Assembly (NCBI GenBank): GCA_019187225.1
Contig: JABAQQ010000024.1
Coordinates: 1 to 64,000 of the forward strand
Length of the DNA: 64,000 nucleotides
From: Saprospiraceae bacterium
GTDB taxonomy: Bacteria; Bacteroidota; Bacteroidia; Chitinophagales; Saprospiraceae
Direction: 5' to 3'
Part shown: positions 1 through 64,000 of the stretch, piece by piece
How the letters are laid out: every line of letters begins with the position of its first letter
Numbering within the stretch: position 1 is the first letter of the stretch
The notes under the pieces: generated by a model
The model's input: only the letters and a program-made list of their open reading frames with translations
Databases searched by the model: none
What the model was told of the DNA's origin: nothing
Program-made: the position numbers and the translations under genes

Positions 1-56
1 TTAATCAATTCCTGTTCAACTCCAGGAAGAAAATAATCCTCTTTGCGTTTCTTCAT
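1..56 (-). CDS. Possible N-terminus of a small protein, cut by window edge
   Basis: An ATG at 56 on the minus strand opens 18 codons without a stop before the window begins. The short peptide is highly charged (MKKRKEDYFLP at the start) and has no signal peptide. I do not recognise it. The bases upstream (57-145) contain no other frame that I can support, so this could be the 5' end of a gene lying to the left. With so few codons the call rests on the ATG and the absence of a stop only. Confidence 0.3.
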   Translation of the reverse strand, partial: MKKRKEDYFLPGVEQELI

Positions 57-145
57 AACTGCGTTTTTTTGATTCGTGAAGATGTGAACTTTTTCAAATC
101 CTTTGACACAGTTATTTGAACACCCTCATGGCCGTAAGTTCCTGA

Positions 146-231
146 TAACCAAAAACTAACAACCAACAACCAATAACCAATAACCATTAACCAATAACCA
201 ACAACCAATAACCATTAACCATTAACCATCA
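146..231. repeat. Low-complexity AACCAATAACC-type repeat after the M48 gene stop
   Basis: About 86 bases made of degenerate 7-base units related to AACCAAT/AACCATT. On the minus strand, the coding strand of the protease gene that ends at 233, the repeat starts directly after the TAG stop as TTGATGGTTAATGG and continues G/T-rich. The same family recurs at 7802-7933 and, in the A/C orientation, at 38833-38891. It is not coding on the A/C strand, because the 7-base unit places TAA in every frame within 21 bases. Confidence 0.75.
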
Positions 232-232
232 A

Positions 233-1069
233 CTATTTCCCCTTCTTATTCTTCGAACTCGCCGGCACGGGGTACTGCCGGGCGTACGACCGTGCTTTCG
301 GCACCAGTTTCTTCAGATCCTGGCTGCGCTTGGACGGGTCGGGGTGGGTGCTCAGGAACTCCGGCGGGCGGCTGCCACCCGAACCGCTCATGCGCGCCCA
401 AAAAGGCGCGGCTTCGTCGGGATTATAGCCCGCCATGGCCATGAGGTAGAGGCCGATCTCGTCGGCTTCGGATTCATGTTTGCGGCTGAACGGCAACATC
501 ACGCCGACCTGCGCACCGGCGCCGGCGGCGGTCATCAGTATCTGTCGAGTGGCGGCGGGTTTTTGTGAGAGCGCCAGGTCGAGCGAAGTAAGGCCGAGTT
601 GGGCGATAAGTCCCTGACTCATGCGTTCGTTGCCGTGTTTTGCCAGGGCGTGGGCGATCTCGTGGCCCATGACGACAGCGAGGGCGTCTTCATTTTTCGT
701 CACGTTGAGAATACCGGTGTATACGACCACTTTGCCGCCGGGCATGCAGAAGGCGTTCACCGTCTTAGGGTCGTCCACGACGTTGAATTCCCACGCAAAT
801 TCCCTGAGTTCTGCTGCCTTGCCTTTCGAGCGGTAATAGACTTCCGTTGCGGCTTTCAGGTCATTGCCGACGCGGCGCACGAGGTCGTATTCCTTACCCG
901 ACGTCAGGGTCTTGCTTTGTTTAAGGAACGCGCGGTATTCGTCGTTGCTCAATTGATTGATCGTAGCGGAAGGTATGATATTCAGGGATTTACGCCCGGT
1001 GAAGACATTCTTCGTACAGGCGACAAGCAGGATCAGCGCGAAAAGGCTGAGCGAAATTTTTTTCCACAT
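233..1069 (-). CDS. M48 family zinc metalloprotease lipoprotein (LoiP/YggG-like)
   Basis: A 278-residue periplasmic or outer-membrane-anchored metalloprotease. Residues 1-17 form a lipoprotein signal with a lipobox ending at Cys18 (LLVAC). The zinc-binding HEIAH motif is at about 136-140, and the third ligand region ESEADEIG is at about 199-206, as in LoiP, BepA and Oma1 relatives. The small size and lack of TPRs fit the LoiP-type group involved in envelope protein quality control. The start at 1069 was chosen because it places the signal peptide at the N-terminus; the same frame is open up to 1144, but that extension is charged and unlike a signal. The stop codon abuts the repeat at 146-231. 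Confidence 0.9.
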   Translation of the reverse strand: MWKKISLSLFALILLVACTKNVFTGRKSLNIIPSATINQLSNDEYRAFLKQSKTLTSGKEYDLVRRVGNDLKAATEVYYRSKGKAAELREFAWEFNVVDDPKTVNAFCMPGGKVVVYTGILNVTKNEDALAVVMGHEIAHALAKHGNERMSQGLIAQLGLTSLDLALSQKPAATRQILMTAAGAGAQVGVMLPFSRKHESEADEIGLYLMAMAGYNPDEAAPFWARMSGSGGSRPPEFLSTHPDPSKRSQDLKKLVPKARSYARQYPVPASSKNKKGK

Positions 1070-1185
1070 AAGTCGGATTTTTTGTTTTCGGAAAAAGTAA
1101 TGTTCAAATTTTCTGGTTTTAACGCAAAAAGGCCCGTCTGTCACGTGTGGCGCAGTGCTTTAATATACCCATAACAACCAGCGTA

Positions 1186-2619
1186 TCATATCGCCAGCGA
1201 CCACCCTGCCCGGTAATCTCTGCCCACGAACAGGTTTGCCTCTTCAAAGTTGGTGACGCGCATGTTGGCTGAATCCCATTCCAGTCGTAGCCGGCCGGGA
1301 TAGTCGTAAGGCGCCCAGGAATCAGCCGTTTTGCCAGGTTTCAGTTTTTTGATGTCGTAGCATCGCACGGCGAGGTTGCCGATCAGCAGCGCTTCGGTGA
1401 GCGGCACGGCGTATTCGAAGGGCGACGAGGCTTTGCCTTGTCCTTTGCAGGCGTTGACCCACACCATCTGGTGCGACGGCGCCGTGTAGCGCGGCTCGGT
1501 CGGCTTCGGTTTTTTAAAATCTTTCATTTTGGAGGTAGGCAGGAGGGTCGCCTCTTCGCCATAAATACCGCAGAGAATTTTGCCTTTCGTGCCTTCGAGC
1601 AAAGCGCCGCCGTCCCAGGTGCCGAAAGGTTCGTTGGCACCCAGTTCCGCCGGGCGCATGGGGCGTACGCCGCCGTCGTACCACCAGAGTTCGCAAGCGG
1701 GCATTTTGCCGCGGGCGGGAAAGTCCATTTTGACGATGGAAGAAGGCGGACAGCTGTCGGCGTAGTCGGCTTCCCTGAACTCGCCCGACCAGACGGTGGT
1801 GGCACTGGCCTCGACCGCCGTCGGCGCCGTCAATTTCAGAGCCCGGTATACGGGGTCAATGAGATGGCAACCCATATCGCCGAGCGCGCCGGTGCCGAAG
1901 TCCCACCAGCCGCGCCAACTGAAGGGCAGATAATGGTCGCTGTAGGGGCGCTGCTTAGCCGGGCCAAGCCAGAGGTCCCAGTCAAGTTCGGGCGGAATGG
2001 CGTCACCCGACTGCGGCGTCGGTACACCCTGGGGCCACACGGGGCGGTTGGTCCACACATGCACACGCTTTACTTTTCCGACGACGCCGGCTTGCACCCA
2101 TTCCGTGAGTTCGGCGTTGCAATCCATCGAGGCGCCCTGGTTGCCCATTTGGGTCACGACTTTATACTTGCGGGCGGCTTCGAGCAGCGCCCGCGCCTCG
2201 CGAATGTTGTGGGTGAGCGGTTTTTCCACGTACACGTGTTTGCCCGACTGCATGGCCGCAATGGCAGCTACCGCGTGGGTGTGGTCGGGCGTGGTCACCA
2301 TCACGGCATCTATGTCGCGCCCGGCAACGTCGAGCATTTTACGGAAGTCTTTAAACCGCGGCACCTTGGGAAATTCCTTGTACGCATTGGCCGCGCGGCG
2401 GTCGTCCACGTCGCAAAAGGCCGCGAAAGTCTGGGTATCTTTCAGGGCTTTGATGTGCGCCTCGGCCTTGCCGCCAGCGCCGACGAGCGCGATGTTGAGG
2501 CGGTCGCTGGGTGGGATATAGCCTGGGCCGCCGAGTACGTAACGGGGTACGATGGTGAAGGCTATGGCGGCTTTGGTGGTGGTTTGGAGGAAGTGGCGGC
2601 GGGTGTGGCGGTGTTTCAT
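1186..2619 (-). CDS. Gfo/Idh/MocA family oxidoreductase with twin-arginine signal
   Basis: A 477-residue NAD(P)-dependent oxidoreductase, probably acting on a sugar or cyclitol. Residues 7-12 read RRHFLQ, a twin-arginine-type export signal, followed by a hydrophobic segment to about 30. The Rossmann dinucleotide motif NIALVGAGGKAEAH lies at about 42-55 and the family's EKP motif, whose lysine is catalytic, at 132-134. The C-terminal half matches the layout of Bacteroidota exported Gfo/Idh/MocA proteins. Substrate cannot be told from sequence. It stands alone between the M48 gene and trpS, each in the same direction. Confidence 0.88.
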   Translation of the reverse strand: MKHRHTRRHFLQTTTKAAIAFTIVPRYVLGGPGYIPPSDRLNIALVGAGGKAEAHIKALKDTQTFAAFCDVDDRRAANAYKEFPKVPRFKDFRKMLDVAGRDIDAVMVTTPDHTHAVAAIAAMQSGKHVYVEKPLTHNIREARALLEAARKYKVVTQMGNQGASMDCNAELTEWVQAGVVGKVKRVHVWTNRPVWPQGVPTPQSGDAIPPELDWDLWLGPAKQRPYSDHYLPFSWRGWWDFGTGALGDMGCHLIDPVYRALKLTAPTAVEASATTVWSGEFREADYADSCPPSSIVKMDFPARGKMPACELWWYDGGVRPMRPAELGANEPFGTWDGGALLEGTKGKILCGIYGEEATLLPTSKMKDFKKPKPTEPRYTAPSHQMVWVNACKGQGKASSPFEYAVPLTEALLIGNLAVRCYDIKKLKPGKTADSWAPYDYPGRLRLEWDSANMRVTNFEEANLFVGRDYRAGWSLAI

Positions 2620-2679
2620 GAATGAGAAGATGTTTTTTCAATGTCGGGGTAAATGTAGGAAAGACGGCAAAAAAACAAA

Positions 2680-2719
2680 GAGGCTGTCTTACAAGTCTGG
2701 TGATTTGTAAGACAGCCTC
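2680..2719 (-). terminator. Rho-independent-type terminator for trpS
   Basis: A perfect 15-bp stem, GAGGCTGTCTTACAA at 2680-2694 and its complement at 2705-2719, with a 10-base loop. On the minus strand it lies 24 bases after the trpS stop and is followed by a T-rich run (the complement of 2670-2679). The sequence resembles a mobile-looking hairpin family that I recall from other Bacteroidota genomes, so it may be both a repeat and a terminator. Confidence 0.7.
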
Positions 2720-2742
2720 TCACTGTGGACTTCTGATTCCTT

Positions 2743-3744
2743 TTATTTCATCCCCACCAACCCCGTCAACTCCCTTACTTCCCGCATCGTCTGCTGCGCG
2801 CGTTTGCGGATCTCGGCGCTGGATTCCTGGATTTGGGCTTTCACGGCGCGTTTGTCGGCATTTAGTTCGGCGTAGCGTTCGCGCAAGGGGTGGACGAGCG
2901 CGACCACCGTGTGGGCCACTTCCTCTTTGAGGTCGCTGTATTTCAGGGCGCCTGCGCGGTAGTCGGCCATAAGCGCGTCGTGGGCGGTCAGGTTGCCGCA
3001 GGCGCGGAGCAGTTCGAACAGGTTTTGAACGCCGGGGCTCATCTGGCCCGCAGGTGTGTCGCCGGTGTCGGTCACCGCCGATTTGATCTGTTTGCGGATG
3101 CGGTCTTCTTCGCCGAACAGATTGATGTAGTGTTTTTCGCCGAGGCTTTTGCTCATTTTTTTGGTGGGATCGGCGGGCGAAAGTATCTTGGGCGTTTCGG
3201 TGAACAGTGGCTCCGGGTGCCGGAAATACTCCTTGCCGAACTGGCGGTTGAACCGGTGCGCCACGTCGCGCGAAAGCTCGAGGTGTTGTTGCTGGTCCTT
3301 CCCGACCGGCACGTAATCAGCGTGATAGATGAGAATATCCGCTGCCTGCAAGACAGGATATACGAACAACCCCGAACTGACGAAAGCGTCGTTGTCCGTT
3401 TCGAATAATTGGTCAGTCTTGTCCTTGAACTGCGTCATCCGGCTCAATTCGCCGTAGGAAGTGACGCAGCCCAGCACCCACGACAGTTCGACGTGTTCCG
3501 GTACGAGGCTTTGGATGAACAGGTTTTCCGATTTGATGCCGCAAGCCAGGAGATAAAACACCATTTTCCAGGTGTTTTCGCGCAGCGTATCCGCTTTGTA
3601 GGGCATGGTCATGGAGTGATAATCCACGACGCCATAAGTACAGTGATATTGCTCCTGAAGGCGCACCCAGTTCTGCACCGCTCCGAAGTAGTTGCCGAGG
3701 TGCATGTCGCCGGTGGGCTGAATTCCGCTTAATACGTTTTTCAT
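2743..3744 (-). CDS. trpS: Tryptophanyl-tRNA synthetase
   Basis: A 333-residue class I aminoacyl-tRNA synthetase that charges tRNA-Trp in the cytoplasm. The HIGH-type signature is HLGN at 15-18 and the KMSKS loop is at 196-200. The region SGIQPTGDMHLGNYFGAV is diagnostic for TrpRS, and length is normal for the bacterial enzyme. It is transcribed after ridA with a 72-base gap filled by a low-complexity repeat, and is followed by a hairpin terminator. Confidence 0.97.
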   Translation of the reverse strand: MKNVLSGIQPTGDMHLGNYFGAVQNWVRLQEQYHCTYGVVDYHSMTMPYKADTLRENTWKMVFYLLACGIKSENLFIQSLVPEHVELSWVLGCVTSYGELSRMTQFKDKTDQLFETDNDAFVSSGLFVYPVLQAADILIYHADYVPVGKDQQQHLELSRDVAHRFNRQFGKEYFRHPEPLFTETPKILSPADPTKKMSKSLGEKHYINLFGEEDRIRKQIKSAVTDTGDTPAGQMSPGVQNLFELLRACGNLTAHDALMADYRAGALKYSDLKEEVAHTVVALVHPLRERYAELNADKRAVKAQIQESSAEIRKRAQQTMREVRELTGLVGMK

Positions 3745-3750
3745 TTTTTA

Positions 3751-3811
3751 AATGTGGTCAATGTGGGTAATGTGATTAATGTGGTCAATGGGCAAATGGG
3801 GTCAATATGCT
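3751..3811. repeat. Low-complexity ATGTGGTCAAT repeat between trpS and ridA
   Basis: Degenerate repetition of ATGTGGTCA and close variants fills the gap between the ridA stop (3817) and the trpS start (3744). It belongs to a loose GTCATT/GTCAAT family seen again at 26318-26356, 27790-27890 and 34445-34480. Confidence 0.55.
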
Positions 3812-3816
3812 AAATC

Positions 3817-4197
3817 TCAAACCGTTGCGATCACGGATATCTCGATATTGACGAATTTGGGCAATTCGACCACTTGTACCAACTCGCGCGCGGGGGCAAA
3901 TTCGGGCTTGAAATACTCGCCGTACACCGCGTTGATGCGGCTGAACTGGTTGATGTCTCTGACGAACACCGTGGCTTTCAGCACTTTTTCAAGGCTCGCA
4001 CCGGCGGCTTCAAGAATGGCTTTCAGGTTCCGGAGCACCTGGTGCGTTTCGGCCTCGATGTTGTCGAGCACGAGTTCGCCGGTAGCAGGCTCGATGGCAA
4101 TCTGGCCGGAGACAAAAATCAGGCCGTTCGATACGACCGCCTGGTTGTAGGGGCCGATGGGTAAAGGGGCGGCGGGGGTGTTGACGAGTTGTTTCAT
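3817..4197 (-). CDS. ridA: RidA family reactive intermediate deaminase
   Basis: A 126-residue YjgF/YER057c/UK114 protein, predicted to hydrolyse reactive enamine/imine intermediates made by PLP enzymes. The conserved arginine (Arg104 in APAREL) and the glutamate near the C-terminus (Glu119 in NIEISVIA) fit an active RidA-type deaminase, as does the opening PLPIGPYNQA. The ATG at 4197 starts the protein at MKQLVNTPAA, matching the family; the frame stays open to 4245 but the extra residues have no family match. It lies between rpmF and trpS in the same direction. Confidence 0.94.
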   Translation of the reverse strand: MKQLVNTPAAPLPIGPYNQAVVSNGLIFVSGQIAIEPATGELVLDNIEAETHQVLRNLKAILEAAGASLEKVLKATVFVRDINQFSRINAVYGEYFKPEFAPARELVQVVELPKFVNIEISVIATV

Positions 4198-4349
4198 GTT
4201 GAATGCGGATTTGGTGATTTGTGGATTTGGTGAGGGTGCAACCACATCATCACATCACCAATTAAACGAATAACCAAAAACAGAAAAAGCCCCATTGCCC
4301 GACGCACGGGACTGGAGCCTCCTCAAAAACCGGGGTGCAAAAATCCGCG

Positions 4350-4553
4350 CTACGCTTCGGCGTCGGCGCGTTGTTTGCCCGGTACCAGCACCTGACCGCG
4401 GTAGTACAGATCGCCTTCTACCATGTAAGCATGGTGAAAAAGGTGCTGTTCGCCGGTCGTTTTGCAGGTAGAAACGTTCGGAGCTTCCGATTTGTAGTGC
4501 GTGCGGCGGGCGCGCTTCCGGCGCTTGGAATGCCGCCATTTAGGATTTGGCAT
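4350..4553 (-). CDS. rpmF: 50S ribosomal protein bL32
   Basis: A 67-residue basic ribosomal protein. The N-terminus MPNPKWRHSKRRKRARRTHY is the family signature, followed by the Bacteroidota form of the globular part (TGEQHLFHHAYM ... LYYRGQVL). The bacterial zinc-ribbon cysteines are mostly absent: only one Cys is seen in the ribbon position, as in zinc-independent L32 forms. It follows the YceD/DUF177 gene, the usual partner of rpmF; the fabH/plsX genes that often come next are replaced here by ridA and trpS. Confidence 0.95.
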   Translation of the reverse strand: MPNPKWRHSKRRKRARRTHYKSEAPNVSTCKTTGEQHLFHHAYMVEGDLYYRGQVLVPGKQRADAEA

Positions 4554-4577
4554 GACCTCTTTATTTGTGGTGGAGGA

Positions 4578-4640
4578 TTGAAGGTAGAAGGTAGAGGGTT
4601 TATTACCTTCTACCTTCCACCCTCTACCCTCTACCCTTTA
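4578..4640. repeat. GGTAGAGGGTAGA-type inverted repeat between DUF177 gene and rpmF
   Basis: The interval between the two genes holds GAAGGTAGAAGGTAGAGGG followed about 20 bases later by the complementary ACCTTC/CCCTCTACC series, so the region can fold on itself. A related TAGAGGGTAGAGGG array is at 45113-45160. It sits inside a normally co-transcribed gene pair, so it would be part of the mRNA rather than only a terminator. Confidence 0.65.
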
Positions 4641-4641
4641 T

Positions 4642-5160
4642 TCAATTATCGTTTATTCCTTTGAGCGCATCCCACACGGAGTCTGGTTTTTGCTCGCCGG
4701 ATATGCTTTCCAGATATTTTAAAACTTCAAAGTTGCAGGGCGGATTCGGTTCGCTTTGACAATCGTAAGTATTGGTGATCGGCAAGGCCAGCACGGTAAA
4801 TTCGTAGAGGTATTTCGCCACATTGAATTCCGACGCTTCCCTGCTGATGAACACCACTTCGTCTTCCTCCTCTCCCTCCGCTTCGCCGTATTTCACGATG
4901 AGCGGCCGTTCGTCTTCCAGCGGCAGATTGATCTGTGCCGTACAGCGATCGCACTCAGCCTTTATATGCCCCTTCAATTTAAAATCGAGGATGAGCATAT
5001 CTGGCCGTTTGTCGAGTTGCAGGTCGAAATGGATATCGCCTTCCTGCACGGGCGAATCCTCAAAGTGGCGGAAAAACGCACCGTCAATTTCAAATTTAAA
5101 GTGATGTATTCCAATTTTTAAACCCTGGATCGGGATGGAATACGCAACGAATGCGTTCAT
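4642..5160 (-). CDS. YceD/DUF177 family protein (23S rRNA accumulation factor homologue)
   Basis: A 172-residue DUF177 protein. The family, named YceD in E. coli, is linked to 23S rRNA accumulation, and the gene is almost always directly before rpmF, as here. The central CDRC motif (AECDRCTAQINLPL) and a second Cys pair (DCQSEPNPPC) suggest a metal-binding site. An acidic stretch (GEAEGEEEDEVV) is in the middle. The ATG at 5160 was chosen; two codons upstream is an in-frame GTG. Confidence 0.88.
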   Translation of the reverse strand: MNAFVAYSIPIQGLKIGIHHFKFEIDGAFFRHFEDSPVQEGDIHFDLQLDKRPDMLILDFKLKGHIKAECDRCTAQINLPLEDERPLIVKYGEAEGEEEDEVVFISREASEFNVAKYLYEFTVLALPITNTYDCQSEPNPPCNFEVLKYLESISGEQKPDSVWDALKGINDN

Positions 5161-5248
5161 TTCCACTTCTGTTTTGCAAATCGGGCGGCAAAAGTAAGAC
5201 GTTTGGATGAAACGGCAAAAGATGTTTTAAAGAAAGGAGCAAGTTTTT

Positions 5249-6706
5249 TTATCGCGTTTGAACCTTCAATTGCCTGAGCCGGTACTTTTTTTCGGCTTTA
5301 TCAAAATAACCCAGGTAAAAATGCTCCCCCAAACGATATAGCGCCTGGTCGCGGGGTCTTTCAATATCGGACAGCATGTCGGCGTAAGCGGCGATGAGTG
5401 ATTTTGTAAAATAAACGGGGGAGCGCGTCATGGTCTCCACATGGATGGCCGAGTAGAAAGCGAACGACCGGTCGTACGAATAAAAATGTCCCATTGCCAT
5501 TGGCACTGGCGTTGTCCCCGAGGGATTAATAAGTACCGGGCTGGAATTGTTGATCTCCTGGTGACCGCCAATGCACATCAGGTAATCGTCACCCTGCCGG
5601 CGCACCTGGATAAAGGGATCAAATTTGGAAAAACGCCTCACGAATCTGGAAACACTGCGGTATTCTTTTTCAACACCGAAGGCCCCTCCCGGCACTAAAA
5701 TGGGCGAATTGGCCAGACCTTCGATCGTATCTTCCCGAAACAGGATTTTGGTGAAAAGAGGGTCTCCACGCTCGAGGTCGCGCACTCGGAGCATGAATTG
5801 CTCGCTGCTCATATATAACTGAAAGATTTTTTTATCAAAAATGAAGCTGTTCCGTCTTTCGTGCAGGGCATCGGTCTTGTCGGCGTCGGTGTAATTAAAC
5901 GCTTTCACATCCAGGGATCCGGCGACAAGATCAAACTCGACCACTTTCAGAACAGATGCCCGTCTGGTGTTGCCGGAAGAGCCTGCAACGCTGTTGTCAA
6001 AGGTGACCCAAAGTTTCTTTTCACCGGCAAACATTTTAGTCTTGTTGGTGGCGGCTTCGGGCTCCTGTTCCATTCCATATTCAGTTGGAAGCGGTTTGAA
6101 AGAACCTTTGAGCATATCCGCTACCGCTTTGTCCGCCTTTTCTCCGACCGGGAAAATGTGTTTTTCCAGTTGCCCGCTTTCATCAATCCGGTACACCCGT
6201 AATTGCTGGCCGGTCTTTTTTTCTTTATTCGAGCAAAGAATATAAGCGTCCGTGCCGTAAGCCACGCCAGCAATGATGCGTTCCTCCTCGCTCGCCGGGA
6301 GGGTTGCCGTTCTTTGCATGGTCAATCCCTGCCCCTCGATGCGCAGCACCTGCACCTGGCCGCTGTTTTCCAACGCCATAAAGTAATCTCCGTCCCTGCT
6401 GAACCGGCAAAGCACCCGGATATCCATCTCGCCATCGCCAGGGATATGGAAGATAAGTGGGGAACTGGTACGCTCTACCTTCAGGGTGGAATTGTTCATC
6501 TCATAGGCCATACAAGGGTTTCCCTCTTTTGTAAAGGACTCTGATCTCAATTTTTCCGGGTAGAAGAAAAAAAGTGTCTTGCCTTTCACCTGGTTTTCAA
6601 TGGTAATCGGCTTGTCGGGATTTTTGATGAAGTCAACCGGAATATCCTGGGCATCGAGCGATAAGACGGAGAGAGCAGCAAGAAAGGCAAAAAGGGTGTG
6701 GCGCAT
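5249..6706 (-). CDS. Secreted protein of unknown function
   Basis: A 485-residue protein with a clear signal peptide (residues 1-19, MRHTLFAFLAALSVLSLDAQ, cleavage near AQ-DI). The mature part has alternating hydrophobic strands and repeated short segments such as DGDYFMALEN and VAYGTDAYILCSN that look like beta-propeller blades, but I see no family motif that lets me name it. No transmembrane segment and no T9SS sorting tail. It is the first gene of a minus-strand run and its upstream region (6707-7011) is a divergent promoter region. Confidence 0.75.
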   Translation of the reverse strand: MRHTLFAFLAALSVLSLDAQDIPVDFIKNPDKPITIENQVKGKTLFFFYPEKLRSESFTKEGNPCMAYEMNNSTLKVERTSSPLIFHIPGDGEMDIRVLCRFSRDGDYFMALENSGQVQVLRIEGQGLTMQRTATLPASEEERIIAGVAYGTDAYILCSNKEKKTGQQLRVYRIDESGQLEKHIFPVGEKADKAVADMLKGSFKPLPTEYGMEQEPEAATNKTKMFAGEKKLWVTFDNSVAGSSGNTRRASVLKVVEFDLVAGSLDVKAFNYTDADKTDALHERRNSFIFDKKIFQLYMSSEQFMLRVRDLERGDPLFTKILFREDTIEGLANSPILVPGGAFGVEKEYRSVSRFVRRFSKFDPFIQVRRQGDDYLMCIGGHQEINNSSPVLINPSGTTPVPMAMGHFYSYDRSFAFYSAIHVETMTRSPVYFTKSLIAAYADMLSDIERPRDQALYRLGEHFYLGYFDKAEKKYRLRQLKVQTR

Positions 6707-7011
6707 GGCAAATACCGGAATTTAAGAGCGAAAATTTAGCAAAGAAACTGCATTTTATTGGCTTCCCAATCGCTCTCAAGGAGGGTTTAACACTTTTCAC
6801 AGCCAGTTTTTTTCGCATCGGTAAAAAATTTTTAGAAAACGTTTTTTACCTAAAGCATTCAAGATCAAATTTTTAACATCAAACAAGGTAGTTTCCTTAG
6901 AAAATATTTATGCTAAATTTAGTTCTATGTATTGCAAGGTATATTTCCTTGCCGTATGTTTGTGCCGTGAAATGAAAACCCCGCCTGGCGGGGGCAACAA
7001 TTTTCCTGGCT
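6707..7011. other. Intergenic divergent promoter region with hairpin
   Basis: A 305-base A/T-rich gap between two divergent genes. It contains a nine-base-pair inverted repeat, GGTAAAAAA at 6820-6828 with its complement at 6842-6850, a short CAAGG...CCTTG dyad near 6936-6951, and CCCCGCC...GGCGGGG just before the lipoprotein gene at about 6979-6993. I see no open frame or known RNA here. Confidence 0.6.
6931..6962 (+). promoter_or_regulatory. Candidate Bacteroidota sigma-70 promoter for the small lipoprotein gene
   Basis: ATTG at 6931-6934 (one mismatch to the -33 TTTG) is separated by 20 bases from TATGTTTG at 6955-6962, a perfect match to the -7 consensus TAnnTTTG. Transcription would start near 6969, giving a leader of about 43 bases that contains the GC-rich dyad. 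Confidence 0.45.
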
Positions 7012-7242
7012 ATGAAAACGAAACTTAAACACATCTTTTTCTTGTCTGCTTTGTGCCTGGCCGCTACCGCTTGCGGGGGCAGCATGACAAAACCCGTCAG
7101 CGGTCTCGATGTAACCCTGCTGCCGACCCAATTGCTCAGCATCAGCCCGAAAGGCGCCGACGTCGAAGCGATGGAACAGGAGCCCTCTCCAGCGCCTGAG
7201 TCCGACACTCCTGCTCCGGCTGCCGGCGAAAACAATCAATAA
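7012..7242 (+). CDS. Small lipoprotein
   Basis: A 76-residue predicted lipoprotein: signal segment 1-20 with lipobox residues AATA before Cys21. The mature part is about 55 residues, has no recognisable domain and ends in a Pro/Glu/Ala-rich tail (EPSPAPESDTPAPAAGE), typical of an unstructured linker. Real-gene evidence is the perfect lipobox and a good upstream promoter. It precedes padR by 140 bases and could be co-transcribed with it. Function unknown. Confidence 0.65.
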   Translation: MKTKLKHIFFLSALCLAATACGGSMTKPVSGLDVTLLPTQLLSISPKGADVEAMEQEPSPAPESDTPAPAAGENNQ

Positions 7243-7382
7243 ATAAATGGTGAACAACCCGCTTCGGACCAATATGTGTTTACCACCCTCGTCATGGAAG
7301 CAGTTGAATATTGACAAACAACAACTTAACAATCAGCCCCGTGCAGCGGACTTCCGCTGTGCACAATCATCAACAATAAATC

Positions 7383-7802
7383 ATGGATTTGGAAAATGCA
7401 AAAGCCCAAATGCGGAAAGGCGTACTTGAAATGTGCGTGCTGGCCGTCATTTCAGAGGGCGAGACCTATCCGCCGGAAATCATGAAAAAGTTGGAATGGA
7501 CCAACCTGATCGTGAAAGAAGGTACGCTGTATCCCCTTCTGATCCGCCTCAAAAACGACGGATTGGTGGATTACATCTGGCGCGAAGGCGAAAAAGGCCC
7601 GCCGCGCAAATACTTCACTGTGTCGGACCAGGGACGGCAGTTCCTGGCCGAACTGACCGAGAGCTGGGACCAGTTGGTGCACTCCGTCAATCAAACACTG
7701 AAAGGCGAAGCCGCCCCCACGGAAGACGCCGGCAAACGCAAACGCAAAACCGAAACCCCTCCCAAACCGCTCAACATAGAACCCCTTCCGCCGGAAGCGT
7801 GA
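7383..7802 (+). CDS. PadR family transcriptional regulator
   Basis: A 139-residue PadR-type winged-helix regulator. Residues 10-85 carry the family pattern: KGVLEMCVLAVISEGETYPPEI, then TNLIVKEGTLYPLLIRLKNDGL and GPPRKYFTVSDQGRQFL (quoted in parts). A Lys/Arg/Pro-rich tail follows. In Bacteroidota a PadR gene is commonly found immediately before a PspC-domain membrane protein, as here, and is thought to control it. The stop codon TGA is the first part of the repeat at 7802-7933. Confidence 0.92.
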   Translation: MDLENAKAQMRKGVLEMCVLAVISEGETYPPEIMKKLEWTNLIVKEGTLYPLLIRLKNDGLVDYIWREGEKGPPRKYFTVSDQGRQFLAELTESWDQLVHSVNQTLKGEAAPTEDAGKRKRKTETPPKPLNIEPLPPEA

Positions 7803-7933
7803 TTGGTTGTTCGTTATCAGTTATTGGTTATTGGTTATTAGTTATCGGTTATTGGTTTCTGGTTATCAGGCGCTAACTTTTAATAACCAACAACTTAGAA
7901 CCAAAAACCGGCAACCAGCAACCAACAACCAAT
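7802..7933. repeat. Large inverted repeat of GGTTATT units between padR and the PspC gene
   Basis: The left arm begins at the padR stop codon and consists of GGTTATT-like 7-base units (about 7802-7868); the right arm (about 7882-7933) is made of the complementary AACCAAC/AACCAGC units. The outermost 14 bases of each side, 7802-7815 and 7920-7933, pair at 13 of 14 positions. Same family as 146-231. Confidence 0.8.
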
Positions 7934-7960
7934 TCTTCTTTCTCAACCGACTTTAAAAAA

Positions 7961-10147
7961 ATGAATAAGATACTGAATATCAACCTCGGAGGCTATGCGC
8001 TCACCATTGACGACGATGCCTACGAATACCTTACCGCTTACCTTGAAAGCCTGCGAAAACGATTCAGCGAAAGCGAAGGCCGCGACGAGATCGTACACGA
8101 TATCGAATCGCGACTCGGTGAGATCATCAGCCAAAGCATGGGCAACCGAACCATCGTGATGCTGCCCGACGTGGAAGCGGCGGTCGAGATCATGGGCAAA
8201 CCCGAAGATTTCGGCGGCGAGGGTGCGGTCGGCGGCAGTAGCAGTGGCGGTAGTAGCAGCAGCGGTCGCAAGGCCAAAGGAACGGCTACCGTGCGCACAG
8301 GCAAACGTTTGTTCCGCGATGAAGACGACGCCGTCGTGGGCGGCGTTTGTTCCGGCCTCACAGCTTATTTCGGCATATCCGATCCCGTGTGGATGCGGCT
8401 GATCTTTGTGCTGCTCACATTCCTTTCTGCCGGTTTCTGGATCCCGGCTTATATTCTGCTGTGGATACTGGTGCCTCCGGCTAAAACTGCCGCCGACCGG
8501 CTTGCCATGCGCGGCGAGCCGATCAACGTGGACAATATCGCCAGAGAGATCGAAGACAGTTTTGAGCGCATCAGCACCGAGTTCAGTTCACAAAAAAAAA
8601 GCGGCGACGGAAAAGACCGTAGTTTCAGCAACGCCATTTCGAGCGGCGTCTCGGTTTTAGGCCAAATGTTTGGCTTTGTTGTGCGTTTTATCGCCAAATT
8701 CGGCCTCATTATCGCAGCAATTGTAGCCATAGGGTTGTTCATTGCACTGGCGGTGTCCTGGGTGGCAGGCATTTGGGGGCTTCTGGTCGCGGCGCCGTTT
8801 GTGGATTATTTCAGTCCGTTTTCGAGCGGCGTCACCTGGCTCGGCTTCGCCAATATTTTCTTCCTGTTCGGCATTCCGATCCTCGGACTTAGTCTGATGT
8901 TCGCCCGTGCATTGTTTAAGTTTCGCACGCCCGGCTGGCTCGGAATGGTGCTGGGACTTTTCTGGACGGTCAATTTCATTTCGGCTATCGCGTTACTGAG
9001 TTTCGGCGCCAAAGGGTACCGAGCTGGCGGTACGGCTTCCAAAAACATCGAATTGGCGGGACTGAATTCCGACACCTTGCGCGTGGAAGGCACCAGGGCC
9101 AATGCGGACGGCGAATCTTTCTGGTGGTTCGATAATGAGGAAGAGTTCGTTGTTTTTGGCGACAAACAATTTGAGATCAGCGGTCTGGTGGAAATACGGG
9201 TGCGCAAAAGCGACGATGGCGTATTCAGGTGCACACAAGTGACCCGCGCGCGCGGCGCTTCCAACCGCGACGCCATTTCCAACGCCGAGCAAATTGATTT
9301 CCCGGTGACACTCGCCGGCAATACGCTCCGGGTACCTATTTCTTTCGGTATCCCGAACGGTCAAAAATGGCGCGGCCAGCATATCCGCCTGAACATCGAA
9401 GTGCCGGTGGGTAAAAGCATTGTTTTTGACGAAAAAATATACCGCCATGCGGCCGCTGACATGGAAGAATACGCCGACGACAACGACCGCAACTACATCT
9501 CGCGCTCGCCCGATAAAGTGTTTCGCATGACCGGACGCGGCCTTGTTTGCACCGGCTGCCCGCAATTCGGCGACAGCGATTACAGCAGCGACGAGTACTA
9601 CGAACACTTCATATTTGAAGGCAATTTTGAAACGGAAATGCGCCGGGGCAACGAATTCAAGATCCGCATCGAAGGCCCCGCCGACGCCATTGAAAAAATC
9701 CGCACCGGACGAAAACTCACCCTGAGCAAAAAAGGCAACGCCACCGGCGTGAAAGTATACATTGAATCGCCGGTGTTTACCTCATTGGTTGCCGACAACA
9801 CCGGTGATATTACCCTGCGCGGATTCGAGGAAGGAGACGCTTCCATCACGGTGAAAGGCTCCAACCGCATAAAAGCCTATGTGGATGTGTCCGACCTTCT
9901 GAATGTTTCTCTGGCAGGTAAATGCTCGCTCGAACTGGTAGGCGAAGGCAACAGAATGGATGCGAGCCTGAACGAAGGCGCCACTCTCGAGTCCATGAAC
10001 TGGCGCGCCAATGCCGTAGAGATCACTGCTTCCGCCGGATCGAACGCCCGCATTTACGCCAAAGACAACGCGCTCGTTATCAGCGACGCTAGCAGTCAGG
10101 TGCGGGTGGACGGCGGCGCCAGGATCCGGAATACGAGATATGAATGA
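7961..10147 (+). CDS. PspC-domain membrane protein with C-terminal head-GIN (DUF2807-like) region
   Basis: A 728-residue inner-membrane envelope-stress-type protein. Residues 1-90 form a conserved N-terminal cytoplasmic region common to Bacteroidota PspC proteins; a Ser/Gly linker (91-103) follows; the PspC domain is at about 115-175 (RLFRDEDDAVVGGVCSGLTA, with the first membrane helix). Further helices are near 235-262, 293-315 and 325-350. The C-terminal part, about 540-728, is rich in beta strands with a CTGC motif and resembles the head-GIN/DUF2807 beta-helix. The paired PadR gene upstream suggests regulation. Its TGA stop begins the nested repeat at 10143-10413. Confidence 0.88.
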   Translation: MNKILNINLGGYALTIDDDAYEYLTAYLESLRKRFSESEGRDEIVHDIESRLGEIISQSMGNRTIVMLPDVEAAVEIMGKPEDFGGEGAVGGSSSGGSSSSGRKAKGTATVRTGKRLFRDEDDAVVGGVCSGLTAYFGISDPVWMRLIFVLLTFLSAGFWIPAYILLWILVPPAKTAADRLAMRGEPINVDNIAREIEDSFERISTEFSSQKKSGDGKDRSFSNAISSGVSVLGQMFGFVVRFIAKFGLIIAAIVAIGLFIALAVSWVAGIWGLLVAAPFVDYFSPFSSGVTWLGFANIFFLFGIPILGLSLMFARALFKFRTPGWLGMVLGLFWTVNFISAIALLSFGAKGYRAGGTASKNIELAGLNSDTLRVEGTRANADGESFWWFDNEEEFVVFGDKQFEISGLVEIRVRKSDDGVFRCTQVTRARGASNRDAISNAEQIDFPVTLAGNTLRVPISFGIPNGQKWRGQHIRLNIEVPVGKSIVFDEKIYRHAAADMEEYADDNDRNYISRSPDKVFRMTGRGLVCTGCPQFGDSDYSSDEYYEHFIFEGNFETEMRRGNEFKIRIEGPADAIEKIRTGRKLTLSKKGNATGVKVYIESPVFTSLVADNTGDITLRGFEEGDASITVKGSNRIKAYVDVSDLLNVSLAGKCSLELVGEGNRMDASLNEGATLESMNWRANAVEITASAGSNARIYAKDNALVISDASSQVRVDGGARIRNTRYE

Positions 10148-10413
10148 TTGCGGATTGCGGATTTGGGATTGCGGATTGAACCCGTTTTGGCGTTCTGCAA
10201 AGTGATTACGGCAACAAATGCAATTGGCGACCTGTGCAACGAGCAATAACAGGAACGCGGGTAACACAAATCAAGCGGGTAGAAGAGGATTTTAAATGAC
10301 AATATCCGTAGAAATCCGCCCAATCCGTGTTATCTGCATTTCTATTATTGCTGGTCGCAACTATTGTAAATCTTATTCAATCCGCAATCCGCAATCCCAA
10401 ATCCGCAATCATC
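10143..10413. repeat. Nested inverted repeats filling a convergent intergenic gap
   Basis: The outer arms are (ATTGCGG)n-type repeats at 10143-10180 and 10376-10413, in opposite orientation. Inside lies a second element, about 10235-10350, made of AATAACAGGAACGCGG and a partly complementary AATCCGCCCAATCCGTGTTA half; a close copy is at 30513-30628. The arms reach into both stop codons: both converging genes end TGA followed by TTGCGG or TGATTGCGG. Confidence 0.8.
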
Positions 10414-11179
10414 AAACCTGTTCTCCCACCAGCCATTTTTTGAACTCTGCGGAGCGTTCTGTGCTAACGATGGTTTCGAGGTCGGTCGAAGGTTCGAGTT
10501 CCACTTTGACCCTGCTTTTGGAGTAGGGGTGCATTTCTTTGATGGCCGCCACGTTGATGATAAACTGGCGGTTGATGCGGAAAAAGGCGGCCGGGTCGAG
10601 CATTCCTTCCAGTTTGTCCAGCGGATAGTCAACCGGGAAACGTTTGCCCGTGCTTCGGGAGACGAGAAATGTGATCTTGTCCTTTGTGTAGAAATAAGCC
10701 GCATCCGCCATGTCCATGAGTTTGATGCTGTTGCCGAAACGGATGAGCATGCGACGCAGATAATTCTGCCCTTCCTGTTTGCGCAAAGTGTCGAGCAGGG
10801 CCGAATAATCCTGTGCGGCGCTTTTGAATACACGTTTGTATTTGTCGAGGGACGCTATCAGCTCGTTGGTTTTGATGGGTTTGAGCAAATAATCCACTGC
10901 ATTTACTTTGAAGGCCTGCAGAGCGAACTCATCGTAGGCAGTAGTAAAAATGATGGGGCATGTAACCGTGACATGATCGAAAATTTCAAAACTCGAGCCG
11001 TCGGCCAGGTGAATGTCGAGCAATATCAGGTCGGGTTGCGGGTTGCTTTGCAGCCAAAGGACTGAAGTCTCCACACTGTCTAAACGCTGGAGAACGACGG
11101 CTTCCGGAGCCACCTCAGCCAGCAGTTTTTCGAGACGGCGGGCGGCGGCATTTTCGTCTTCGATAATCAGAATTTTCAT
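10412..11179 (-). CDS. LytTR family response regulator
   Basis: A 255-residue two-component regulator: an N-terminal receiver domain (MKILIIEDENAAARRLEKLL; phosphoacceptor Asp in LILLDIHLADG near residue 57; conserved Lys in YLLKPIKTNE) and a C-terminal LytTR DNA-binding domain (about 150-250, with FFRINRQFIINVAAI). Its gene is 74 bases after the LytS-type kinase at 11254-14139, the likely partner. The start at 11179 fits the receiver fold; 18 upstream in-frame codons are rejected. Confidence 0.94.
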   Translation of the reverse strand: MKILIIEDENAAARRLEKLLAEVAPEAVVLQRLDSVETSVLWLQSNPQPDLILLDIHLADGSSFEIFDHVTVTCPIIFTTAYDEFALQAFKVNAVDYLLKPIKTNELIASLDKYKRVFKSAAQDYSALLDTLRKQEGQNYLRRMLIRFGNSIKLMDMADAAYFYTKDKITFLVSRSTGKRFPVDYPLDKLEGMLDPAAFFRINRQFIINVAAIKEMHPYSKSRVKVELEPSTDLETIVSTERSAEFKKWLVGEQV

Positions 11180-11193
11180 AGTCGGAATTTTTT

Positions 11194-11263
11194 GAAACAC
11201 ATAGACACATGGAAAACAAAGGAGTTTCGGCAATAACTATGTGTTCTATGTGCCTAAGTGTTT
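11194..11263. repeat. Inverted repeat of AAACACATAG type between kinase and regulator
   Basis: Arms at 11194-11210 and 11248-11263 (AAACACATAGACACAT and its near complement, 14 of 16 pairs) enclose a 37-base loop. The second arm supplies the last two codons and the TAG stop of the kinase gene. It lies between two genes that should be co-transcribed. Confidence 0.7.
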
Positions 11264-14139
11264 AACTCTTTTATTGGAACTTTCACGGTAAAAAATGCGG
11301 CATTGTCCTCCACCAGCACCGGCCGTTCGCCAAGCAGTTGATAGCGGTTGACGAGGCTTTGCAACCCGAAATGGGTACTTGGCTCCGGTTTGATCTTGGG
11401 TTGTATGTTGTTGCGAACGACCACATATTCGTCGTTTTCAGCAAAAATTTCCACTGTGAGCGGTTTCGTTGCCGAAATGATGTTGTGTTTTACCGCATTT
11501 TCCACCAGCATTTGCAGGGCAAGCGGCATAATAAGCCCACTTTGGCCATTGAGGCGATCTATTAAGCGGAAACCGTCTTCGTAGCGTTTTTTCAAAAGAA
11601 AATCGAAGCTGCGCACGAGATCCATTTCTTCCTGAAGGCTGATAAAATCCCGTTCCCGGTAAGCGATGATGCTCCGGTAAAAATCGGAGAGATGCTCCAC
11701 ATATTCCACTGCTGTTTTGGGATTTTCCTCTATGATGGTAATGAGTGTGTTGAAGCTGTTAAACAAAAAGTGCGGGTTGATCTGGCTTTTCAGCGCTGCG
11801 AACTGGGACTCCACTTTTTCGCGCTTCAACCGCGCTTCGCGTTCCAGCCGCCTGTCCCGGCTCCTGATGTATGCATAAAAAAGCCCGCCCGCAGCCGCTA
11901 AGCAAAGCGCAATGAACCACCAGCGCAACCAGAATGGCGGTTCGATGACAAAACTCCAGGTCGTTTCCGGCACATTTTCAAAATTGCCGTGTTCGCTTGT
12001 CTGCACTCTGAAAGTATAACGGCCCGGTCGCAGATTGGGATACGATGCCAGGTGGTCTTTCGATTCTTTCCAGTCCGGGTCAAAATTGTCGAGCCGGTAG
12101 CGATAGCGCACCGATTCGGGATCGGTATACCAGAGGCCGGTGAAGTTGAAAATGAAATAGTTCTGGTCGTGCGAAAAAACGTTGTTGGAAAGAAAATCAA
12201 CAGCCTCAGGATATGCTGACACCGAGGCGATGCCGGGCAGGGGGTCGTCAACAAAAGGTTCGTCGAAGGCAGCAATGCGCAATATCCCTTGCCTGGAGCC
12301 CAGCCAGACATGTCCCTGGGCGTCCCGACAAATGGCATTCAGATTTATTTCGACATCGGGCGCACCGATAGCAGCGTCGCAAAACATTACGTGTTCGATG
12401 CGGTCGGGATTCAGTACATCCACCCCGTCTTCATAAGCTATGATGATATGGCCGTTGCCATCGGTGGCAAGGCCGGTGATCGCCAGACTGTGCAGATGAT
12501 TTTCCGTACCGTACCGATAAAAGCGCGCACCATCGTAGCAAAACAACCCGTCCTTGTCCGTACTGAACCAGATATGCCCCTTGCGGTCTTCCGTGATGCT
12601 GTATATGGTTTTCAGCGGTTTGCCGTTCGCCTCCGTATAATGGCGGAACGTGTTGTTTTCCAGTACGATCAATCCTTTTCCGTCTGTGCCGAACCACACC
12701 CTTCCGCGGCTGTCGGGAAAAACCTTGTAGACATAACCGTTGCCCAGTTCGTCGAGCCGTGAAAATTGCCGGGTTTTCAGGTCTACGGCGGTCACGCCGC
12801 CGAAGGTAGCCAGCCATACCCGCTCCCCGTCGCCGGCGATGGAAAGCACATTTCCGTCGTCCAGACCATTGCGTGTCGTCAGGTGTTGCAATATCCTGCC
12901 TTCCGGGCTGACGATATAGACGCCGTTGTCGAAAGTGCCAGCCCAAATATTCCCATCGGAAGGCGATTCCCACAGGGTGATGACGTTTATGGGTTTTGCA
13001 TTGCCTTTTTTGGGAAAAACGGAGGTTTTCCGGCCATTTTCCAACAAAAAAAGTCCTTCCGAATTGCCCGCCCATATCCGGTTGCGACGGTCGGCCAATA
13101 CGGACAATGCGTTTTTAAAAGGTGTTGACAACATGCCGAACCGCACATTTGCCGAGTATACCGCTCCTTTATCGCCCAATAACCACAATAACCCTTCACG
13201 GTCTTTCCACAGGGCGCGTACCCGCGCATAGCGGAGCGGGTGCGCATCGGGCAGTAATTGTTCTTTGCCGGTGGTCACGAAAAGACAGACGGCCCCTTCA
13301 TTTTCCGTGCCGACCCATATCTCTTTGTCGCTGTAGGCTGCAAGGTTCAGTATTGTACCGTATTGCCAGTTATGGGTCTGAAAATCAAATTTTTGCCGGT
13401 CAATATCGTAATGGCAGAGTCCTTTTTCATGGGTCCCTATCCACATATGGCCTTGTCGGTCGGCCTGTAAGGCAGTCACAATTTCGTCGGGCAGGCCGTC
13501 GGTAGTGCTCAGTTGCAGTACCTGTTTTTTACCCGGCTCCGGCATGGTGCAAATATTGATCCCGCCGTCCGTAGCGGCCCATATCCTGCCTTTCCCATCG
13601 CGCGCGATCGTATAGATCTGATCGTCAGCCAAACCGTCATCGGCGTTGTTGAATTGATACAAACGATTGTTTTTCAAACAATAAAGGCCTTCTCCATAGG
13701 TCGCGATCCAAAATCCTCCCGTTGTATCGGAAGCGAAAGCAGTGATGGTTTTTTGCGGCAGGCCTTCTTCCGGCGACCAGAGTTGCAGACGGGCGGCGTA
13801 CTGTTTGGGACTATTGGAAAGAGGCACAAATGCGTTTTTCAATGGCAAATACCCTATCACTCCGCTGCGAAAACCCACCCAAATCCGGTCGTTCCACTCA
13901 TACAATGCGCTCACAGCGCCTTTCAGTGTATCAGGCAAAACCACAGGTTGATAGCTCAGTCCATCGTAGCGGTACAACCCCTGTTCCGCGCCAAACCATA
14001 TCCATCCATGGCTGTCCTGACAAACGGCCGTCATATATACATCACCCAATTCTTTGGTCTCCCGAAGCCGGAAAACAGGTGTCTGCGCCTGGAGCGAGAG
14101 GCAGGTAAACAGGAGAAATATGTGTGTTATATTGTTCAA
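11254..14139 (-). CDS. Sensor histidine kinase with two-component propeller, Y_Y_Y and LytS-type kinase domains
   Basis: A 961-residue membrane sensor. A signal peptide (about 1-18, ending LQAQ) is followed by periplasmic propeller repeats to about 640 (repeated DSHGWIWFGAEQGLYRYDG-like blades), a Y_Y_Y domain (about 670-740), one membrane helix (about 743-762, WWFIALCLAAAGGLFYAYI) and a His_kinase/HATPase module. The phospho-accepting His is about 790 in QINPHFLFNSFN; the N box is LVENAVKHN. Partner: the LytTR regulator downstream. The only start that keeps the signal peptide is a TTG at 14139; no in-frame ATG precedes it before a stop. The repeat at 11194-11263 covers its stop codon. Confidence 0.92.
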   Translation of the reverse strand: MNNITHIFLLFTCLSLQAQTPVFRLRETKELGDVYMTAVCQDSHGWIWFGAEQGLYRYDGLSYQPVVLPDTLKGAVSALYEWNDRIWVGFRSGVIGYLPLKNAFVPLSNSPKQYAARLQLWSPEEGLPQKTITAFASDTTGGFWIATYGEGLYCLKNNRLYQFNNADDGLADDQIYTIARDGKGRIWAATDGGINICTMPEPGKKQVLQLSTTDGLPDEIVTALQADRQGHMWIGTHEKGLCHYDIDRQKFDFQTHNWQYGTILNLAAYSDKEIWVGTENEGAVCLFVTTGKEQLLPDAHPLRYARVRALWKDREGLLWLLGDKGAVYSANVRFGMLSTPFKNALSVLADRRNRIWAGNSEGLFLLENGRKTSVFPKKGNAKPINVITLWESPSDGNIWAGTFDNGVYIVSPEGRILQHLTTRNGLDDGNVLSIAGDGERVWLATFGGVTAVDLKTRQFSRLDELGNGYVYKVFPDSRGRVWFGTDGKGLIVLENNTFRHYTEANGKPLKTIYSITEDRKGHIWFSTDKDGLFCYDGARFYRYGTENHLHSLAITGLATDGNGHIIIAYEDGVDVLNPDRIEHVMFCDAAIGAPDVEINLNAICRDAQGHVWLGSRQGILRIAAFDEPFVDDPLPGIASVSAYPEAVDFLSNNVFSHDQNYFIFNFTGLWYTDPESVRYRYRLDNFDPDWKESKDHLASYPNLRPGRYTFRVQTSEHGNFENVPETTWSFVIEPPFWLRWWFIALCLAAAGGLFYAYIRSRDRRLEREARLKREKVESQFAALKSQINPHFLFNSFNTLITIIEENPKTAVEYVEHLSDFYRSIIAYRERDFISLQEEMDLVRSFDFLLKKRYEDGFRLIDRLNGQSGLIMPLALQMLVENAVKHNIISATKPLTVEIFAENDEYVVVRNNIQPKIKPEPSTHFGLQSLVNRYQLLGERPVLVEDNAAFFTVKVPIKELNT

Positions 14140-14188
14140 ATCAAAATGATATGGTAGCCAGGGAAAATTACCTCAATTACCCCAATCT

Positions 14189-14815
14189 CTAATTTCCCGT
14201 CAATTCAGCATTCACCGTCACGGCAATTTCCTCGGCGATCTTTTGATACACTACCTTCGGGATGGTGATGTTGTGGTCGGCCAGCAGCACGGTAAAACTG
14301 GATTGCACCCTGAGTTTGTTGCCGTCCACTTCCAACTGGCTTTTGATGATGCGCTCCTGTTCCACTCCGTGTATCGTCAGTTGGCCTTTTGCCCGGACGG
14401 AATAAGTGCCATTCTTTTTAAAATCAATGTTTTCGATGATCTTGCCGGTAAAACTCGCCTTGGGATATTTTTTGCTTTCCATATAGTTCTCGTTAAAATG
14501 TTCGCGCTGCAAGGGGCTGTTGAACCCTTCGAAGGTCTTGATATCCACCGACCAGGCAAAAGTCTGTTTGGCCGTGTCGATCGCCCCGCGCAGTTTGTTG
14601 CTTTTCGCCTGGATCACTTCGAGCGGCGCATCGGATTTGAAGCTGAGTTTGCCATTCTCGCAGCGAAAAACGCCTTGCTCATCCGTCCCGGTATTCATGG
14701 AGGGGATCGGCATATGGTCGTCGTCGGCTTTATCTTTGCCGGATGAGGGGTCGAAAAAAGCGCCGGGCAGCCATGCTCTCACTGCAAGCATCCAGATCAT
14801 AATCGTCGTTTTCAT
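14189..14815 (-). CDS. YceI-like periplasmic lipid/isoprenoid-binding family protein
   Basis: A 208-residue exported protein: signal-like N-terminus (MKTTIMIWMLAVRAWLPGAF), then a region with the YceI pattern: TKQTFAWSVDIKTFEGFNSPLQREHFNENYMES, YPKASFTG (motif YPxAxF) and GQLTIHGVEQE (L-T-I-H-G). These are typical of the YceI beta-barrel fold that binds isoprenoid-type lipids; ligand unknown here. It is the gene immediately upstream of the sensor kinase, 49 bases away, so the two may be co-transcribed. Confidence 0.85.
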   Translation of the reverse strand: MKTTIMIWMLAVRAWLPGAFFDPSSGKDKADDDHMPIPSMNTGTDEQGVFRCENGKLSFKSDAPLEVIQAKSNKLRGAIDTAKQTFAWSVDIKTFEGFNSPLQREHFNENYMESKKYPKASFTGKIIENIDFKKNGTYSVRAKGQLTIHGVEQERIIKSQLEVDGNKLRVQSSFTVLLADHNITIPKVVYQKIAEEIAVTVNAELTGN

Positions 14816-15011
14816 AGTCGAAAGTCAAATTGACGGGTGAAAAGTAAGGCAAAGAGGGGTTTGCTTATTACGTATTTCCTGCCGAATGGGTACAAGTACA
14901 AGTTGAAGCGGTATTTTTAAATACCCGCTGCGAATACGCCCTGAAATGCTGCGTTTACTACTCCCGAATGCGCAATGGATAAATTCCGCGCAGCCGGATC
15001 AAAACACGCGG

Positions 15012-15019
15012 TAGGTTTG
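15012..15019 (+). promoter_or_regulatory. Candidate -7 promoter element for the outer-membrane protein gene
   Basis: TAGGTTTG matches the Bacteroidota -7 consensus TAnnTTTG perfectly and is followed by TGCC. No good TTTG is found at the expected -33 spacing. An imperfect 10-bp palindrome lies upstream (about 14907-14929, around GGTATTTTTAAATACC) in the gap shared with the divergent YceI gene. Confidence 0.35.
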
Positions 15020-15052
15020 TGCCATCTTCTTTCATTGTTTCAACACAGCATT

Positions 15053-15769
15053 ATGTTTTCAAAACCTTCTTTTATTCAAACGACCGCAGCACTGTGTATA
15101 TGTTTTTTTGGATTGATAACGCCCGGCGCTTCGCAACAGCAGGCGACTCCTGCTGCCAACGGTTTTTCCAATGAAATCGGGCTGGATTTCGCCTCGTTTT
15201 TGCATGGAAATCAGGGTGTTGGTATTATCTACAAAAAACGAATCGGCCAAACGCACATCGCAAAGTGGCAAAAACGAAATGCATTCCGGGTGTTGGCGGG
15301 ATTTTACCGTTACGATACGGACAATGCTATTTCTATTATACACAACGATTCCACATTTAATACCAACAGTTCCGGACGAGGAGATTGGTATCTCATTAAT
15401 GCCGGGTGGGAGCGCCAATTGACCAAAAGCAAATTCCGGTTTTATTTCGGCGCGGACGCCGGGTATGGTTACAACTCTTACAAATCAGACAATCATACGG
15501 ACATTACGGCAAACGGCGTCCCGGTTGGTTCCGACTTTTACAACGGAGAAGTGACGACGCATCGCGTTGAAATAGTGCCATTTGCAGGCTGCAATTATTT
15601 TTTCTTTACCCGGTTCAGTGCCGGACTGGAATTGCACATTCCGGTTGCGATGGAGTTTTCCAACAGCCGGATTATCCGCAACGGCGAGGTGAATCTGGAG
15701 GACGACAACACCATTTTCAGCAGCGGAAATGACTGGCCGCGATTGCTATACCTGAGCTATCATTTCTGA
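15053..15769 (+). CDS. Predicted outer-membrane beta-barrel protein
   Basis: A 238-residue protein with a signal peptide (1-27, MFSKPSFIQTTAALCICFFG ... GASQQ) and a mature part of amphipathic beta strands, e.g. GIIYKKRI, FRFYFGADAGYGYNSYKS, CNYFFFTRFSAGLELHIPV, ending LLYLSYHF with a terminal aromatic Phe as in outer-membrane barrels. The order of strands resembles small Bacteroidota 'outer membrane beta-barrel' proteins, but I cannot assign a function. The ATG at 15053 is preferred to the in-frame ATG at 14975, which would bury the signal sequence. Alone in its direction. Confidence 0.75.
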   Translation: MFSKPSFIQTTAALCICFFGLITPGASQQQATPAANGFSNEIGLDFASFLHGNQGVGIIYKKRIGQTHIAKWQKRNAFRVLAGFYRYDTDNAISIIHNDSTFNTNSSGRGDWYLINAGWERQLTKSKFRFYFGADAGYGYNSYKSDNHTDITANGVPVGSDFYNGEVTTHRVEIVPFAGCNYFFFTRFSAGLELHIPVAMEFSNSRIIRNGEVNLEDDNTIFSSGNDWPRLLYLSYHF

Positions 15770-15785
15770 TGACGTCCATTGTGCT

Positions 15786-17672
15786 TCAGAAATGGAACCC
15801 ATACCCGAAAAACACCGCTTTCATGCCGAACACGCTGAAGCCCGACAACAACACACCCAGCATAATGAGGGCAAATGGCACGTACACCAATCCGCGTACA
15901 ACACGGTTCTCCCATTTCAAATGGTGCATCAACGGCAGTAAAAGGAATGCGAGACACAGGCCCATGAACGATATCTGGAACATCACAAGCGAGGCGATGC
16001 CGAAAGCCAAACCCGTCAGGATCTCAAATCCCTGCACCAGACGCGTATCGGGGTGACTTTTCGCCAGAAACTGCTGCCACCCGGACCGGACTCCTGCCAG
16101 CCAACCCTCTGATTTTGTTTCGTTTAAATGTTCTGCCTGCTTCTGGTCGCCGGTGACGAGGAAGAAGGCTTTCCCCGAAATAAAATATGCCAACACACCA
16201 ATGCTCGACAGGGGGGTTAACGCTGCATACATGGCCGTACTGTGGCTCAGAAAACGGAACAACTTGCCTGGTCGGGCTGCCAATGCCACAACGAACGACA
16301 ACACCGGGGCGAAAAAGGTCATCAGGGTGATGAGGTAAAAATCCCAGCCATAAATAACCTGAAAATCGGGATCGAGCGCAATCATCGGCAGACGATATTC
16401 CGATCCGCCAAGCACGAAGGTAATGTCCTGGTGGTAACCGAAGAAATAGGGTAGGGCCAGGTTGGCGTTCAGCATGAACATAAAGTACAGGAGTGTGAGC
16501 GGCAGGTTGAGTGTCGGGAACAGGATATCGAGTTTTTCCGTCCAGGAGATGTTTTTGGCGCGCAGCAGCCAACCCATTTTTTTCTTCAAAAACTCCGATG
16601 TGCCGCGAGTCCATTTCATGTGGCGGATTCGGAAAGCGCGCACCGAGTCGGGAAAACTTTCATAACAGATCACGTCTTCGAGAAAACGCCCCCGGTAGCC
16701 GAGTTCGCGGGCATGAATGGCAAAACCCAGGTCTTCGCTCACAATGTCGGGGAAGCCGCCGATCTTCTCCCACACGTCGCGGCGCAGCAGGGCGCCGTGG
16801 CCGAGGAACATAACGAAGCCGTAGTCGTTGCGCAGGGGTTGGTACCATTTCCAGTGGATGTCAATGCCGACGCCGAGTGATTGGGCGAGCGCGCTGGGGT
16901 CGTTGGGGTTGGCACGGTGGTTGGCCTGCACGAAACCGCAGGTAGGGTCGGTTTCGAGCACAGCCACCGTTTTGGTCAAAAAGTCCGAAGGCAGGATTTC
17001 GTCGGCATCGGCGATGGCAAAGTATGGCTCGTTGACAGCGAAGTTGGCGAGGCCATAATTCATATTCCCGGCTTTGAACGCCTTGCGGTCGGGGCGGCGC
17101 ACAACTTGCACCAGGCCGGGGTATTGTGCGGCAAAAGCGTCCACGCGGTCTTTGTATTCCTGTTGCGATGAGTCATCGAGGATATACACTGTGTAATTAG
17201 GATAATCCTGCTGCACACAGGAGGCGACACTTTCTTCCACAAAATCATTGCAGGTGGTATACAGGATAGCAATGGGCGGTTTCGCGGTCGCCACGAGGGT
17301 CGGGTCATATGGCAGTTTCGACAAGGGGCTTTTTTTGCCCAGAATGCCATACAGAGCGGCAAAAGCCACCACGCCGATGTTGTACATTCCGTAAAGCCAG
17401 GCGAAATCAATGAATCCGATGAATGTCCATAAAGCGATGCGACTGGGGAGATCATAGGCCATGTCGAGGAGCAGAAGCAGGCGCGGCTGAAACCAGATAA
17501 GCGATGCGATCCAGGCCGAAAAAATGGTCAGGTACATGACCGGACTGGGCGGAGCGGCCATGAGGTGTTCTTGTTTTTCGGCAAATTTGACATTTTTATC
17601 AGGGCGGAGGGCGCCGGCGGGAAGAGACACTGCCGGTGCGGAAGAAAATCGGGTTGTATTGTTGGAAGACAT
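15786..17672 (-). CDS. Family 2 glycosyltransferase, membrane polysaccharide synthase type
   Basis: A 628-residue processive-type GT2 enzyme (BcsA/YaiP/PgaC-like). Two N-terminal membrane helices (about 45-70 and 80-112) precede the catalytic domain: DDSS at 166-169, DADE at 222-225 and SED at 312-314 are the UDP- and metal-binding and acceptor motifs. The QxxRW motif is degenerate: it reads RHMKW at 350-354. About five helices follow (380-620). It would polymerise a sugar on the cytoplasmic face and extrude it. The YaiO-type gene lies directly upstream (123 bases), as yaiP and yaiO adjoin in E. coli, implying a linked export function. Confidence 0.88.
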   Translation of the reverse strand: MSSNNTTRFSSAPAVSLPAGALRPDKNVKFAEKQEHLMAAPPSPVMYLTIFSAWIASLIWFQPRLLLLLDMAYDLPSRIALWTFIGFIDFAWLYGMYNIGVVAFAALYGILGKKSPLSKLPYDPTLVATAKPPIAILYTTCNDFVEESVASCVQQDYPNYTVYILDDSSQQEYKDRVDAFAAQYPGLVQVVRRPDRKAFKAGNMNYGLANFAVNEPYFAIADADEILPSDFLTKTVAVLETDPTCGFVQANHRANPNDPSALAQSLGVGIDIHWKWYQPLRNDYGFVMFLGHGALLRRDVWEKIGGFPDIVSEDLGFAIHARELGYRGRFLEDVICYESFPDSVRAFRIRHMKWTRGTSEFLKKKMGWLLRAKNISWTEKLDILFPTLNLPLTLLYFMFMLNANLALPYFFGYHQDITFVLGGSEYRLPMIALDPDFQVIYGWDFYLITLMTFFAPVLSFVVALAARPGKLFRFLSHSTAMYAALTPLSSIGVLAYFISGKAFFLVTGDQKQAEHLNETKSEGWLAGVRSGWQQFLAKSHPDTRLVQGFEILTGLAFGIASLVMFQISFMGLCLAFLLLPLMHHLKWENRVVRGLVYVPFALIMLGVLLSGFSVFGMKAVFFGYGFHF

Positions 17673-17730
17673 GACGCAGAAGGTGTGAAAAAGTGAATGC
17701 GGTGATAAGGATGAGAGATGCGGCCATCCC

Positions 17731-17758
17731 GTGCGCGGAGGTCAAAAGACCCCCGCAC
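17731..17758. other. Hairpin between the YaiO-like and glycosyltransferase genes
   Basis: GTGCGCGGAGGTC followed by AAAA and GACCCCCGCAC can form an imperfect stem-loop. A related hairpin with the same AAAAGAC loop and a GCGGG/CCCGC stem is at 19275-19294, upstream of the YaiO-like gene. They may be a paired regulatory element or coincidence. Confidence 0.35.
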
Positions 17759-17794
17759 AACGAAATGCCTGGAAATGAAGGGAAAGGGGAAGGG

Positions 17795-19114
17795 TTATTT
17801 TTCCAGTCTCAATTTCACCCCCAAAGCGGCGGCGAACAGTTCCTGGAACGGGGCTTTTTCATAGCGCAGGGAGGCCAATCCCCACACACTTTGGCTGAAG
17901 GGCAAAATACCGGTGACGTAGCCGCCGTAGATGTTTTTGTTCGTCACTTCGGTGCCTACGCCGGCTTTACCGTAGAGCAAACCGAGGTTGAGTTCGTACC
18001 CACCGTGCGAGCGGAACTGGTTGTTGAGCATGAAGCGGGTTTCGTTGCCCGGCGCGCCGTCCACTTTCGACAGAAAATAATACGGCTCGACAGCATACCA
18101 GGGGGAGAGCGGGACGCGCAAACTGCCATAGGCGAGCCATTCATTCGGAATCTGATCGCTGGAGCCGAAGAAGCCTCCGCCTTTCACACTCAATTTATCG
18201 GAGATGATCACAACCTGTTCTCCACTAAAAATCTGCTGCGTCACGTCGGCGGGCAACAGGCGGGCGCCATACTCGAGGCGGGTGATGAACCGGGAGTTCC
18301 AGGTAACGACACCGCCGCCAGAAAATGCCTGGGCTTCCTGATTGTTGCGAACGAGCGAAGCCAGGTCGAGCGTGAGGGAGTTGTCGTATTTCAGATACAT
18401 CCGCAGGGGTTTGGCTACCCGGGCGGTAAGTTGAACGGTGCGCAGACCTATTTTGCCGTCGCCGCCGAGGTCGGAATAACCGCCCCACACGTCGAATTCG
18501 AGGGGAGCCGCGAGGGCGTACGTTTTTTCCAGCAATTCCGTTGCGACCGGGTTGGCCGGATCGATCTGCAGGCCGCTTTTCAGGGCGACGCGCGCTTTTT
18601 TCGCCTCGCTTTCCAGCAGGTTGGCCTGTGCCAGCGCGATGTAATATTCGATTTCCTTCGGATGGGCCAGAATCAGCTCTTCGAAGCAGCGCTCGGCTGC
18701 CTGGCCGCGGCCGCTCCACAGGTTGACGTAGCCCAACCCCTTTTGGGCTTCCGCGCTTCCGGGCTGGAGCTGTGCGAGCTTTTTGAAATATTTTTTTGCC
18801 GCCTCGTAGTTGCCGGCCCAGGCCGCGTTGTAACCCTGGCCGACAAGCGCGTCGGCATTGACGGGATCGAGGGACAGTGCCGATTCGAATTTTTGCCGGG
18901 CTTTTTCATACTGCTTCCACCAGGAATAATTGAAGCCGGCTCCGACAAACGCATCCGGGTTGTCGGGATTGGATGTCAGGACGGCATCGTAAATTTTTTC
19001 GGCATCGGCGTATTGGCCGGCTTCAGAAAGCCGCTTCGCCTCGGAGAGGTTTTGCCCAAAAGCGGTTTGGGCAAGAAAAAGAAGAAAGGCAGGAATTAAA
19101 ATCTTTGCGTACAT
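17795..19114 (-). CDS. TPR protein with YaiO-family outer-membrane beta-barrel
   Basis: A 439-residue protein with a signal peptide (1-21, ending TAFGQ), three to five TPR units (about 22-200: SEAGQYADAEKIYDAVLTSNP and similar) and a C-terminal YaiO-like barrel (about 230-439). The likely role is an outer-membrane conduit for the exopolysaccharide made by the neighbouring glycosyltransferase, comparable to PgaA or BcsC TPR-porins. The ATG at 19114 was chosen over the first ATG at 19210 because it gives the signal peptide. Same strand and order as the glycosyltransferase. Confidence 0.88.
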   Translation of the reverse strand: MYAKILIPAFLLFLAQTAFGQNLSEAKRLSEAGQYADAEKIYDAVLTSNPDNPDAFVGAGFNYSWWKQYEKARQKFESALSLDPVNADALVGQGYNAAWAGNYEAAKKYFKKLAQLQPGSAEAQKGLGYVNLWSGRGQAAERCFEELILAHPKEIEYYIALAQANLLESEAKKARVALKSGLQIDPANPVATELLEKTYALAAPLEFDVWGGYSDLGGDGKIGLRTVQLTARVAKPLRMYLKYDNSLTLDLASLVRNNQEAQAFSGGGVVTWNSRFITRLEYGARLLPADVTQQIFSGEQVVIISDKLSVKGGGFFGSSDQIPNEWLAYGSLRVPLSPWYAVEPYYFLSKVDGAPGNETRFMLNNQFRSHGGYELNLGLLYGKAGVGTEVTNKNIYGGYVTGILPFSQSVWGLASLRYEKAPFQELFAAALGVKLRLEK

Positions 19115-19376
19115 AACCTTTTGTTTTTTTGAAAAAGAGCAGAAAAGAATCGGGAGAATTGACTGTTGCCCGCCGCTACTTACTGCTCTTTTCGTTTGAT
19201 CATGCCACAAACATTTCGATTGAACCTGCCTTTACAAAAATGAAACAGGCTGAACAGGTATGTTTTGGAACTGAGCGGGGTAAAAGACGCCCGCACGTCC
19301 GGTGCTGTTTTTAGAAACCTGCACTCGGAAGAGACCGCTTTACCCTTCCCGCATACCTTGTCCAGCCTGAGACCGC

Positions 19377-20888
19377 TTATTTCTTTTTTGTTTCTTCGCC
19401 GTTCGCTTCTTCCTGCTTTTTGCCCAGGTATTCGGGCAATTCCATGCCGGCCATGTTGAGCAGATCATTGAGCGGCGGTACGGCGCGGTACATACCGGAA
19501 ATGAAGTTGGAAGTGGAATTGCCGTCGCCATTGGCGCCATTGCCACCGCCTTCCCAAACCGTCACCTTGTCAATCTTGATGCCTTTAATGGCTTCCACCT
19601 GGATTTTCACCAATTCGGGGAGTTTGTCGGCGATCAGGAGCAAAACGGCTTCGCGGGTATTGCCGCCGGCGGATTCGACTACCTTCTGGAAGCCTTCGGC
19701 CTGCTTGCTCAACACCTCGAACAAACCGCGCGCTTCGGCTTCCTGTTTCAGGAAAATGGCGTCGGCTTCACCTTTGGCCACCCGGCGGATCTGCTCGGCC
19801 TGGGCTTCGGCAGCAATCTCGGCTTTGCGTTTTTCAATTTCGGCGCGCACCACTTCGTCGGCTTCGCGGCTGGCTTTTTCGCGGGCAGCGCGGGCCAATT
19901 CGGCGGCTTCTTCGGCTTTGTAGGCATCCTCGAGCGCTTTTGCGGATTGTACTTTTTCAGCAGTGGTAGCCTGGCGCAGTGATTCCGCTTCCGCCTGACG
20001 GCGTTCGGCTTCGGATTTGGCAACGGCAATACGCGACTGGTTTTCTCCTTCCACGGCGCGGGCATTGGCTTCGGCGACCCGGATGCGCTGCAATTGCTGG
20101 GCTTCGGCTTCGCCGGAGGAGGCGATGGCTTCCGCGTTGGCAACTTTGGCGCGCTGCATTTGGAGGGCTTCGGCTTCACCGATTTGGGCCAGCGCCTGGG
20201 TCTCAGACACTTTGATGCGCATTTCGCGCTGGGCATCGGCTTCGCCAATAGAGCCGTCGCGGGTTTTTTGCGCTACGGACACACGCGCGTCATTGATGGC
20301 TTTGGCGGCAGCCTCCTTGCCCAAAGCCACGATGTAGCCCGATTCGTCGTGGATGTCGGTCACGTTCACGTTGATGAGGCGAAGGCCCACTTTTTTCAAT
20401 TCGCTCTCCACGTGGTGCGACACGTTGCTGTAAAACTTGTCGCGGTCGGCATTGATCTCCTCGATGTCCATTGTAGCGATCACCAGGCGCATCTGACCGA
20501 CAATGATGTCGTGGGCTACGGTGCGGATGGCGCCCATGTCGAGTCCGAGCAAACGCTCGGCGGCGTTGGTCATCACGGCAGGCTCGGTGCTGATGCCGAC
20601 CGTGAAACGCGACGGCACGTCCACGCGAATGTTTTGTTTGCTCAGCGCATTGCGCAGGTCTACGTCAATAGAAATGGGCGTAAGGTCGAGAAACGAATAA
20701 TCCTGAATGACCGGCCACACGAAAGCCGCGCCGCCATGAATACATTTGGCAGACTGGCCGGAACCGGTTTTACCAAAGATCACCAGGATCCTGTCCGACG
20801 GGCATCGTTTGTAGCGCGAAATAAAGACGCCGCCGATGATGAAAAGAAAAACAAGCAAAAAGACGATTAACAAAATGACAGGTGCCAT
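19377..20888 (-). CDS. Flotillin-like SPFH domain protein
   Basis: A 503-residue flotillin homologue (FloT/YuaG-like). A single N-terminal membrane helix (about 3-25) is followed by the SPFH domain (about 30-200: KCIHGGAAFVWPVIQDYSFLD, DVPSRFTVGISTEP) and a long coiled coil (about 205-400) with EA-rich AEALQMQRAKVANAEA-type repeats. Flotillins organise membrane microdomains and recruit signalling or secretion proteins. The adjacent NfeD-like gene (40 bases upstream) is the usual partner, as yuaF-floT in B. subtilis. Confidence 0.92.
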   Translation of the reverse strand: MAPVILLIVFLLVFLFIIGGVFISRYKRCPSDRILVIFGKTGSGQSAKCIHGGAAFVWPVIQDYSFLDLTPISIDVDLRNALSKQNIRVDVPSRFTVGISTEPAVMTNAAERLLGLDMGAIRTVAHDIIVGQMRLVIATMDIEEINADRDKFYSNVSHHVESELKKVGLRLINVNVTDIHDESGYIVALGKEAAAKAINDARVSVAQKTRDGSIGEADAQREMRIKVSETQALAQIGEAEALQMQRAKVANAEAIASSGEAEAQQLQRIRVAEANARAVEGENQSRIAVAKSEAERRQAEAESLRQATTAEKVQSAKALEDAYKAEEAAELARAAREKASREADEVVRAEIEKRKAEIAAEAQAEQIRRVAKGEADAIFLKQEAEARGLFEVLSKQAEGFQKVVESAGGNTREAVLLLIADKLPELVKIQVEAIKGIKIDKVTVWEGGGNGANGDGNSTSNFISGMYRAVPPLNDLLNMAGMELPEYLGKKQEEANGEETKKK

Positions 20889-20927
20889 AAGTCGTTTGAT
20901 GTTGGATTGGGTGAAAGTTTAAGAAAA

Positions 20928-21500
20928 TCAAGGTTTTAGCGAAAAAGGCTCTACGACCGGCACGTCGTTGTCATCCAGGCCGACGACCAATACGGGGGTA
21001 CCGGTAGGAATGGCGTCGCCTTCGGACACGGCTTCCAGTTCGCGCAAGGCTCCCTGTACTTCGGCCATGATCTTGCCCGCGCCTTTTCCCCGGGCAGGGA
21101 TAGGCAGATAGACCGTACCCGTTTTGCCTACGGCATTGTATTGTTCGAAGTTGCCGGACGCTTGCAGGCGCAACAACAAGCGCAACATTTTGTACACCAG
21201 CCATGCAGCGAATAAGCCTGCCGCTACACCGGCGAGCAGGGCCACAGGCAGGCTCGCGCCCAAACCCAGCGCCACCACGCCCGTCCAGCCCATGAACATG
21301 CCGAAGGCCAGCAATCCGCGTATGCTCAGGATGGCGAAACCGAGGTCGGCATCGCCGGCAACCAGGTCCGCATCGTGATGGCCGGTGAACTGGACGGCCA
21401 GATAGACCAGAAACAATACGTTGGAAATGAGGCCGGTAGCCCAAAAAAATTGCGCAGCGCCGTCGAGCGACTGCCACCAGTTCGTGAGGTCAAGCAGCAT
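20928..21500 (-). CDS. NfeD-like membrane protein with OB-fold, flotillin partner
   Basis: A 190-residue protein with about three hydrophobic segments (15-40, 57-80, 83-108), a cytosolic basic stretch and a C-terminal OB-fold-like region (AVGKTGTVYLPIPARGKGAGKIMAEV, EGDAIPTGTPVLVVGLDDNDVPVVEP, quoted in parts). It resembles YuaF/NfeD1b proteins that stabilise flotillin. It begins the flotillin operon: transcription would run from this gene into the flotillin gene. The upstream gap 21501-21755 is a divergent region without an open frame. Confidence 0.83.
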   Translation of the reverse strand: MLLDLTNWWQSLDGAAQFFWATGLISNVLFLVYLAVQFTGHHDADLVAGDADLGFAILSIRGLLAFGMFMGWTGVVALGLGASLPVALLAGVAAGLFAAWLVYKMLRLLLRLQASGNFEQYNAVGKTGTVYLPIPARGKGAGKIMAEVQGALRELEAVSEGDAIPTGTPVLVVGLDDNDVPVVEPFSLKP

Positions 21501-21755
21501 CTTTCGTTAAGAATTTTAACAAACTTATTCCCACGTCGGCAGCTTTGCTACTTTGGACGACGACGCCGGATTGAAACTCGGCGGGTGAAAAGTTTTGTCC
21601 GATAAATAGAAAAAATATTCCGGCAAGAGAATGTGGAAAATATGTTGCATCACCCTCCACCGTGCTGTCGGGATTGGTCTGCCTCTGATACCTTTTTACC
21701 TCTGATATTCTGTTTTGAGCCTATCTTTCAGCCAACAACATTCAACGTATCCAAT

Positions 21756-22235
21756 ATGGCCAACGTACTCCTTGAAAAAATACGGAGCGGAGATTTCAGC
21801 GATTTCTCAGGGGCGTCGCTTTCCATGAAAATCCCGCTGACGCGCGAATTTTTGAACCGGAATTTGGAAAAACTGACCATCAGCAATGTCAAACAAATAA
21901 AAATTGATTCTATTACCGGAAGTACCGTACTCATCCAAATAAAAACCGCGCTGTTGGTCAGTCTGAGCATCACGGTTGAAGTACAGGAGGAATTGGAAAA
22001 AGGAACGTTTGGGCTGAGAATGAAAATTACCGATGGCCTGGGCCGGATCGGACGAAGCGTGATAGACAGCCTGTTGCCTTATGGCATGCGCATAACGGAC
22101 GACGTCGTTTATATCAACCTGCGCCACTTTTTGCTTAAAGGCCTTGAAAATCAGGCACTGATAGACAAGATCACCCGCGCAGTTCTTACCGGCGGGGACG
22201 ACCGGTTGTATCTTGAACTCGATCTTAAAATCTGA
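21756..22235 (+). CDS. Hypothetical protein, beta-rich, possibly lipid-binding
   Basis: A 159-residue protein that I cannot assign. It starts MANVLLEKIRSGDFSDFSGA and contains repeated strands (KQIKIDSITGSTVLIQIKTALLV; DDVVYINLRHFLLKGLE), with no signal peptide or membrane segment. The pattern of alternating hydrophobic residues resembles a bactericidal/permeability or LmeA-like lipid-binding fold, but this is a guess. The ATG at 21756 was used; the frame is open from 21633 with no family support. It converges with the LytTR gene at 22271. Confidence 0.6.
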   Translation: MANVLLEKIRSGDFSDFSGASLSMKIPLTREFLNRNLEKLTISNVKQIKIDSITGSTVLIQIKTALLVSLSITVEVQEELEKGTFGLRMKITDGLGRIGRSVIDSLLPYGMRITDDVVYINLRHFLLKGLENQALIDKITRAVLTGGDDRLYLELDLKI

Positions 22236-22270
22236 AGTCTATTGGTTCGTTTACCTGATTCGTATGATTC

Positions 22271-23023
22271 TTATTGATTCAGCCACGCTTTAAAATCCCT
22301 CGCCGTTTCGGTACTCACGATGACTTCGCGGGGCGCGGTGGGCTTCAGCTCTACTTTGACGCGGCTTTTGGACAATACCGTAATTTTGTCAATTGCCTCA
22401 AAGCGCGCGATGTAACTGCGGTTGAGCCGGAAAAAATGCGCCGGGTCGAGCAGGTCTTCGAGTTCAGCCAATTTGTATTCCACGATATAGCGCGTGCCGT
22501 CGCTTTTCACCAGGTAAACGTAGCGGTCTTCACCTTCAAAATAAGCGACGTCTTCAGCTCTCACGCTGAGGATTTTTTCGCGGCGCGTCACGAGAAACCG
22601 CTGTTGGTAAGTGCGCTGGGGCTGGCGCATCGCGTGCAACAGTTGGGAAATATCTATTGCCGGCTGGGGTATTCGGGTGGAGCGATATTTTTCAAGGCTT
22701 CGGGCAAGTTCTTCTTTGTCAATGGGTTTAAGCAGATAATCGAGGCTATTCACTTTGAACGCCCGCAACGCGTATTGATCGTAGGCGGTCGTGAATATGA
22801 CTGGCGCGGTTACTTCCGTTTGCTCGAAGATTTTAAAACTCAAATCGTCGGCGAGATGAATATCGAGGAAAATCAGGTCGGTTTCGTTGGTATTGAGCCA
22901 GGCGACCGTATCGCGTACGGAGTCTAACTTTGCCTGTATCGCGATGTCCGGATCAAGCTCGAGCAGGAGTTTTTCCAGATTATCCCGCGCGTGTTTTTCG
23001 TCTTCAACTATGATGGCTCGCAT
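22271..23023 (-). CDS. LytTR family response regulator
   Basis: A 250-residue response regulator: receiver domain (MRAIIVEDEKHARDNLEKLL; Asp in DLIFLDIHLADD near residue 56; Lys in YLLKPIDKEE) and LytTR domain (about 145-245, with FFRLNRSYIARFEAI). Closest relative in the window is the regulator at 10412-11179, with about the same length and order of motifs, so this is a paralogue. The partner kinase would be the soluble REC-LytS protein at 23233-24246, about 210 bases upstream. The first ATG at 23095 adds 24 residues without homology. Confidence 0.92.
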   Translation of the reverse strand: MRAIIVEDEKHARDNLEKLLLELDPDIAIQAKLDSVRDTVAWLNTNETDLIFLDIHLADDLSFKIFEQTEVTAPVIFTTAYDQYALRAFKVNSLDYLLKPIDKEELARSLEKYRSTRIPQPAIDISQLLHAMRQPQRTYQQRFLVTRREKILSVRAEDVAYFEGEDRYVYLVKSDGTRYIVEYKLAELEDLLDPAHFFRLNRSYIARFEAIDKITVLSKSRVKVELKPTAPREVIVSTETARDFKAWLNQ

Positions 23024-23232
23024 AAAGGACGGTTTTGTGTTTTTGGTCATTATTTCGCTGAATTGGGGTGCGGCAAGCAACTGAACGCGCTTCATTGGGC
23101 AGCATTTTTTTAATCTTTTTCAATTTCTGAACCTATTGTCGCACGAAGAATGTAAATATCATTGACGGACACCGGATTTTAAACGTCGCGTTGAGGGAAT
23201 AACAAGATGTACCTCAGGCCACAGAAATTCGT

Positions 23233-24246
23233 TCATCCTGCTTCAATGAGCGGTAGCCGAACGGTGAAATCCCCTTCTGTCTGTACAAATTCCACCGGTT
23301 CAGTGGTGATCAATTGGTAGCGCGTTTTTAAAATGTCGAGGCCAAGACCGGTGGATTCTGCGGGGGTGCCGCGTCGCTGCAGATTGTTCCGCACTTCCAA
23401 TCTTCCATCCGGCGCTACGGCGATGCGGATATGAAGGGGTTGGGCCGCCGACACGATGTTGTGTTTCACCGCATTTTCCAGCAGTATCTGGAGCGTGAAC
23501 GGAGGCAAACATTGCTGCCGCACCGTCTCCGGCACTTCAGTTTCCACATGCAAGCTATCGGCGAAGCGCATTTTTTGCAAAAAAAGATAAGATTCCGCAA
23601 AATCGAGTTCCTGCTCCAACTCTATCAGCGGTTGTTCACGCAATTCCAGCAGCTTTCGGTACACTTTTGAAAAACGGTTGGTGAACTCCACCGCCAATGC
23701 TTTGTCCTGCGGGATGAGTGCCGCGAGAATGTTCATGCTGTTGAACAGGAAATGGGGATTGATCTGACTTTTAAGCAACTCGAACTGGGAAAGAATATTG
23801 GCTTTTTCCTGGCGCTCGGCGCGGAGCAGGAGTTCCATGTTCTCTTCCACAAGCCGGCGGTTCAGTTGTTTGAGCGTGTATGCCTCCAAAGCGCGGTCGA
23901 GGATATTTTTCAGCTCGTCGCCATCCCAGGGTTTGGCGGCATAGTGATAAACCTTGCCTTTGTTGATGGCGCCTATCACGGCCTGTATGTCGCTGTACCC
24001 CGTGAGAATGATCCGGATGATGTCGGGATACTCTTCCCGGATATGTTCAAACAACTCCACGCCTGTCATGCGGGGCATCCGTTGATCGCTTACGATGAGA
24101 TCTATGGGCTGGTTTTTCAGCAGTTCCATTGCTGCATGACCACTTTGAGCAATAAAAACGTTGTAGTGTCTCCGGAAAAAGCTCCTGAAAACCAAAAGAT
24201 TATCTTCTTCGTCATCCACACAAAGAATATTATAGCGATGTGCCAT
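23233..24246 (-). CDS. Soluble REC domain fused to a LytS-type histidine kinase
   Basis: A 337-residue protein with an N-terminal receiver domain (about 5-120; phosphoacceptor Asp54 in LIVSDQRMPRMTG, Lys105 in AAKPWDG) followed by a coiled-coil linker (125-155) and a LytS/YpdA-type His_kinase (His165 in QINPHFLFNSMN) with a HATPase domain (LLENAVKHN; GLGLDI). No membrane segment or sensor domain is seen, so input should come from another phosphoprotein through the receiver. The LytTR regulator downstream is the presumed output. The start codon is the ATG at 24246. Confidence 0.92.
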   Translation of the reverse strand: MAHRYNILCVDDEEDNLLVFRSFFRRHYNVFIAQSGHAAMELLKNQPIDLIVSDQRMPRMTGVELFEHIREEYPDIIRIILTGYSDIQAVIGAINKGKVYHYAAKPWDGDELKNILDRALEAYTLKQLNRRLVEENMELLLRAERQEKANILSQFELLKSQINPHFLFNSMNILAALIPQDKALAVEFTNRFSKVYRKLLELREQPLIELEQELDFAESYLFLQKMRFADSLHVETEVPETVRQQCLPPFTLQILLENAVKHNIVSAAQPLHIRIAVAPDGRLEVRNNLQRRGTPAESTGLGLDILKTRYQLITTEPVEFVQTEGDFTVRLPLIEAG

Positions 24247-24261
24247 GCGCGAAAGGTAAAA

Positions 24262-24368
24262 AGGTTTACGGGTTTGCGGGTTGACGGGTTTACCGGTTAA
24301 GAAATAGAACGGATATGTTGTTAACCCTGCAGACCCGTCAACCCATTAACCCGTAATACCGTAAACCT
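24262..24368. repeat. Inverted repeat of GGGTTGACGGGT type
   Basis: Two pairs of arms: AGGTTTACGG at 24262-24271 pairs with 24359-24368, and GGGTTGACGGGT at 24278-24289 pairs with 24333-24344. It lies between the REC-LytS gene and the divergent secreted TonB-C gene. No open frame is seen. Confidence 0.75.
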
Positions 24369-24499
24369 CTTGCCAATCCACCTCCAGTTTTTCCCCCTTC
24401 ACTTCAGAATACGTTCGTGCTCACCTCCAAATGCTGGCGCAGCTGCCACAGCCTGCGATAGGTTTGTCCTGTCAAACGAAACCAAATCAACATACTGCC

Positions 24500-24877
24500 A
24501 TGAGAACGATCTTTCTGTTTTTCGCTATTTTGTTCAGTCAACTGAACGCCCAAAACCCCGACACCGAAGGTCCCGAAGTGAAAGACGCGCAATTCGCAGG
24601 AGGCGCCGGTCAACTTTCCAATTTTTTTGCCCACCACCTGCGCTATCCTGAAAATGCAGCAGTGCGCCACATCGAAGGCGCCGTAGTGGTTGCGTTTACT
24701 GTTGATGCGGCAGGATTTGTACGCGATGCAAAAGTGCGCAACGGGTTGGGGCACGGTTGCGATCAGGAAGCGCTGCGGCTGGTACAATCCATGCCGCGCT
24801 GGGAACCAGCAACGATCAACGGACAGCCGGTCGGCTGCGGCAAAACAGTGCGGGTGGATTTCAGAATGGCCTGGTAG
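24500..24877 (+). CDS. Secreted TonB C-terminal domain protein
   Basis: A 125-residue protein with a signal peptide (1-18, MRTIFLFFAILFSQLNAQ) directly followed by a TonB C-terminal domain (about 35-125): FFAHHLRYPENA, EGAVVVAFTVDAAGFVRDAKV, and DQEALRLVQSMPRWEPATING (motif with conserved MPxWxPA). There is no N-terminal membrane anchor or Pro-rich spacer, so this is not a normal energy transducer; a free periplasmic TonB-C module may act as an adaptor. The start at 24500 gives the signal peptide; an earlier ATG is at 24431. Confidence 0.85.
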   Translation: MRTIFLFFAILFSQLNAQNPDTEGPEVKDAQFAGGAGQLSNFFAHHLRYPENAAVRHIEGAVVVAFTVDAAGFVRDAKVRNGLGHGCDQEALRLVQSMPRWEPATINGQPVGCGKTVRVDFRMAW

Positions 24878-25003
24878 GCTGTATGCCCGTTTGAATAAAT
24901 TTGGCTATGCGACAAAAAAAGTGGCAATTCCCGGTTTAGAAATGCCCGGCGGCCGCGACCAAACATTCAAATCAACTTTTCTTCACATCAAAAATCGAAA
25001 GCC

Positions 25004-25441
25004 ATGAAAAATGTACTTCAAACTGCCTGCCTGCTGTTCGTCGCATTGTTTGCTCTGAACGAAACCACCCATGCTCAAATCCAAAACACCTGGGTAGGGG
25101 GAATGCCGGGCCGTCCGATTGACTGGAACGTAGCCGCCAACTGGTCGCTCCACCGCGTGCCCAATGAGTTCCACGATGTTGTAATCCCGAACACCAGTAC
25201 GACTACCGCTTCCTATCCGGTGATTGATGAGACTGTGGACGCGCATTCTTTGCGCATTGAAAGCGGAGCCAAACTGGTCATCCTCGAGACCGGGAAACTG
25301 AATCTCCATGCTATTGGCAGAAATATGAGCGATGTGCTGGCCAACAATGGCGAGATCGAAAACCGCAGCCGCAACCTGGTAGGATTTCACGATTCGGTCT
25401 TCGGCGATCTGAAAGAGACGCTCGCCACGAGAACATACTAA
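25004..25441 (+). CDS. Secreted protein with partial G8-like beta domain
   Basis: A 145-residue exported protein: signal peptide 1-24 (ending TTHAQ), then W-rich strands VGGMPGRPIDWNVAANWSLHRVPNEFHDVVIPN and SLRIESGAKLVILETGKLNL, the pattern of G8-like surface domains in Bacteroidota that usually occur in much longer proteins. The protein is short and has no sorting tail; it may be a remnant or a small independent version. A terminator-like hairpin follows at 25597. Confidence 0.7.
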   Translation: MKNVLQTACLLFVALFALNETTHAQIQNTWVGGMPGRPIDWNVAANWSLHRVPNEFHDVVIPNTSTTTASYPVIDETVDAHSLRIESGAKLVILETGKLNLHAIGRNMSDVLANNGEIENRSRNLVGFHDSVFGDLKETLATRTY

Positions 25442-25596
25442 AAGGACATCTATTCCATTACCGCAGCGCGCAAACCACATGAAAACAACAGGTGAAAAGG
25501 TTTGTACCCGGCGCGTTGCGGTTAAAAATAAAAAGGAAGTAAAGGGAAAGTGAGGAAAAGAATTGAACTTTAACGGGAGTGAAACATGCAATGGTC

Positions 25597-25640
25597 ACCG
25601 GTCCGGCGCACATGCGCGCCGGGCCGGTTTTTCTTTTTTA
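25597..25640 (+). terminator. Rho-independent terminator
   Basis: ACCGGTCCGGCGC at 25597-25609 pairs with 25616-25628 (13 bp with one G-U pair) around a 6-base loop, followed by a T-rich run TTTTTCTTTTTTA. It serves the plus-strand secreted gene 150 bases upstream. Confidence 0.8.
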
Positions 25641-25677
25641 CCGCCCGTTCCCGCGGGCGTGTTCAGACGCCAGTTTC

Positions 25678-26307
25678 TCATTTGCGCCCGAAGTCAGCAG
25701 GAATCTCTCCCCAGGATTCGGTTTCCCATTTCAGGATCGGGTTGGTGATCTTGTTGGCGGCGAGCCAGCGTTCGGCGCGCCCGATCAATTCAAATATCTG
25801 GTCATTGCGACCCGTATGTTCCAGTTTTGTATTGCACATTCCTTTTTTCACCCAGCCCTGGGCGATTTTGGAATCCGAATAAATGGGCATGGAAGGTTTG
25901 CCCTGTTGCTTCAGCATTGCCAGCGCGTGCACAAGGGCAAGGAATTCGCCGATGTTGTTGGTGCCGTCTTTGAGCGGCCCCATGCGAAACAATTCGCGTC
26001 CGTCGGCGGTGTAAACACCCCGGTACTCCATGTCGCCAGGGTTGCCGCTGCACGCCGCATCCACTGCCACGCTTTCTTTGATAATGGCAGAACGCGGCGT
26101 TTTTCCACCAGCAGGGGGCACTGCATCGGCCTTTTTCACAAAAGCCCAATAATTGCCCTTAAAGGCTTTTTCAGCCTCGGCCTTGCTTTCAAAACTCTTG
26201 TATTTCGCCTGCGCATAGCCTTCCACCTGCCGTTTGGCAGCCTCCCAGGAAGTATAAATGCCGGGAGTATGGCCTTCCCAGACGACGTAGAATTTTTGTT
26301 TGGGCAT
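25678..26307 (-). CDS. Ribonuclease H with caulimovirus-type hybrid-binding domain
   Basis: A 209-residue RNase H1-type nuclease that removes RNA from RNA-DNA hybrids. The N-terminal hybrid-binding domain (about 3-50: FYVVWEGHTPGIYTSWEAAK) resembles the viroplasmin domain of eukaryotic RNase H1. The catalytic domain (about 75-209) has Asp83 (VDAACSGNPG), Glu121 (NNIGEFLALVHAL), Asp145 (YSDSKIA) and a C-terminal Asp205 in ADFGRK. The N-terminal domain is joined by a short Pro-rich linker. The start at 26307 begins at the conserved MPKQKFYVVW; eight upstream in-frame codons are not needed. Confidence 0.94.
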   Translation of the reverse strand: MPKQKFYVVWEGHTPGIYTSWEAAKRQVEGYAQAKYKSFESKAEAEKAFKGNYWAFVKKADAVPPAGGKTPRSAIIKESVAVDAACSGNPGDMEYRGVYTADGRELFRMGPLKDGTNNIGEFLALVHALAMLKQQGKPSMPIYSDSKIAQGWVKKGMCNTKLEHTGRNDQIFELIGRAERWLAANKITNPILKWETESWGEIPADFGRK

Positions 26308-26471
26308 AAAACGGGGGGGATTAGGGGTCATTAGGGTTATTAGGAGTCATTGAGGGTCGTCAGCGCAAAGTGATTTTGAACGAAAGGCGCTTTTAAAAGA
26401 TTGGCTACCAACAATTTCAAACAACTCAAACCATTCAAACCACTTTCAAACGACTATAATGACCCTCCGGG
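26308..26471. repeat. Low-complexity repeats between the RNase H gene and a beta-barrel gene
   Basis: 26318-26356 is a run of GGTCATTAGGGTTATTAGG-like units, and 26406-26470 is a run of CAAACCATTCAAACCA-like units. The stop of the minus-strand gene at 26472 lies in TGACCCTCCGGGTCA, a 6-bp palindrome that contributes its TGA. No open frame is supported. Confidence 0.6.
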
Positions 26472-27662
26472 TCAAAGTTTCAGCAAATTAAAACTGTAAT
26501 ATACCGACGCCCCCAACAGCGAAACGCGGCCGTTGCTCTGTTGGGTACCGCTGGTACTGCGCACGTAAAGGTCGTCAATATCGGACAGACCGATGTTGGC
26601 GCGAAGCCCGAGTTTGCCGCCGATGTCTTTTTTGCCAAAATTGAGTTTGTATTGCAAGCCAGCCAGCACGCCGAGGTCCGTTTTCTTAAAATCATTGTTG
26701 GCCTCGAACAGTTTATTTTCTCCCTTCGGCTCCACGGTGCCTTTCATCCGGCTGCTCAGCAGAACGTTGAAATAGGGACCGACCAGCAAGGACAAGCGCC
26801 CTTCGCGTTTGAAAGTTATTTCTGGAGCGACGGCGAGTGTGAGCCAGATTGTGCTGTAATTGCCGTCGCGTTTGTAAACGATGGAAGAATCTTCAAATAC
26901 TTCGAATTCCGATTTAGCATGGGAATATTTACCCGCCAGGCCGAGTTCGCAGTTGATGGAAACGAAACCGCCGCGTCCTTTAAAAACGGTTTGGGCGCCC
27001 AGTTCCCAGCCGGGTCGCCAGGCAAATTCCGGTTCAGTGGCGCCGATCAACGGAATGAGCGTACCCGAACTACGCAGAGTATTGGCATTGATGCCGCCGC
27101 GCAGGCGAAACTCGACGGCCCCGGGGGTAAATTCGCGCTCGAACACGTACTCCTGGGTCACGGTGCGGTTGTTGCGCTTGCCTTCGGTGAATACCTGGAG
27201 TTCGCGGTTGCCCAGGAGCAGGTAGCGTATCTTCTGTGGATCGTCGTGGGCGGGGTTTTCAAATATGTAGCCGTCGTAATCGGCCTGCGTGAGCCGGAAA
27301 AAAACAGGACGGTTCTGGTTTTGACCACGTGCAATAACGCTGTAAGTAATGGTCGTATCGCGCAGCTCGATGCGCATGGTTTCGAGGGTTACGGTATCGC
27401 CGTTCTCCGGTTTGATGCGGAATCCACGTCCGACGAGCGTACTGTCGTCCTGAATGCGCCAGGATTCCAGGCGGTCGCCTCTGTCGGTAGGCATAAACCA
27501 GGTGCCTTCCAGCGCGCGAAGTTCGCGGAAAATGCCTTCGGGGTCTTCAATCTGGGAAAAAAGGGAGAAAGGAAAAAGGGAAAATGAGATCAGGAGAAAG
27601 CGGCCCGCCTTCGTCAGGACTTCGGCAGGTAAAACGGGGAGTAGTCGCAAGCGGATGTGCAT
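26472..27662 (-). CDS. Exported DUF6265-like/outer-membrane beta-barrel protein with repeat-derived signal peptide
   Basis: A 396-residue protein starting at the ATG 27662; the frame is also open from ATGs at 27704 and 27713. The signal region is unusual: it reads MHIRLRLLPVLPAEVLTKAG and then FLLISFSLFPFSLFSQ before the mature start, and the segment LPAEVLTKAG is encoded by an interspersed repeat (27605-27640). The next 120 residues look like a lipocalin-type DUF6265 domain (ALEGTWFMPTDRGDRLESWR, LVGRGFRI); the C-terminal half is a beta-barrel with barrel-like strands, ending YYSFNLLKL. Role unknown. Confidence 0.75.
   Translation of the reverse strand: MHIRLRLLPVLPAEVLTKAGRFLLISFSLFPFSLFSQIEDPEGIFRELRALEGTWFMPTDRGDRLESWRIQDDSTLVGRGFRIKPENGDTVTLETMRIELRDTTITYSVIARGQNQNRPVFFRLTQADYDGYIFENPAHDDPQKIRYLLLGNRELQVFTEGKRNNRTVTQEYVFEREFTPGAVEFRLRGGINANTLRSSGTLIPLIGATEPEFAWRPGWELGAQTVFKGRGGFVSINCELGLAGKYSHAKSEFEVFEDSSIVYKRDGNYSTIWLTLAVAPEITFKREGRLSLLVGPYFNVLLSSRMKGTVEPKGENKLFEANNDFKKTDLGVLAGLQYKLNFGKKDIGGKLGLRANIGLSDIDDLYVRSTSGTQQSNGRVSLLGASVYYSFNLLKL
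27605..27640. repeat. CCCGCCTTCGT...CTTCGGC-type repeat inside a signal-peptide coding region
   Basis: GCCCGCCTTCGTCAGGACTT and the following CGGCAGGTAAAA resemble the intergenic copy at 27823-27859 (CCCCGCCTTCGTTAAAACTT CGGCGGGTAAAA) with only a few changes, so this is a copy of a dispersed repeat located in frame in a coding region. See findings. Confidence 0.75.
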
Positions 27663-27822
27663 GAGTCGAATTTTTGGGGCAAAAAAACGAGGAAGTTTCG
27701 TCATTGTGGTCATTAAAAGTCATGAGGCGTAATTTCGTGCCTTTGTTTTCTATCATCCGTGTAAGCGGGCAGAAAACTTTTAACCTCCTACGCCCCAACT
27801 TCTCCAATGACTCCAATGACTT

Positions 27823-27859
27823 CCCCGCCTTCGTTAAAACTTCGGCGGGTAAAAATGAC
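27823..27859. repeat. Intergenic copy of the CCCGCCTTCGT repeat
   Basis: This copy sits in the gap between the divergent beta-barrel gene and the sigma-factor gene. It is flanked by short ATGACTCCAATGACTT- and CATTGACTTTAATGAC-like runs (27790-27890). CCCGCC and GGCGGG at its ends can pair. Confidence 0.7.
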
Positions 27860-27947
27860 TTGAATGCCCCCATTGACTTTAATGACATAAATTTCCCTTT
27901 CGTGCAACCCTCCGGACAAAAAGATGTCAATAAGATCAAATAACGAA

Positions 27948-28499
27948 ATGGACGCCACACAAACGCACCGCGACCTGATAGAACGCTGCAGGGAAGGCCG
28001 CCGCGATGCGCAATTCGAACTGTACCGCCTTTACTCCAAGGCAATGTACAACACGGCACTGCGTATGGTGCAAAACCCCCACGATGCGGAAGACCTTTTG
28101 CAGAGCATTTTTATCGAAGTCTTCAGCAAACTGGACACCTTCCGGTATGAAAGCAGCGTCGGCGCCTGGATCAAGCGCATCACGGTCAACAAATGCATCA
28201 ACTTCCTGAAAAGCCGGCGGCTGGCTTTCTCGGAGCTGACATCCTACAACGACCGCGCCGAAGAGCAAGGCCCCGATCCCGAACCGCTCTATTCCGTAGA
28301 GCGCATCAACCGGGCGATCGGCGAATTGCCCGACGGCTACCGCGTCGTATTCAGCCTCTACGCCGTAGAAGGCTATGACCACGAGGAAATCGCGCAGGTG
28401 CTTGGCATCACGGAAGCGACTTCAAAATCGCAATACAGCCGGGCAAAGGCCAAATTGCGCGATATGCTCACGGAAAATGGCGGACGACGGAGCGCATGA
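27948..28499 (+). CDS. RNA polymerase ECF sigma-70 factor
   Basis: A 183-residue extracytoplasmic-function sigma factor. Region 2 (about 5-85) has YNTALRMVQNPHDAEDLLQSIFIEVFSKL and FRYESSVGAWIKRITVNKCINFL (quoted in parts), and region 4 (about 125-180) has the helix-turn-helix GYDHEEIAQVLGITEATSKSQYSRAKAKL. It heads a plus-strand operon with a membrane protein and a DUF4097-like protein; the first of these is the likely anti-sigma factor. Start taken at ATG 27948; an in-frame ATG at 27924 adds eight residues. Confidence 0.94.
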   Translation: MDATQTHRDLIERCREGRRDAQFELYRLYSKAMYNTALRMVQNPHDAEDLLQSIFIEVFSKLDTFRYESSVGAWIKRITVNKCINFLKSRRLAFSELTSYNDRAEEQGPDPEPLYSVERINRAIGELPDGYRVVFSLYAVEGYDHEEIAQVLGITEATSKSQYSRAKAKLRDMLTENGGRRSA

Positions 28500-28576
28500 C
28501 ATGAATAGTGTAAAAAACCATAAAAATAAAACCCCGTATACCATTTAACCCGGTAACCCGAAACCTGACAAGTACA

Positions 28577-29371
28577 ATGAACAGACCAGACACAATAGAA
28601 AACTTCATACGGGATCACCGCGCTGCTTTCGACACTGAGTCGCCGGATGCACGAGGATGGAATAGCCTCGAAAAGGCCCTCGAACGGCTTAGCCATGCCG
28701 ACGGCCTGGAAACAGCGTTGCTGCTGAACCGGCCGCTGCTGGATACCGAAACGCCTGCTGATCGGATTTGGGCAGGCATCGAAGCGGATTTGAAGGAACG
28801 AAAAAATGAAATGGCCGACCCGCTCGAACGTTTTATCCGCGAAAACCGCGAATCGCTCGACAGCGAAGTGCCAGACCTGAAAGTGTGGGCAAATATTACA
28901 AAGAAAACGCCTGGAAAGGCAAAAACAGTGGGTATCGGCTGGCAACGAACCCTGTTGCGCGCAGCGGCCTCAGTGGCCTTATTGGTGACGGGCCTGGGTT
29001 TGGGCATCTGGTACGCCCGCTCGACCGAACCGCCTGCCATGGCCATGAGCGAAGTTTCCAACGAATACGCCGAATTGGAGCATTATTTTAAAAGCGATAT
29101 CGCCGACAAACAGCAAAAATTAGCCTCGTTTACCGGTAGCCAACCCGCCGAAGTGTATGCCGACCTCGAACAATTAGACAACATGATGGCCGAACTCAGA
29201 CTGGAACTGGCCAACGTCCCGGAAGGCAACCGCGAACAGATCGTGCGGGCTATGATTGAGAACTACAAGGCCAAAGCCGCTATTCTCGAGCGCGTGCTCG
29301 AGCGGCTGGATGAATCCACCAAAACGGAAACTATAAACAGTGATTCAAGCAATGAAATTAAAAGTATTTGA
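28577..29371 (+). CDS. Candidate anti-sigma factor, single-pass membrane protein with three N-terminal repeats
   Basis: A 264-residue protein. The cytoplasmic part holds three copies of a short motif: FDTESPDARGW (18-28), LDTETPADRIW (55-65) and LDSEVPDLKVW (94-104), each followed by a helix. A membrane helix (about 124-146, AAASVALLVTGLGLGIWYAR) is followed by a periplasmic coiled coil to the end. Position after an ECF sigma gene suggests a sigma-binding role, but no zinc-type anti-sigma motif is visible. It overlaps the next gene by 20 bases. Confidence 0.75.
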   Translation: MNRPDTIENFIRDHRAAFDTESPDARGWNSLEKALERLSHADGLETALLLNRPLLDTETPADRIWAGIEADLKERKNEMADPLERFIRENRESLDSEVPDLKVWANITKKTPGKAKTVGIGWQRTLLRAAASVALLVTGLGLGIWYARSTEPPAMAMSEVSNEYAELEHYFKSDIADKQQKLASFTGSQPAEVYADLEQLDNMMAELRLELANVPEGNREQIVRAMIENYKAKAAILERVLERLDESTKTETINSDSSNEIKSI

Positions 29372-30491
29372 CGCAGCAACAGTGTCTGTTTTCCGCAACA
29401 TATTGATTTTCTGTTTTCTGGCAGGGAGAATTTTTGCCGCCAATGCGGATGTTCAGCCAGCGCAGGAATTCACCCGCAACATCAACCGCGAATTCGGCAC
29501 CACCGCCGATGGCATGACCGCACTGTACAACAAGTATGGCACGGTGAACGTGAAAACATGGCAAAACAACTCGGTGAAAATAGATATCACCATCATCGTC
29601 AACGCCGGCAACCAGCGCGACGCCGATAAAATATTCGACCGCATCAAAGTCAATTTTGCCAACACCGCCGGCTATGTAAAAGCCGAAACGATGATCGAGC
29701 AAAGCGGCGGCGGTTGGTGGTCGGGTGGCGGCAATAACTTCAAGATCAATTACGAAGTTTACATGCCCATCGGCAATCAACTCGATCTCAAAAACCGCTA
29801 CGGCAATTCTTATGTCGCTCCCCTCAACGGAAAACTCATCGCGGAGATCAAATACGGCGATCTGCGCACCGAAACGGTGAACAACGACGCCGACCTCAGC
29901 CTCGGCTACGGCAAGTGCTACATCGCCCGCGTCAACAACGTCTACGGACAGGCAAGTTACAGCGAACTTACCATCACCGAAGCGCGCGAGATCCAGCTCG
30001 ATACCAAATATTCCGAATTAAAAGGCGACCGCGTGAGCGCCCTGCGCCTGACCTCCAAATACGACGATTTCGAGCTGGGCGACATTGACGATTTGCGCCT
30101 GCAAACCAAGTACGCCAACCTGCGCGTCCGCAGCGCCCGCGCTGCCTATGTGACCGCTCAGTACACCGACATCCGATTTACCCAAGTCACCGAAACGGCG
30201 GACGCCGACCTGAGTTACGGCAGTCTCAAGATCGAAAACATCGGTAAAAACTTTTCCAACGTCAACATAGTGGGCAAATACACGGATGTTCAGCTGGTTG
30301 CCGAACGCGGTGCAGCTTACCGGTTTGACCTGGAGGGCCAATACACTGACATCAAAACGCCGCCCGGCGCGACGCACCGCAGTCAAAGCAAGTCGGGTAG
30401 TTATCAGAAAATAGATGGCCATGTCGGCGATGCCAACGCCAAAGGCCTGGTGAAAGCGAAACTGAGCTATGGGGGATTGGTGCTGAAGTAA
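29352..30491 (+). CDS. Secreted DUF4097/adhesin-like beta-helix protein
   Basis: A 379-residue protein with a signal peptide (about 1-28, FRNILIFCFLAGRIFAANA) and a repetitive mature part in which short strands recur with a Y-G or K-Y turn: IAEIKYGDLRTETVN, SLGYGKCYIARVNNVYGQASYSELTITEA, LRLTSKYDDFELGDI, and AAYVTAQYTDIRFTQV (quoted in parts). These are typical of DUF4097-like right-handed beta-helices. It overlaps the anti-sigma gene by 20 bases and is the last gene in the sigma operon. The ATG at 29352 gives MKLKVFDAATVSVF; an upstream ATG at 29340 is possible. Confidence 0.83.
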   Translation: MKLKVFDAATVSVFRNILIFCFLAGRIFAANADVQPAQEFTRNINREFGTTADGMTALYNKYGTVNVKTWQNNSVKIDITIIVNAGNQRDADKIFDRIKVNFANTAGYVKAETMIEQSGGGWWSGGGNNFKINYEVYMPIGNQLDLKNRYGNSYVAPLNGKLIAEIKYGDLRTETVNNDADLSLGYGKCYIARVNNVYGQASYSELTITEAREIQLDTKYSELKGDRVSALRLTSKYDDFELGDIDDLRLQTKYANLRVRSARAAYVTAQYTDIRFTQVTETADADLSYGSLKIENIGKNFSNVNIVGKYTDVQLVAERGAAYRFDLEGQYTDIKTPPGATHRSQSKSGSYQKIDGHVGDANAKGLVKAKLSYGGLVLK

Positions 30492-30512
30492 TGGAGGCGG
30501 AGCCGTCCCTAA

Positions 30513-30628
30513 TACAACGCGATAATAACAGGAACGCGGACGACGCGGATCAGAGGGATAAAAGCGGAGTTTAATCCGCGAAAATCCGCCTCATCCGCGT
30601 CGTCCGCGTTCCCATTGTTACCGGGTTA
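30513..30628. repeat. Inverted repeat of GCGGACGACGCGG type, second copy of the element at 10235-10350
   Basis: Arms AACGCGGACGACGCGGATCA (from about 30532) and the complementary TCATCCGCGTCGTCCGCGTT (ending 30610) enclose a 40-base loop. Flanking AATAACAGG and CATTGTTACC also match the copy at 10235-10350. It fills the gap between convergent genes. Confidence 0.78.
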
Positions 30629-30632
30629 ATAA

Positions 30633-32666
30633 CTATACCCGCACCACCATCAACTTTCCGCTTTGCATCCTTCCGTCTTTTAAAATGCGGATCGTATAAA
30701 AACCGGCTGCCAGGTCGCTGACAACAACGTCGTGCCGCCCCCCCTGCGGCTTTTCCAATTTCCGCACGGCCTTGCCTTCAGCGTCGTATATGGTCACCGA
30801 ATGCACGTCGAAAGGCAGTTCGAGTGTGAAGCGGGTGCTGGCCGGGTTGGGATAATAAAATGCCTGCCAGTTTTGCCCTTGCTGTTGTTGTTGCGGATCA
30901 TCCGCGAACCGGATCTCCGATTTGCCTTCACATGTTTCAATGGTCGTATATTCGGTGATCAGGCGCACGAGCAGATCGTTAAGCGGCTCCACTTTGTATT
31001 CATCGGTAGTTGGCTCCAAATGTTTGTTTCCGATGCCGGAATGGTCGGTCAGAAAAACGTAGGTACCGTTGGTCGCCAGGCCGAAGAATTTCATCAGAAA
31101 TTCGGTGTCTTTCTGAATGCCGCTGGCTGCTACCGGCACGATGCGGATGCCGAGCCGGGCCGCTTCGCGAATGCTTTTTTGCAAACTGGCGTTCACCTCG
31201 GGCGACTGGTGCGGGCTGGCGTCGAGCACGAGGAAACAAATGCGCGCAATGGCATGTTCGCTCCATTTTTGACGAAATATGGCCTCTTCGAGCGCGCTGT
31301 GCACGGCTTCGGGGTAATCGCCGCCGCCATCGGCGGATTGTTTTTTGATAAAATCCACCGTTCTGGAAATATCGGGCGAAAGGCCGCTGCTTTTGGTGAT
31401 GTAGGCATCGGTCACGTCGCGGTAAAATACCGTACCCATGCGGAAAGCGAGTTCCGGATTCCGGCTTTTGGCGCGTCCGATCACGTCGAGCAATTCGGTT
31501 TTCAGGTATTCGATTTCGTCGCCCATGCTGCCCGTGGCATCCACCGCCCACACGATGTCCACGTTTTTGGAAGCGGCGCATGCTGCGTTGACTTTCAAGA
31601 AGTTGATGCCGTCTTTGATGGGTTTTGGCCGGTCGAGTTCGTATTTTTCGCCCTTTACCCATGCTTCGGCTTTCAGTCCGGGCCATTCTTTTTTGTCATA
31701 CAGACCTGACCATAATTCCGCCTTGCCGGTATTGTCTGTCCTTGCTTCCCAAATAACCCCTCCGTTGGATTTCAACTGCACCACAGCGTCCGAAACGGGA
31801 AAATCCTGTTCATTGGTCAGCAACACGGTGTAACGGTTCTCCGGAAAAAAGCCGTACATATTCCGGGGCGACTCGATCTCGCCGTCGGCAAGGAGGCTCA
31901 TCCAATGGTGGTCCCAGTTGTGCAGGTCGTTCCATTCTCCGGCGGTGAGCAGACCGGCGCGGGGCGCAGGTTGGGTTGGTCTGCCGGGAGGCGGCACCAC
32001 TACTGCCTTGTCGCCGGTTTCAACAATTTCTGCCTCTTTCATAGGGGTTATCGCTAAACTGGGGCGCATTTCATCCAATGTGTACGAACCATCGTCGGCA
32101 GCGGGTGTGGTGGGAACAGGCTCGCCCGATACTGGCTTGGAGTCGGGGATAGGTCTGGATTTTGCAGCGGATCTGGATTTTGGCGATTCGGCAGGGGCCT
32201 TGCCGTCTGCGGATTTTTTTTCGATGCCGCCGGTTGTGGGATATCCGTAATCGGAATAAGCGTGCAGTTTTTTGGATGAATATGTGATCTTTTCGGCCTC
32301 ACTTTGAGCGGTACGGAAGCCGCTGACGACTACTTCTTCCAGCACAGCGCCTGGTTCAAGCGCAACGTCCAGAATGGACTCCTTGTTTTCCGTCAACTCT
32401 ACGCCGGTGACGATACGGACGACATAGCCGGTGTAAGCCACTTCTACATCGTAGGTTCCGGGTGCTGCTTCGAGGCGGTAATTGCCTGTAGCGTCAGTGA
32501 CGGTTCCCTGAATCAATTCTCTGTTTTTCAGGATTTTAATGCTGGCGCCTATCAGCGCCTCGCCATTGTCGGCATCTTTGACCTTTCCAGTCAATGCGGT
32601 TTTGGGTTCGATGGCGGCGAAGCCGGGCATCAGCGCAGCAAGCAAGAGCAGGAGTAATTGTTTCAT
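30633..32666 (-). CDS. T9SS-sorted VWA protein with carboxypeptidase-regulatory-like domain
   Basis: A 677-residue secreted surface protein. Signal peptide 1-19; carboxypeptidase-regulatory-like domain about 22-110 (LTGKVKDADNGEALIGASI, TDATGNYRLEAAPGTYDVEV); then VVVSGF, reminiscent of the plug entry of TonB-dependent receptors but without a barrel; a Ser/Pro/Lys-rich linker; a VWA domain (about 365-560) with the Bacteroidota MIDAS variant DATGSMGDE; and a T9SS C-terminal sorting domain (about 605-677, NPASTRFTLELPFDV, AGFYTIRILKDGR). The T9SS tail predicts export through the outer membrane and attachment to the cell surface. Confidence 0.9.
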   Translation of the reverse strand: MKQLLLLLLAALMPGFAAIEPKTALTGKVKDADNGEALIGASIKILKNRELIQGTVTDATGNYRLEAAPGTYDVEVAYTGYVVRIVTGVELTENKESILDVALEPGAVLEEVVVSGFRTAQSEAEKITYSSKKLHAYSDYGYPTTGGIEKKSADGKAPAESPKSRSAAKSRPIPDSKPVSGEPVPTTPAADDGSYTLDEMRPSLAITPMKEAEIVETGDKAVVVPPPGRPTQPAPRAGLLTAGEWNDLHNWDHHWMSLLADGEIESPRNMYGFFPENRYTVLLTNEQDFPVSDAVVQLKSNGGVIWEARTDNTGKAELWSGLYDKKEWPGLKAEAWVKGEKYELDRPKPIKDGINFLKVNAACAASKNVDIVWAVDATGSMGDEIEYLKTELLDVIGRAKSRNPELAFRMGTVFYRDVTDAYITKSSGLSPDISRTVDFIKKQSADGGGDYPEAVHSALEEAIFRQKWSEHAIARICFLVLDASPHQSPEVNASLQKSIREAARLGIRIVPVAASGIQKDTEFLMKFFGLATNGTYVFLTDHSGIGNKHLEPTTDEYKVEPLNDLLVRLITEYTTIETCEGKSEIRFADDPQQQQQGQNWQAFYYPNPASTRFTLELPFDVHSVTIYDAEGKAVRKLEKPQGGRHDVVVSDLAAGFYTIRILKDGRMQSGKLMVVRV

Positions 32667-32753
32667 ACACCAGGAGTTTTAAACAGTAAGGAAAAACGAT
32701 TTGCTCCGGGATGCCCGTGCGGAAGCGATTGCATAAAAGCGATCAAAAATTCT

Positions 32754-33695
32754 TTACCGCAGCAGTATTTTCCCCAATTTCCATACCGGCGACCATTCCT
32801 TCCGCACCCGAAAATACGGCTTCTGTACCGCTCCGAATTGTCGTCGCACCCGCTCGATGGGGCGGATCATACTTCCGGCGAAATCGAATACAGGCAGGCG
32901 CAACACTTCGGCGGTGTAGCGGATCGCTTCCCAGGTCAGCAGAACCCCCGCACCCGATTGCCGCAGCGCCGGGTCGTCGCCTGCCATGAGGTACCAGGCT
33001 GATTGTTGGTCCCAAATCAAATAAGCGACCGAATGGATCGCACCGTTGTTCCGGTCGCGTGCGAAAAAAATGGCCCGCTGATTCCGGGTGGAAAGCGCCT
33101 CATCCAGGCGGCTCATGAGCTCGTAAGAAACCGGCGGGTCGAGCCCTTTGCGTTCGTAGCTTTGATCGTGGATTTCCAGGAAGTCGTCCAGGGAGCCGTC
33201 TGCAGTTACTTCCACCAACTCCTGCGCTTTGGGGATTTTCTGGTTGCGGTAGTCGGGTGCAATATTTTGCCAGGTAGCATCTAAGTCATTGATTTCCAGA
33301 AAATAAGAATAACGCGTCGTTTGCCGGAAGCCGCGCCAGTAGAGCGGCAGCCAGTTTTGAACGGTGTAGTTGAAATCTTGCTCGAAGGCAGCAAGTCCGC
33401 CTGGAAGCAGGTTGATCAGTTCTTCCAGGAGAGAGGATTCTTTTCGCGTGGTGCGCCACTCCGGCAACAGATAAGGCCCCATCATGCGGGCAAGTGGTGG
33501 CATGGCAACATAGCGCCATCCCCATTTTTTTTTCATAAAATACGGCCAAACGGCGACAACGTGCCCTCCCTTTACCACCATTGCCGCATCCCATATGCCG
33601 CCTTCACACACGGCATCGAGGTACCAGGGCTGCATGAACAGCGGCAAATCGGGAGCAGTGTCGCAAAACCGGGTGTAGGCATCGCGATGATTCAT
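32754..33695 (-). CDS. GNAT/FemAB-like acyltransferase
   Basis: A 313-residue protein with the two-lobed pattern of FemAB/GNAT_6 (BioF2-like) proteins: FMQPWYLDAVCEGGIWDAAMVV with a hydrophobic VAVWPYFMKKKWG, then ARDRNNGAIHSVAYLIWDQQSAWYLMAGDD, and a final FDFAGSMIRPIERVRRQFGA (quoted in parts), which is characteristic of the family. These enzymes transfer an acyl or aminoacyl group, often in cell-wall or exopolysaccharide assembly; the substrate is unknown. Start at the ATG 33695; two codons upstream in the same frame is a TTG. Confidence 0.82.
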   Translation of the reverse strand: MNHRDAYTRFCDTAPDLPLFMQPWYLDAVCEGGIWDAAMVVKGGHVVAVWPYFMKKKWGWRYVAMPPLARMMGPYLLPEWRTTRKESSLLEELINLLPGGLAAFEQDFNYTVQNWLPLYWRGFRQTTRYSYFLEINDLDATWQNIAPDYRNQKIPKAQELVEVTADGSLDDFLEIHDQSYERKGLDPPVSYELMSRLDEALSTRNQRAIFFARDRNNGAIHSVAYLIWDQQSAWYLMAGDDPALRQSGAGVLLTWEAIRYTAEVLRLPVFDFAGSMIRPIERVRRQFGAVQKPYFRVRKEWSPVWKLGKILLR

Positions 33696-33790
33696 ATGCA
33701 AAAGTGGTGGAAATTTTGATTCTGCCGCAAAATCGCGGATTTTCTCTATTTTTCACCCGAAAACATTGATGTCTTAACCCATCCGACGCT

Positions 33791-34444
33791 ATGCCTACTC
33801 CCCTTCGCATCGCCCTTGCCGACGACCAGGAACTCTTCATAGAAAGCCTCAGCGCCTTGTTTGCCAACACCGGCGGCGAAGTGGAAGTCATCTGGAGCGC
33901 CCGCAGCGGCGAGGAAACACTTGAAAAAGTGCGTGCTAAAAAACCCGACGTCTTATTACTCGACTATTTTTTCAAAGGAAAAAACCTCGATGGCGGAGAA
34001 ACCTGCCGCCTGCTCATGCAGGAATTCCCGGATCTGGGCGTGCTTATGCTCAGCGTACATTGCGAAACGACCGTTATCCGCGAAGCCTTCGGAAAAGGAG
34101 CGCGCGGCTATGCTTCCAAAGACATCGGCAAAAGCGAATTGCTGCGCGGCATCCGGGCGGTCGCAGACGGTGAATACTTTCTCGACCAGACAGCCCTCAG
34201 TGAAGTGATCCATTCACTGATCATCCCCGCGCCCAAACCGCACCGCGGTATGCTCACACCCCGTGAATCAGAAGTTTCGAAATTATATGTAAAAGGAAAA
34301 ACCGTGAAGGAAATTGCAGCCACACTCTTTATCAGCGAAGACACTGTAGAAAGCCATATCAAAAGCATCCGTTCCAAAACGGATTGCACCAGTCGCTTCG
34401 ACGTGGGCGAGTGGCTGAAAAAAAACGGGTTGTGGGAAGAGTGA
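33791..34444 (+). CDS. NarL/LuxR family response regulator
   Basis: A 217-residue response regulator: receiver domain (about 4-125, DDQE at 12-15, phosphoacceptor in LLLDYFFKG near residue 56, conserved Lys region ARGYASKDIGKSEL) and a LuxR-type helix-turn-helix (about 150-210: TPRESEVSKLYVKGKTVKEIAATLFISEDTVESHIKSI, quoted in parts). The convergent 7TMR-DISM kinase ends 30 bases away and is the likely partner although transcribed towards it. The TGA stop runs into a GTCATT repeat. Confidence 0.93.
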   Translation: MPTPLRIALADDQELFIESLSALFANTGGEVEVIWSARSGEETLEKVRAKKPDVLLLDYFFKGKNLDGGETCRLLMQEFPDLGVLMLSVHCETTVIREAFGKGARGYASKDIGKSELLRGIRAVADGEYFLDQTALSEVIHSLIIPAPKPHRGMLTPRESEVSKLYVKGKTVKEIAATLFISEDTVESHIKSIRSKTDCTSRFDVGEWLKKNGLWEE

Positions 34445-34473
34445 TCGTCATTGCAGTCATGGAGGTCATTGCG

Positions 34474-36513
34474 TCATTCGGCAAGAGATGACTGGGGAAT
34501 TTCAATGCTCACAAACGTTCCTTTCCCCGGCGCGGCATCTAAATGCATTTTGCCGTGTAACACTTCCACGCGGGTGCGGATATTGGAAAGACCGATGCCG
34601 CTGGCACTGTTGTTTGCCGCTTCAAAACCCTGGCCATCGTCCTCCGCCGTGAGCAGTAAATTTCCGTCGTCGTCCAGCAACTGTAAATTGACCGACCGGG
34701 CGCGGGCGTGTTTCAGCACGTTGGCCAGGAGTTCCTGCGCGATCCGATACAGATGAATTTTAGCCAGGTTATTTACTTTTTCCAGTGGATAATTGGAATA
34801 AAAATGAACTGCCAGCCCCGGCTGTGCCTGCTGAATGCGCGTCGCCAGGTCTTCCAGCGCCGTGCGCAATCCGGTGGTATCTAAAGCTTTCGACATCAGA
34901 TCGTGTGAAATGCCGCGCACTTCCCGGTATGTCACATCGAGGTCGTCGGCGATATCGGCCACTTTCCGGGCAATCGCCGGGTCGGCAGATAATTCATCGC
35001 GCAAGGCGTCAATTTTCATGTTGATCGCGGCGAGGTTCACACAGGCGCCGTCGTGCAATTCGCGGGCAATGCGTTTGCGTTCGTTTTCCACGCCGAGGAT
35101 AAGCGCATTCAGACCCTGTTCCCTTGCACGCGCGAGGCGAAGTTGGTTTTTCTGGTTTTTTTCTATCAACCGAAAATAACGCCGCACGGCAAAATGAAAC
35201 ACCAACACCATTTCAAGAAAAAAAGCAACGATGACGAAAGGCGAAAGGAAAAACGTGTTGGCGATGCCGAACATGGCCAGCAAGCGGTCGGAAACATCGA
35301 AACCGGAGGAACCCCAGCCTAAGTGTTGCAGTGAGGTGATGGTGACACCGATGAAATTGAGCGCAACGACCAAAAGCAGCCACGAAAAGCGGCGGCGGCG
35401 TTCCAGCAACAATTCACGCAGCAGCCAACCCAACATTACCAAACTGAAAAGAAACAAAAACCCGACAAATACGCTGAATACTTCTTTGGTGAATACTCCC
35501 AGCAGCAGAATGAACAGGAAAATACCGATGGCCGTATCAATAAAGCGGTTGAAACGCGGCGCGATTTTGGGCAGATCGAAATACAACCTGAAAAACTGGA
35601 TGCCCAATACCAACCGGAGGTTGTTGAGGGCCATCGGCACAACGTGCTGCCACTCGCCGTGGTCCTTCCAGATATACATAAAACCCAGGCCCAGATGCGC
35701 CGGTATAAAAAGCGCCGTCAGCAGCACATAGCCAAAATAGTACCAGTGAAAAGGCTGTTTGGAAACAACAATAAGAATGGACAGCAGGATAAGGAACAAT
35801 GCGGTGAAAACATAAAAGATCGTCATCATTATGTCTACTATCCATTGCTGGCGCCCTCCTTTGATGCGCTCCTGCTCTTCAAACAGCAAAATGCGCAGGT
35901 GCAATGGCGCATCCGATTGAAGGCGTAAATAAAACCATGCGGTGCTGTCGGCAGCAATGCTCGCAGGAAAGAGAAAGTTCCGGAAATGCGGATCATAACG
36001 GGCAGCGAATGAAGAGTCCGTACCGGTCATGTACATCGTATCTGCTTGGGTGCCAAGGGAATAAAAAGTGATGTGATTGATGAAGGGATTGACCACTTCG
36101 ACGAGAAAATCCTCTCTAAGGGTCGAATTTTTAACGGCAAAGCGCATCCAGTAAATGGCGCGCGCATCCCCTATAAAATTGCAGCAGGGATTTTTGGTTG
36201 CAAATATGGAATCGGGTAACGAGCGGATAATTTTTTTTGCGCTGATTTTACCCTGCATTTTGATTGAAAACAGCGAATCGAGCAAGAGGCTCTTTGGAAT
36301 ATTGGCATCGCCGTTTTTTAACACCTGAACGCTTACCTGCCGCTCGAGCATGTATTTGGCAGTGTCCGCAAACATCTGCGCAGTCAGCCTCATTGGCTTG
36401 TAGGTCTTATCCTTATCCCTCTTGACAGCGGGTAATTTATCCGACAAACGCCAAAATCCCATTGCGACTGCCAGCAGCAGTGCCATTGTGATGAACAGGT
36501 TTGCTTTCTGCAT
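34474..36513 (-). CDS. 7TMR-DISM sensor histidine kinase (NarX-type HisKA_3)
   Basis: A 679-residue membrane kinase. Signal-like helix 5-25; an extracellular 7TMR-DISM type-2 domain (about 60-235: AIYWMRFAVKNSTLREDFLVEVVNPFINHITFYSLG, quoted in parts); seven membrane helices about 240-435; coiled coil; HisKA_3 with phospho-accepting His487 (RIARELHDGACVNLA) and a HATPase domain (AEDDGQGFEAANNSASGIGLSNI). The family senses sugars or other small ligands. It faces the NarL regulator at 33791-34444, matching HisKA_3/NarL pairing. Confidence 0.93.
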   Translation of the reverse strand: MQKANLFITMALLLAVAMGFWRLSDKLPAVKRDKDKTYKPMRLTAQMFADTAKYMLERQVSVQVLKNGDANIPKSLLLDSLFSIKMQGKISAKKIIRSLPDSIFATKNPCCNFIGDARAIYWMRFAVKNSTLREDFLVEVVNPFINHITFYSLGTQADTMYMTGTDSSFAARYDPHFRNFLFPASIAADSTAWFYLRLQSDAPLHLRILLFEEQERIKGGRQQWIVDIMMTIFYVFTALFLILLSILIVVSKQPFHWYYFGYVLLTALFIPAHLGLGFMYIWKDHGEWQHVVPMALNNLRLVLGIQFFRLYFDLPKIAPRFNRFIDTAIGIFLFILLLGVFTKEVFSVFVGFLFLFSLVMLGWLLRELLLERRRRFSWLLLVVALNFIGVTITSLQHLGWGSSGFDVSDRLLAMFGIANTFFLSPFVIVAFFLEMVLVFHFAVRRYFRLIEKNQKNQLRLARAREQGLNALILGVENERKRIARELHDGACVNLAAINMKIDALRDELSADPAIARKVADIADDLDVTYREVRGISHDLMSKALDTTGLRTALEDLATRIQQAQPGLAVHFYSNYPLEKVNNLAKIHLYRIAQELLANVLKHARARSVNLQLLDDDGNLLLTAEDDGQGFEAANNSASGIGLSNIRTRVEVLHGKMHLDAAPGKGTFVSIEIPQSSLAE

Positions 36514-36664
36514 ACGACGAAGAGATTAAAATCCGCTGCTCGTATTGCTACAAGACGTTGTTTGAAAAAATGGGTATTACAAAAGTGGCTTACTTTTGAA
36601 TGGGCAGGCAATGGAATAGGTAGTGATTTTAAAAAAATCACGGTTCTCCCGGAAAACCGGGAAC

Positions 36665-37072
36665 TCAGGCAGGATATTCCACAAAATTGCGGGGCGTCTC
36701 GTAAAGCCTTACGTGGAGGTCGTATTTTTGAGGAATCTGCTGGCGCAGGATCATATAGATCACCACGCAGATATTTTCAGCCGTCGGGTTCAGGTTTTTA
36801 AACTCCTCTGTGTCGAGATTGAGGTTTTTATGGTCGAAACGGCGCTCGATCTGCTCTTTTATCAATGAAGACAACCAACCGAGATCAACGACCATGCCCG
36901 TTTCCGGATCAATTTCACCCGTCACTTTGACTTCCAACTCGTAGTTGTGCCCGTGCCAGTTGGGGTTGTTGCACAGCCCGAACACCTCGCGATTTTTTTC
37001 ATCAGACCAGGTGGGATTGTGCAGCCGGTGAGCAGCGTTGAAATGGGCGCGGCGAATAACGGCGACTTTCAT
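36665..37072 (-). CDS. queD: 6-pyruvoyl-tetrahydropterin synthase / QueD family protein
   Basis: A 135-residue pterin-forming enzyme, by family either the queuosine-pathway 6-carboxy-tetrahydropterin synthase (QueD) or a PTPS homologue. Zinc ligands His15 (FNAAHRL), His40 and His42 (HGHNY), catalytic Cys34 (CNNPNWHGH) and the C-terminal ETPRNFVEY are present. An Asp-His catalytic region lies at RRFDHKNLN and a pterin-binding PTAENI follows. Start taken at ATG 37072 (MKVAVIRRAHFNAAH); the frame extends to 37216 without family support. Its neighbours do not include other que genes. Confidence 0.88.
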   Translation of the reverse strand: MKVAVIRRAHFNAAHRLHNPTWSDEKNREVFGLCNNPNWHGHNYELEVKVTGEIDPETGMVVDLGWLSSLIKEQIERRFDHKNLNLDTEEFKNLNPTAENICVVIYMILRQQIPQKYDLHVRLYETPRNFVEYPA

Positions 37073-37415
37073 GTGCGAGAGGTGGTTTTGTTGTTTAAAC
37101 TGCTTTGAAACGAAATAGTTTGAACACAAAAATGCACTCTTTTGCACAATCGCACATTCAAGCATACTTTTCCGTACCTTCGCGCCGACACAGAATCCCT
37201 CAAACAGCGCAGTCATACCTGACTCTCCATATAAAAGGCAGATTTCTTTCGCCGCAAGATGGTCTGACGATTTTTAATTTGGAATATTTACGGAGCATTT
37301 TCGGCACCGTTCGTCTGACCGCAATGAAGTCAAATAGCGCAGTGCTGTTGACGGAGGTTTTGTGTATCCCATGCTAGACACAGGCGTCTTTCGTGGGGTT
37401 TCGTCGGCACAAAAC
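37073..37415. other. Divergent intergenic region between queD and holB
   Basis: A 343-base gap. I see no open frame or RNA gene that I can support. It contains a candidate promoter (37141-37172) for holB and A/T-rich sequence before queD. The holB frame is open into it up to 37362, but those codons have no family match. Confidence 0.55.
37141..37172 (+). promoter_or_regulatory. Candidate sigma-70 promoter upstream of holB
   Basis: TTTG at 37141-37144 is separated by 20 bases from TACTTTTC at 37165-37172, one mismatch to the Bacteroidota -7 consensus TAnnTTTG. Transcription would begin near 37179, giving a long leader of about 235 bases before the chosen holB start. Confidence 0.4.
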
Positions 37416-38567
37416 ATGGTTTTCAGCGACATTATCGGTCAAAACAGGACAAAATCGTTCCTCGTACAACTTGCCCAAAGCGAGCGCATCCCTCATGCCC
37501 TGCTTTTTCTGGGGCCGACGGGCAGCGGCAACCTGGCATTGGCCGTCGCATTCGCCCAGTTGTTGCAGTGCGAAAACCAACCCGCAATCCGCAATCCGCA
37601 ATCCGAAATCAACAATGCCTGTGGCGAATGCCCGGCATGCCGCAAAGCCGCTCAATTCGCACACCCCGACATCCATTTTTCTTTTCCAACCGTAGGAACC
37701 AACGCCGTTAGCACAGAATACCTGAAAGAATGGCGTGCCGCCTTGACCGAAAACCCCTACATGGATGTGAATATGTGGCTCCAACGCCTCGGCGCGGAAA
37801 ACAAACAGGGCAATATCACAAAAGAAGAATGCAACGCCATCATCAAAAAATTAAGCCTTAAAGCCTTTGAAGGACGGTACAAGATACTTGTGATGTGGCT
37901 GCCCGAATATCTCGGCAAAGAAGGCAACCGCTTGTTGAAACTCATCGAAGAACCACCTGAACAGACCATTTTTTTGCTCGCCGCCGAAAATCAGGATATG
38001 ATCCTGAATACCATTCTGTCGCGTTGCCAGTTGGTGAAAACCGGCTTTTTGAGCGATGAAGAAGTGATGGGTGGCCTCCTGCGAAAGCGCAGCCTCGATG
38101 AAAACCGCGCCCGTCAGATCGCGTTTTTAGCCGATGGCGATTTCAATACGGCCCTTCAGGTAGCCGACAACCCCGAAAACGACGACGCCCGCCTGTTGCT
38201 CGACTGGTTGCGCAAATGCTGGCGCGGCAATGGCGTGGAACTCGTAAAATGGACGGAGGAATTCGCCAAACTCGGACGCGAAAACCAAAAGCAATTCCTC
38301 CATTACGGCCTGCATTTTTTGCGGGAGTTGATGGCGCTCGTAGTAGCCCCCCCGGGCTCCCCCATGAGGGGGGCGGAGGGGGCCCGCCTTCGCCCCGAAG
38401 AACTCGCTACCGCTCAAAATATGGCGAAAGTGCTTGATTTTGAAAAAATAGCGCATTTGGTAAACCTTTTCAATGACAACATCTACTACGTGGAAAGAAA
38501 CGCTAACCCAAAAATCCTGTTTCTGGACACTTCGATTCAAATGAACCGCATTTTAAAAAGTGCCTGA
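37416..38567 (+). CDS. holB: DNA polymerase III delta' subunit (clamp loader), carrying two in-frame repeats
   Basis: A 383-residue AAA+ clamp-loader subunit. The degenerate P-loop GPTGSGNLALA (33-43; Asn replaces Lys as in inactive delta' subunits) and the zinc-binding cysteines (Cys69, 72, 75: ACGECPACRKAA) identify it. IEEPPEQTIFLLAAENQDMILNTILSRCQ (quoted in parts) is the usual sensor region. Two segments look inserted: QPAIRNPQSEIN (residues 55-66), coded by a 7-base repeat also present in ribE, and PPGSPMRGAEGARL (residues 312-325), coded by a G/C-rich palindromic repeat. Start at ATG 37416 (MVFSDIIGQ). It overlaps the next gene by 8 bases. Confidence 0.93.
   Translation: MVFSDIIGQNRTKSFLVQLAQSERIPHALLFLGPTGSGNLALAVAFAQLLQCENQPAIRNPQSEINNACGECPACRKAAQFAHPDIHFSFPTVGTNAVSTEYLKEWRAALTENPYMDVNMWLQRLGAENKQGNITKEECNAIIKKLSLKAFEGRYKILVMWLPEYLGKEGNRLLKLIEEPPEQTIFLLAAENQDMILNTILSRCQLVKTGFLSDEEVMGGLLRKRSLDENRARQIAFLADGDFNTALQVADNPENDDARLLLDWLRKCWRGNGVELVKWTEEFAKLGRENQKQFLHYGLHFLRELMALVVAPPGSPMRGAEGARLRPEELATAQNMAKVLDFEKIAHLVNLFNDNIYYVERNANPKILFLDTSIQMNRILKSA
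37581..37613. repeat. (CCGCAAT)n repeat inside holB
   Basis: Three to four 7-base CCGCAAT units in frame within holB (CCCGCAATCCGCAATCCGCA and the following ATCCGAAATC). The same family occurs as the arms of the intergenic repeat at 10143-10413 and inside ribE at 44894-44945. Confidence 0.85.
38347..38385. repeat. G/C-rich palindromic repeat inside holB
   Basis: A nearly self-complementary stretch CCCCCCGGGCTCCCCCATGA followed by GGGGGGCGGAGGGGGCCC. It is coded in frame as PPGSPMRGAEGA. The composition (almost only C and G with one ATGA) differs strongly from the surrounding holB DNA. I recall similar CCCCGGGCTCCCCATGAGGG elements in intergenic regions of other Bacteroidota. Confidence 0.8.
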
Positions 38568-38832
38568 AGACAAAAAAATATTTACGCTGAAACGCATCGG
38601 CCTGATCGCTCTGATGACCGCGCTCATCGGAACAGGCGCCTACGTCACGGCGCATGAATTCAACGACGGTGTCATCACCCCGGCAGTGATAGGCTCGGTG
38701 TTTCTCGGCATGGCTTTTCCCAATTTACTGATCGCCGGCATGATGCGATTGTTCCGGGTGCATGTGGGCAAGGTTTTCTTGTTAATAGCGGCCATTTGCA
38801 TCGTTATCGGTATCGTGCTGATTGCCATTTAA
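38560..38832 (+). CDS. Small membrane protein, unknown function
   Basis: A 90-residue protein starting with GTG at 38560, overlapping the holB stop by 8 bases, which indicates translational coupling. Three hydrophobic helices are visible (about 12-30, 38-60, 67-90: LIALMTALIGTGAYVTAH, VIGSVFLGMAFPNLLIAGMM, VFLLIAAICIVIGIVLIAI). No recognisable family. The gap to ricT (59 bases) is entirely filled by a low-complexity repeat. Confidence 0.7.
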   Translation: MPEDKKIFTLKRIGLIALMTALIGTGAYVTAHEFNDGVITPAVIGSVFLGMAFPNLLIAGMMRLFRVHVGKVFLLIAAICIVIGIVLIAI

Positions 38833-38891
38833 ACCTAAAAACCAGTCACTAATCCCCCGTTCAACCAATCACCAATAACTGATAACCAACC
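38833..38891. repeat. AACCAATCACCAATAACTG-type repeat exactly filling the gap before ricT
   Basis: From the TAA stop of the small membrane protein to the ATG of ricT, the DNA is A/C-rich repeats of AACCAATAACC type, with no other sequence. It is the opposite orientation to the copies following the M48 and PadR genes. Confidence 0.7.
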
Positions 38892-40385
38892 ATGGGCTGT
38901 ATAGGATGTTCCTGTTCGACAGGTAAAGATAGCGTCAGCGGTTGCCGTTCCAACGGCGGCTGCGCTTCCGGCGGCTGCAACCGCCACAACACGTACGACT
39001 GGATAACGGCAATGGGCATTTCGGATGCCAAGCCGTTCGATACGGTGGAAGTGAGTTTTAAAAACGGTTCGCGCAAGGAGTTTTTCAAAAATCCGCCTTA
39101 TACCCGCGCTACAACGGGCGACTGGGTCGTCGTGGAATCGCCTTCGGGCGGCTTCGATGTGGGCAAAGTCTCGCTTTCGGGCGAATTGGTGCGGTTGCAA
39201 ATGAAACGCAAGCGCGTCCGTCCCGACGCCCGCCTGCAGACCGTCGTGCGCAAAGCCCACGAGCGCGACCTCGAACGGCTCGACGAAGTGCGCCGCCAGG
39301 AACGCGACGTGATGATCCAGGCGCGCGTCATCGCCCGCACCCTCGATCTGGATATGAAGATCGGCGACGTGGAGTTCCAGGGCGATGGCCGCAAATGCAC
39401 CTTTTACTACACTGCCGACGGGCGCGTGGACTTCCGCGAGCTGATCCGCAGTTACGCGCGGGAATTCAAAGTAAAAATCGAGATGCGCCAGATCGGCGCC
39501 CGGCAGGAATCGGCCCGCATCGGCGGTCTCGGCAACTGCGGACGCGAACTCTGCTGCTCCACCTGGCTTTCCGAATTCAAAAGTGTGAATACGGCAGCGG
39601 CACGCTATCAGAATCTCGCCATCAACCAGACCAAACTCTCCGGGATGTGCGGCCGCCTCAAGTGCTGCCTCAACTACGAACTCGATACCTATATTGACGC
39701 CCTCGAGGATTTCCCCGACCGCGCCGAGCGCCTGAAAACAGCTGCCGGGATGGCCATCCTGGTCAAAACCGATGTGTTCAAACGCCTGATGTTCTATACT
39801 TACGCCGAGAATCGGGGCAAGTTCTACGCCATCCACGTAGACCAGATCTGGGAGGCGCTCGACATGATCAAACAAGGCAACCTGCCCGGCAGTCTCGACG
39901 ACATCCTCGCTATGGCTCCCCCACCCGACGTGGAAGAGTCCGAAGAAGTGGAACCCGATTTCGAGAATGTGCACGACGTCATCGAACTGCCCATCGAAAA
40001 ACGAAAAAAGAAAAAGAAAAAGAGCAAAAAAGGCCGCGACCGCTCCCAAAGCGCCGCTGCTGCCGTAGAAAAAGCAGCACAGGACGAAATCGCGCAAAGC
40101 CGTCAGCAACAACGCCCGTCCGACAGGCCCGACGACCGCCGCCGTCCCGAACAACGACCGGACAACCGTCCGCCGCGCCCCGACGACCGCCGCGACAGAC
40201 CGCAAAACAGACCCGACCAACGCGACCAGCGTCCGCCGCGGCCGGAAAACCGCCCGGCAGAGAAACAGGAGAATAACCCGCCAAAGTCCGAACAACCGGC
40301 TCCGCCCAAAACCGGCAACAATGGCGGAGGCGACAACCGTAACCGCGATAAAAGGAAGTTCAAAGGGAAAGGGCCGAGGAAATAA
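38892..40385 (+). CDS. ricT: RicT/YaaT-type PSP1 protein with long Arg/Pro/Asp-rich tail
   Basis: A 497-residue protein. The N-terminus is Cys-rich (Cys3, Cys6 and Cys8 in MGCIGCSCSTG, and further cysteines to about 29), as in Bacteroidota members, and the PSP1 domain (about 80-260) carries GNCGRELCCSTW and MCGRLKCCLNYE. In B. subtilis RicT (YaaT) is part of a RicA-RicF-RicT complex with Fe-S clusters affecting RNA processing and development; here only this subunit is present. The C-terminal 120 residues (about 375-497) are almost only R, P, D, Q, N, K, with repeated RPDDRR and RPDNRPPRP, and are predicted disordered. Confidence 0.9.
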   Translation: MGCIGCSCSTGKDSVSGCRSNGGCASGGCNRHNTYDWITAMGISDAKPFDTVEVSFKNGSRKEFFKNPPYTRATTGDWVVVESPSGGFDVGKVSLSGELVRLQMKRKRVRPDARLQTVVRKAHERDLERLDEVRRQERDVMIQARVIARTLDLDMKIGDVEFQGDGRKCTFYYTADGRVDFRELIRSYAREFKVKIEMRQIGARQESARIGGLGNCGRELCCSTWLSEFKSVNTAAARYQNLAINQTKLSGMCGRLKCCLNYELDTYIDALEDFPDRAERLKTAAGMAILVKTDVFKRLMFYTYAENRGKFYAIHVDQIWEALDMIKQGNLPGSLDDILAMAPPPDVEESEEVEPDFENVHDVIELPIEKRKKKKKKSKKGRDRSQSAAAAVEKAAQDEIAQSRQQQRPSDRPDDRRRPEQRPDNRPPRPDDRRDRPQNRPDQRDQRPPRPENRPAEKQENNPPKSEQPAPPKTGNNGGGDNRNRDKRKFKGKGPRK

Positions 40386-40410
40386 TGTGGATTTGAAAAC
40401 AGTTTACACT

Positions 40411-40418
40411 TAAATTTG
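40411..40418 (+). promoter_or_regulatory. Candidate -7 promoter element for the vapBC-like pair
   Basis: TAAATTTG is a perfect match to TAnnTTTG. A TTTG at 40392-40395 is only 15 bases upstream, closer than the usual 19-21, so the -33 element is doubtful. Leader to the ATG at 40450 would be about 25 bases. Confidence 0.4.
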
Positions 40419-40449
40419 TCCTGTTTTTAAATCAACAAGCAAATTGAGA

Positions 40450-40683
40450 ATGACAGAAATAACGCTAAAAATAAAACGCCCTGAAGATTTGGAACTGGTG
40501 ATGCAGTGGGTCAAACGCCTTCGCATACCTTATTCCAAAAATGTTGAACAAAAAAAACGCTCCGCATCTGATTTGCAGGAAACGATTAATTTTATTTTGG
40601 CTTGCCAAAATGATACCCCCTCTTTCGGTGATGCTCTTGAATGGCAACGACAAGAGCGCGAAGACTGCGACTTGCGCTCCTAA
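40450..40683 (+). CDS. Putative antitoxin of a VapBC-type toxin-antitoxin pair
   Basis: A 77-residue acidic/basic protein beginning MTEITLKIKRPEDLELVMQW. I do not recognise a known DNA-binding fold, but the size, the position directly before a PIN-domain gene (3-base gap) and the predicted helix-rich C-terminus (QETINFILACQ) fit an antitoxin of the type found upstream of VapC in Bacteroidota. The ATG at 40450 was used; a TTG lies two codons upstream. Confidence 0.65.
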   Translation: MTEITLKIKRPEDLELVMQWVKRLRIPYSKNVEQKKRSASDLQETINFILACQNDTPSFGDALEWQRQEREDCDLRS

Positions 40684-40685
40684 AT

Positions 40686-41051
40686 ATGAAAATTATTGAC
40701 TCTAACATCATCATCTATTCCTACCAATCTGCTTTTTCATCTCTGAAATCCCTCGTCACGGATACAGATAATGCTATTTCGGCTATTACGAAAGTCGAAA
40801 TACCGGGGTTTCACGGGTTACAGCCTGGCGAAAAAACTTATTGCGAATCAGTTTTCAGTATACTGAAAGTTCAACCCTTGGACGACCGTGTTCTTGATGA
40901 AGCGATTCGTCTACGCCGAGCGCATAAAATGAAAATTGGCGATAGCCTGGTTGCCGCGACTGCATTGGTGCACAGTGCTGAACTTTTCACGCGCAACACC
41001 ATTGATTTCAAGAACATACCCGGATTGACAATTGTTAATCCAATACCCTGA
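40686..41051 (+). CDS. VapC-like PIN-domain ribonuclease toxin
   Basis: A 121-residue PIN-domain protein. The acidic active-site residues are Asp5 (IDSNIIIYS), Glu39 (TKVEIPGF), Asp in KIGDSLVAATAL and a final Asp in TIDFKNI. VapC toxins cleave tRNA or rRNA; here it would be neutralised by the upstream protein. The start ATG at 40686 is 3 bases after the antitoxin stop; an earlier ATG at 40641 lies inside the antitoxin frame and gives a basic extension without family match. The pair is inserted between ricT and lpdA, a plausible acquired module. Confidence 0.83.
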   Translation: MKIIDSNIIIYSYQSAFSSLKSLVTDTDNAISAITKVEIPGFHGLQPGEKTYCESVFSILKVQPLDDRVLDEAIRLRRAHKMKIGDSLVAATALVHSAELFTRNTIDFKNIPGLTIVNPIP

Positions 41052-41072
41052 TTTTCAGAAAATCAATTCTTT

Positions 41073-42479
41073 ATGACTTACGACGTTACCGTCATCGGCT
41101 CCGGCCCCGGTGGATATGTTGCCGCCATACGTTGCGCCCAACTGGGCCTCAAAACCGCCATCATCGAACGCTATTCCGTGCTCGGCGGCACCTGTCTCAA
41201 CGTGGGTTGCATCCCTTCCAAAGCGCTTTTGGACTCATCAGAGCACTATCATAACGCCCACACAAACTTTGCGACACACGGCATCGAACTCAAAGATTTG
41301 AAGGTCAATATGCCGCAAATGGTCAAACGGAAAAACGAGGTAGTGCTCGACAACAACAAGGGCGTCGAGTTTTTGATGAAGAAAAACAAAATTGACGTGT
41401 ACTACGGACACGGCTCTTTTGTCAACAAAAACCGCATCAGGATCACCACCCCCAGCGGCAACAACGAAGAAATAGAGACCGGCAAAGTCATTATCGCAAC
41501 GGGGTCGAAACCTATCGTACCGGCTAATTTCAATTACGACAAAAAACGCGTCATCACCAGCACCGAAGCGCTCAACATCGAAAAAGTGCCCGAAAGCATG
41601 GTCGTCATCGGAGGCGGCGTCATCGGACTGGAGCTTGGCAGCGTGTACGCCCGCCTCGGTACAAAAGTGACCATCGTCGAATATCTCGACCGTATCATCG
41701 CGGGTATGGATGCCGATTGCAGCCGAGAACTGACGCGAAGCCTGAAAAAACTCGGTATCGAATTCCAACTGCGCCATGCCGTCACCGAAGTCACGCCGTC
41801 CAGATCGAAAGTAAAAGTGGTCGCCAAAAGCCGCGACGACGAATCCAGGACGCTCTCTTGGGAGGCGGACTATTGCCTCGTCGCCATTGGACGCCGCCCC
41901 TATACCGATGGTTTGGGGCTTGAAAGTGTGGGCATTGCGCCCGATGAAAAAGGCCGCATTCCTGTCAATGATCACTTAGAAACCGCCGTGCCGGGCATCT
42001 ACGCCATCGGCGATGTCGTCAGAGGCGCGATGCTGGCGCACAAAGCGGAAGAAGAAGGCGTATTCGTCGCCGAGACCATCGCCGGCCAAAAACCGCACAT
42101 CCACTACCACCTCATCCCGGGCGTGGTGTACACCTGGCCGGAAGTGTCGGGCGTGGGTTACACGGAAGAAGAACTCAAGGAAAAAGGCGTCCCCTACAAA
42201 CCCGGTAAATTCCCTTTCCGCGCCCTCGGTCGCGCCCGCGCGAGCATGGACCTCGACGGCATGGTAAAAGTGCTGGCGCACAAGGAGACAGACGAAATTC
42301 TCGGCGTGCACATCGTAGGCGCCCGCGCAGCGGATCTGATCGCCGAAGCCGTTGCCTTGATGGAGTTCCGCGCTTCGGCAGAGGATGCCGCGCGCATGAG
42401 CCACGCCCACCCGACTTTTGCGGAAGCATTCAAAGAAGCATGCCTGTCAGCGACGGCCAACCGGGCGATCCAGTTGTAA
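41073..42479 (+). CDS. lpdA: Dihydrolipoyl dehydrogenase
   Basis: A 468-residue FAD/NAD flavoprotein, E3 of the 2-oxoacid dehydrogenase complexes. FAD-binding GSGPGGYVAAIR (8-20); redox-active disulfide Cys41/Cys46 in GGTCLNVGCIPS; NAD-binding GGGVIGLELGSVYARLG; second FAD motif TAVPGIYAIGDV; and catalytic HAHPTFAEAF near the C-terminus. It stands alone in the window, without the E1 and E2 genes, and converges with obgE with a 10-base gap. Confidence 0.96.
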   Translation: MTYDVTVIGSGPGGYVAAIRCAQLGLKTAIIERYSVLGGTCLNVGCIPSKALLDSSEHYHNAHTNFATHGIELKDLKVNMPQMVKRKNEVVLDNNKGVEFLMKKNKIDVYYGHGSFVNKNRIRITTPSGNNEEIETGKVIIATGSKPIVPANFNYDKKRVITSTEALNIEKVPESMVVIGGGVIGLELGSVYARLGTKVTIVEYLDRIIAGMDADCSRELTRSLKKLGIEFQLRHAVTEVTPSRSKVKVVAKSRDDESRTLSWEADYCLVAIGRRPYTDGLGLESVGIAPDEKGRIPVNDHLETAVPGIYAIGDVVRGAMLAHKAEEEGVFVAETIAGQKPHIHYHLIPGVVYTWPEVSGVGYTEEELKEKGVPYKPGKFPFRALGRARASMDLDGMVKVLAHKETDEILGVHIVGARAADLIAEAVALMEFRASAEDAARMSHAHPTFAEAFKEACLSATANRAIQL

Positions 42480-42489
42480 GGAGGTCACC

Positions 42490-43482
42490 TCATTCCTCGT
42501 TCAGCATTTTCCACAGCAGGTCTTTCAATTGCTGTAAGTTCTTGTTTGTCATAGAAGAAATAAAAATGACCGGAACACCTTCGGGAAGCGTCGGACGCAG
42601 CATTTTTTCTAAGTCATCGTCAATCAGGTCGGACTTTGAAATGGCGAGCAGTCGTGGTTTATCCAGCAATTCGGGGTTATATTCCGTCAGTTCGTTGAGC
42701 AGGATATTGTACTCGTCGCGGATAACGCGCTGGGTATCTGCCGGTATCAGGAACAACAACACGCTGTTGCGCTCGATGTGGCGCAGAAAGCGGTGTCCCA
42801 ATCCCCGGCCTTCGTGCGCGCCTTCGATGATGCCGGGAATATCGGCCATGATAAAGGTCTGGCCTTCGCGCACCTTGACGATGCCGAGGTTGGGCACGAG
42901 CGTGGTAAATGGGTAGTCGCCGATTTTCGGTTTGGCCGCGGTGACGGCGCTGAGGAGGGTGCTTTTGCCTGCATTGGGAAAACCCACCAACCCCACATCA
43001 GCCAATACCTTGAGTTCCAGGACGATCCACTGTTCGATGCCCGGCTCTCCGGGTTGTGCGTAGCGGGGCGTCTGGTGTGTGGCCGTTTTAAAAAAGTTGT
43101 TGCCTTTGCCGCCGCGCCCGCCGGGTAAAAGTATTTCTTTCTGCCCGGGCCGGGTGATCTCGAGCAGGAACTCCCCGGTCTCCGCGTCTTTGGCGACGGT
43201 ACCGAGCGGCACTTTCACGACCACATCTGCACCGTCGGAGCCCGTTTTCAGCCCGCCGCGACCGCCCTGCCCATCTTCTGCATAGATGTGTTTTTTGTAT
43301 TTCAGATCGAGCAGTGTCCATTCCTGCGGGTTGGCTTCCAGGATGATGTGGCCGCCGCGGCCGCCGTCGCCGCCGTCAGGGCCGCCTTTTGGCGTAGCCG
43401 GGCCCCGGTAGAAGTGCACACTGCCCGCGCCGCCTTTGCCGGAGCGGAACATTATTTTTACGTAATCAACGAAGTTTTCCAT
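42490..43482 (-). CDS. obgE: GTPase Obg/CgtA
   Basis: A 330-residue essential GTPase in ribosome maturation. The Gly-rich Obg fold covers 1-158 ([20 protein letters not shown]), followed by the GTPase domain: P-loop GFPNAGKST (167-175), G3 DIPGI, and SKSD as NKxD-like G4 motif. No OCT domain is present, as in many Bacteroidota Obg proteins. The gene converges with lpdA. An Asp-for-Asn change in G4 is not seen: it reads ISKSDL with Ser replacing Asn, which is worth noting for nucleotide specificity. Confidence 0.94.
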
Positions 43483-43645
43483 TACAGGGGAATGAATTTA
43501 CCGGGGTGCGAAAGAAAAGTCTGGTTTTTAAAAAACCGGGCAAATGTATGACACTTGCTACCAGCCGATAGGAAAATTGCCTTATTTTCTGACAACCAAT
43601 TAATTTTGACCCTCCGCAATACAAATACATTTTCACTTCAAATTC

Positions 43646-44389
43646 ATGGCATCACCCAAACAGCAACGCCTCATTGATCCCAACGAACCCCATTTTCTCC
43701 AGGGCCCTAAAAGCCGCAGCTTCGAGTTGTGGTTCGCCATCAAAGTGTTTTGGGAGTTTCTTCGGGGATTTCGCGCGTTGCATTTCATCGGGCCGTGCGT
43801 CACGGTATTCGGCTCGGCGCGTTTTAAGGACGGGCACCGGTACTATGAGATGGCGCAGCAACTGAGCGCCCGCATCGTTGAAGAACTGGGTTTGACCATC
43901 ATCACGGGCGGCGGCCCGGGCATCATGGAGGCGGCAAACCAGGGCGCAAAGGACGCGAATGGGCGTTCGGTGGGTTGCAACATTGTATTGCCGCACGAGC
44001 AAAGAGAAAACCCCTACCTTGATAAGTTTGTGACCATCCGCTATTTTTTCGTGCGCAAAACGCTGCTGCTCAAATACTCTTATGCTTTCGTTATTTTTCC
44101 CGGCGGTTTCGGCACAATGGACGAATTTTTTGAAACACTGACATTGGTTCAAACCGGCAAGATCGAAAACTTCCCGATCGTCGTCATGGGCATGGACTAT
44201 TACCGGCCGTTGCAGGAGTATCTCAAATTCATGGCTGAACAAGGCACGATTTCGCCGGAAGACATGAACCTGCTTCTTTTCACCGACGATATGGACGAAG
44301 CCGTCTCGCATATCCGGCAATATATTTCCAGTAGGTACAAGGTGGTCAGACGCAACCGTCCGGTGTGGTGGTTGTTTGAAAGGTCGTAG
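43646..44389 (+). CDS. LOG family (TIGR00730) Rossmann-fold protein
   Basis: A 247-residue protein with the LOG/lysine decarboxylase-like motifs: GGGPGIMEAANQGA (nucleotide-binding loop) and PGGFGTMDEFFE, the PGGxGTxxE motif. Members cleave cytokinin-like nucleotide monophosphates or other nucleotides; the substrate in bacteria is usually undefined. An N-terminal basic segment and a C-terminal basic stretch extend the minimal domain. It lies between obgE and the ribE gene, transcribed toward ribE. Confidence 0.9.
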   Translation: MASPKQQRLIDPNEPHFLQGPKSRSFELWFAIKVFWEFLRGFRALHFIGPCVTVFGSARFKDGHRYYEMAQQLSARIVEELGLTIITGGGPGIMEAANQGAKDANGRSVGCNIVLPHEQRENPYLDKFVTIRYFFVRKTLLLKYSYAFVIFPGGFGTMDEFFETLTLVQTGKIENFPIVVMGMDYYRPLQEYLKFMAEQGTISPEDMNLLLFTDDMDEAVSHIRQYISSRYKVVRRNRPVWWLFERS

Positions 44390-44469
44390 CCGTTGAAGAT
44401 GTGGTTTGAAGTATTCATTTTCAACAATTTTCAAGTGCTTGTATGACCCCTCGCAACAAGGAGGAGCCC

Positions 44470-45105
44470 TCACTTGTACAAGGCGAGGTAACGGGAAATG
44501 TATTTTCCGAGAATATCGAATTCGATGTTCACTGCATCGCCTTCCCGCAGGGTTTTGAAGTTGGTATGCTCCCAGGTATAGGGGATGATGGCCACGGAAA
44601 ACAAGTCGTCGCGCGGTTCCACTACCGTGAGGCTGACGCCGTTAATACATATGGAGCCTTTGTCTACCAGCAGGTGTTCGGGTGTGGGACGGTAGCGGAA
44701 TGTGAATCGCCATGAGCCCCCTGTTTCCGCGACTTGCACGCATTCGGCAGTATCGTCTACATGACCTTGCACAATATGGCCATCGAGGCGGCCTCCGATG
44801 GGCAGGCAGCGCTCCAGGTTTATGAATGACCCAATGACCCAATGACTCAAATTCGTTCTGCGCAGGGTCTCTTCCACTGCTGTTACGCGATGGGCGGAAA
44901 TTGCGGAAATTGCGGATTGTGGATTGCGGATTGCGGATTGCGGAGGTTCGAGACCGACGACGGTGAGGCAAACCCCATTGTGGCTCACACTCTGGTCAAT
45001 TTTCAGTTCGTGCGAAAGAGGGCTTTCAATCGTGAAATGGACGTTGGAGCGGTCTCGTTCGATGGCTTTGACGGCGCCAAGCGCTTCTATGATTCCTGTG
45101 AACAT
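44470..45105 (-). CDS. ribE: Riboflavin synthase alpha chain with in-frame repeat-derived segments
   Basis: A 211-residue riboflavin synthase, which dismutates two 6,7-dimethyl-8-ribityllumazine molecules. Both lumazine-binding repeats start canonically: MFTGIIEALGAV and, in the second, KGSICINGVSLTVVE; the first repeat has NGVCLTV. Between LTVVGLE and ETLRRTNL, where related enzymes have about 14 residues, there are about 28, including PPQSAIRNPQSAISAISAH, encoded by the CCGCAAT repeat. TNLSHWVIGSFINLE replaces the usual TNLGDLKVGDWVNVE-like segment and is coded by a GTCATTGG repeat without length change. See findings. Confidence 0.9.
   Translation of the reverse strand: MFTGIIEALGAVKAIERDRSNVHFTIESPLSHELKIDQSVSHNGVCLTVVGLEPPQSAIRNPQSAISAISAHRVTAVEETLRRTNLSHWVIGSFINLERCLPIGGRLDGHIVQGHVDDTAECVQVAETGGSWRFTFRYRPTPEHLLVDKGSICINGVSLTVVEPRDDLFSVAIIPYTWEHTNFKTLREGDAVNIEFDILGKYISRYLALYK
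44824..44851. repeat. GTCATTGG-type low-complexity repeat inside ribE
   Basis: On the ribE coding strand the bases repeat GTCATTGG, read as SHWVIGSF. This resembles the loose GTCATT family found intergenically at 26318-26356, 27790-27890 and after the NarL gene. The coding length is normal for the family. Confidence 0.6.
44894..44945. repeat. (CCGCAAT)n repeat inside ribE
   Basis: Units of CCGCAAT and TTCCGCAA on the ribE coding strand, same family as in holB and the nested repeat at 10143-10413, read as PQSAIRNPQSAISAISA. It is an insert of about 14 residues compared with E. coli-type riboflavin synthase. Confidence 0.85.
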
Positions 45106-45112
45106 GTGGGCG

Positions 45113-45160
45113 GTAGATGGTAGAGGGTAGAGGGTATATGGTGGACGGTGGACGGTGGAG
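45113..45160. repeat. TAGAGGGTAGAGGG / GTGGACGGTGGACGG tandem repeat
   Basis: Two short tandem stretches between ribE and aroB: GGTAGATGGTAGAGGGTAG and GTGGACGGTGGACGGTGG. Related to the repeat at 4578-4640. On the minus strand it precedes ribE and follows aroB. Confidence 0.6.
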
Positions 45161-45165
45161 CAAAA

Positions 45166-46230
45166 TTAACTACTTGATTCGTTGTAAAACAACAAGCTTT
45201 GCTCTACTACTTGACGGTCGGGCTCCAAAATGCGCATCGAAAACGGTTCTGCACCGGGCAGGGTCATGCGGACTTTTCCGGCGACGTTTTTTTTGTCCTG
45301 ATGCATCAAATTCCAAATGCCGGGAAATGCCGATTCCGGAACAGGACGGTGCGGGAAATGACTTTTAATTACCGCAATTACCTCTTCCAATTTTCCCAGA
45401 TTCCCGATCCAACTTTCGCAGACCATCCCTACCGCCACCGCTTCGCCGTGTGTGATCGGGTTGTCCGTTTCCAAAAAACAACTTTCTACGGCGTGGCCGA
45501 TGGTATGGCCGAAATTCAGGATCGCCCGCAGCCCTTTTTCCAGGGGGTCTTCCTGTACGACGCGGACTTTGACGGCGATGGAGGCACGGAGGATATCGTA
45601 CCATTTGTCTGTGAGGTGGTGACTGCCAGTCACCGCCTCACTTTGTAGCCGTTGCCACAGTTCCGGGTCGCCGATAAGCGCGTGTTTGATCACCTCGGCG
45701 AAGCCGCTGCGCCATTCGCGTTCGGGCAGGGTTTTCAGAAAATCAGGATCAGCAAATACTGCTGCGGGGTTTTTAAAAACGCCGATCGTATTTTTAACGC
45801 CCTGAAAATCAATACCCAATTTGCCACCTATGGCCGCGTCGGTCATAGCAAGCAGTGTCGTGGGGATTTGAATGAAATCCACACCTCGTTTCCAGGTAGC
45901 GGCGCAAAAGCCACCCATGTCGCCGATGACACCGCCGCCGAGGTTGACGACAAGGGCCTTGCGGTCGAGTTGAGTATCGAGCATTTGTTGCCAGATCGCC
46001 TGGCAGGTGTCAAGGGATTTGAAGTGTTCACCGGCAGGGATTTTTGCAACTTTTACCCAATCGGGCAATTCTGTTTTTTCCCGAAAAACGGGCAGGCAGG
46101 CGCGGTGTGTATTTTCGTCGGTAATGATATAGAGTTGGGAATAATCCCGCGTATGGAGCCAGGCCTTGAATGTGCTGCGCAAATCGCCGAGTGAGATGGA
46201 ATAATCGCCGGATTGGAAGGTGTGTGGCAT
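45166..46230 (-). CDS. aroB: 3-dehydroquinate synthase
   Basis: A 354-residue shikimate-pathway enzyme converting DAHP to 3-dehydroquinate with NAD and zinc. Motifs: NAD-binding GGGVIGDMGGFCAATWKRG; TLLAMTDAAIGGKLG with metal/substrate residues; metal His in NFGHTIGHAVE. Start taken at ATG 46230 (MPHTFQSGDYSI), which begins 6 bases after the histidine-kinase stop; the frame is open from 46260 but that adds ten residues without family match. Directly downstream of the kinase gene, so the two are probably co-transcribed although unrelated in function. Confidence 0.92.
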   Translation of the reverse strand: MPHTFQSGDYSISLGDLRSTFKAWLHTRDYSQLYIITDENTHRACLPVFREKTELPDWVKVAKIPAGEHFKSLDTCQAIWQQMLDTQLDRKALVVNLGGGVIGDMGGFCAATWKRGVDFIQIPTTLLAMTDAAIGGKLGIDFQGVKNTIGVFKNPAAVFADPDFLKTLPEREWRSGFAEVIKHALIGDPELWQRLQSEAVTGSHHLTDKWYDILRASIAVKVRVVQEDPLEKGLRAILNFGHTIGHAVESCFLETDNPITHGEAVAVGMVCESWIGNLGKLEEVIAVIKSHFPHRPVPESAFPGIWNLMHQDKKNVAGKVRMTLPGAEPFSMRILEPDRQVVEQSLLFYNESSS

Positions 46231-46235
46231 GGGAT

Positions 46236-47528
46236 CTATGCTTTTGAAAACGGCATCCACACCTCGATCGTTGTCCCTTTGCCCGGCTCACTGTGCAGAT
46301 TGATCTTCCATTTGTGCTCCTTACAAATCGTCTTCACATAGAATAAGCCGAGGCCGAAGCCTTTTACATTGTGCACGTTGCCGGTGGGCACGCGGTAAAA
46401 CTTGTCGAAGATGTGTTTCTGATGTTCTTTGGCGATGCCGACGCCGTTGTCCCGAACGCTGAGCACCACCCCGTCGCCTTCGTTTTTCAAACCAATGCGG
46501 ATATCAGGCGCACCTTTGCTGTATTTCACGCCGTTGTCCACGAGATTGTGGATGATATTGGTCAGGTGCAGGCGGTCGGCCATGACGATGGCATTAGCGG
46601 CGTCGAGGTCGAGCTGTAGTGTACCTTTCGCTTCGTGTACTTTCATTTCGATGGAAGGCGACACGCCGCGAACAAGCTCGGTAAGGTCAATTTCTTCAAG
46701 GTTCAATTCGATCTTGTCGCGCTCGATCTTGGCCAGTTGCAACACCTTTTCCACCTGGGTATTGAGGCGCAATACCTGTTCCTTGATGATGTGCGAATAG
46801 CGGTTCAGGCGGGCGTCTTCTTTTATTTTTTCATTGTTCAGAAAAACGTCGGTCGAAATGTTGATGGTCGAAATCGGCGTCTTGAACTCGTGGGTCATGT
46901 TGTTGATAAAATCCCGCTGCAGTTCAGACAGTTGTTTCTGACGCAGGATGACGAACATACTGTAAATAAAAAACGCCAGGGTGACGAGCATAAGCGCCGT
47001 GAAAAAGATCACGATCCACATGTTGCTCAGGATATTGGCGTATTTATCGGGGAAACGCACGCCGAAATAATAGTTGAATTCGGTTTTTGTGTGCGGTGGC
47101 AAGGCTTCATCCTGATTCAACTGGGCGCTACCGAAAGGTTTGGCTTTGTTGTATTTGATGGTTTTACCGGTCACCATCTGCTTGCTCGAACAATCGAACA
47201 CACCATACTGGAAGTCTTCGTGAAGGCCCTGGCTTTCAAACGATTTTTTCAAAAAAAACTCCAGCGTGTTCGGGTCGAAATCATTATCCACGTTTACCAC
47301 ATAATAGTTGGATGACAGCCGGTCAATCAGATCCTGCGATGGCAATTCAAAGGGAGTCGCCTGCGACAACTCGTTAGCAGCATCCATCAGTGCCTGCGTC
47401 ACTTTCCGGTTGAACTCCTGTTCCTGCAAATCCCAGGTGCGCAACACCCAATAGGTTTGCACAGCGAGCAAGCTCAGCATCGAGATCGCCCCTAATACAA
47501 TGACACGGCGTATGATGGCATTGGTCAT
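46236..47528 (-). CDS. Membrane sensor histidine kinase (HisKA type)
   Basis: A 430-residue sensor kinase with two membrane helices (about 9-29 and 170-194) enclosing a periplasmic sensor of about 140 residues with one Cys (FDCSSKQM). The cytoplasmic part has His213 in INNMTHEFKTPISTI (HisKA), the N box LTNIIHNLVDNGVKYS and G boxes SVRDNGVGI and GFGLGLFYV. No response regulator gene adjoins; the nearest DNA-binding partner in this direction is the TrpR-like gene upstream. It is followed directly by aroB. Confidence 0.9.
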   Translation of the reverse strand: MTNAIIRRVIVLGAISMLSLLAVQTYWVLRTWDLQEQEFNRKVTQALMDAANELSQATPFELPSQDLIDRLSSNYYVVNVDNDFDPNTLEFFLKKSFESQGLHEDFQYGVFDCSSKQMVTGKTIKYNKAKPFGSAQLNQDEALPPHTKTEFNYYFGVRFPDKYANILSNMWIVIFFTALMLVTLAFFIYSMFVILRQKQLSELQRDFINNMTHEFKTPISTINISTDVFLNNEKIKEDARLNRYSHIIKEQVLRLNTQVEKVLQLAKIERDKIELNLEEIDLTELVRGVSPSIEMKVHEAKGTLQLDLDAANAIVMADRLHLTNIIHNLVDNGVKYSKGAPDIRIGLKNEGDGVVLSVRDNGVGIAKEHQKHIFDKFYRVPTGNVHNVKGFGLGLFYVKTICKEHKWKINLHSEPGKGTTIEVWMPFSKA

Positions 47529-47536
47529 AGTTTTAT

Positions 47537-47632
47537 GACTTTAGACGTTGGACATTTGGATATTGGACGTGGTCACATCGTTTCCCGGTCGGTTGGTTTT
47601 GTCCAAAGCCAAAATATCCAACGTCCAAAGTC
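47537..47632. repeat. Inverted repeat of TTTGGACGTTGG type
   Basis: Arms GACTTTAGACGTTGGA at 47537-47552 and its near complement at 47617-47632 (one mismatch in 16) flank a GGACATTTGGATATTGGAC stretch and its complement. It lies between the TrpR-like gene and the kinase. A sister element is at 52085-52151. Confidence 0.75.
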
Positions 47633-47655
47633 AACAATTCCAACGTCCAAACCTT

Positions 47656-47910
47656 TCACCCTCTCCAAATCTCAAGGTACTTCTTCACCGCTTCGCGGTT
47701 GTCGCGGTACACTTTTGCGCCACGTGTGGCAGTGACAATGCTGCAGGGCACCTCTTTAGCGACTTCGCGTTGTGTGAGGCCGCGGTCAAAAGCGTCAAAA
47801 ATCCTCCAGCGTTCGGTCATCATGTCGCGCTCGTGCTCTGTAAACGTCAAATGGAGCAGTTCGTTGAATTCGGCTTCAGTACGGGCAGATTTGAACAGTT
47901 CGTAAAGCAT
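47656..47910 (-). CDS. Trp repressor family (TrpR/YerC-like) regulator
   Basis: An 84-residue helix-turn-helix regulator. The middle FTEHERDMMTERWRIFDAF and DRGLTQREVAKEVPCSIVTATRG carry the TrpR/YerC-YecD pattern, in which the HTH region TQREVAKEV precedes the conserved TATRG. In Bacteroidota such proteins are found outside trp operons and their ligand is not always tryptophan. No trp gene is near; trpS at the other end of the window is unlinked. Start at ATG 47910 (MLYELFKSARTEAEF). Confidence 0.85.
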   Translation of the reverse strand: MLYELFKSARTEAEFNELLHLTFTEHERDMMTERWRIFDAFDRGLTQREVAKEVPCSIVTATRGAKVYRDNREAVKKYLEIWRG

Positions 47911-48062
47911 GGTAAGGGCATTTTCGCAAAGGCAAAGTTCGGTAGGGTTCGCGAAATTCAAACAGGATTTGCAATCCGTTCAAATTCAATAACAAAAACA
48001 CAATTTTCTTAACCCTTTTTTGTACAACCACACCGCCATTGAACCGCACTCAAACACTGCTT

Positions 48063-49217
48063 TTAAGCCCTCTTTTTGTACGACCACACCGCCAACCCGT
48101 TCACTGCGATGGCATAGGTAAGTACAGAGAAATAATTGGTCTTAATATCCTGAAAGTCAGCGCCTTTGAGCAATACGAGCCGCATGAATTCTACAAAATA
48201 CTGGATGGGGTTCAATACGTTGAGCCATTGAGCCCATTGCGGCATACTCTCGACGGGCGTAAACAACCCACACATCAGGATAAATATCAGGAGAAAAAAC
48301 CAAACGGTGAACGTAGCCTGCTGCTGCGAATCGGAAAAATTGGAGATGAAAAAGCCAAAACCCAGCATACAGGGCGTGAAAGTTGCCGTGTACAGGAAAA
48401 CCAGCCCCAGGTTGCCCACCATTGGAATATCGAACATGAGTTTGCCTGCTGCCAGCCCCACCGTCATCATCACAAGTGAAAGCAACCAGAACGGCAGGAG
48501 CTTGCCCAAAATAAATTGCCACTTCTGCACGGGTGTCACGTTCAATTGCTCGATGGTGCCGATCTCGCGCTCGCGAACGATGTTCAGCGCAGTCAGAAAG
48601 CCTATGATGAGCGCCACGATTTCTCCCAGAATGCCGGGCACCATAAAGGTTTTGTAGTCTAATTTTGGGTTATACCAATTGGAATATGTGATCTGGACGG
48701 TTGACGGGGCGGTGGCGTATCCTCCCCCCTCCGCGGTAGCCGGCGCAGTGGAAACGGTGCGCGCCATCCATTTTTCCGCAAATTCAATATTGAAGTCGCG
48801 GACGATATTTTGCGCGTATCCCATGCCCAGGCCGGCTTTGGTCGCATTGATGGCATTGGCGACCAATGAAACGGTTGCGTGATTTTCCCGCACCAGGTCG
48901 CGTTCAAAATGGGCGGGGATTTCCAAAATGATGTCCACCCGGTCGTTGGCCATGGCATGATCGGCTTCCTTAGTGGCAAAAGTGGTTTGTTTCACTTTAA
49001 AATATCCCGAAGCGCTGAACTTCGCTGCGAGTTGCCGCGATGCCGGCGACAAATCGTGATCCACGACGGCCAATGCGAGGTTTTTTACTTCATAATTGGC
49101 CGCATAAGACAATAAAATGGTCTGCAATACTGGCATGATCAGTAACAGGACCAGCATTGTCTTATTGCGGAATATCTGAAGGAATTCCTTTTGAACGAGG
49201 AAGAGGACAGTTCGCAT
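48063..49217 (-). CDS. ABC-2 type transporter permease (YbhR/YbhS-like)
   Basis: A 384-residue permease of the YbhS/YbhR group. An N-terminal helix (about 20-40), a large periplasmic domain (45-185) and five helices (about 195-375: GILGEIVALIIGFLTALNIV, FWLLSLVMMTVGLAAGKLMF). It has the ABC-2 signature REREIGTIEQLNVTPVQKWQFILGK (quoted in part). With the permease at 49305-50456 and two ATPases upstream it forms a drug or lipid exporter. Last gene of the cluster. Confidence 0.92.
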   Translation of the reverse strand: MRTVLFLVQKEFLQIFRNKTMLVLLLIMPVLQTILLSYAANYEVKNLALAVVDHDLSPASRQLAAKFSASGYFKVKQTTFATKEADHAMANDRVDIILEIPAHFERDLVRENHATVSLVANAINATKAGLGMGYAQNIVRDFNIEFAEKWMARTVSTAPATAEGGGYATAPSTVQITYSNWYNPKLDYKTFMVPGILGEIVALIIGFLTALNIVREREIGTIEQLNVTPVQKWQFILGKLLPFWLLSLVMMTVGLAAGKLMFDIPMVGNLGLVFLYTATFTPCMLGFGFFISNFSDSQQQATFTVWFFLLIFILMCGLFTPVESMPQWAQWLNVLNPIQYFVEFMRLVLLKGADFQDIKTNYFSVLTYAIAVNGLAVWSYKKRA

Positions 49218-49304
49218 TTTTCAATGTTGCATTATGAATGATAAATGATAAATAGGCGGCGCATAGATGAGGGGTGTTTGCTGTGCATCACACATCACTC
49301 ATGG

Positions 49305-50456
49305 TTATTCCAGGCGATCTTTAAAATTCTTCATACTCAGCGTTAAAAAGAACAAGGCCATTCCTCCCAGAGCAAGTGTTTGTTGCCATAGCACATCCGG
49401 TCCCACGCCTTTGATCATAACACCTTTGATGATGGTATTGAACCATGTCGCTGGAATGACGGTACCGATCATCTGCAACAACCAGGGCATACTTTCGCGG
49501 GGGAAGAGGAACCCTGACAACAACATTGTCGGCATCAGGAGACCCAATGCAGACATGAACATGGCTGTCATCTGGTCTTTCGCCCTGGTGCTGATAAAAA
49601 TACCCAACGACAGTGCGACGAACATGTACAACACACATTCTGCCGCCAGAAACAACAAAGATCCGTGCATCGGCATGCCAAACACGAATATGCCGAGCAC
49701 TACCACCACTGCGGCGTTCAGAAACGACAGAGCGAGATAAGGCGCCGTTTTACCCAGGATAATTTGGATCGGTTTGAGCGGCGATACCAAAAGAACTTCC
49801 ATAGTGCCCAATTCTTTCTCCTTAGCGATCGTAACAGAAGTCATCATGGCCGATACCAGCATCAGGATCATGGTCATCACCCCCGGAACAAAGTTGAATA
49901 CAGATTTTTGCTCGGGATTATAGCGCATGCGCGTCTCCGTTTTGATCTGCGGCGATTGGGGATACAGGATTGGGAATTTTTCCCGCTGGTAATCAGCAAT
50001 AATGGCATTGGAGTAGTTGATCAGAGTTGTGGCCGTATTGGGATCGCTGGCGTCGCCGAGGAGTTGGATGGTCGCTGCAGGGCGGCTGAGAGAAGACGGT
50101 TCATTCAGGCTTACAGCGAAATTATCCGGGAATATGATGGCCATCTTGATTTTGCCTTTGCGAAAAGCAGGTTCGAGTTCTTCTGCTGAAACAAGATATT
50201 GTTCTAAGTGAAAATAGCCGCTCGATATAAGTTTATTGGTCAGCGCGATGCTTTCCGTATCTTTCGAGGGATCGAGCACGGCAATGGCGGCGTTTTTGAT
50301 CTCGTTGGTCAGTACAAAACCGAATAGCAATACCTGCATCACCGGCATTCCGAACAGAATGAGCAAGGTGCGCCGGTCGCGGAGGATGTGGCGAAATTCT
50401 TTCGCGACAAACGCCATAAAACGCCCGCGTTTTGTGTCATTTTTTGAAGAATCCAT
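49305..50456 (-). CDS. ABC-2 type transporter permease (YbhR/YbhS-like)
   Basis: A 383-residue permease paralogous to the previous one: helix at 20-45 (RTLLILFGMPVMQVLLFGFVL), periplasmic part, then KEKELGTMEVLLVSPLKPIQIILGK (quoted in part) and five C-terminal helices. The two permeases probably form a heterodimer. Start at the ATG 50456 (MDSSKNDTKRGRF); 25 upstream in-frame residues are not needed. Separated from the other permease by 87 bases. Confidence 0.92.
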   Translation of the reverse strand: MDSSKNDTKRGRFMAFVAKEFRHILRDRRTLLILFGMPVMQVLLFGFVLTNEIKNAAIAVLDPSKDTESIALTNKLISSGYFHLEQYLVSAEELEPAFRKGKIKMAIIFPDNFAVSLNEPSSLSRPAATIQLLGDASDPNTATTLINYSNAIIADYQREKFPILYPQSPQIKTETRMRYNPEQKSVFNFVPGVMTMILMLVSAMMTSVTIAKEKELGTMEVLLVSPLKPIQIILGKTAPYLALSFLNAAVVVVLGIFVFGMPMHGSLLFLAAECVLYMFVALSLGIFISTRAKDQMTAMFMSALGLLMPTMLLSGFLFPRESMPWLLQMIGTVIPATWFNTIIKGVMIKGVGPDVLWQQTLALGGMALFFLTLSMKNFKDRLE

Positions 50457-50621
50457 ATCGCAAATTATCTTTGTAAAAATTTTTAAGCCATGACCCAAGG
50501 TGCAACTGCCGCTCCGGCGCACTCTTCCCACAGCGATAAAAAATTGCCATTCACCTCAGCGACGGGGAGGTTTTCCATGCCATACCTAAAATGACCGACT
50601 TGACGGATTAGAGATATTGAA

Positions 50622-51077
50622 TCACAACCAGCGCGGCACTTTCCGGCAGTATTCCTCATATGCCTGACCGAACTGTTTTTCCAAAAGCGGTTCTTCAATA
50701 ATTCTCACGAACAGATTGAAGATCAGGACGATTGCCATGCTGTACGCTATCACAGGGATGCTCGCATACCAAACGGACCATCCCGCAAGCATGGTCATGA
50801 TGCCCAGGTACATCGGATTGCGTGAATAACTGTACAGTTGCGCAGTAACCAATTTTTTGGGTGGATCGAGCGGGAAAGGCGTGCCCTCCCCTTTGGTCAT
50901 GAAATCCCAGATGCAGATCAGCAAAATGGTCAGACCCAACCCGATCAGAGGCAATCCCAACCAAGTCCACCAACCGTGCAACCCATCGCTGCGCCGGCCC
51001 AGCCACAGCGGCAAGTACACGCCGACCGTGCCGGGAATAAGGAGGGTGAAGAGTAAGTTTTTAAGCAAGAGTTTCAT
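50622..51077 (-). CDS. Methyltransferase family membrane protein (isoprenylcysteine methyltransferase/PEMT-like)
   Basis: A 151-residue integral membrane protein: four helices (about 4-20, 30-60, 85-110, 112-135) and the C-terminal PEMT/ICMT signature SRNPMYLGI, followed by EEPLLEKQFGQAYEEYCRKVPRWL (quoted in part), conserved in bacterial methyltransferases of this fold. Substrate unknown; it may modify a lipid or the exporter's cargo. It lies inside the ABC cluster. Start at ATG 51077; further in-frame starts exist at 51086 and, through the tandem repeat, at a TTG, but no family match supports them. Confidence 0.83.
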   Translation of the reverse strand: MKLLLKNLLFTLLIPGTVGVYLPLWLGRRSDGLHGWWTWLGLPLIGLGLTILLICIWDFMTKGEGTPFPLDPPKKLVTAQLYSYSRNPMYLGIMTMLAGWSVWYASIPVIAYSMAIVLIFNLFVRIIEEPLLEKQFGQAYEEYCRKVPRWL

Positions 51078-51091
51078 TGTTGTCATTTTAT

Positions 51092-51227
51092 CCACCGGTA
51101 AATCGGTGGGTTGAGTGTCCAAAGTCCTCAGGACTCCCACCGGTAAATCGGTGGGTTGAGTGTCCAAAGTCCTCAGGACTCCCACCGATAAATCGGTGGG
51201 TTGAGTGTCCAAAGTCCTCAGGACTTT
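51092..51227. repeat. 45-bp tandem repeat, three copies, upstream of the methyltransferase gene
   Basis: Three copies of a 45-base unit start at 51092, 51137 and 51182. Each holds the near-palindrome CCACCGGTAAATCGGTGG, the spacer GTTGAGTGTCC, and the perfect palindrome AGTCCTCAGGACT. A unit is 15 codons (DTQPTDLPVGVLRTL on the minus strand), so the frame stays open in the gene's own direction. The copies differ by single bases. Confidence 0.88.
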
Positions 51228-51238
51228 TTCATTTCAGC

Positions 51239-51314
51239 CCACCGATTTATCGGTGGGGCATGGATCGGTGGGGCATGGATTGGCGGGGCATGGATTGGCG
51301 GGGCATGGATCGGT
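51239..51314. repeat. Palindrome and 15-bp tandem repeat after the ABC ATPase gene
   Basis: CCACCGATTTATCGGTGG at about 51239-51256 is a fourth, inverted version of the palindrome in the 45-base unit. It is followed by four copies of a 15-base unit, GGGGCATGGATCGGT or GGGGCATGGATTGGC, starting at 51255, 51270, 51285 and 51300. Confidence 0.82.
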
Positions 51315-51327
51315 AGCCCAAAGGGCA

Positions 51328-52050
51328 TCATCCCCGCGCCAGTCTCCGGAACACCTCATCCATACTCTCCGCTTTGAAATCTTCCTTCATCGCCCGCGGC
51401 GTGTCGAGCGCCTGTATTTTTCCATCCACCATGATACTCACCCGGTCGCAGTATTCGGCTTCATCCATGTAGTGCGTTGTCACCATGAGCGTCACGCCGG
51501 TGACGGCCGTTTCGTAGATAAGTTCCCAGAATTGCCGCCGGGTGAGCGGATCCACGCCGCTGGTGGGTTCGTCGAGGAATACGATTTTGGGTTCGTGAAG
51601 CAGGGCGACGGAAAAAGCCAGTTTTTGTTTCCAGCCCAGCGGCAGTGCGCCGACGAGTTTGTCCGCTTCGGGTCCAAGTTGTAGTTTTTCAAGCAAAACA
51701 CCCATTTTGGATTTGATTTCCGACATTTTAAGGCCGTATATGCCGCCGTAAAGCCGAATGTTCTCACGCACGGTCAGGTCTTCATAAAGGCTGAATTTTT
51801 GGCTCATGTAGCCGATACGGCGCTTTACCTGATCGGGTTGTTTCCATACGTCGAAGCCCGCCACTGTCGCCGATCCACTGGACGGCGACAACAAACCGGT
51901 AAGCATTTTCAGCGCGGTCGTTTTACCCGCGCCATTGGCGCCGAGAAAGCCAAATATCTCACCTTCCTTCACAGAAAAAGTGATGGCGTCCACGGCGGTG
52001 AATTTGCCAAAAGTGCGGGTGAGTTGGTGGGTGGTGATGATGTTCGTCAT
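51328..52050 (-). CDS. ABC transporter ATP-binding protein
   Basis: A 240-residue ATPase. Walker A GANGAGKTT (38-46), Q-loop region GYMSQKFSLYEDLTV, and Walker B IVFLDEPTSGVDP. The ABC signature is degenerate: ALPLGWKQKLAF (LPLGW in place of LSGGQ). This variant is seen in the second half of YbhF-type ATPases. It pairs with the ATPase at 52198-53118. Together the two equal the two halves of the fused YbhF protein. Confidence 0.93.
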   Translation of the reverse strand: MTNIITTHQLTRTFGKFTAVDAITFSVKEGEIFGFLGANGAGKTTALKMLTGLLSPSSGSATVAGFDVWKQPDQVKRRIGYMSQKFSLYEDLTVRENIRLYGGIYGLKMSEIKSKMGVLLEKLQLGPEADKLVGALPLGWKQKLAFSVALLHEPKIVFLDEPTSGVDPLTRRQFWELIYETAVTGVTLMVTTHYMDEAEYCDRVSIMVDGKIQALDTPRAMKEDFKAESMDEVFRRLARG

Positions 52051-52084
52051 TTTGCGTCATTAAGTACATGGACAATGGATTTTT

Positions 52085-52151
52085 GACATTGGACATTTGA
52101 CCAAATGATTGATTGTCAGGGCCAAACGTCCAATGCCCAATGTCCAATGTC
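52085..52151. repeat. Inverted repeat of GACATTGGACATT type
   Basis: GACATTGGACATT at 52085-52097 and its complement at 52139-52151 form a perfect 13-bp stem around 41 bases that contain further CCAAATG and CAATGCC elements. It lies between the two ATPase genes. Confidence 0.75.
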
Positions 52152-52197
52152 GATTTATTTTGTCCGCTTTCTTAAGAGTTATTAAGGGTCATTATTT

Positions 52198-53118
52198 TCA
52201 GTTTTTCATCAGTTCGATAAAGCAATCTTCAACTGTGGGTTTGGCGGATTTCACTTCGACATTGCGGTGGTTCCTGGAGTCCAAAAACTTGCGGATGTCA
52301 GCGACGGTCTGACCTGCCCCCACCCCGGTATTCAGTTTCAGGTGCGCATATTCTCCGAATGCATAACAATCTGCAGCGCCTTCGAACGCCCGCAAGTCTT
52401 TGATCAACTGATACATATTATCTGAGCGCGCGGCAAACAGCGGCTGCTGGAAACCGGCAGTAATACCCTGCGGTGTATCTACCGCCATGATTTCGCCATT
52501 CTGCATTAAAGCCACGCGGTCGCACAATTCGGCTTCGTCCATGTAAGGCGTGCTGACGAGGATGGTCAGTCCCTGGTCGCGTAGGTTGCGGAGCATGTCC
52601 CAGAATTCCTTGCGCGATACGGGATCCACGCCAGTACCGGGTTCGTCGAGGAACAACACTTTCGGTTTGTGTATCAAGGCGCAACTCAGTGCCAGTTTTT
52701 GCTTCATACCGCCCGAAAGCGCTCCGGCCCGACGGTCTTTAAACGGTTCGATCTGTGCGTATATCGGCGCGATGAGATCGTAATTCTCCCGAATACTCGT
52801 GCCGAAAACAGAAGCGAAGAATTCGAGGTTTTCTTCCACTGTCAGGTCCTGATAGAGCGAAAAGCGGCCGGGCATATAGCCGATGGCAGTGCGCAACTGC
52901 TTGTAGTCTTTGACCACGTCCAAACCTGCCACAGTTGCCGATCCGCTGTCGGGCAACAGGAGCGAAGTCAGAATCCGGAAAAGTGTGGTCTTTCCGGCGC
53001 CGTCGGGTCCGATGAGACCGAATATCTCGCCCTCGTTTACCGAGAGATTGATGTTCTTGATTGCTTGCACCTTGCCGTATGATTTCGACAGGATTTTTGC
53101 TTCTATTTTATTTGACAT
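52198..53118 (-). CDS. ABC transporter ATP-binding protein
   Basis: A 306-residue ATPase with Walker A GPDGAGKTT, GYMPGRFSLYQDLTV, signature LSGGMKQKLAL (canonical) and Walker B VLFLDEPGTGVDP, and an additional C-terminal domain (about 225-306) that may contact the permeases or another subunit. With the ATPase downstream, it fulfils the two-ATPase requirement of YbhGFSR-type exporters. The TGA stop is followed by an ATGACCCTTAATAACT repeat. Confidence 0.93.
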   Translation of the reverse strand: MSNKIEAKILSKSYGKVQAIKNINLSVNEGEIFGLIGPDGAGKTTLFRILTSLLLPDSGSATVAGLDVVKDYKQLRTAIGYMPGRFSLYQDLTVEENLEFFASVFGTSIRENYDLIAPIYAQIEPFKDRRAGALSGGMKQKLALSCALIHKPKVLFLDEPGTGVDPVSRKEFWDMLRNLRDQGLTILVSTPYMDEAELCDRVALMQNGEIMAVDTPQGITAGFQQPLFAARSDNMYQLIKDLRAFEGAADCYAFGEYAHLKLNTGVGAGQTVADIRKFLDSRNHRNVEVKSAKPTVEDCFIELMKN

Positions 53119-53166
53119 GATAAAAGTTGTTTTTTGACGGGGCTTTCGACAACTACTCTATGCGTA

Positions 53167-54108
53167 TCACAATCGCACTTCAGCGGGCATACCGATCTTC
53201 AACCTCCCGTCTGAATTGGCTACACTGATCTTCACGGCATACACCAGATTCACTCTCTCGTCCTTCGTCTGAATCACTTTGGGCGTGAATTCCGCTTTGG
53301 GCGAGATCCAGGTGATCTTTCCGGAAAGTTCTCTCTGGGTGCCACCTTCCGCATCTACAAAGACTTTTACCTGCTGCCCGCTCTTCACCGCGCCCAACTG
53401 ATCGCCCGCGACATAGGCCCGCAGGGTCATGTTGCTGAGATCGGCTATTTTATAAAGCGGCTTGCCAAATGCGGCGACTTCGCCCGCATCGGCGTATTTC
53501 ACCAGCACGGTGCCCTCTGAGGGATTGATGATGCGGCATTTGGCGAGTTGGTCGTCGAGTTGAGCGATTTGTTTTTGGAGCGGAAGGATTTCAGCGAGCA
53601 GGCCACCTTTTTGTGTAGAGAGTGAAGCATGGGAGGCCGATTTTTGCTCCAGCACTACCTCCATCTGACGTTGTGCCGCTTCGATCTGGGCGTTGAGGTC
53701 ATCGAGTTGTTTTGGAGTGGCGGCGTCGTTTTTTAAAAGATTTTCCACGCGGCGTTTTTCCCGGTCGAGGGTAGCGAGTTGTTGCCGGACAGATGCCAAT
53801 TGTTTTTCAAAGACGGCGAGTTGCGCGCTGATGGCCGGGCTCTTGGCCGCGACAGCCCGGATGCTCGCCTGCAATTGTTCGCGTTTCAGTACCAATTGTG
53901 CGGAGTCAATGGCGCCGACCGTATCGCCTGCTTTCAGCGTTTGCCCTTCTTCAACATTGAACGAGAGGAGTTTACCCGATGCTTCTGCGCTGACGATCAG
54001 TTCATCGGCTTCAAAATTGCCGTAGGCATCGGCTTTGTGGTTGGAGTTCCGGCAAGCCGTCAGGGCCACAGTGGCCAGCATCATGTATTTGAATAGACTG
54101 GTCTTCAT
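53167..54108 (-). CDS. HlyD/YbhG-type membrane fusion lipoprotein
   Basis: A 313-residue periplasmic adaptor. The signal sequence 1-18 ends with a lipobox before Cys19 (VALTAC), so it is inner-membrane lipid-anchored. The lipoyl-like halves (about 40-75, SGKLLSFNVEEGQTLKAGD, and 215-245, GEVAAFGKPLYKIAD) enclose a long coiled-coil hairpin (about 78-205). It links the inner-membrane ABC permeases to the TolC-type channel. 28 bases after the TolC gene stop and 48 before the ATPase gene. Confidence 0.92.
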   Translation of the reverse strand: MKTSLFKYMMLATVALTACRNSNHKADAYGNFEADELIVSAEASGKLLSFNVEEGQTLKAGDTVGAIDSAQLVLKREQLQASIRAVAAKSPAISAQLAVFEKQLASVRQQLATLDREKRRVENLLKNDAATPKQLDDLNAQIEAAQRQMEVVLEQKSASHASLSTQKGGLLAEILPLQKQIAQLDDQLAKCRIINPSEGTVLVKYADAGEVAAFGKPLYKIADLSNMTLRAYVAGDQLGAVKSGQQVKVFVDAEGGTQRELSGKITWISPKAEFTPKVIQTKDERVNLVYAVKISVANSDGRLKIGMPAEVRL

Positions 54109-54135
54109 TATTTTAAGTTTTTGAAAATCAATAGT

Positions 54136-55401
54136 TTATTTCCCAATTTTCGCTACGAGCATTTCCTTCGAAAGCGCCAGTTGCAGTTCATGCGTTTTTT
54201 GAGTCAGGCGGGCTTGCGTGAGCAGGTTGATTTGCGTCAGGTAATCGGTCGCTGTCATCACGCCATTTTTTACCTGCGCGTCAGCACGGCGTACGATATC
54301 TTCCTGGAGTGCCACGATGGCCTGGTCTTGTTTGAGTTGTTCTTTGTATTTCACGTTCAGATCCCAGAAGTCTCTGATGGTGTTGGCTTCCAGCCGTTGT
54401 TGAAATGCGTCTCGTTGTATTTCCACACTTTTCATCTGCAGGTCAAAAACCTGGGAATCGCGCTTGCGGTTGCCCCAATCGAAAGGCGACCATATAGCGC
54501 GCAGTCCGATGAGGGCGAAAGGCTCGAAGCCTACTTCGAAGAAATTAAGCGGATTCGGTTGTCCGAAGCCTGCCTGTGCGAATGCTTCGATACGGGGCTG
54601 TACCGTCAGTTGCAGGCGGTCTTTCTGAATTTGCCAGGCAGATTGTTGCAGGGCGAAGAGCCGGTATTCAGGCCGCAATTCCGGCTGGAGCGGTTCGTCC
54701 GTCCAGACAGGTTCAGCGAGTTGAAAATCGGTGTTTTTACGGTTTATCCACTTGGCCAGCAATTCCATCACCGCCTGTTTGTCTACCTGTGTCGCTGCAA
54801 TTTGTTGTTCCGTTCTGAGAATCTGGATTTGCACCTGGTCGGCGGTGGTGCGCAATGCCGCCCCTTCGGTGACCGAGGCTTCGGCTTGCTTCAGGCGGTT
54901 TTGCAGATCGGTTTTGGTGGAAAGCAGGATCGCCTCGCTTTCCTGCAATAACAAAGCCCTGAAATACAGGTCTGTGACCAATTCCCGGAGTTGAAAGACA
55001 TCCACGTCTACCTGGGCGGATGCCAATTCGTTTTCCAGTTCGCGCTGGCGTTGCACATAGCGGTCGGAGCCGCCATCCCAAATGCGCTGGGCGATATCTA
55101 CGTTCAGTTTGTATTGGTCTTTGGGGATTTCCGGCACCTGGAACAATGGGCTGTCGCCGGGGAACCGGACAACATCCGTTTGCCACGACGCCTGCCCGCC
55201 TACGTTGATGCGGGGCAGGTTGTTGCTTTGCAAGTTCCGGATCTGAAGGGCGCTGATGCTTGCGGCATATAACTTTTTTTGTTGCAGCGGACTGTTTTGA
55301 ATGGCAAGGTCGCGGCATTGCTGTATGGTGAGCGTATCACCGGCAAATCCATAAAAAGGCATGACAAGGGCCGCGAGGGCAAAAAATAAGTCAAATCTCA
55401 T
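54136..55401 (-). CDS. TolC family outer-membrane efflux protein
   Basis: A 421-residue outer-membrane channel protein with signal peptide (1-20, MRFDLFFALAALVMPFYGFA) and two repeats of the OEP domain (about 20-210 and 225-420) with long helical coiled-coil stretches (LRELVTDLYFRALLLQESEAILL; AFQQRLEANTIRDFWDLNVKYKEQLKQ, quoted in part). It completes the tripartite pump with the membrane fusion protein and ABC permeases. The upstream DUF4260 gene is 9 bases away, so the genes are one transcription unit. Confidence 0.92.
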   Translation of the reverse strand: MRFDLFFALAALVMPFYGFAGDTLTIQQCRDLAIQNSPLQQKKLYAASISALQIRNLQSNNLPRINVGGQASWQTDVVRFPGDSPLFQVPEIPKDQYKLNVDIAQRIWDGGSDRYVQRQRELENELASAQVDVDVFQLRELVTDLYFRALLLQESEAILLSTKTDLQNRLKQAEASVTEGAALRTTADQVQIQILRTEQQIAATQVDKQAVMELLAKWINRKNTDFQLAEPVWTDEPLQPELRPEYRLFALQQSAWQIQKDRLQLTVQPRIEAFAQAGFGQPNPLNFFEVGFEPFALIGLRAIWSPFDWGNRKRDSQVFDLQMKSVEIQRDAFQQRLEANTIRDFWDLNVKYKEQLKQDQAIVALQEDIVRRADAQVKNGVMTATDYLTQINLLTQARLTQKTHELQLALSKEMLVAKIGK

Positions 55402-55410
55402 GGTCAGGAT

Positions 55411-55776
55411 TTAATTTTCAGTTTTATGTTTTCCAATGATGCCCAAATGGGTGTGAGCGAAACTGTCTTCGTATTTCAGCCCGTAGCCCAATGCCCTGTC
55501 CATAGAGATGTGCGCGAACAGTATGATGGCCGCCAATTGCCAGTTCGCTTTACCCGACCACAAGGCATAAGCCGCGACAATGGCTGCAATGGCTCTGTGG
55601 TGCAGCAAGTTGTAGGTAAGCGCCCCAATTTTAGGGTTCACGAGATAACCCAGCATTCCAATATCAGGCAGGAGAAGCAAGGCGGGAAACCACCACCACG
55701 CGAATGGCAGACGGCTGAACAAAAAGATGCAGAACAGGAAAATACCCCATTCTTCAAGGTTCAATATTGTTTTCAT
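55411..55776 (-). CDS. DUF4260 family membrane protein
   Basis: A 121-residue integral membrane protein of the DUF4260 family: four helices and the family motifs LLLLPDIGMLGYL and LLHHRAIAAI, ending DRALGYGLKYEDSFAHTHLG. Function unknown, but the gene is often near TetR regulators. It is the first gene of the efflux operon, and a perfect palindrome matching the TetR operator is 25 bases upstream of its start. Confidence 0.9.
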   Translation of the reverse strand: MKTILNLEEWGIFLFCIFLFSRLPFAWWWFPALLLLPDIGMLGYLVNPKIGALTYNLLHHRAIAAIVAAYALWSGKANWQLAAIILFAHISMDRALGYGLKYEDSFAHTHLGIIGKHKTEN

Positions 55777-55800
55777 TACTATAAATTATTGTTTGATAAA

Positions 55801-55826
55801 CCGGTTTAACTTTTTGGTTAAACCGG
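55801..55826. promoter_or_regulatory. TetR operator palindrome upstream of the efflux operon
   Basis: CCGGTTTAAC at 55801-55810, six bases of spacer, then GTTAAACCGG at 55817-55826: a perfect 10-bp inverted repeat. The core (GTTTAAC-N6-GTTAAAC) recurs upstream of the TetR gene. It lies 25 bases upstream of the DUF4260 start, a position where repressor binding would block the promoter or the polymerase. Confidence 0.8.
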
Positions 55827-55859
55827 GACAAAAAAATATTCGCTTCAAAACCGGGATTA

Positions 55860-56483
55860 TCACGGTCGCAACGCAGCCAGAACAAAGTTAGTCACCTCAT
55901 CCTTTCTTTCTTCCAGGAACAAGCGCATTTCGCCGGCACTCATGCCGAGCAGGATGCGCATCATCGGTTTGCCCACAAAAGGGAAAACGCACAGAGAGAT
56001 CACATTGACGATCAGATGCTGTGGTTTAATGGGACGGATGCGCCCGGCAGCGATTTCGTCTTCCACCTGCCGGAAAAAGAACGCAGGTTTCGGAAGGTCT
56101 TTGGGCATCAGAGAATCAATAAATCGCTCGGGGTGTTTATTGATCTCCGAAATGATGAACAGCGGAATAAAGGGGTTTCGGGAAATGATGCCGATATAGG
56201 TCTCGATGAAGCGCCGGATCTTTTCTTCCAATGGCAAATCGCTCTCAATGATCTGTCTTATAGCCGGTATCGCCTTGCTTATAACTGCGCGCGCCACCGA
56301 TTCGTAGAGTTTCTCTTTCGTGCGGTAATAATAATGCAGCAGGGCTTTGTTGATACCGGCCCGGTCGGCGATCTCCTGCATCTTGGTGCCATCCATGCCT
56401 TTCTGGGTAAAAACCTCGTGCGCCGCGTCGAAGATCTTTTGTTCGGTGCTATCGGCCGCTTGCTGATTCTCTTTTTTAGCCAT
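55860..56483 (-). CDS. TetR/AcrR family transcriptional repressor
   Basis: A 207-residue regulator. The TetR_N helix-turn-helix is at about 15-60 (FDAAHEVFTQKGMDGTKMQEIADRAGINKALLHYYYRTKEKLYE, quoted in part) and the C-terminal ligand domain follows. The start at 56483 is a typical MAKKEN opening; the ATG at 56504 would extend it by seven residues. Operators overlap or adjoin its promoter (56487-56510, 56561-56578), suggesting autorepression; the DUF4260 operator makes the efflux operon its main target. The ligand is likely a substrate of the exporter. Confidence 0.93.
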   Translation of the reverse strand: MAKKENQQAADSTEQKIFDAAHEVFTQKGMDGTKMQEIADRAGINKALLHYYYRTKEKLYESVARAVISKAIPAIRQIIESDLPLEEKIRRFIETYIGIISRNPFIPLFIISEINKHPERFIDSLMPKDLPKPAFFFRQVEDEIAAGRIRPIKPQHLIVNVISLCVFPFVGKPMMRILLGMSAGEMRLFLEERKDEVTNFVLAALRP

Positions 56484-56486
56484 AAA

Positions 56487-56510
56487 GTTTAACCGTTTGG
56501 TCAAATCCGG
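56487..56510. promoter_or_regulatory. Imperfect TetR operator next to the tetR start
   Basis: GTTTAAC-CGTTTG-GTCAAATCCGG has the same arms and 6-base spacer as the perfect operator at 55801-55826, with one mismatch in the right core half. It is 3 bases upstream of the repressor start codon. Confidence 0.65.
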
Positions 56511-56560
56511 GACAAAGGTGCAGACGGTATTTCAATTTGACAAGAGTTTGGGCTTATTTT

Positions 56561-56578
56561 TTTAACTATTTGGTTAAA
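56561..56578. promoter_or_regulatory. TetR operator in the shared upstream region
   Basis: TTTAAC-TATTTG-GTTAAA: perfect 6-bp arms with the same 6-base spacer. It lies 78 bases upstream of tetR and 113 bases upstream of the divergent plus-strand gene (start 56691), so it could serve both promoters. Confidence 0.7.
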
Positions 56579-56690
56579 TCATTTAGTCAATTTTCTTCAA
56601 AACACTGGTAAAATATTGACAATCAGTTTGTTTTCAAAGATGTACATTGCTTTTTTATTTTTATGTAATTTTCTAATTTTGCTAAAGTTT

Positions 56691-58163
56691 ATGAAAAACA
56701 GGTTATTATTGTGTGCGGTTGCCGCGATTTTCATTTCTCACCGAAGTACAACCGCTCAAAACCAATCGGGGGTCAGACCCGTTATTTGGCAGCACGCGGA
56801 CAGCCTTGAACGGATAGGGACGGTAGAAATGCGCGACTTCGAAATAGCGTCTCCGATAGCGGCTGCTATGGTGCGTGAGGCCAGCGCCGGCGAACTGGCG
56901 GCATTGGCTTATCATGCCAGCGTTGCAGTCAGGGCGTACGCTCTGATGGGGCTATTGTCTCAAAAAAATACCGACAGCGTGGATCTTGTATCAATTGCGC
57001 GGGCGCAATGGCGCGACACTGCTCTGGTTCATTTCCGTTTGCATCATAAATACGGTACAACGGCTTATCATCAACCTGTCGGATTGTTTTTTCTAAAAAA
57101 TATCGGGAGCCTGCCAGTAAGCGATTTGCCAATGGCCACGGAATTCCGAAAATCGTACAAAACAGATTCGCTTGTCCGGCTTATTTTCGATAGTCTTGTT
57201 GTGTGCGATCCTCCACCTTTCCCTGAAATCCGCCATGCCTGCACCCGATATTTGCCGCCGCGCGAAACATACTACACTTGTGTGCGCAGCCAGGTTGAAC
57301 AAAATACCAACCCGGAAGCAGTGGCTTATTTAGCAAAATTCAACAACCCCAGTGACATTGACCTGATCCTGAGCCGTCCACAAGCCGGACGCACACCGGG
57401 CAACTTACAACTGGTTCTTTGGCAACCTTTCCTTTATTTCAAGCATCCGCGTTTGTTTAAGACGCTGCGCGACAGCATGCCCCGCTATTTTCAAGACCCT
57501 ACATACCTGAGGGCAGTGAGAAACTACGGCAATCAGGAATCGGCCATTTTGTTCGACAGTATTTTCTCACAGGCAATGCAGGCGCACAAACCATGGACGC
57601 CAGTGAGCCGTATTTGCGCGGCGCTATACTACGATTTCGACCCTGTTTATGCAGATGTTTATATCAGGATGCTGACAGAATATCCGGAGAATACCAACTG
57701 CCGTGTGCCGGATGCATTATGGACGTGCAGGCCCGACACGCTCGTCCGCTTGTATGAAAAATGGAAAATCGGCAACAATGCGTTGCAGGAGCGCGCAAAA
57801 ACAATATTCCCCAAAATGCGCGAATACCTGGCGCTGCAGGGCGAAGAACGAACAACTGTGCTGGTAATGGAGCAATTCAGACCGGGAAGCGATTATGGAA
57901 AATGTTATGAAGCATTCAAAGCCATCTACCGTTCAAAAACAGATATTTTTGTAACACCCTTATTCAATTTGTTGGAACGGGAGCCGATCGCCGCTCAACG
58001 ATTTTTTTTGGCTAAAATACTGCTCAGTTTCAATTTGCCGGATGTTCGCCCACGGCTTGAACAATTATTCGCAGAAAAACCGCAGGTCCGGCCAACTCTA
58101 AAAGATGCTGAGAAAGGCGGGGCACTGTATTCAGATTTTTTGTACTATGTTGAAAATCATTAG
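56691..58163 (+). CDS. Secreted protein of unknown function
   Basis: A 490-residue exported protein starting at ATG 56691: signal peptide 1-22 (MKNRLLLCAVAAIFISHRST). No recognisable domain; helix-rich segments and repeated short charged sequences suggest an alpha-helical or HEAT-like fold (e.g. GELAALAYHASVAVRAYALMGLL and AAQRFFLAKILLSFNLPDVRPRLEQL). The ATG at 56616 would put an additional hydrophobic stretch in front. It overlaps the next gene by 17 bases. A TetR-type operator lies in its upstream region, but regulation is unproven. Confidence 0.7.
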   Translation: MKNRLLLCAVAAIFISHRSTTAQNQSGVRPVIWQHADSLERIGTVEMRDFEIASPIAAAMVREASAGELAALAYHASVAVRAYALMGLLSQKNTDSVDLVSIARAQWRDTALVHFRLHHKYGTTAYHQPVGLFFLKNIGSLPVSDLPMATEFRKSYKTDSLVRLIFDSLVVCDPPPFPEIRHACTRYLPPRETYYTCVRSQVEQNTNPEAVAYLAKFNNPSDIDLILSRPQAGRTPGNLQLVLWQPFLYFKHPRLFKTLRDSMPRYFQDPTYLRAVRNYGNQESAILFDSIFSQAMQAHKPWTPVSRICAALYYDFDPVYADVYIRMLTEYPENTNCRVPDALWTCRPDTLVRLYEKWKIGNNALQERAKTIFPKMREYLALQGEERTTVLVMEQFRPGSDYGKCYEAFKAIYRSKTDIFVTPLFNLLEREPIAAQRFFLAKILLSFNLPDVRPRLEQLFAEKPQVRPTLKDAEKGGALYSDFLYYVENH

Positions 58164-58863
58164 GTCGCTTTTTGTAACCGGCTTTTTGCTCCCTCTGCTG
58201 CTGCAAGCTCAATTGCCGCTCCTTACTGTGCCTCAAGAACAACTGCCAGCCGATTCTGTCGCACAACTTATATACCGATTGGCTCACCCCGACCCGGAAG
58301 TGGACAAATATGGCATCGAATATACCCGACGGTTCGGCTGGCTTAAAATGTCGGACAAAATAAATACAGACAGTTTTTTCAACTGGACAAAGCAGTATTG
58401 CATAGAGCGTGTGGGGGAGGAATTATTTTACAAAAATTTCCGACTATACCGTAATAGTTTCAAGGACAATGCCACAACAGAGATTTACGAAATTCGATAC
58501 TTGTTTTTCCCATTTGATTCCAATGCTCAAAATTTGAACTCCGATTCCTCTCACTATGCCGAATTCGTATTTAAGAGTTTTGACTTTCTGGGCATTCACG
58601 AATCGCAAACACCTGCCAACCTGCCTGACTGCCGGCTTGACACCTCGGCATGCCGGTTTCTCTTCGACCGCGCCGCCGTGCTGCGCATCATTGCGGCAAT
58701 GGGCCTGAAAAGTGAAAAAAGATACGAACCTTATCTCCTATTTCAACCTGATTTGACTTGGAAGGTGACTGTAAATGTAAACGATTGGATGTTTCATTCT
58801 TTCACGGTGGATAGTCGCAGCGGTCTTTCGTCCGAAGTAAGGACAAGCCACAGGATTGATTAA
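58147..58863 (+). CDS. Secreted protein of unknown function, overlapping the previous gene
   Basis: A 238-residue protein with a signal peptide (1-20, LKIIRSLFVTGFLLPLLLQA) beginning at ATG 58147, 17 bases before the upstream stop in another frame. The overlap indicates translational coupling. The mature part has two Cys in a short loop (CRLDTSACRF) and a compact mixed alpha/beta pattern. I cannot assign it a family. Convergent with the Lrp gene, 2 bases apart. Confidence 0.65.
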   Translation: MLKIIRSLFVTGFLLPLLLQAQLPLLTVPQEQLPADSVAQLIYRLAHPDPEVDKYGIEYTRRFGWLKMSDKINTDSFFNWTKQYCIERVGEELFYKNFRLYRNSFKDNATTEIYEIRYLFFPFDSNAQNLNSDSSHYAEFVFKSFDFLGIHESQTPANLPDCRLDTSACRFLFDRAAVLRIIAAMGLKSEKRYEPYLLFQPDLTWKVTVNVNDWMFHSFTVDSRSGLSSEVRTSHRID

Positions 58864-58865
58864 AT

Positions 58866-59342
58866 TCAAATTACCGGCAGCACCGTCGAATTTTTCACCT
58901 CCGTCATCACGAAATGGCTTTGCACCCGCCCTATATTTTCGAGTGCGGCCAATTTTTCCTTGATAAAACGCTGGTAATCATCCATGTCGCGTACGGCAAC
59001 TTTCAACATATAGTCATATTCTCCCGTAATATGGTGGCATTCCGTCACTTCGGGCAAACCTACCACCGATTCCTCGAAACGCAGGAGATACTCCCGGTTG
59101 TGTTCCTTGAGCGATACATCGCAGAAGACGAGCATCGGCAAGCCGATCTTTCGCCGGTCGAGCAGGGCAGTATAGCGTTCGATGTAGCCTTCGCGCTCCA
59201 AGCGTTTGACGCGCTCGAATACGGGAGTTGTGGTAAGATTGAGCCGGGCGGCAATTTCTTTGGTCGTCAGAAAGGCGTCTTCCTGAAGCATTTGAAGAAT
59301 GGCGCGGTCGGCGGCATCGATACCGTCAGATTTTTTTTCCAT
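58866..59342 (-). CDS. Lrp/AsnC family transcriptional regulator
   Basis: A 158-residue feast/famine regulator: AsnC-type helix-turn-helix (about 8-60: AILQMLQEDAFLTTKEIAARLNLTTTPVFERVKRLEREGYIE, quoted in part) and a RAM ligand-binding domain (about 70-150: VGLPEVTECHHITGEYDYMLKVAV). Divergent with the methionine gamma-lyase-like gene, the classic arrangement for an Lrp regulator controlling a neighbouring amino acid enzyme. Start at ATG 59342; 17 upstream in-frame residues have no match. Confidence 0.93.
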   Translation of the reverse strand: MEKKSDGIDAADRAILQMLQEDAFLTTKEIAARLNLTTTPVFERVKRLEREGYIERYTALLDRRKIGLPMLVFCDVSLKEHNREYLLRFEESVVGLPEVTECHHITGEYDYMLKVAVRDMDDYQRFIKEKLAALENIGRVQSHFVMTEVKNSTVLPVI

Positions 59343-59385
59343 GAAATGACCTTTGGAAGGACAAATTTGAAAGTATTTTCTTAAA

Positions 59386-59430
59386 AATACCAATTAAATA
59401 AATTTATTTTCTTATTTTTCATTTGGTATT
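59386..59430. promoter_or_regulatory. Candidate Lrp operator in the divergent promoter region
   Basis: AATACCAA at 59386-59393 and its complement at 59423-59430 form an 8-bp dyad, with centres 37 bases apart, in an A/T-rich gap between lrp and the lyase gene. Lrp proteins bind spaced A/T-rich dyads, so this is a plausible site, but no consensus is available to test it. Confidence 0.4.
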
Positions 59431-59478
59431 GGAAAATTAATCCACAAATAAAAACCTTGTGGAAAAATTGACTGTGCC

Positions 59479-60780
59479 ATGAAAAGACATTTCCAACCCG
59501 AAACCCTGATGATGTCGCACGGCTATCACCCCGAATGGTCGGAAGGCGCCGTGAAATGTCCGATTTTCCAGACCTCCACTTTTGCATTTCGCACTGCCGA
59601 AGAAGGCAAGGCATTTTTTGAGGTTGCATACGGCCTGCGCGAGCGGGGTGCAAAAGAAAAAACCGGCCTCATTTACAGCCGGCTGAACAATCCCGACATG
59701 GAAATCCTCGAAGATCGTCTTACGTTGTGGGACGGCGCCGAAGCTTGCGCTGTGTTCGATAGCGGGATGTCGGCCATCTCGACAGCCTTGTTCGAATTCC
59801 TGCAACCGGGCGATTTGTTATTGTACAGCAATCCGCTATACGGCGGCACCGACCACTTTATACACCATGTTTTGACCAAATGGGGCGTCGAAGTGCGCGG
59901 CTTCCGCCCCGGCGCCAGCCGCGAAGAATTGGAACAGATCATCGTATCATCGGGAAAAAAAGACCGGCTCGGCATGATTTTTCTCGAAACGCCCGCCAAC
60001 CCGACCAACGATCTCGTGGACATTGCGATGTGCCGCTCAGTGGCTGACGAATTCAGTCAACCTGGCAGACAAGCTATTGTCGCTGTAGACAATACGTACA
60101 TGGGCCCGCTCTGGCAACATCCGCTCAGGCATGGCGCCGATCTCGTTTTGTATTCGGCCACCAAGTACATCGGCGGCCACAGCGACGCCATCGCGGGCGC
60201 CTGCCTCGGTTCGGCGGAATTGATCGCGCGGATGAAAACCCTGCGCACTTTCTTCGGCAATATGATTGATCCGCACACGGGCTGGCTATTGTTACGCAGC
60301 CTCGAAACGCTCAAACTCCGCATGGAAAAACAAGCCGAAAACGCGCAGATCATTGCCCGCCGGCTGGCCCTGCACCCCAAGATCGCCAAAGTCCACTATC
60401 TCGGCTTGTTAACGCCGGAGCACGGCGAGGCATACGAAATATACAGGCGGCAATGCACGTCGCCAGGCGCGATGGTATCATTTGAAGTGAAGGGCGCCGA
60501 AAAAGAAGCCTTCGCATTTCTCAATCACCTGAAGATCGTAAAGTTGGCCGTCAGCCTCGGCAGCACGGAATCGCTGGCGCAGCACCCTGCCACCATGACC
60601 CACGCGGGAGTTGACCCTGTGGAAAAAGCCGCATTCGGCATCACCGATGCCCTGGTGCGCCTCTCTGTAGGCGTGGAAAATTCGGAGGATCTGTGGTGGG
60701 ACCTGGAGCAGGCGCTGGACAAAATACCGGCGCCGGTGACGGTAAAATCTCCGGCATCAGCGGCGATTGAACTTGTTTGA
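59479..60780 (+). CDS. Methionine gamma-lyase/cystathionine gamma-synthase family PLP enzyme
   Basis: A 433-residue Cys/Met-metabolism PLP enzyme. The PLP lysine is Lys229 (YSATKYIGGHSD); Asp204 (VAVDNTYMGP) binds the pyridine nitrogen; IYSR at 65-68 and YGGT at 121-124 bind phosphate and substrate. The pattern AEACAVFDSGMSAISTALF is general to the family. The opening region (MMSHGYHPEWSEGAVKCPIFQTSTF, quoted in part) resembles lyases of the methionine gamma-lyase/aminotransferase-type subgroup; exact reaction uncertain. Divergent from Lrp and followed by a terminator. Confidence 0.9.
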   Translation: MKRHFQPETLMMSHGYHPEWSEGAVKCPIFQTSTFAFRTAEEGKAFFEVAYGLRERGAKEKTGLIYSRLNNPDMEILEDRLTLWDGAEACAVFDSGMSAISTALFEFLQPGDLLLYSNPLYGGTDHFIHHVLTKWGVEVRGFRPGASREELEQIIVSSGKKDRLGMIFLETPANPTNDLVDIAMCRSVADEFSQPGRQAIVAVDNTYMGPLWQHPLRHGADLVLYSATKYIGGHSDAIAGACLGSAELIARMKTLRTFFGNMIDPHTGWLLLRSLETLKLRMEKQAENAQIIARRLALHPKIAKVHYLGLLTPEHGEAYEIYRRQCTSPGAMVSFEVKGAEKEAFAFLNHLKIVKLAVSLGSTESLAQHPATMTHAGVDPVEKAAFGITDALVRLSVGVENSEDLWWDLEQALDKIPAPVTVKSPASAAIELV

Positions 60781-60803
60781 GTAAAACCAATATTGGATAG
60801 ATG

Positions 60804-60837
60804 GCCTCGTCCCGAATATGTGGGACGGGGCTTTTTG
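60804..60837 (+). terminator. Rho-independent terminator of the PLP-enzyme gene
   Basis: GCCTCGTCCC at 60804-60813 and GGGACGGGGC at 60822-60831 pair across an 8-base loop, followed by TTTTTGTGT. It lies 24 bases after the stop. Confidence 0.85.
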
Positions 60838-60856
60838 TGTCGGTTTCCCCCCTGCC

Positions 60857-60929
60857 CCTTCCGCAGCGATGAGCCCGGGGTCCTCACCACTCTGTGAGAG
60901 GCATATGCCGGGTTTTTCGCTGCGGAAGG
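60857..60929. repeat. 73-base structured inverted repeat between convergent genes
   Basis: A 13-bp perfect stem (CCTTCCGCAGCGA at 60857-60869 and its complement at 60917-60929) encloses a second stem CCCGG/CCGGG and a hairpin CTCAC-CACTCT-GTGAG, so a three-part branched fold is possible on either strand. It immediately follows a terminator and precedes the T9SS gene stop. Confidence 0.65.
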
Positions 60930-60953
60930 AATAGAGGAGCAAAATCAGACTCG

Positions 60954-62639
60954 TCAACGCAGGATCGCGACCAATTTTGTTGCGCTACCGTTTTCTGTCA
61001 GTATTTGCATGTAGTAAATGCCGCTGTCCAGCCCCTCCGCATTCAGCACAGTTTGTTCGGGCTGAATATTTTGCAAGGACTTGACAATCTTTCCATCGGC
61101 GGAGAGCAGACGGATTTCCCGAACGGAAAGATCACCGTAATTGAGCGTCATGGAGTGCGCTGACGGGTTGGGAAAAATCTTAATTGTCGCCTCCAAAACT
61201 TCGGAAGTCTTTGTCAGGGGGGAGCAAACTTCCGTAAAACTGTCATCGTACAATCCGCGCACTTCTTCCACTTCGCTCAGGGTGGAGCCAATTCCACATG
61301 GAAGTTCGGCATCGGTGTGAACCGTCCAGGCCGTCACGAATTCCGTCACGGCGCCCGGAGCCAATTGCCCTATTTCGTGGATGCCAAGCGCTTTACGGTC
61401 GCTGAAAGGAATGTTGGACGTACACATGCTCCAATCGTTCGGGTCTGCCGGATCGCCGGTAAAAGCAAAATCGGTCGGTGTACCGGATGGGTCGTAACCA
61501 CTGTTCCCAAAAGTCATTGGAGCGCCGTCTTTCCAATGCCCCGTCAGGTAACGATAGAATTCAAGTGGCAAATCGGGATCCGTAGTGACAACCATCGGAA
61601 TGCCGACGCTGGAATTATTATAATAAATGAATTTGTCCATCGAATGGCTCAACATCGCGACAGATTGCACAGGTACGCTATCTGAAAAAGTGGCAACTCC
61701 CATATCACAGACAGCGCCGGTCGTTCCGTCTACTGCATCCTGGTTGTATACATAAAAGACGTCTCTTGCCGTATCGCATCCTACAAAATCATCGGTGTAG
61801 CAGCCGAGGTCGAAATCCACCCATATGCCTGCAAAACACGAGTCTATCAAGTCAGTCCCCCTGTAAATCATTTTATGCGAAGTAAAGACGGAGCGGTTTA
61901 GCACCGGTTGGTCGGGACAGTTGAATTCCCATGCCGTCAGTTGTGTTTCCATTCGAAAAGACAAGGAAATACTGCTGTTACTGTCGTTGAAAACCGTCCA
62001 TACAATAGTCGCCGGCACAAACGGGGCTTTATTGCGCAGCAATACTGCCGGGAAGTCGCCGTCCAAAGGGTCGTACGTACCGTCGTTGTCCGCATCGTAG
62101 AACGGTGCGAGACCGGCTGTGGAGAAAGGTAAATCGAAGCCCCATATAGCTGCAAAGTAAGGATTGCCCTGCCCCGGCCAGCCCATGATATCTTTGTACT
62201 GGGCTATGGCTGCGGCAGGATTTCCTGTCAACATAGGCAGATCAGCTAAAAATGCTGCCACGTCGGCTCCATAAACCCGGAAAAGGCGGTCCCAGTCGGC
62301 ACATATATCCGGGCTGGTCGTTCCGTCGTCGTTCAGAGGGCCGGCTGCCTGCCCCGAGCCATAGTCTCCCACCGAAAGTTTCAGATTGCCACCCGGGTCA
62401 ATACCACCCAACCACAAACTGGCAGCGTAAATCGTCGAGGGATTGTTGGCGTTGGGATTGGGTTTGTAAAAAAAGGAGCCGTCCGAAAACAAACTACCAT
62501 TCGCCTGGATGCGGGCCTGGATATCATTCCCGGATAGGACAAGGATGGCGGAAGCAGACGGGCAGACCGGTTGTTGCGCTGGAAGCGAGGTTATGTTCGC
62601 GGCAAGCGCATAACAAAAGAACAATTTTTCGTATTTCAT
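60954..62639 (-). CDS. T9SS-sorted secreted protein, first of two tandem paralogues
   Basis: A 561-residue exported protein: signal peptide (about 1-21, KYEKLFFCYALAANITSLPA), a unique region with repeats of hydrophobic strands and glycine-rich loops (FRVYGADVAAFLADLP ... DIMGWPGQGNPYFAAIWGFDLP; PFYDADNDGTYDPLDGDFPAV, a DxDxDG-like calcium loop), and a C-terminal T9SS sorting domain (about 490-561: FPNPSAHSMTLNYGDLSVREI, SADGKIVKSLQNI). Start at ATG 62639. The next gene is a close paralogue (25 bases apart). Confidence 0.85.
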   Translation of the reverse strand: MKYEKLFFCYALAANITSLPAQQPVCPSASAILVLSGNDIQARIQANGSLFSDGSFFYKPNPNANNPSTIYAASLWLGGIDPGGNLKLSVGDYGSGQAAGPLNDDGTTSPDICADWDRLFRVYGADVAAFLADLPMLTGNPAAAIAQYKDIMGWPGQGNPYFAAIWGFDLPFSTAGLAPFYDADNDGTYDPLDGDFPAVLLRNKAPFVPATIVWTVFNDSNSSISLSFRMETQLTAWEFNCPDQPVLNRSVFTSHKMIYRGTDLIDSCFAGIWVDFDLGCYTDDFVGCDTARDVFYVYNQDAVDGTTGAVCDMGVATFSDSVPVQSVAMLSHSMDKFIYYNNSSVGIPMVVTTDPDLPLEFYRYLTGHWKDGAPMTFGNSGYDPSGTPTDFAFTGDPADPNDWSMCTSNIPFSDRKALGIHEIGQLAPGAVTEFVTAWTVHTDAELPCGIGSTLSEVEEVRGLYDDSFTEVCSPLTKTSEVLEATIKIFPNPSAHSMTLNYGDLSVREIRLLSADGKIVKSLQNIQPEQTVLNAEGLDSGIYYMQILTENGSATKLVAILR

Positions 62640-62664
62640 GTGATCAGGTTTGATTATGTGAATG

Positions 62665-64000
62665 TTAAGGCAGGAGAAGAACCAGTTCGGTTGCGCTGCC
62701 ATGTTCGGTTTGAATTATCAAATAGTATATACCGTCATTTAATCCCACCACATCGATTGCTGTTTGTTGAGGCGGTATATTTTGCAAGGTGCGCACTGTT
62801 TTTCCGTCCGCAGAAACAATACGGATTTCGCGGACGGTCAAATCGCCGTAGGAAATGGTCACCGATGCACCGGCCGGATTGGGGAATACACGGACAGATG
62901 CCTCCACCACGTCGTCTACCGAGGTCAGGCCAGAGCATACGCCGGCAAAATTGTTGTCGAATTTATCCTGTATTGAAATGATGTCGTCGAAGGTCCCGCC
63001 CAAGCCGCAAGGCAATTCATCGGATATGTGATACGTCCAGGCAGTGACCAATTCTTCGATCTGCCCGGGCATGAGCTGCGGTATTTTACTCGAGCCCAGG
63101 TTCAGCAGATGAGAACCGAAAGGTATATTTACCTCACACATGGTCCATCCGGACATGTCGGGCGGGTCCGGGAAAGCATGATCGGCCGGAGTTCCACCGG
63201 TAGTGTTGTAGCCCGAGCCGCCGGAAGTTAAGGGCGTGCCATCGGCCCAATGCCCCGTCAGGTAGCGGTAGAATTCTTCAGGTAGATCCGGTGAGGTCAT
63301 GGCAGGAGGATAAGTGCCGATTCCCGGATCATTAAAATAAATGAATTTATCCAAAGAGCGGTTCAGAAAAGTCACCGTTTGAACCGGCGGTATTCCGCCA
63401 AACCTGTTGGGGCAGTTAACAAGATCAAGAGCATCGCTGTTGTACCCGTAAAATGCATTCAACGCAGGTGCGGAACCAAAATAATCATCCCATTGGCAGC
63501 CTATTTCGAAATCCACCCACAGCCCAACGAAACACGAGTCCAGAGGCTCAGGGCCGCGGTAGATGATCTTGTGCGCCGTGAACAAAGTGTTGTCGAGCAA
63601 GGGTTGGTCAAAACAATGGAACGCCCATACCATGAGCTGTACTTCGATCTGAAGGGCGCCCGCCCCACTGACGGGGTGCATGTTGCCGCCTCCCTCGTCG
63701 TTGAATACGCACCATACCATTTCAGCCGGCACGAACTTCGGCTTACCCTGTAATTCCACTGCCGGATAATCGCCGTCGAGCGGGTTGTATAAGGCGTCGT
63801 TGTTGTTGTCGAAAAAAGGCGCCAGGCCTTGTGACACATTGGAAGGCAGATCGAAGCCCCAAACCTCGTCGAAATGCGGGTTGCCAAGTCCCGGCCATCC
63901 CATGATGTCCGGATAAGCGGCAATAGCGGCGGCAAGATCGTTGGCCCAATCCGGCAAATCGTCCAAAAATGCTTTGATGTCGGCGCCTTTGGCCCTGAAA
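62665..64000 (-). CDS. T9SS-sorted secreted protein, second paralogue, cut by window edge
   Basis: The 3' part (at least 445 codons) of a gene whose start lies beyond the window. It is aligned with the previous protein over most of its length: DIMGWPGLGNPHFDEVWGFDLP matches DIMGWPGQGNPYFAAIWGFDLP, PFFDNNNDALYNPLDGDYPAV matches PFYDADNDGTYDPLDGDFPAV, and the C-terminus FPNPAGASVTISYGDLTVREI, SADGKTVRTLQNI is a T9SS sorting domain. The two are tandem duplicates on the same strand. The reading frame continues past 64000 (FRAKGADIKAFL). Confidence 0.87.
   Translation of the reverse strand, partial: FRAKGADIKAFLDDLPDWANDLAAAIAAYPDIMGWPGLGNPHFDEVWGFDLPSNVSQGLAPFFDNNNDALYNPLDGDYPAVELQGKPKFVPAEMVWCVFNDEGGGNMHPVSGAGALQIEVQLMVWAFHCFDQPLLDNTLFTAHKIIYRGPEPLDSCFVGLWVDFEIGCQWDDYFGSAPALNAFYGYNSDALDLVNCPNRFGGIPPVQTVTFLNRSLDKFIYFNDPGIGTYPPAMTSPDLPEEFYRYLTGHWADGTPLTSGGSGYNTTGGTPADHAFPDPPDMSGWTMCEVNIPFGSHLLNLGSSKIPQLMPGQIEELVTAWTYHISDELPCGLGGTFDDIISIQDKFDNNFAGVCSGLTSVDDVVEASVRVFPNPAGASVTISYGDLTVREIRIVSADGKTVRTLQNIPPQQTAIDVVGLNDGIYYLIIQTEHGSATELVLLLP

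Follow-up and report, generated by a model that had tools for sequence, protein, structure and literature searches.

In-frame heptad repeat arrays in holB and other genes of a Saprospiraceae bacterium

The holB gene of this Saprospiraceae bacterium contains two in-frame repeat segments, and the first of them belongs to a large set of arrays of seven-base (heptad) units dispersed through the genome. We consider it probable that heptad-armed repeats spread genome-wide and that selection retained the intragenic survivors in tolerant loops. The absence from the examined relatives, the genome-wide dispersal, the arm polarity, the depletion in genes and the frame neutrality were observed directly. 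The window mentioned below is the whole stretch of 64,000 nucleotides that was analysed.

The holB gene is located at 37416..38567 (+ strand), and its ORF is extendable to a GTG at 37362. Its product matched the Pfam family DNA_pol3_delta2 (2.4e-36), and its best NCBIfam match was TIGR00678 holB at 138 bits, under the model cut-off of 180.6. Judged by this domain, the zinc-ribbon cysteines and the orthologue alignment, the identification as DNA polymerase III delta' is sound, as the sequence-only reading had proposed. The first segment is a CCGCAAT heptad array of 4 units at 37581..37609 (+), with the sequence CCCGCAATCCGCAATCCGCAATCCGAAAT and the C-rich strand as the sense strand. It lies between zinc-ribbon Cys 1 and Cys 2 and is translated in frame, one further base included, as PAIRNPQSEI. 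The second is a GC-rich palindrome at 38347..38385 (+) in the C-terminal linker, with the sequence CCCCCCCGGGCTCCCCCATGAGGGGGGCGGAGGGGGCCC, and is translated in frame as PPGSPMRGAEGA. Re-reading of the sequence and its translation confirmed both segments at these positions and in frame.

The holB comparison set comprised 34 same-genus orthologues, 29 from the first search and 5 added. A strong HolB match was found in 32 other same-genus genomes, of which 29 loci were aligned and G010, G011 and G036 were left out. One row (L206, from G003) covers the linker only, and rows L101–L107 mostly repeat genomes counted before. A recount showed that the CCGCAAT unit (sense strand), an array of it and the GC-rich palindrome were present in 0 of the 34 orthologues, and the expectation that the segments are absent or variable in relatives thus held for both. 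Lone ATTGCGG words were found in 2/34, and short C4..G4 matches of different sequence in 3/34. The zinc-ribbon loop has 16 residues here and 7–39 in 29 relatives. The linker at the second site has 9 residues in 28 of these 29, 16 here and 15, with a different sequence, in G025.

The same zinc-ribbon loop holds other inserts in the genus. G020 carries a four-unit array of a different heptad word, AAAACTC. In G025 both holB places hold different inserts, and its loop ends in AACTATC/AACCACC-like units (by eye, under the scoring cut-off). The loops of L037 and L202 contain two AATATCCC units each (by eye). Because loop and linker lengths and inserts differ among relatives, both holB places look tolerant, and the first one appears to have been hit by different words; "tolerant" here refers to length variation in the alignments. 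The extra loop length of several relatives consists of non-heptad sequence, which counts against the spread of heptads as the explanation. In the G020 loop (L049), the CG.C motif of the relatives reads LETC. A contig titled Thermoanaerobaculia MAG.385 (L105) carries a Saprospiraceae-type holB with loop and linker identical to those of L203 (G062), and is perhaps a binning contaminant.

The genome search showed that CCGCAAT arrays occur genome-wide, both in and between genes, as the sequence-only reading had anticipated. The 17-mer ATCCGCAATCCGCAATC of the holB word had 174 matches in the 7.18-Mb genome and 0 in the reversed control, with overlaps within an array counted apart. Period-7 arrays of many words numbered 122 in 1.664 Mb and 0 in one 200-bp block-shuffled copy. 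These two comparisons exclude chance for the heptad array. The array census sample (23% of the genome) was non-random and consisted of contigs C1–C4 and C8, the last being the contig of the window. When periods from 4 to 15 were tried, period 7 was the most numerous, followed by its multiple 14 (98). Two further arrays in the window are an AACCAAT array at a gene edge (147..233, +) and an ACCGTCC-type array (45112..45159, −) that lies immediately before the start of ribE. An Rfam search of the window gave no family at the gathering threshold.

The distribution of words among genomes is patchy. The CCGCAAT word was found in 3 of 41 other same-genus genomes (G062, 45 matches; G022, 8; G024, 3). 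Among 395 genomes drawn from the class, counting this one, 10 had it, one of which (G355, 21 matches) also has 16 control matches. For the ACCGTCY word, 1,009 matches were counted here, and 13/41 of the other genus genomes have it, with one control match, in G025. Different words were seen in the relatives sampled, such as the AGTTATG and GCAAGAG types of G034. The CCGCAAT word was also found in 97 IMG/VR stretches against 12 for the reversed control, and so recurs elsewhere.

Repeats of other kinds were seen beside these arrays. At 24249–24373 the window contains an imperfect inverted repeat with GGGTTTACG/GGGTTTGCG-like units and a period near 7–8. At 51092–51314, three tandem 45-bp units with a small hairpin precede four units spaced at 15 bp (ATCGGTGGGGCATGG). 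Elsewhere in the genome, dispersed palindromic repeats of other kinds, about 90% alike, lie beside heptad arrays.

The position of the 122 arrays was determined with gene calls from a simple codon-based caller (1,201 genes, 84.5% coding). A total of 73 were intergenic, 28 were at gene edges and 21 were inside 18 ORFs. The density was 15 arrays per Mb in coding DNA versus 392 in non-coding DNA with edges counted, or 283 with edges left out. Coding DNA was therefore poorer in arrays by about 26-fold, or 19-fold without the gene-edge arrays. The 21 intragenic arrays measure 26–89 bp and comprise 3.7 to 12.7 units of differing words, with 14/21 under 6 units. A Pfam scan of 17 of the 18 array-bearing ORFs, holB included, matched a family in 17/17; the CHAT/TPR ORF lay outside the scan and was assigned its name by inspection. 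Among the families matched are UvrA, RibE (Lum_binding), MurF-alanine racemase, a UvrD-type helicase, methylmalonyl-CoA mutase, PEP carboxylase, TruB, an FGGY kinase and lycopene cyclase. The C-rich strand was the sense strand in 18/21 intragenic arrays (p = 0.0015), compared with 42/72 of the non-ORF arrays between same-strand genes (Fisher p = 0.02).

An artefact of assembly or binning might be suspected, since repeats are error-prone and a single assembly was used. The assembly has 73 contigs, 100% completeness and 1.84% contamination, the 21 intragenic arrays lie in open frames, and other species have different inserts in the same holB and uvrA loops. All of this speaks against an artefact, which we regard as barely conceivable.

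Insertion was checked against orthologues for three genes, namely holB, ribE and uvrA. The ribE gene for riboflavin synthase (44470..45105, −; Pfam Lum_binding 1.1e-44) contains the second intragenic array of the window. This CCGCAAT array (44909..44944, −) is translated in frame as PPQSAIRNPQSAI and was absent from 27/27 orthologous sequences of 26 genomes; in this set G061 has two sequences and G006 has no RibE match. The array adds 15 residues in a turn, where a few orthologues have other, mostly shorter, extensions. For UvrA, the alignment comprised 27 relatives' loci (L112–L138), with L139 and L140 left out and L129 without the loop. The loop was short in most of the 26 relatives that have it. 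The remaining array-bearing ORFs probably carry insertions too, given the presence of the array and their Pfam family.

The reading of a heptad array does not depend on the frame. As 7 and 3 share no common factor, the three frames of one strand of an array all encode a single heptapeptide, and a script check gave an identical peptide in every frame for 13/13 words tried. CCGCAAT is translated as AIRNPQS in the sense direction and ADCGLRI in the antisense direction, and ACCGTCC as HRPPSTV and DGGRWTV, all stop-free; AACCAAT and some other words have a stop in one sense. With a period-7 array readable in any frame, only the net length modulo 3 is left to selection. Because this frame neutrality and ordinary selection on net length suffice, no frame-aware process is needed. 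The sequence-only reading had suggested a process that inserts or grows repeats in coding DNA with conservation of frame, and the 21 arrays within intact ORFs would fit it. Intact ORFs, however, were the sampling criterion of the array census, so that out-of-frame cases were invisible to it. Moreover, the coding depletion of about 26-fold runs against an insertion process for coding DNA. We consider such a process highly improbable, and the suggestion was not upheld. AACAACC, AATGTCC and AACGTCC are stop-free in both senses, yet were inside ORFs in 0/20 cases, which the preferred model of spread and selection does not explain.

The word occupying a given site is not constant and varies among species or paralogues. 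The UvrA loop has inverted ACGGTGG arms in G000 and G031, GGGTTGA/GGGTTTA arms in G033 and AACCAAC-type units in G007. The HolB loop has CCGCAAT here and AAAACTC in G020. Among CHAT-type paralogues, one site holds a GATTGGG array, an imperfect GATTGCG array or none, and a near-identical paralogue pair of an HTCC gene has the array in both copies. Either in-place homogenisation to new words or repeated hits on a tolerant site would produce such differences. Self-BLAST of the flanks gave no clean empty site in the same genome; the paralogues found were about 70–80% identical, and in them the array was shared, altered or missing. Neither an exact pre-insertion site nor a target duplication was obtained, which counts against the spread model.

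The array in holB is a lone C-rich array; heptad repeats elsewhere are mostly intergenic and often consist of G-rich heptads, a loop and C-rich heptads. The region 10143–10413, which had been described as an intergenic copy of the first holB repeat, proved to be an inverted pair of the same arrays. Its G-rich arm is at 10146..10178 (−) and its C-rich arm at 10378..10412 (+), and it is flanked by convergent predicted genes (7961–10147, +; 10412–11179, −). Two further heptad hairpins, with no strand assigned, are found in the window: one of the ACCCTCT family at 4580..4637 (G-arm 4580–4599, C-arm 4604–4637) and one of the AACCAAT family at 7813..7932 (G-arm 7813–7864, C-arm 7906–7932). A long imperfect palindrome at 30516–30627 has 75% identity over 51 nt with the hairpin interior at 10179–10376.

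The arm polarity was counted with a relaxed cut-off (185 arrays) and neighbours within 600 bp. Of 29 opposite-strand neighbours, 26 had the G-rich arm first and 3 were reverse, the latter with gaps over 400 bp; 6 neighbouring arrays were on the same strand. The 26 G-first pairs had a heptamer common to both arms in 21 cases and a gap under 100 bp in 21 cases. Six sampled relatives gave 13 hairpins with the G-arm first, 0 reverse and 3 same-strand pairs, where 10 of the 13 came from G034, sampled further after its first arrays were seen, and 2 were the UvrA arms known earlier. By eye, the G-rich arm was first in 5/5 close opposite pairs in G062 and in 3/3 in G414, of another family of the class. 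In 80 of the 97 IMG/VR loci, at the relaxed cut-off, there were 26 G-first, 8 C-first and 22 same-strand pairs, and the ratio of 26 to 8 indicates a weaker polarity there. By eye, some arms in G034 adjoin an inner palindrome common to several hairpins. The hairpin interiors of G000 look mutually unrelated, likewise by eye, which speaks against a transposon with a fixed core.

These results bear on a purely local birth of the holB array, in which replication slippage grew a short coding seed without spread from elsewhere. Work cited in PMC4679880 proposed slippage for heptanucleotides, and the variable length of the holB loop in the genus and the short repeats of G020, L037 and L202 at this place are in keeping with it. 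Slippage alone, however, does not yield G-arm-first inverted pairs. The 174 matches of the holB word here, in a genus where so few other genomes carry it, and the lack of even a single CCGCAAT in holB of the 34 relatives are further points against a local birth, and we think it unlikely.

That the arm polarity recurs gives a strong hint at the mechanism. One speculation is a telomere-like process in which both 3′ ends at a chromosome break gained G-rich heptads and were then joined, as at fused telomeres, and which left the polarity seen with unrelated words and in several species as a scar. We hold this to be very unlikely; if it were true, telomere-like hairpins landing in frame in loops would have become new protein sequence in HolB, UvrA and RibE. 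A related proposal, that a telomerase-like reverse transcriptase (RT) adds G-rich heptads to 3′ ends at breaks, would also give the order G-arm, loop, C-arm from joined ends, and fits the polarities of 26 to 3 and 13 to 0. In addition, DRT10 RTs synthesise tandem-repeat DNA from an RNA template (PMC12632851).

Three RVT_1 genes were found in the genome (L108, L109 and L110), with arrays at one locus (two arrays, score at least 10). The RT at L108:1291–2340 is group II/DGR-like; in PADLOC a generic RT model matched it best, with 167 bits, and RT_UG17 came second with 122 bits. UG17 is a candidate class named in the introduction of the DRT10 paper (PMC12632851), and this match is in favour of an RT. 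L109 carries a retron-like RT (ORF 1330–2358, under NCBIfam cut-offs), with a CCGCAAT array at 1281–1313, 17 bases upstream of the gene, and an AAAATGG array at its end (2357–2381). The upstream array also favours an RT, and this locus gave the one positive result among the Y1 transposase and RT loci of this genome. The short hairpin repeats AACCGCGAAGCGGTT and CCCCGGA..TCCGGGG are located further upstream. L110:1285–2735 is a diversity-generating retroelement whose RT adjoins avd (NCBIfam DivGenRetAVD 98 bits, above cut-off).

That the two RTs other than L108 are retron-like and avd-adjoining, respectively, tells against an RT origin, as do the many words side by side in one genome. Arrays were found at only 2 of the 16 RT loci fetched in relatives, and the other 14 had no array at a score of at least 12. 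No RVT_1 match was found in the word-rich genomes G060, G028 and G010, which are only 76–86% complete. Across the genus, the presence of RVT_1 and that of the ACCGTCY word do not go together. An RT origin was set aside on these grounds and kept as a rival of very low probability. For Y1 transposases, 2 of 3 matching loci were fetched and contained no arrays, and a RAYT/REPIN link is unsupported there.

Under the preferred reading, genome-wide spread followed by selection, heptad-armed hairpins would be copied to new sites, perhaps through a single-stranded hairpin stage like the one suggested for REPINs. Individual arrays would subsequently grow and become uniform by slippage and conversion, with the sites kept and the words differing from species to species. 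An intragenic insert would survive only in a tolerant loop, when stop-free and with a net length divisible by 3, and purifying selection would remove the other intragenic inserts.

The GC-rich palindrome is rare. With up to 2 mismatches, it was found in 3 places in the whole genome versus 1 for the reversed control, so that a sequence search on its own barely separates it from the control. A strict C5..G5 pattern in the 1.66-Mb sample found holB and two copies, which form a pair with inverted ends (by eye) in a glycosyltransferase-like ORF (C2:355341–355477). Two further places, on C20 and C15, lie in long ORFs that also have heptad-like peptides (by eye). The four copies besides holB are all in ORFs. 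Relaxed patterns gave mostly unrelated intragenic matches. The palindrome looks MITE-like in its sequence, the likeness being the inverted ends of the glycosyltransferase-like ORF pair. The long palindrome-bearing ORFs of L237 and L236 contain several heptad-type peptides, such as NPKSEIRNPKS; as these ORFs hold several repeat types, inserts may cluster in certain genes.

Repeats of related kinds have been published. Rehm et al. (2015) described heptameric G-rich repeats in Xanthomonas and Nostoc that are mainly intergenic and under-represented in coding regions, with 70 convergent inverted pairs in Xcc, 75 in Xac and few in Nostoc, and with a repeat type usually preserved between the two Xanthomonas species (PMC4692102). 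Like the arrays here, they have period 7 and are found genome-wide, and the pairing itself is therefore known; we take the orientation of the Xanthomonas convergent pairs as G-arm first. The differences are one word type per genome (GGGAATC; GGGGA(C/T)T) versus many here, and in the available text of that paper neither an orthologue-checked in-frame insertion in a core gene nor a word change at a fixed site was seen.

TAACTGA heptamers have been reported in Beggiatoaceae, Cyanobacteria and five Bacteroidetes (MacGregor 2015, PMC4679880). They are likewise heptad direct repeats, patchy by taxon, with other heptamers alongside, and according to work cited in that paper, heptanucleotides outnumber every other class of long repeat in most genomes. 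In BOGUAY, 25 ORFs contain or overlap TAACTGA sets, including MurG (at the end) and an RNA polymerase beta'-like ORF, and PurC of F. litoralis (Bacteroidetes) has two units near its end. The forward TAACTGA word has stops in all frames, the in-ORF cases named in the available text are mostly peripheral, and one inverted pair is given. In contrast, the arrays here lie in the interior of many recognised enzymes, and pairs are common.

Rickettsia palindromic elements are also palindromic repeats found in frame in unrelated genes, but they form families of about 150 bp, each with a conserved peptide (PMC10969869). The heptads here are short arrays of changing words without these two properties. 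The analogy drawn in the sequence-only reading holds in concept, with in-frame inserts in holB, uvrA and ribE, and fails in size and peptide conservation for the heptads. The GC-rich palindrome, with five copies known here, is nearer in kind to the Rickettsia elements than the heptads are. REPINs, which are dispersed inverted doublets that form hairpins, with singlets as remnants, resemble the repeats here (Bertels and Rainey 2011, PMC3116915); REPIN arms have one conserved sequence, in place of the tandem heptads with their many words in the arms found here.

The remark that no mechanism had been described for these families is partly incorrect, as heptamers, inverted pairs and some in-ORF cases are in print (PMC4692102, PMC4679880). 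No mobilising enzyme was linked to the repeats at the Y1 transposase loci fetched here, which counts against the spread model. A topic search of the open-access literature, not made by the letters CCGCAAT, found no in-frame heptads in Saprospiraceae. Of the features already in print, which include convergent pairs, the isolated heptads within ORFs limit the novelty (PMC4679880). The colonisation of many core genes and the word turnover look new.

Through these inserts, short and mostly non-coding repeats become new peptide segments in replication, repair, cofactor and cell-wall enzymes. Period 7 offers a simple reason for this coding use, as every frame gives one peptide. The genus, with 42 genomes searched, is a natural series with different words at the same sites, in which hairpin birth, spread and turnover are testable.
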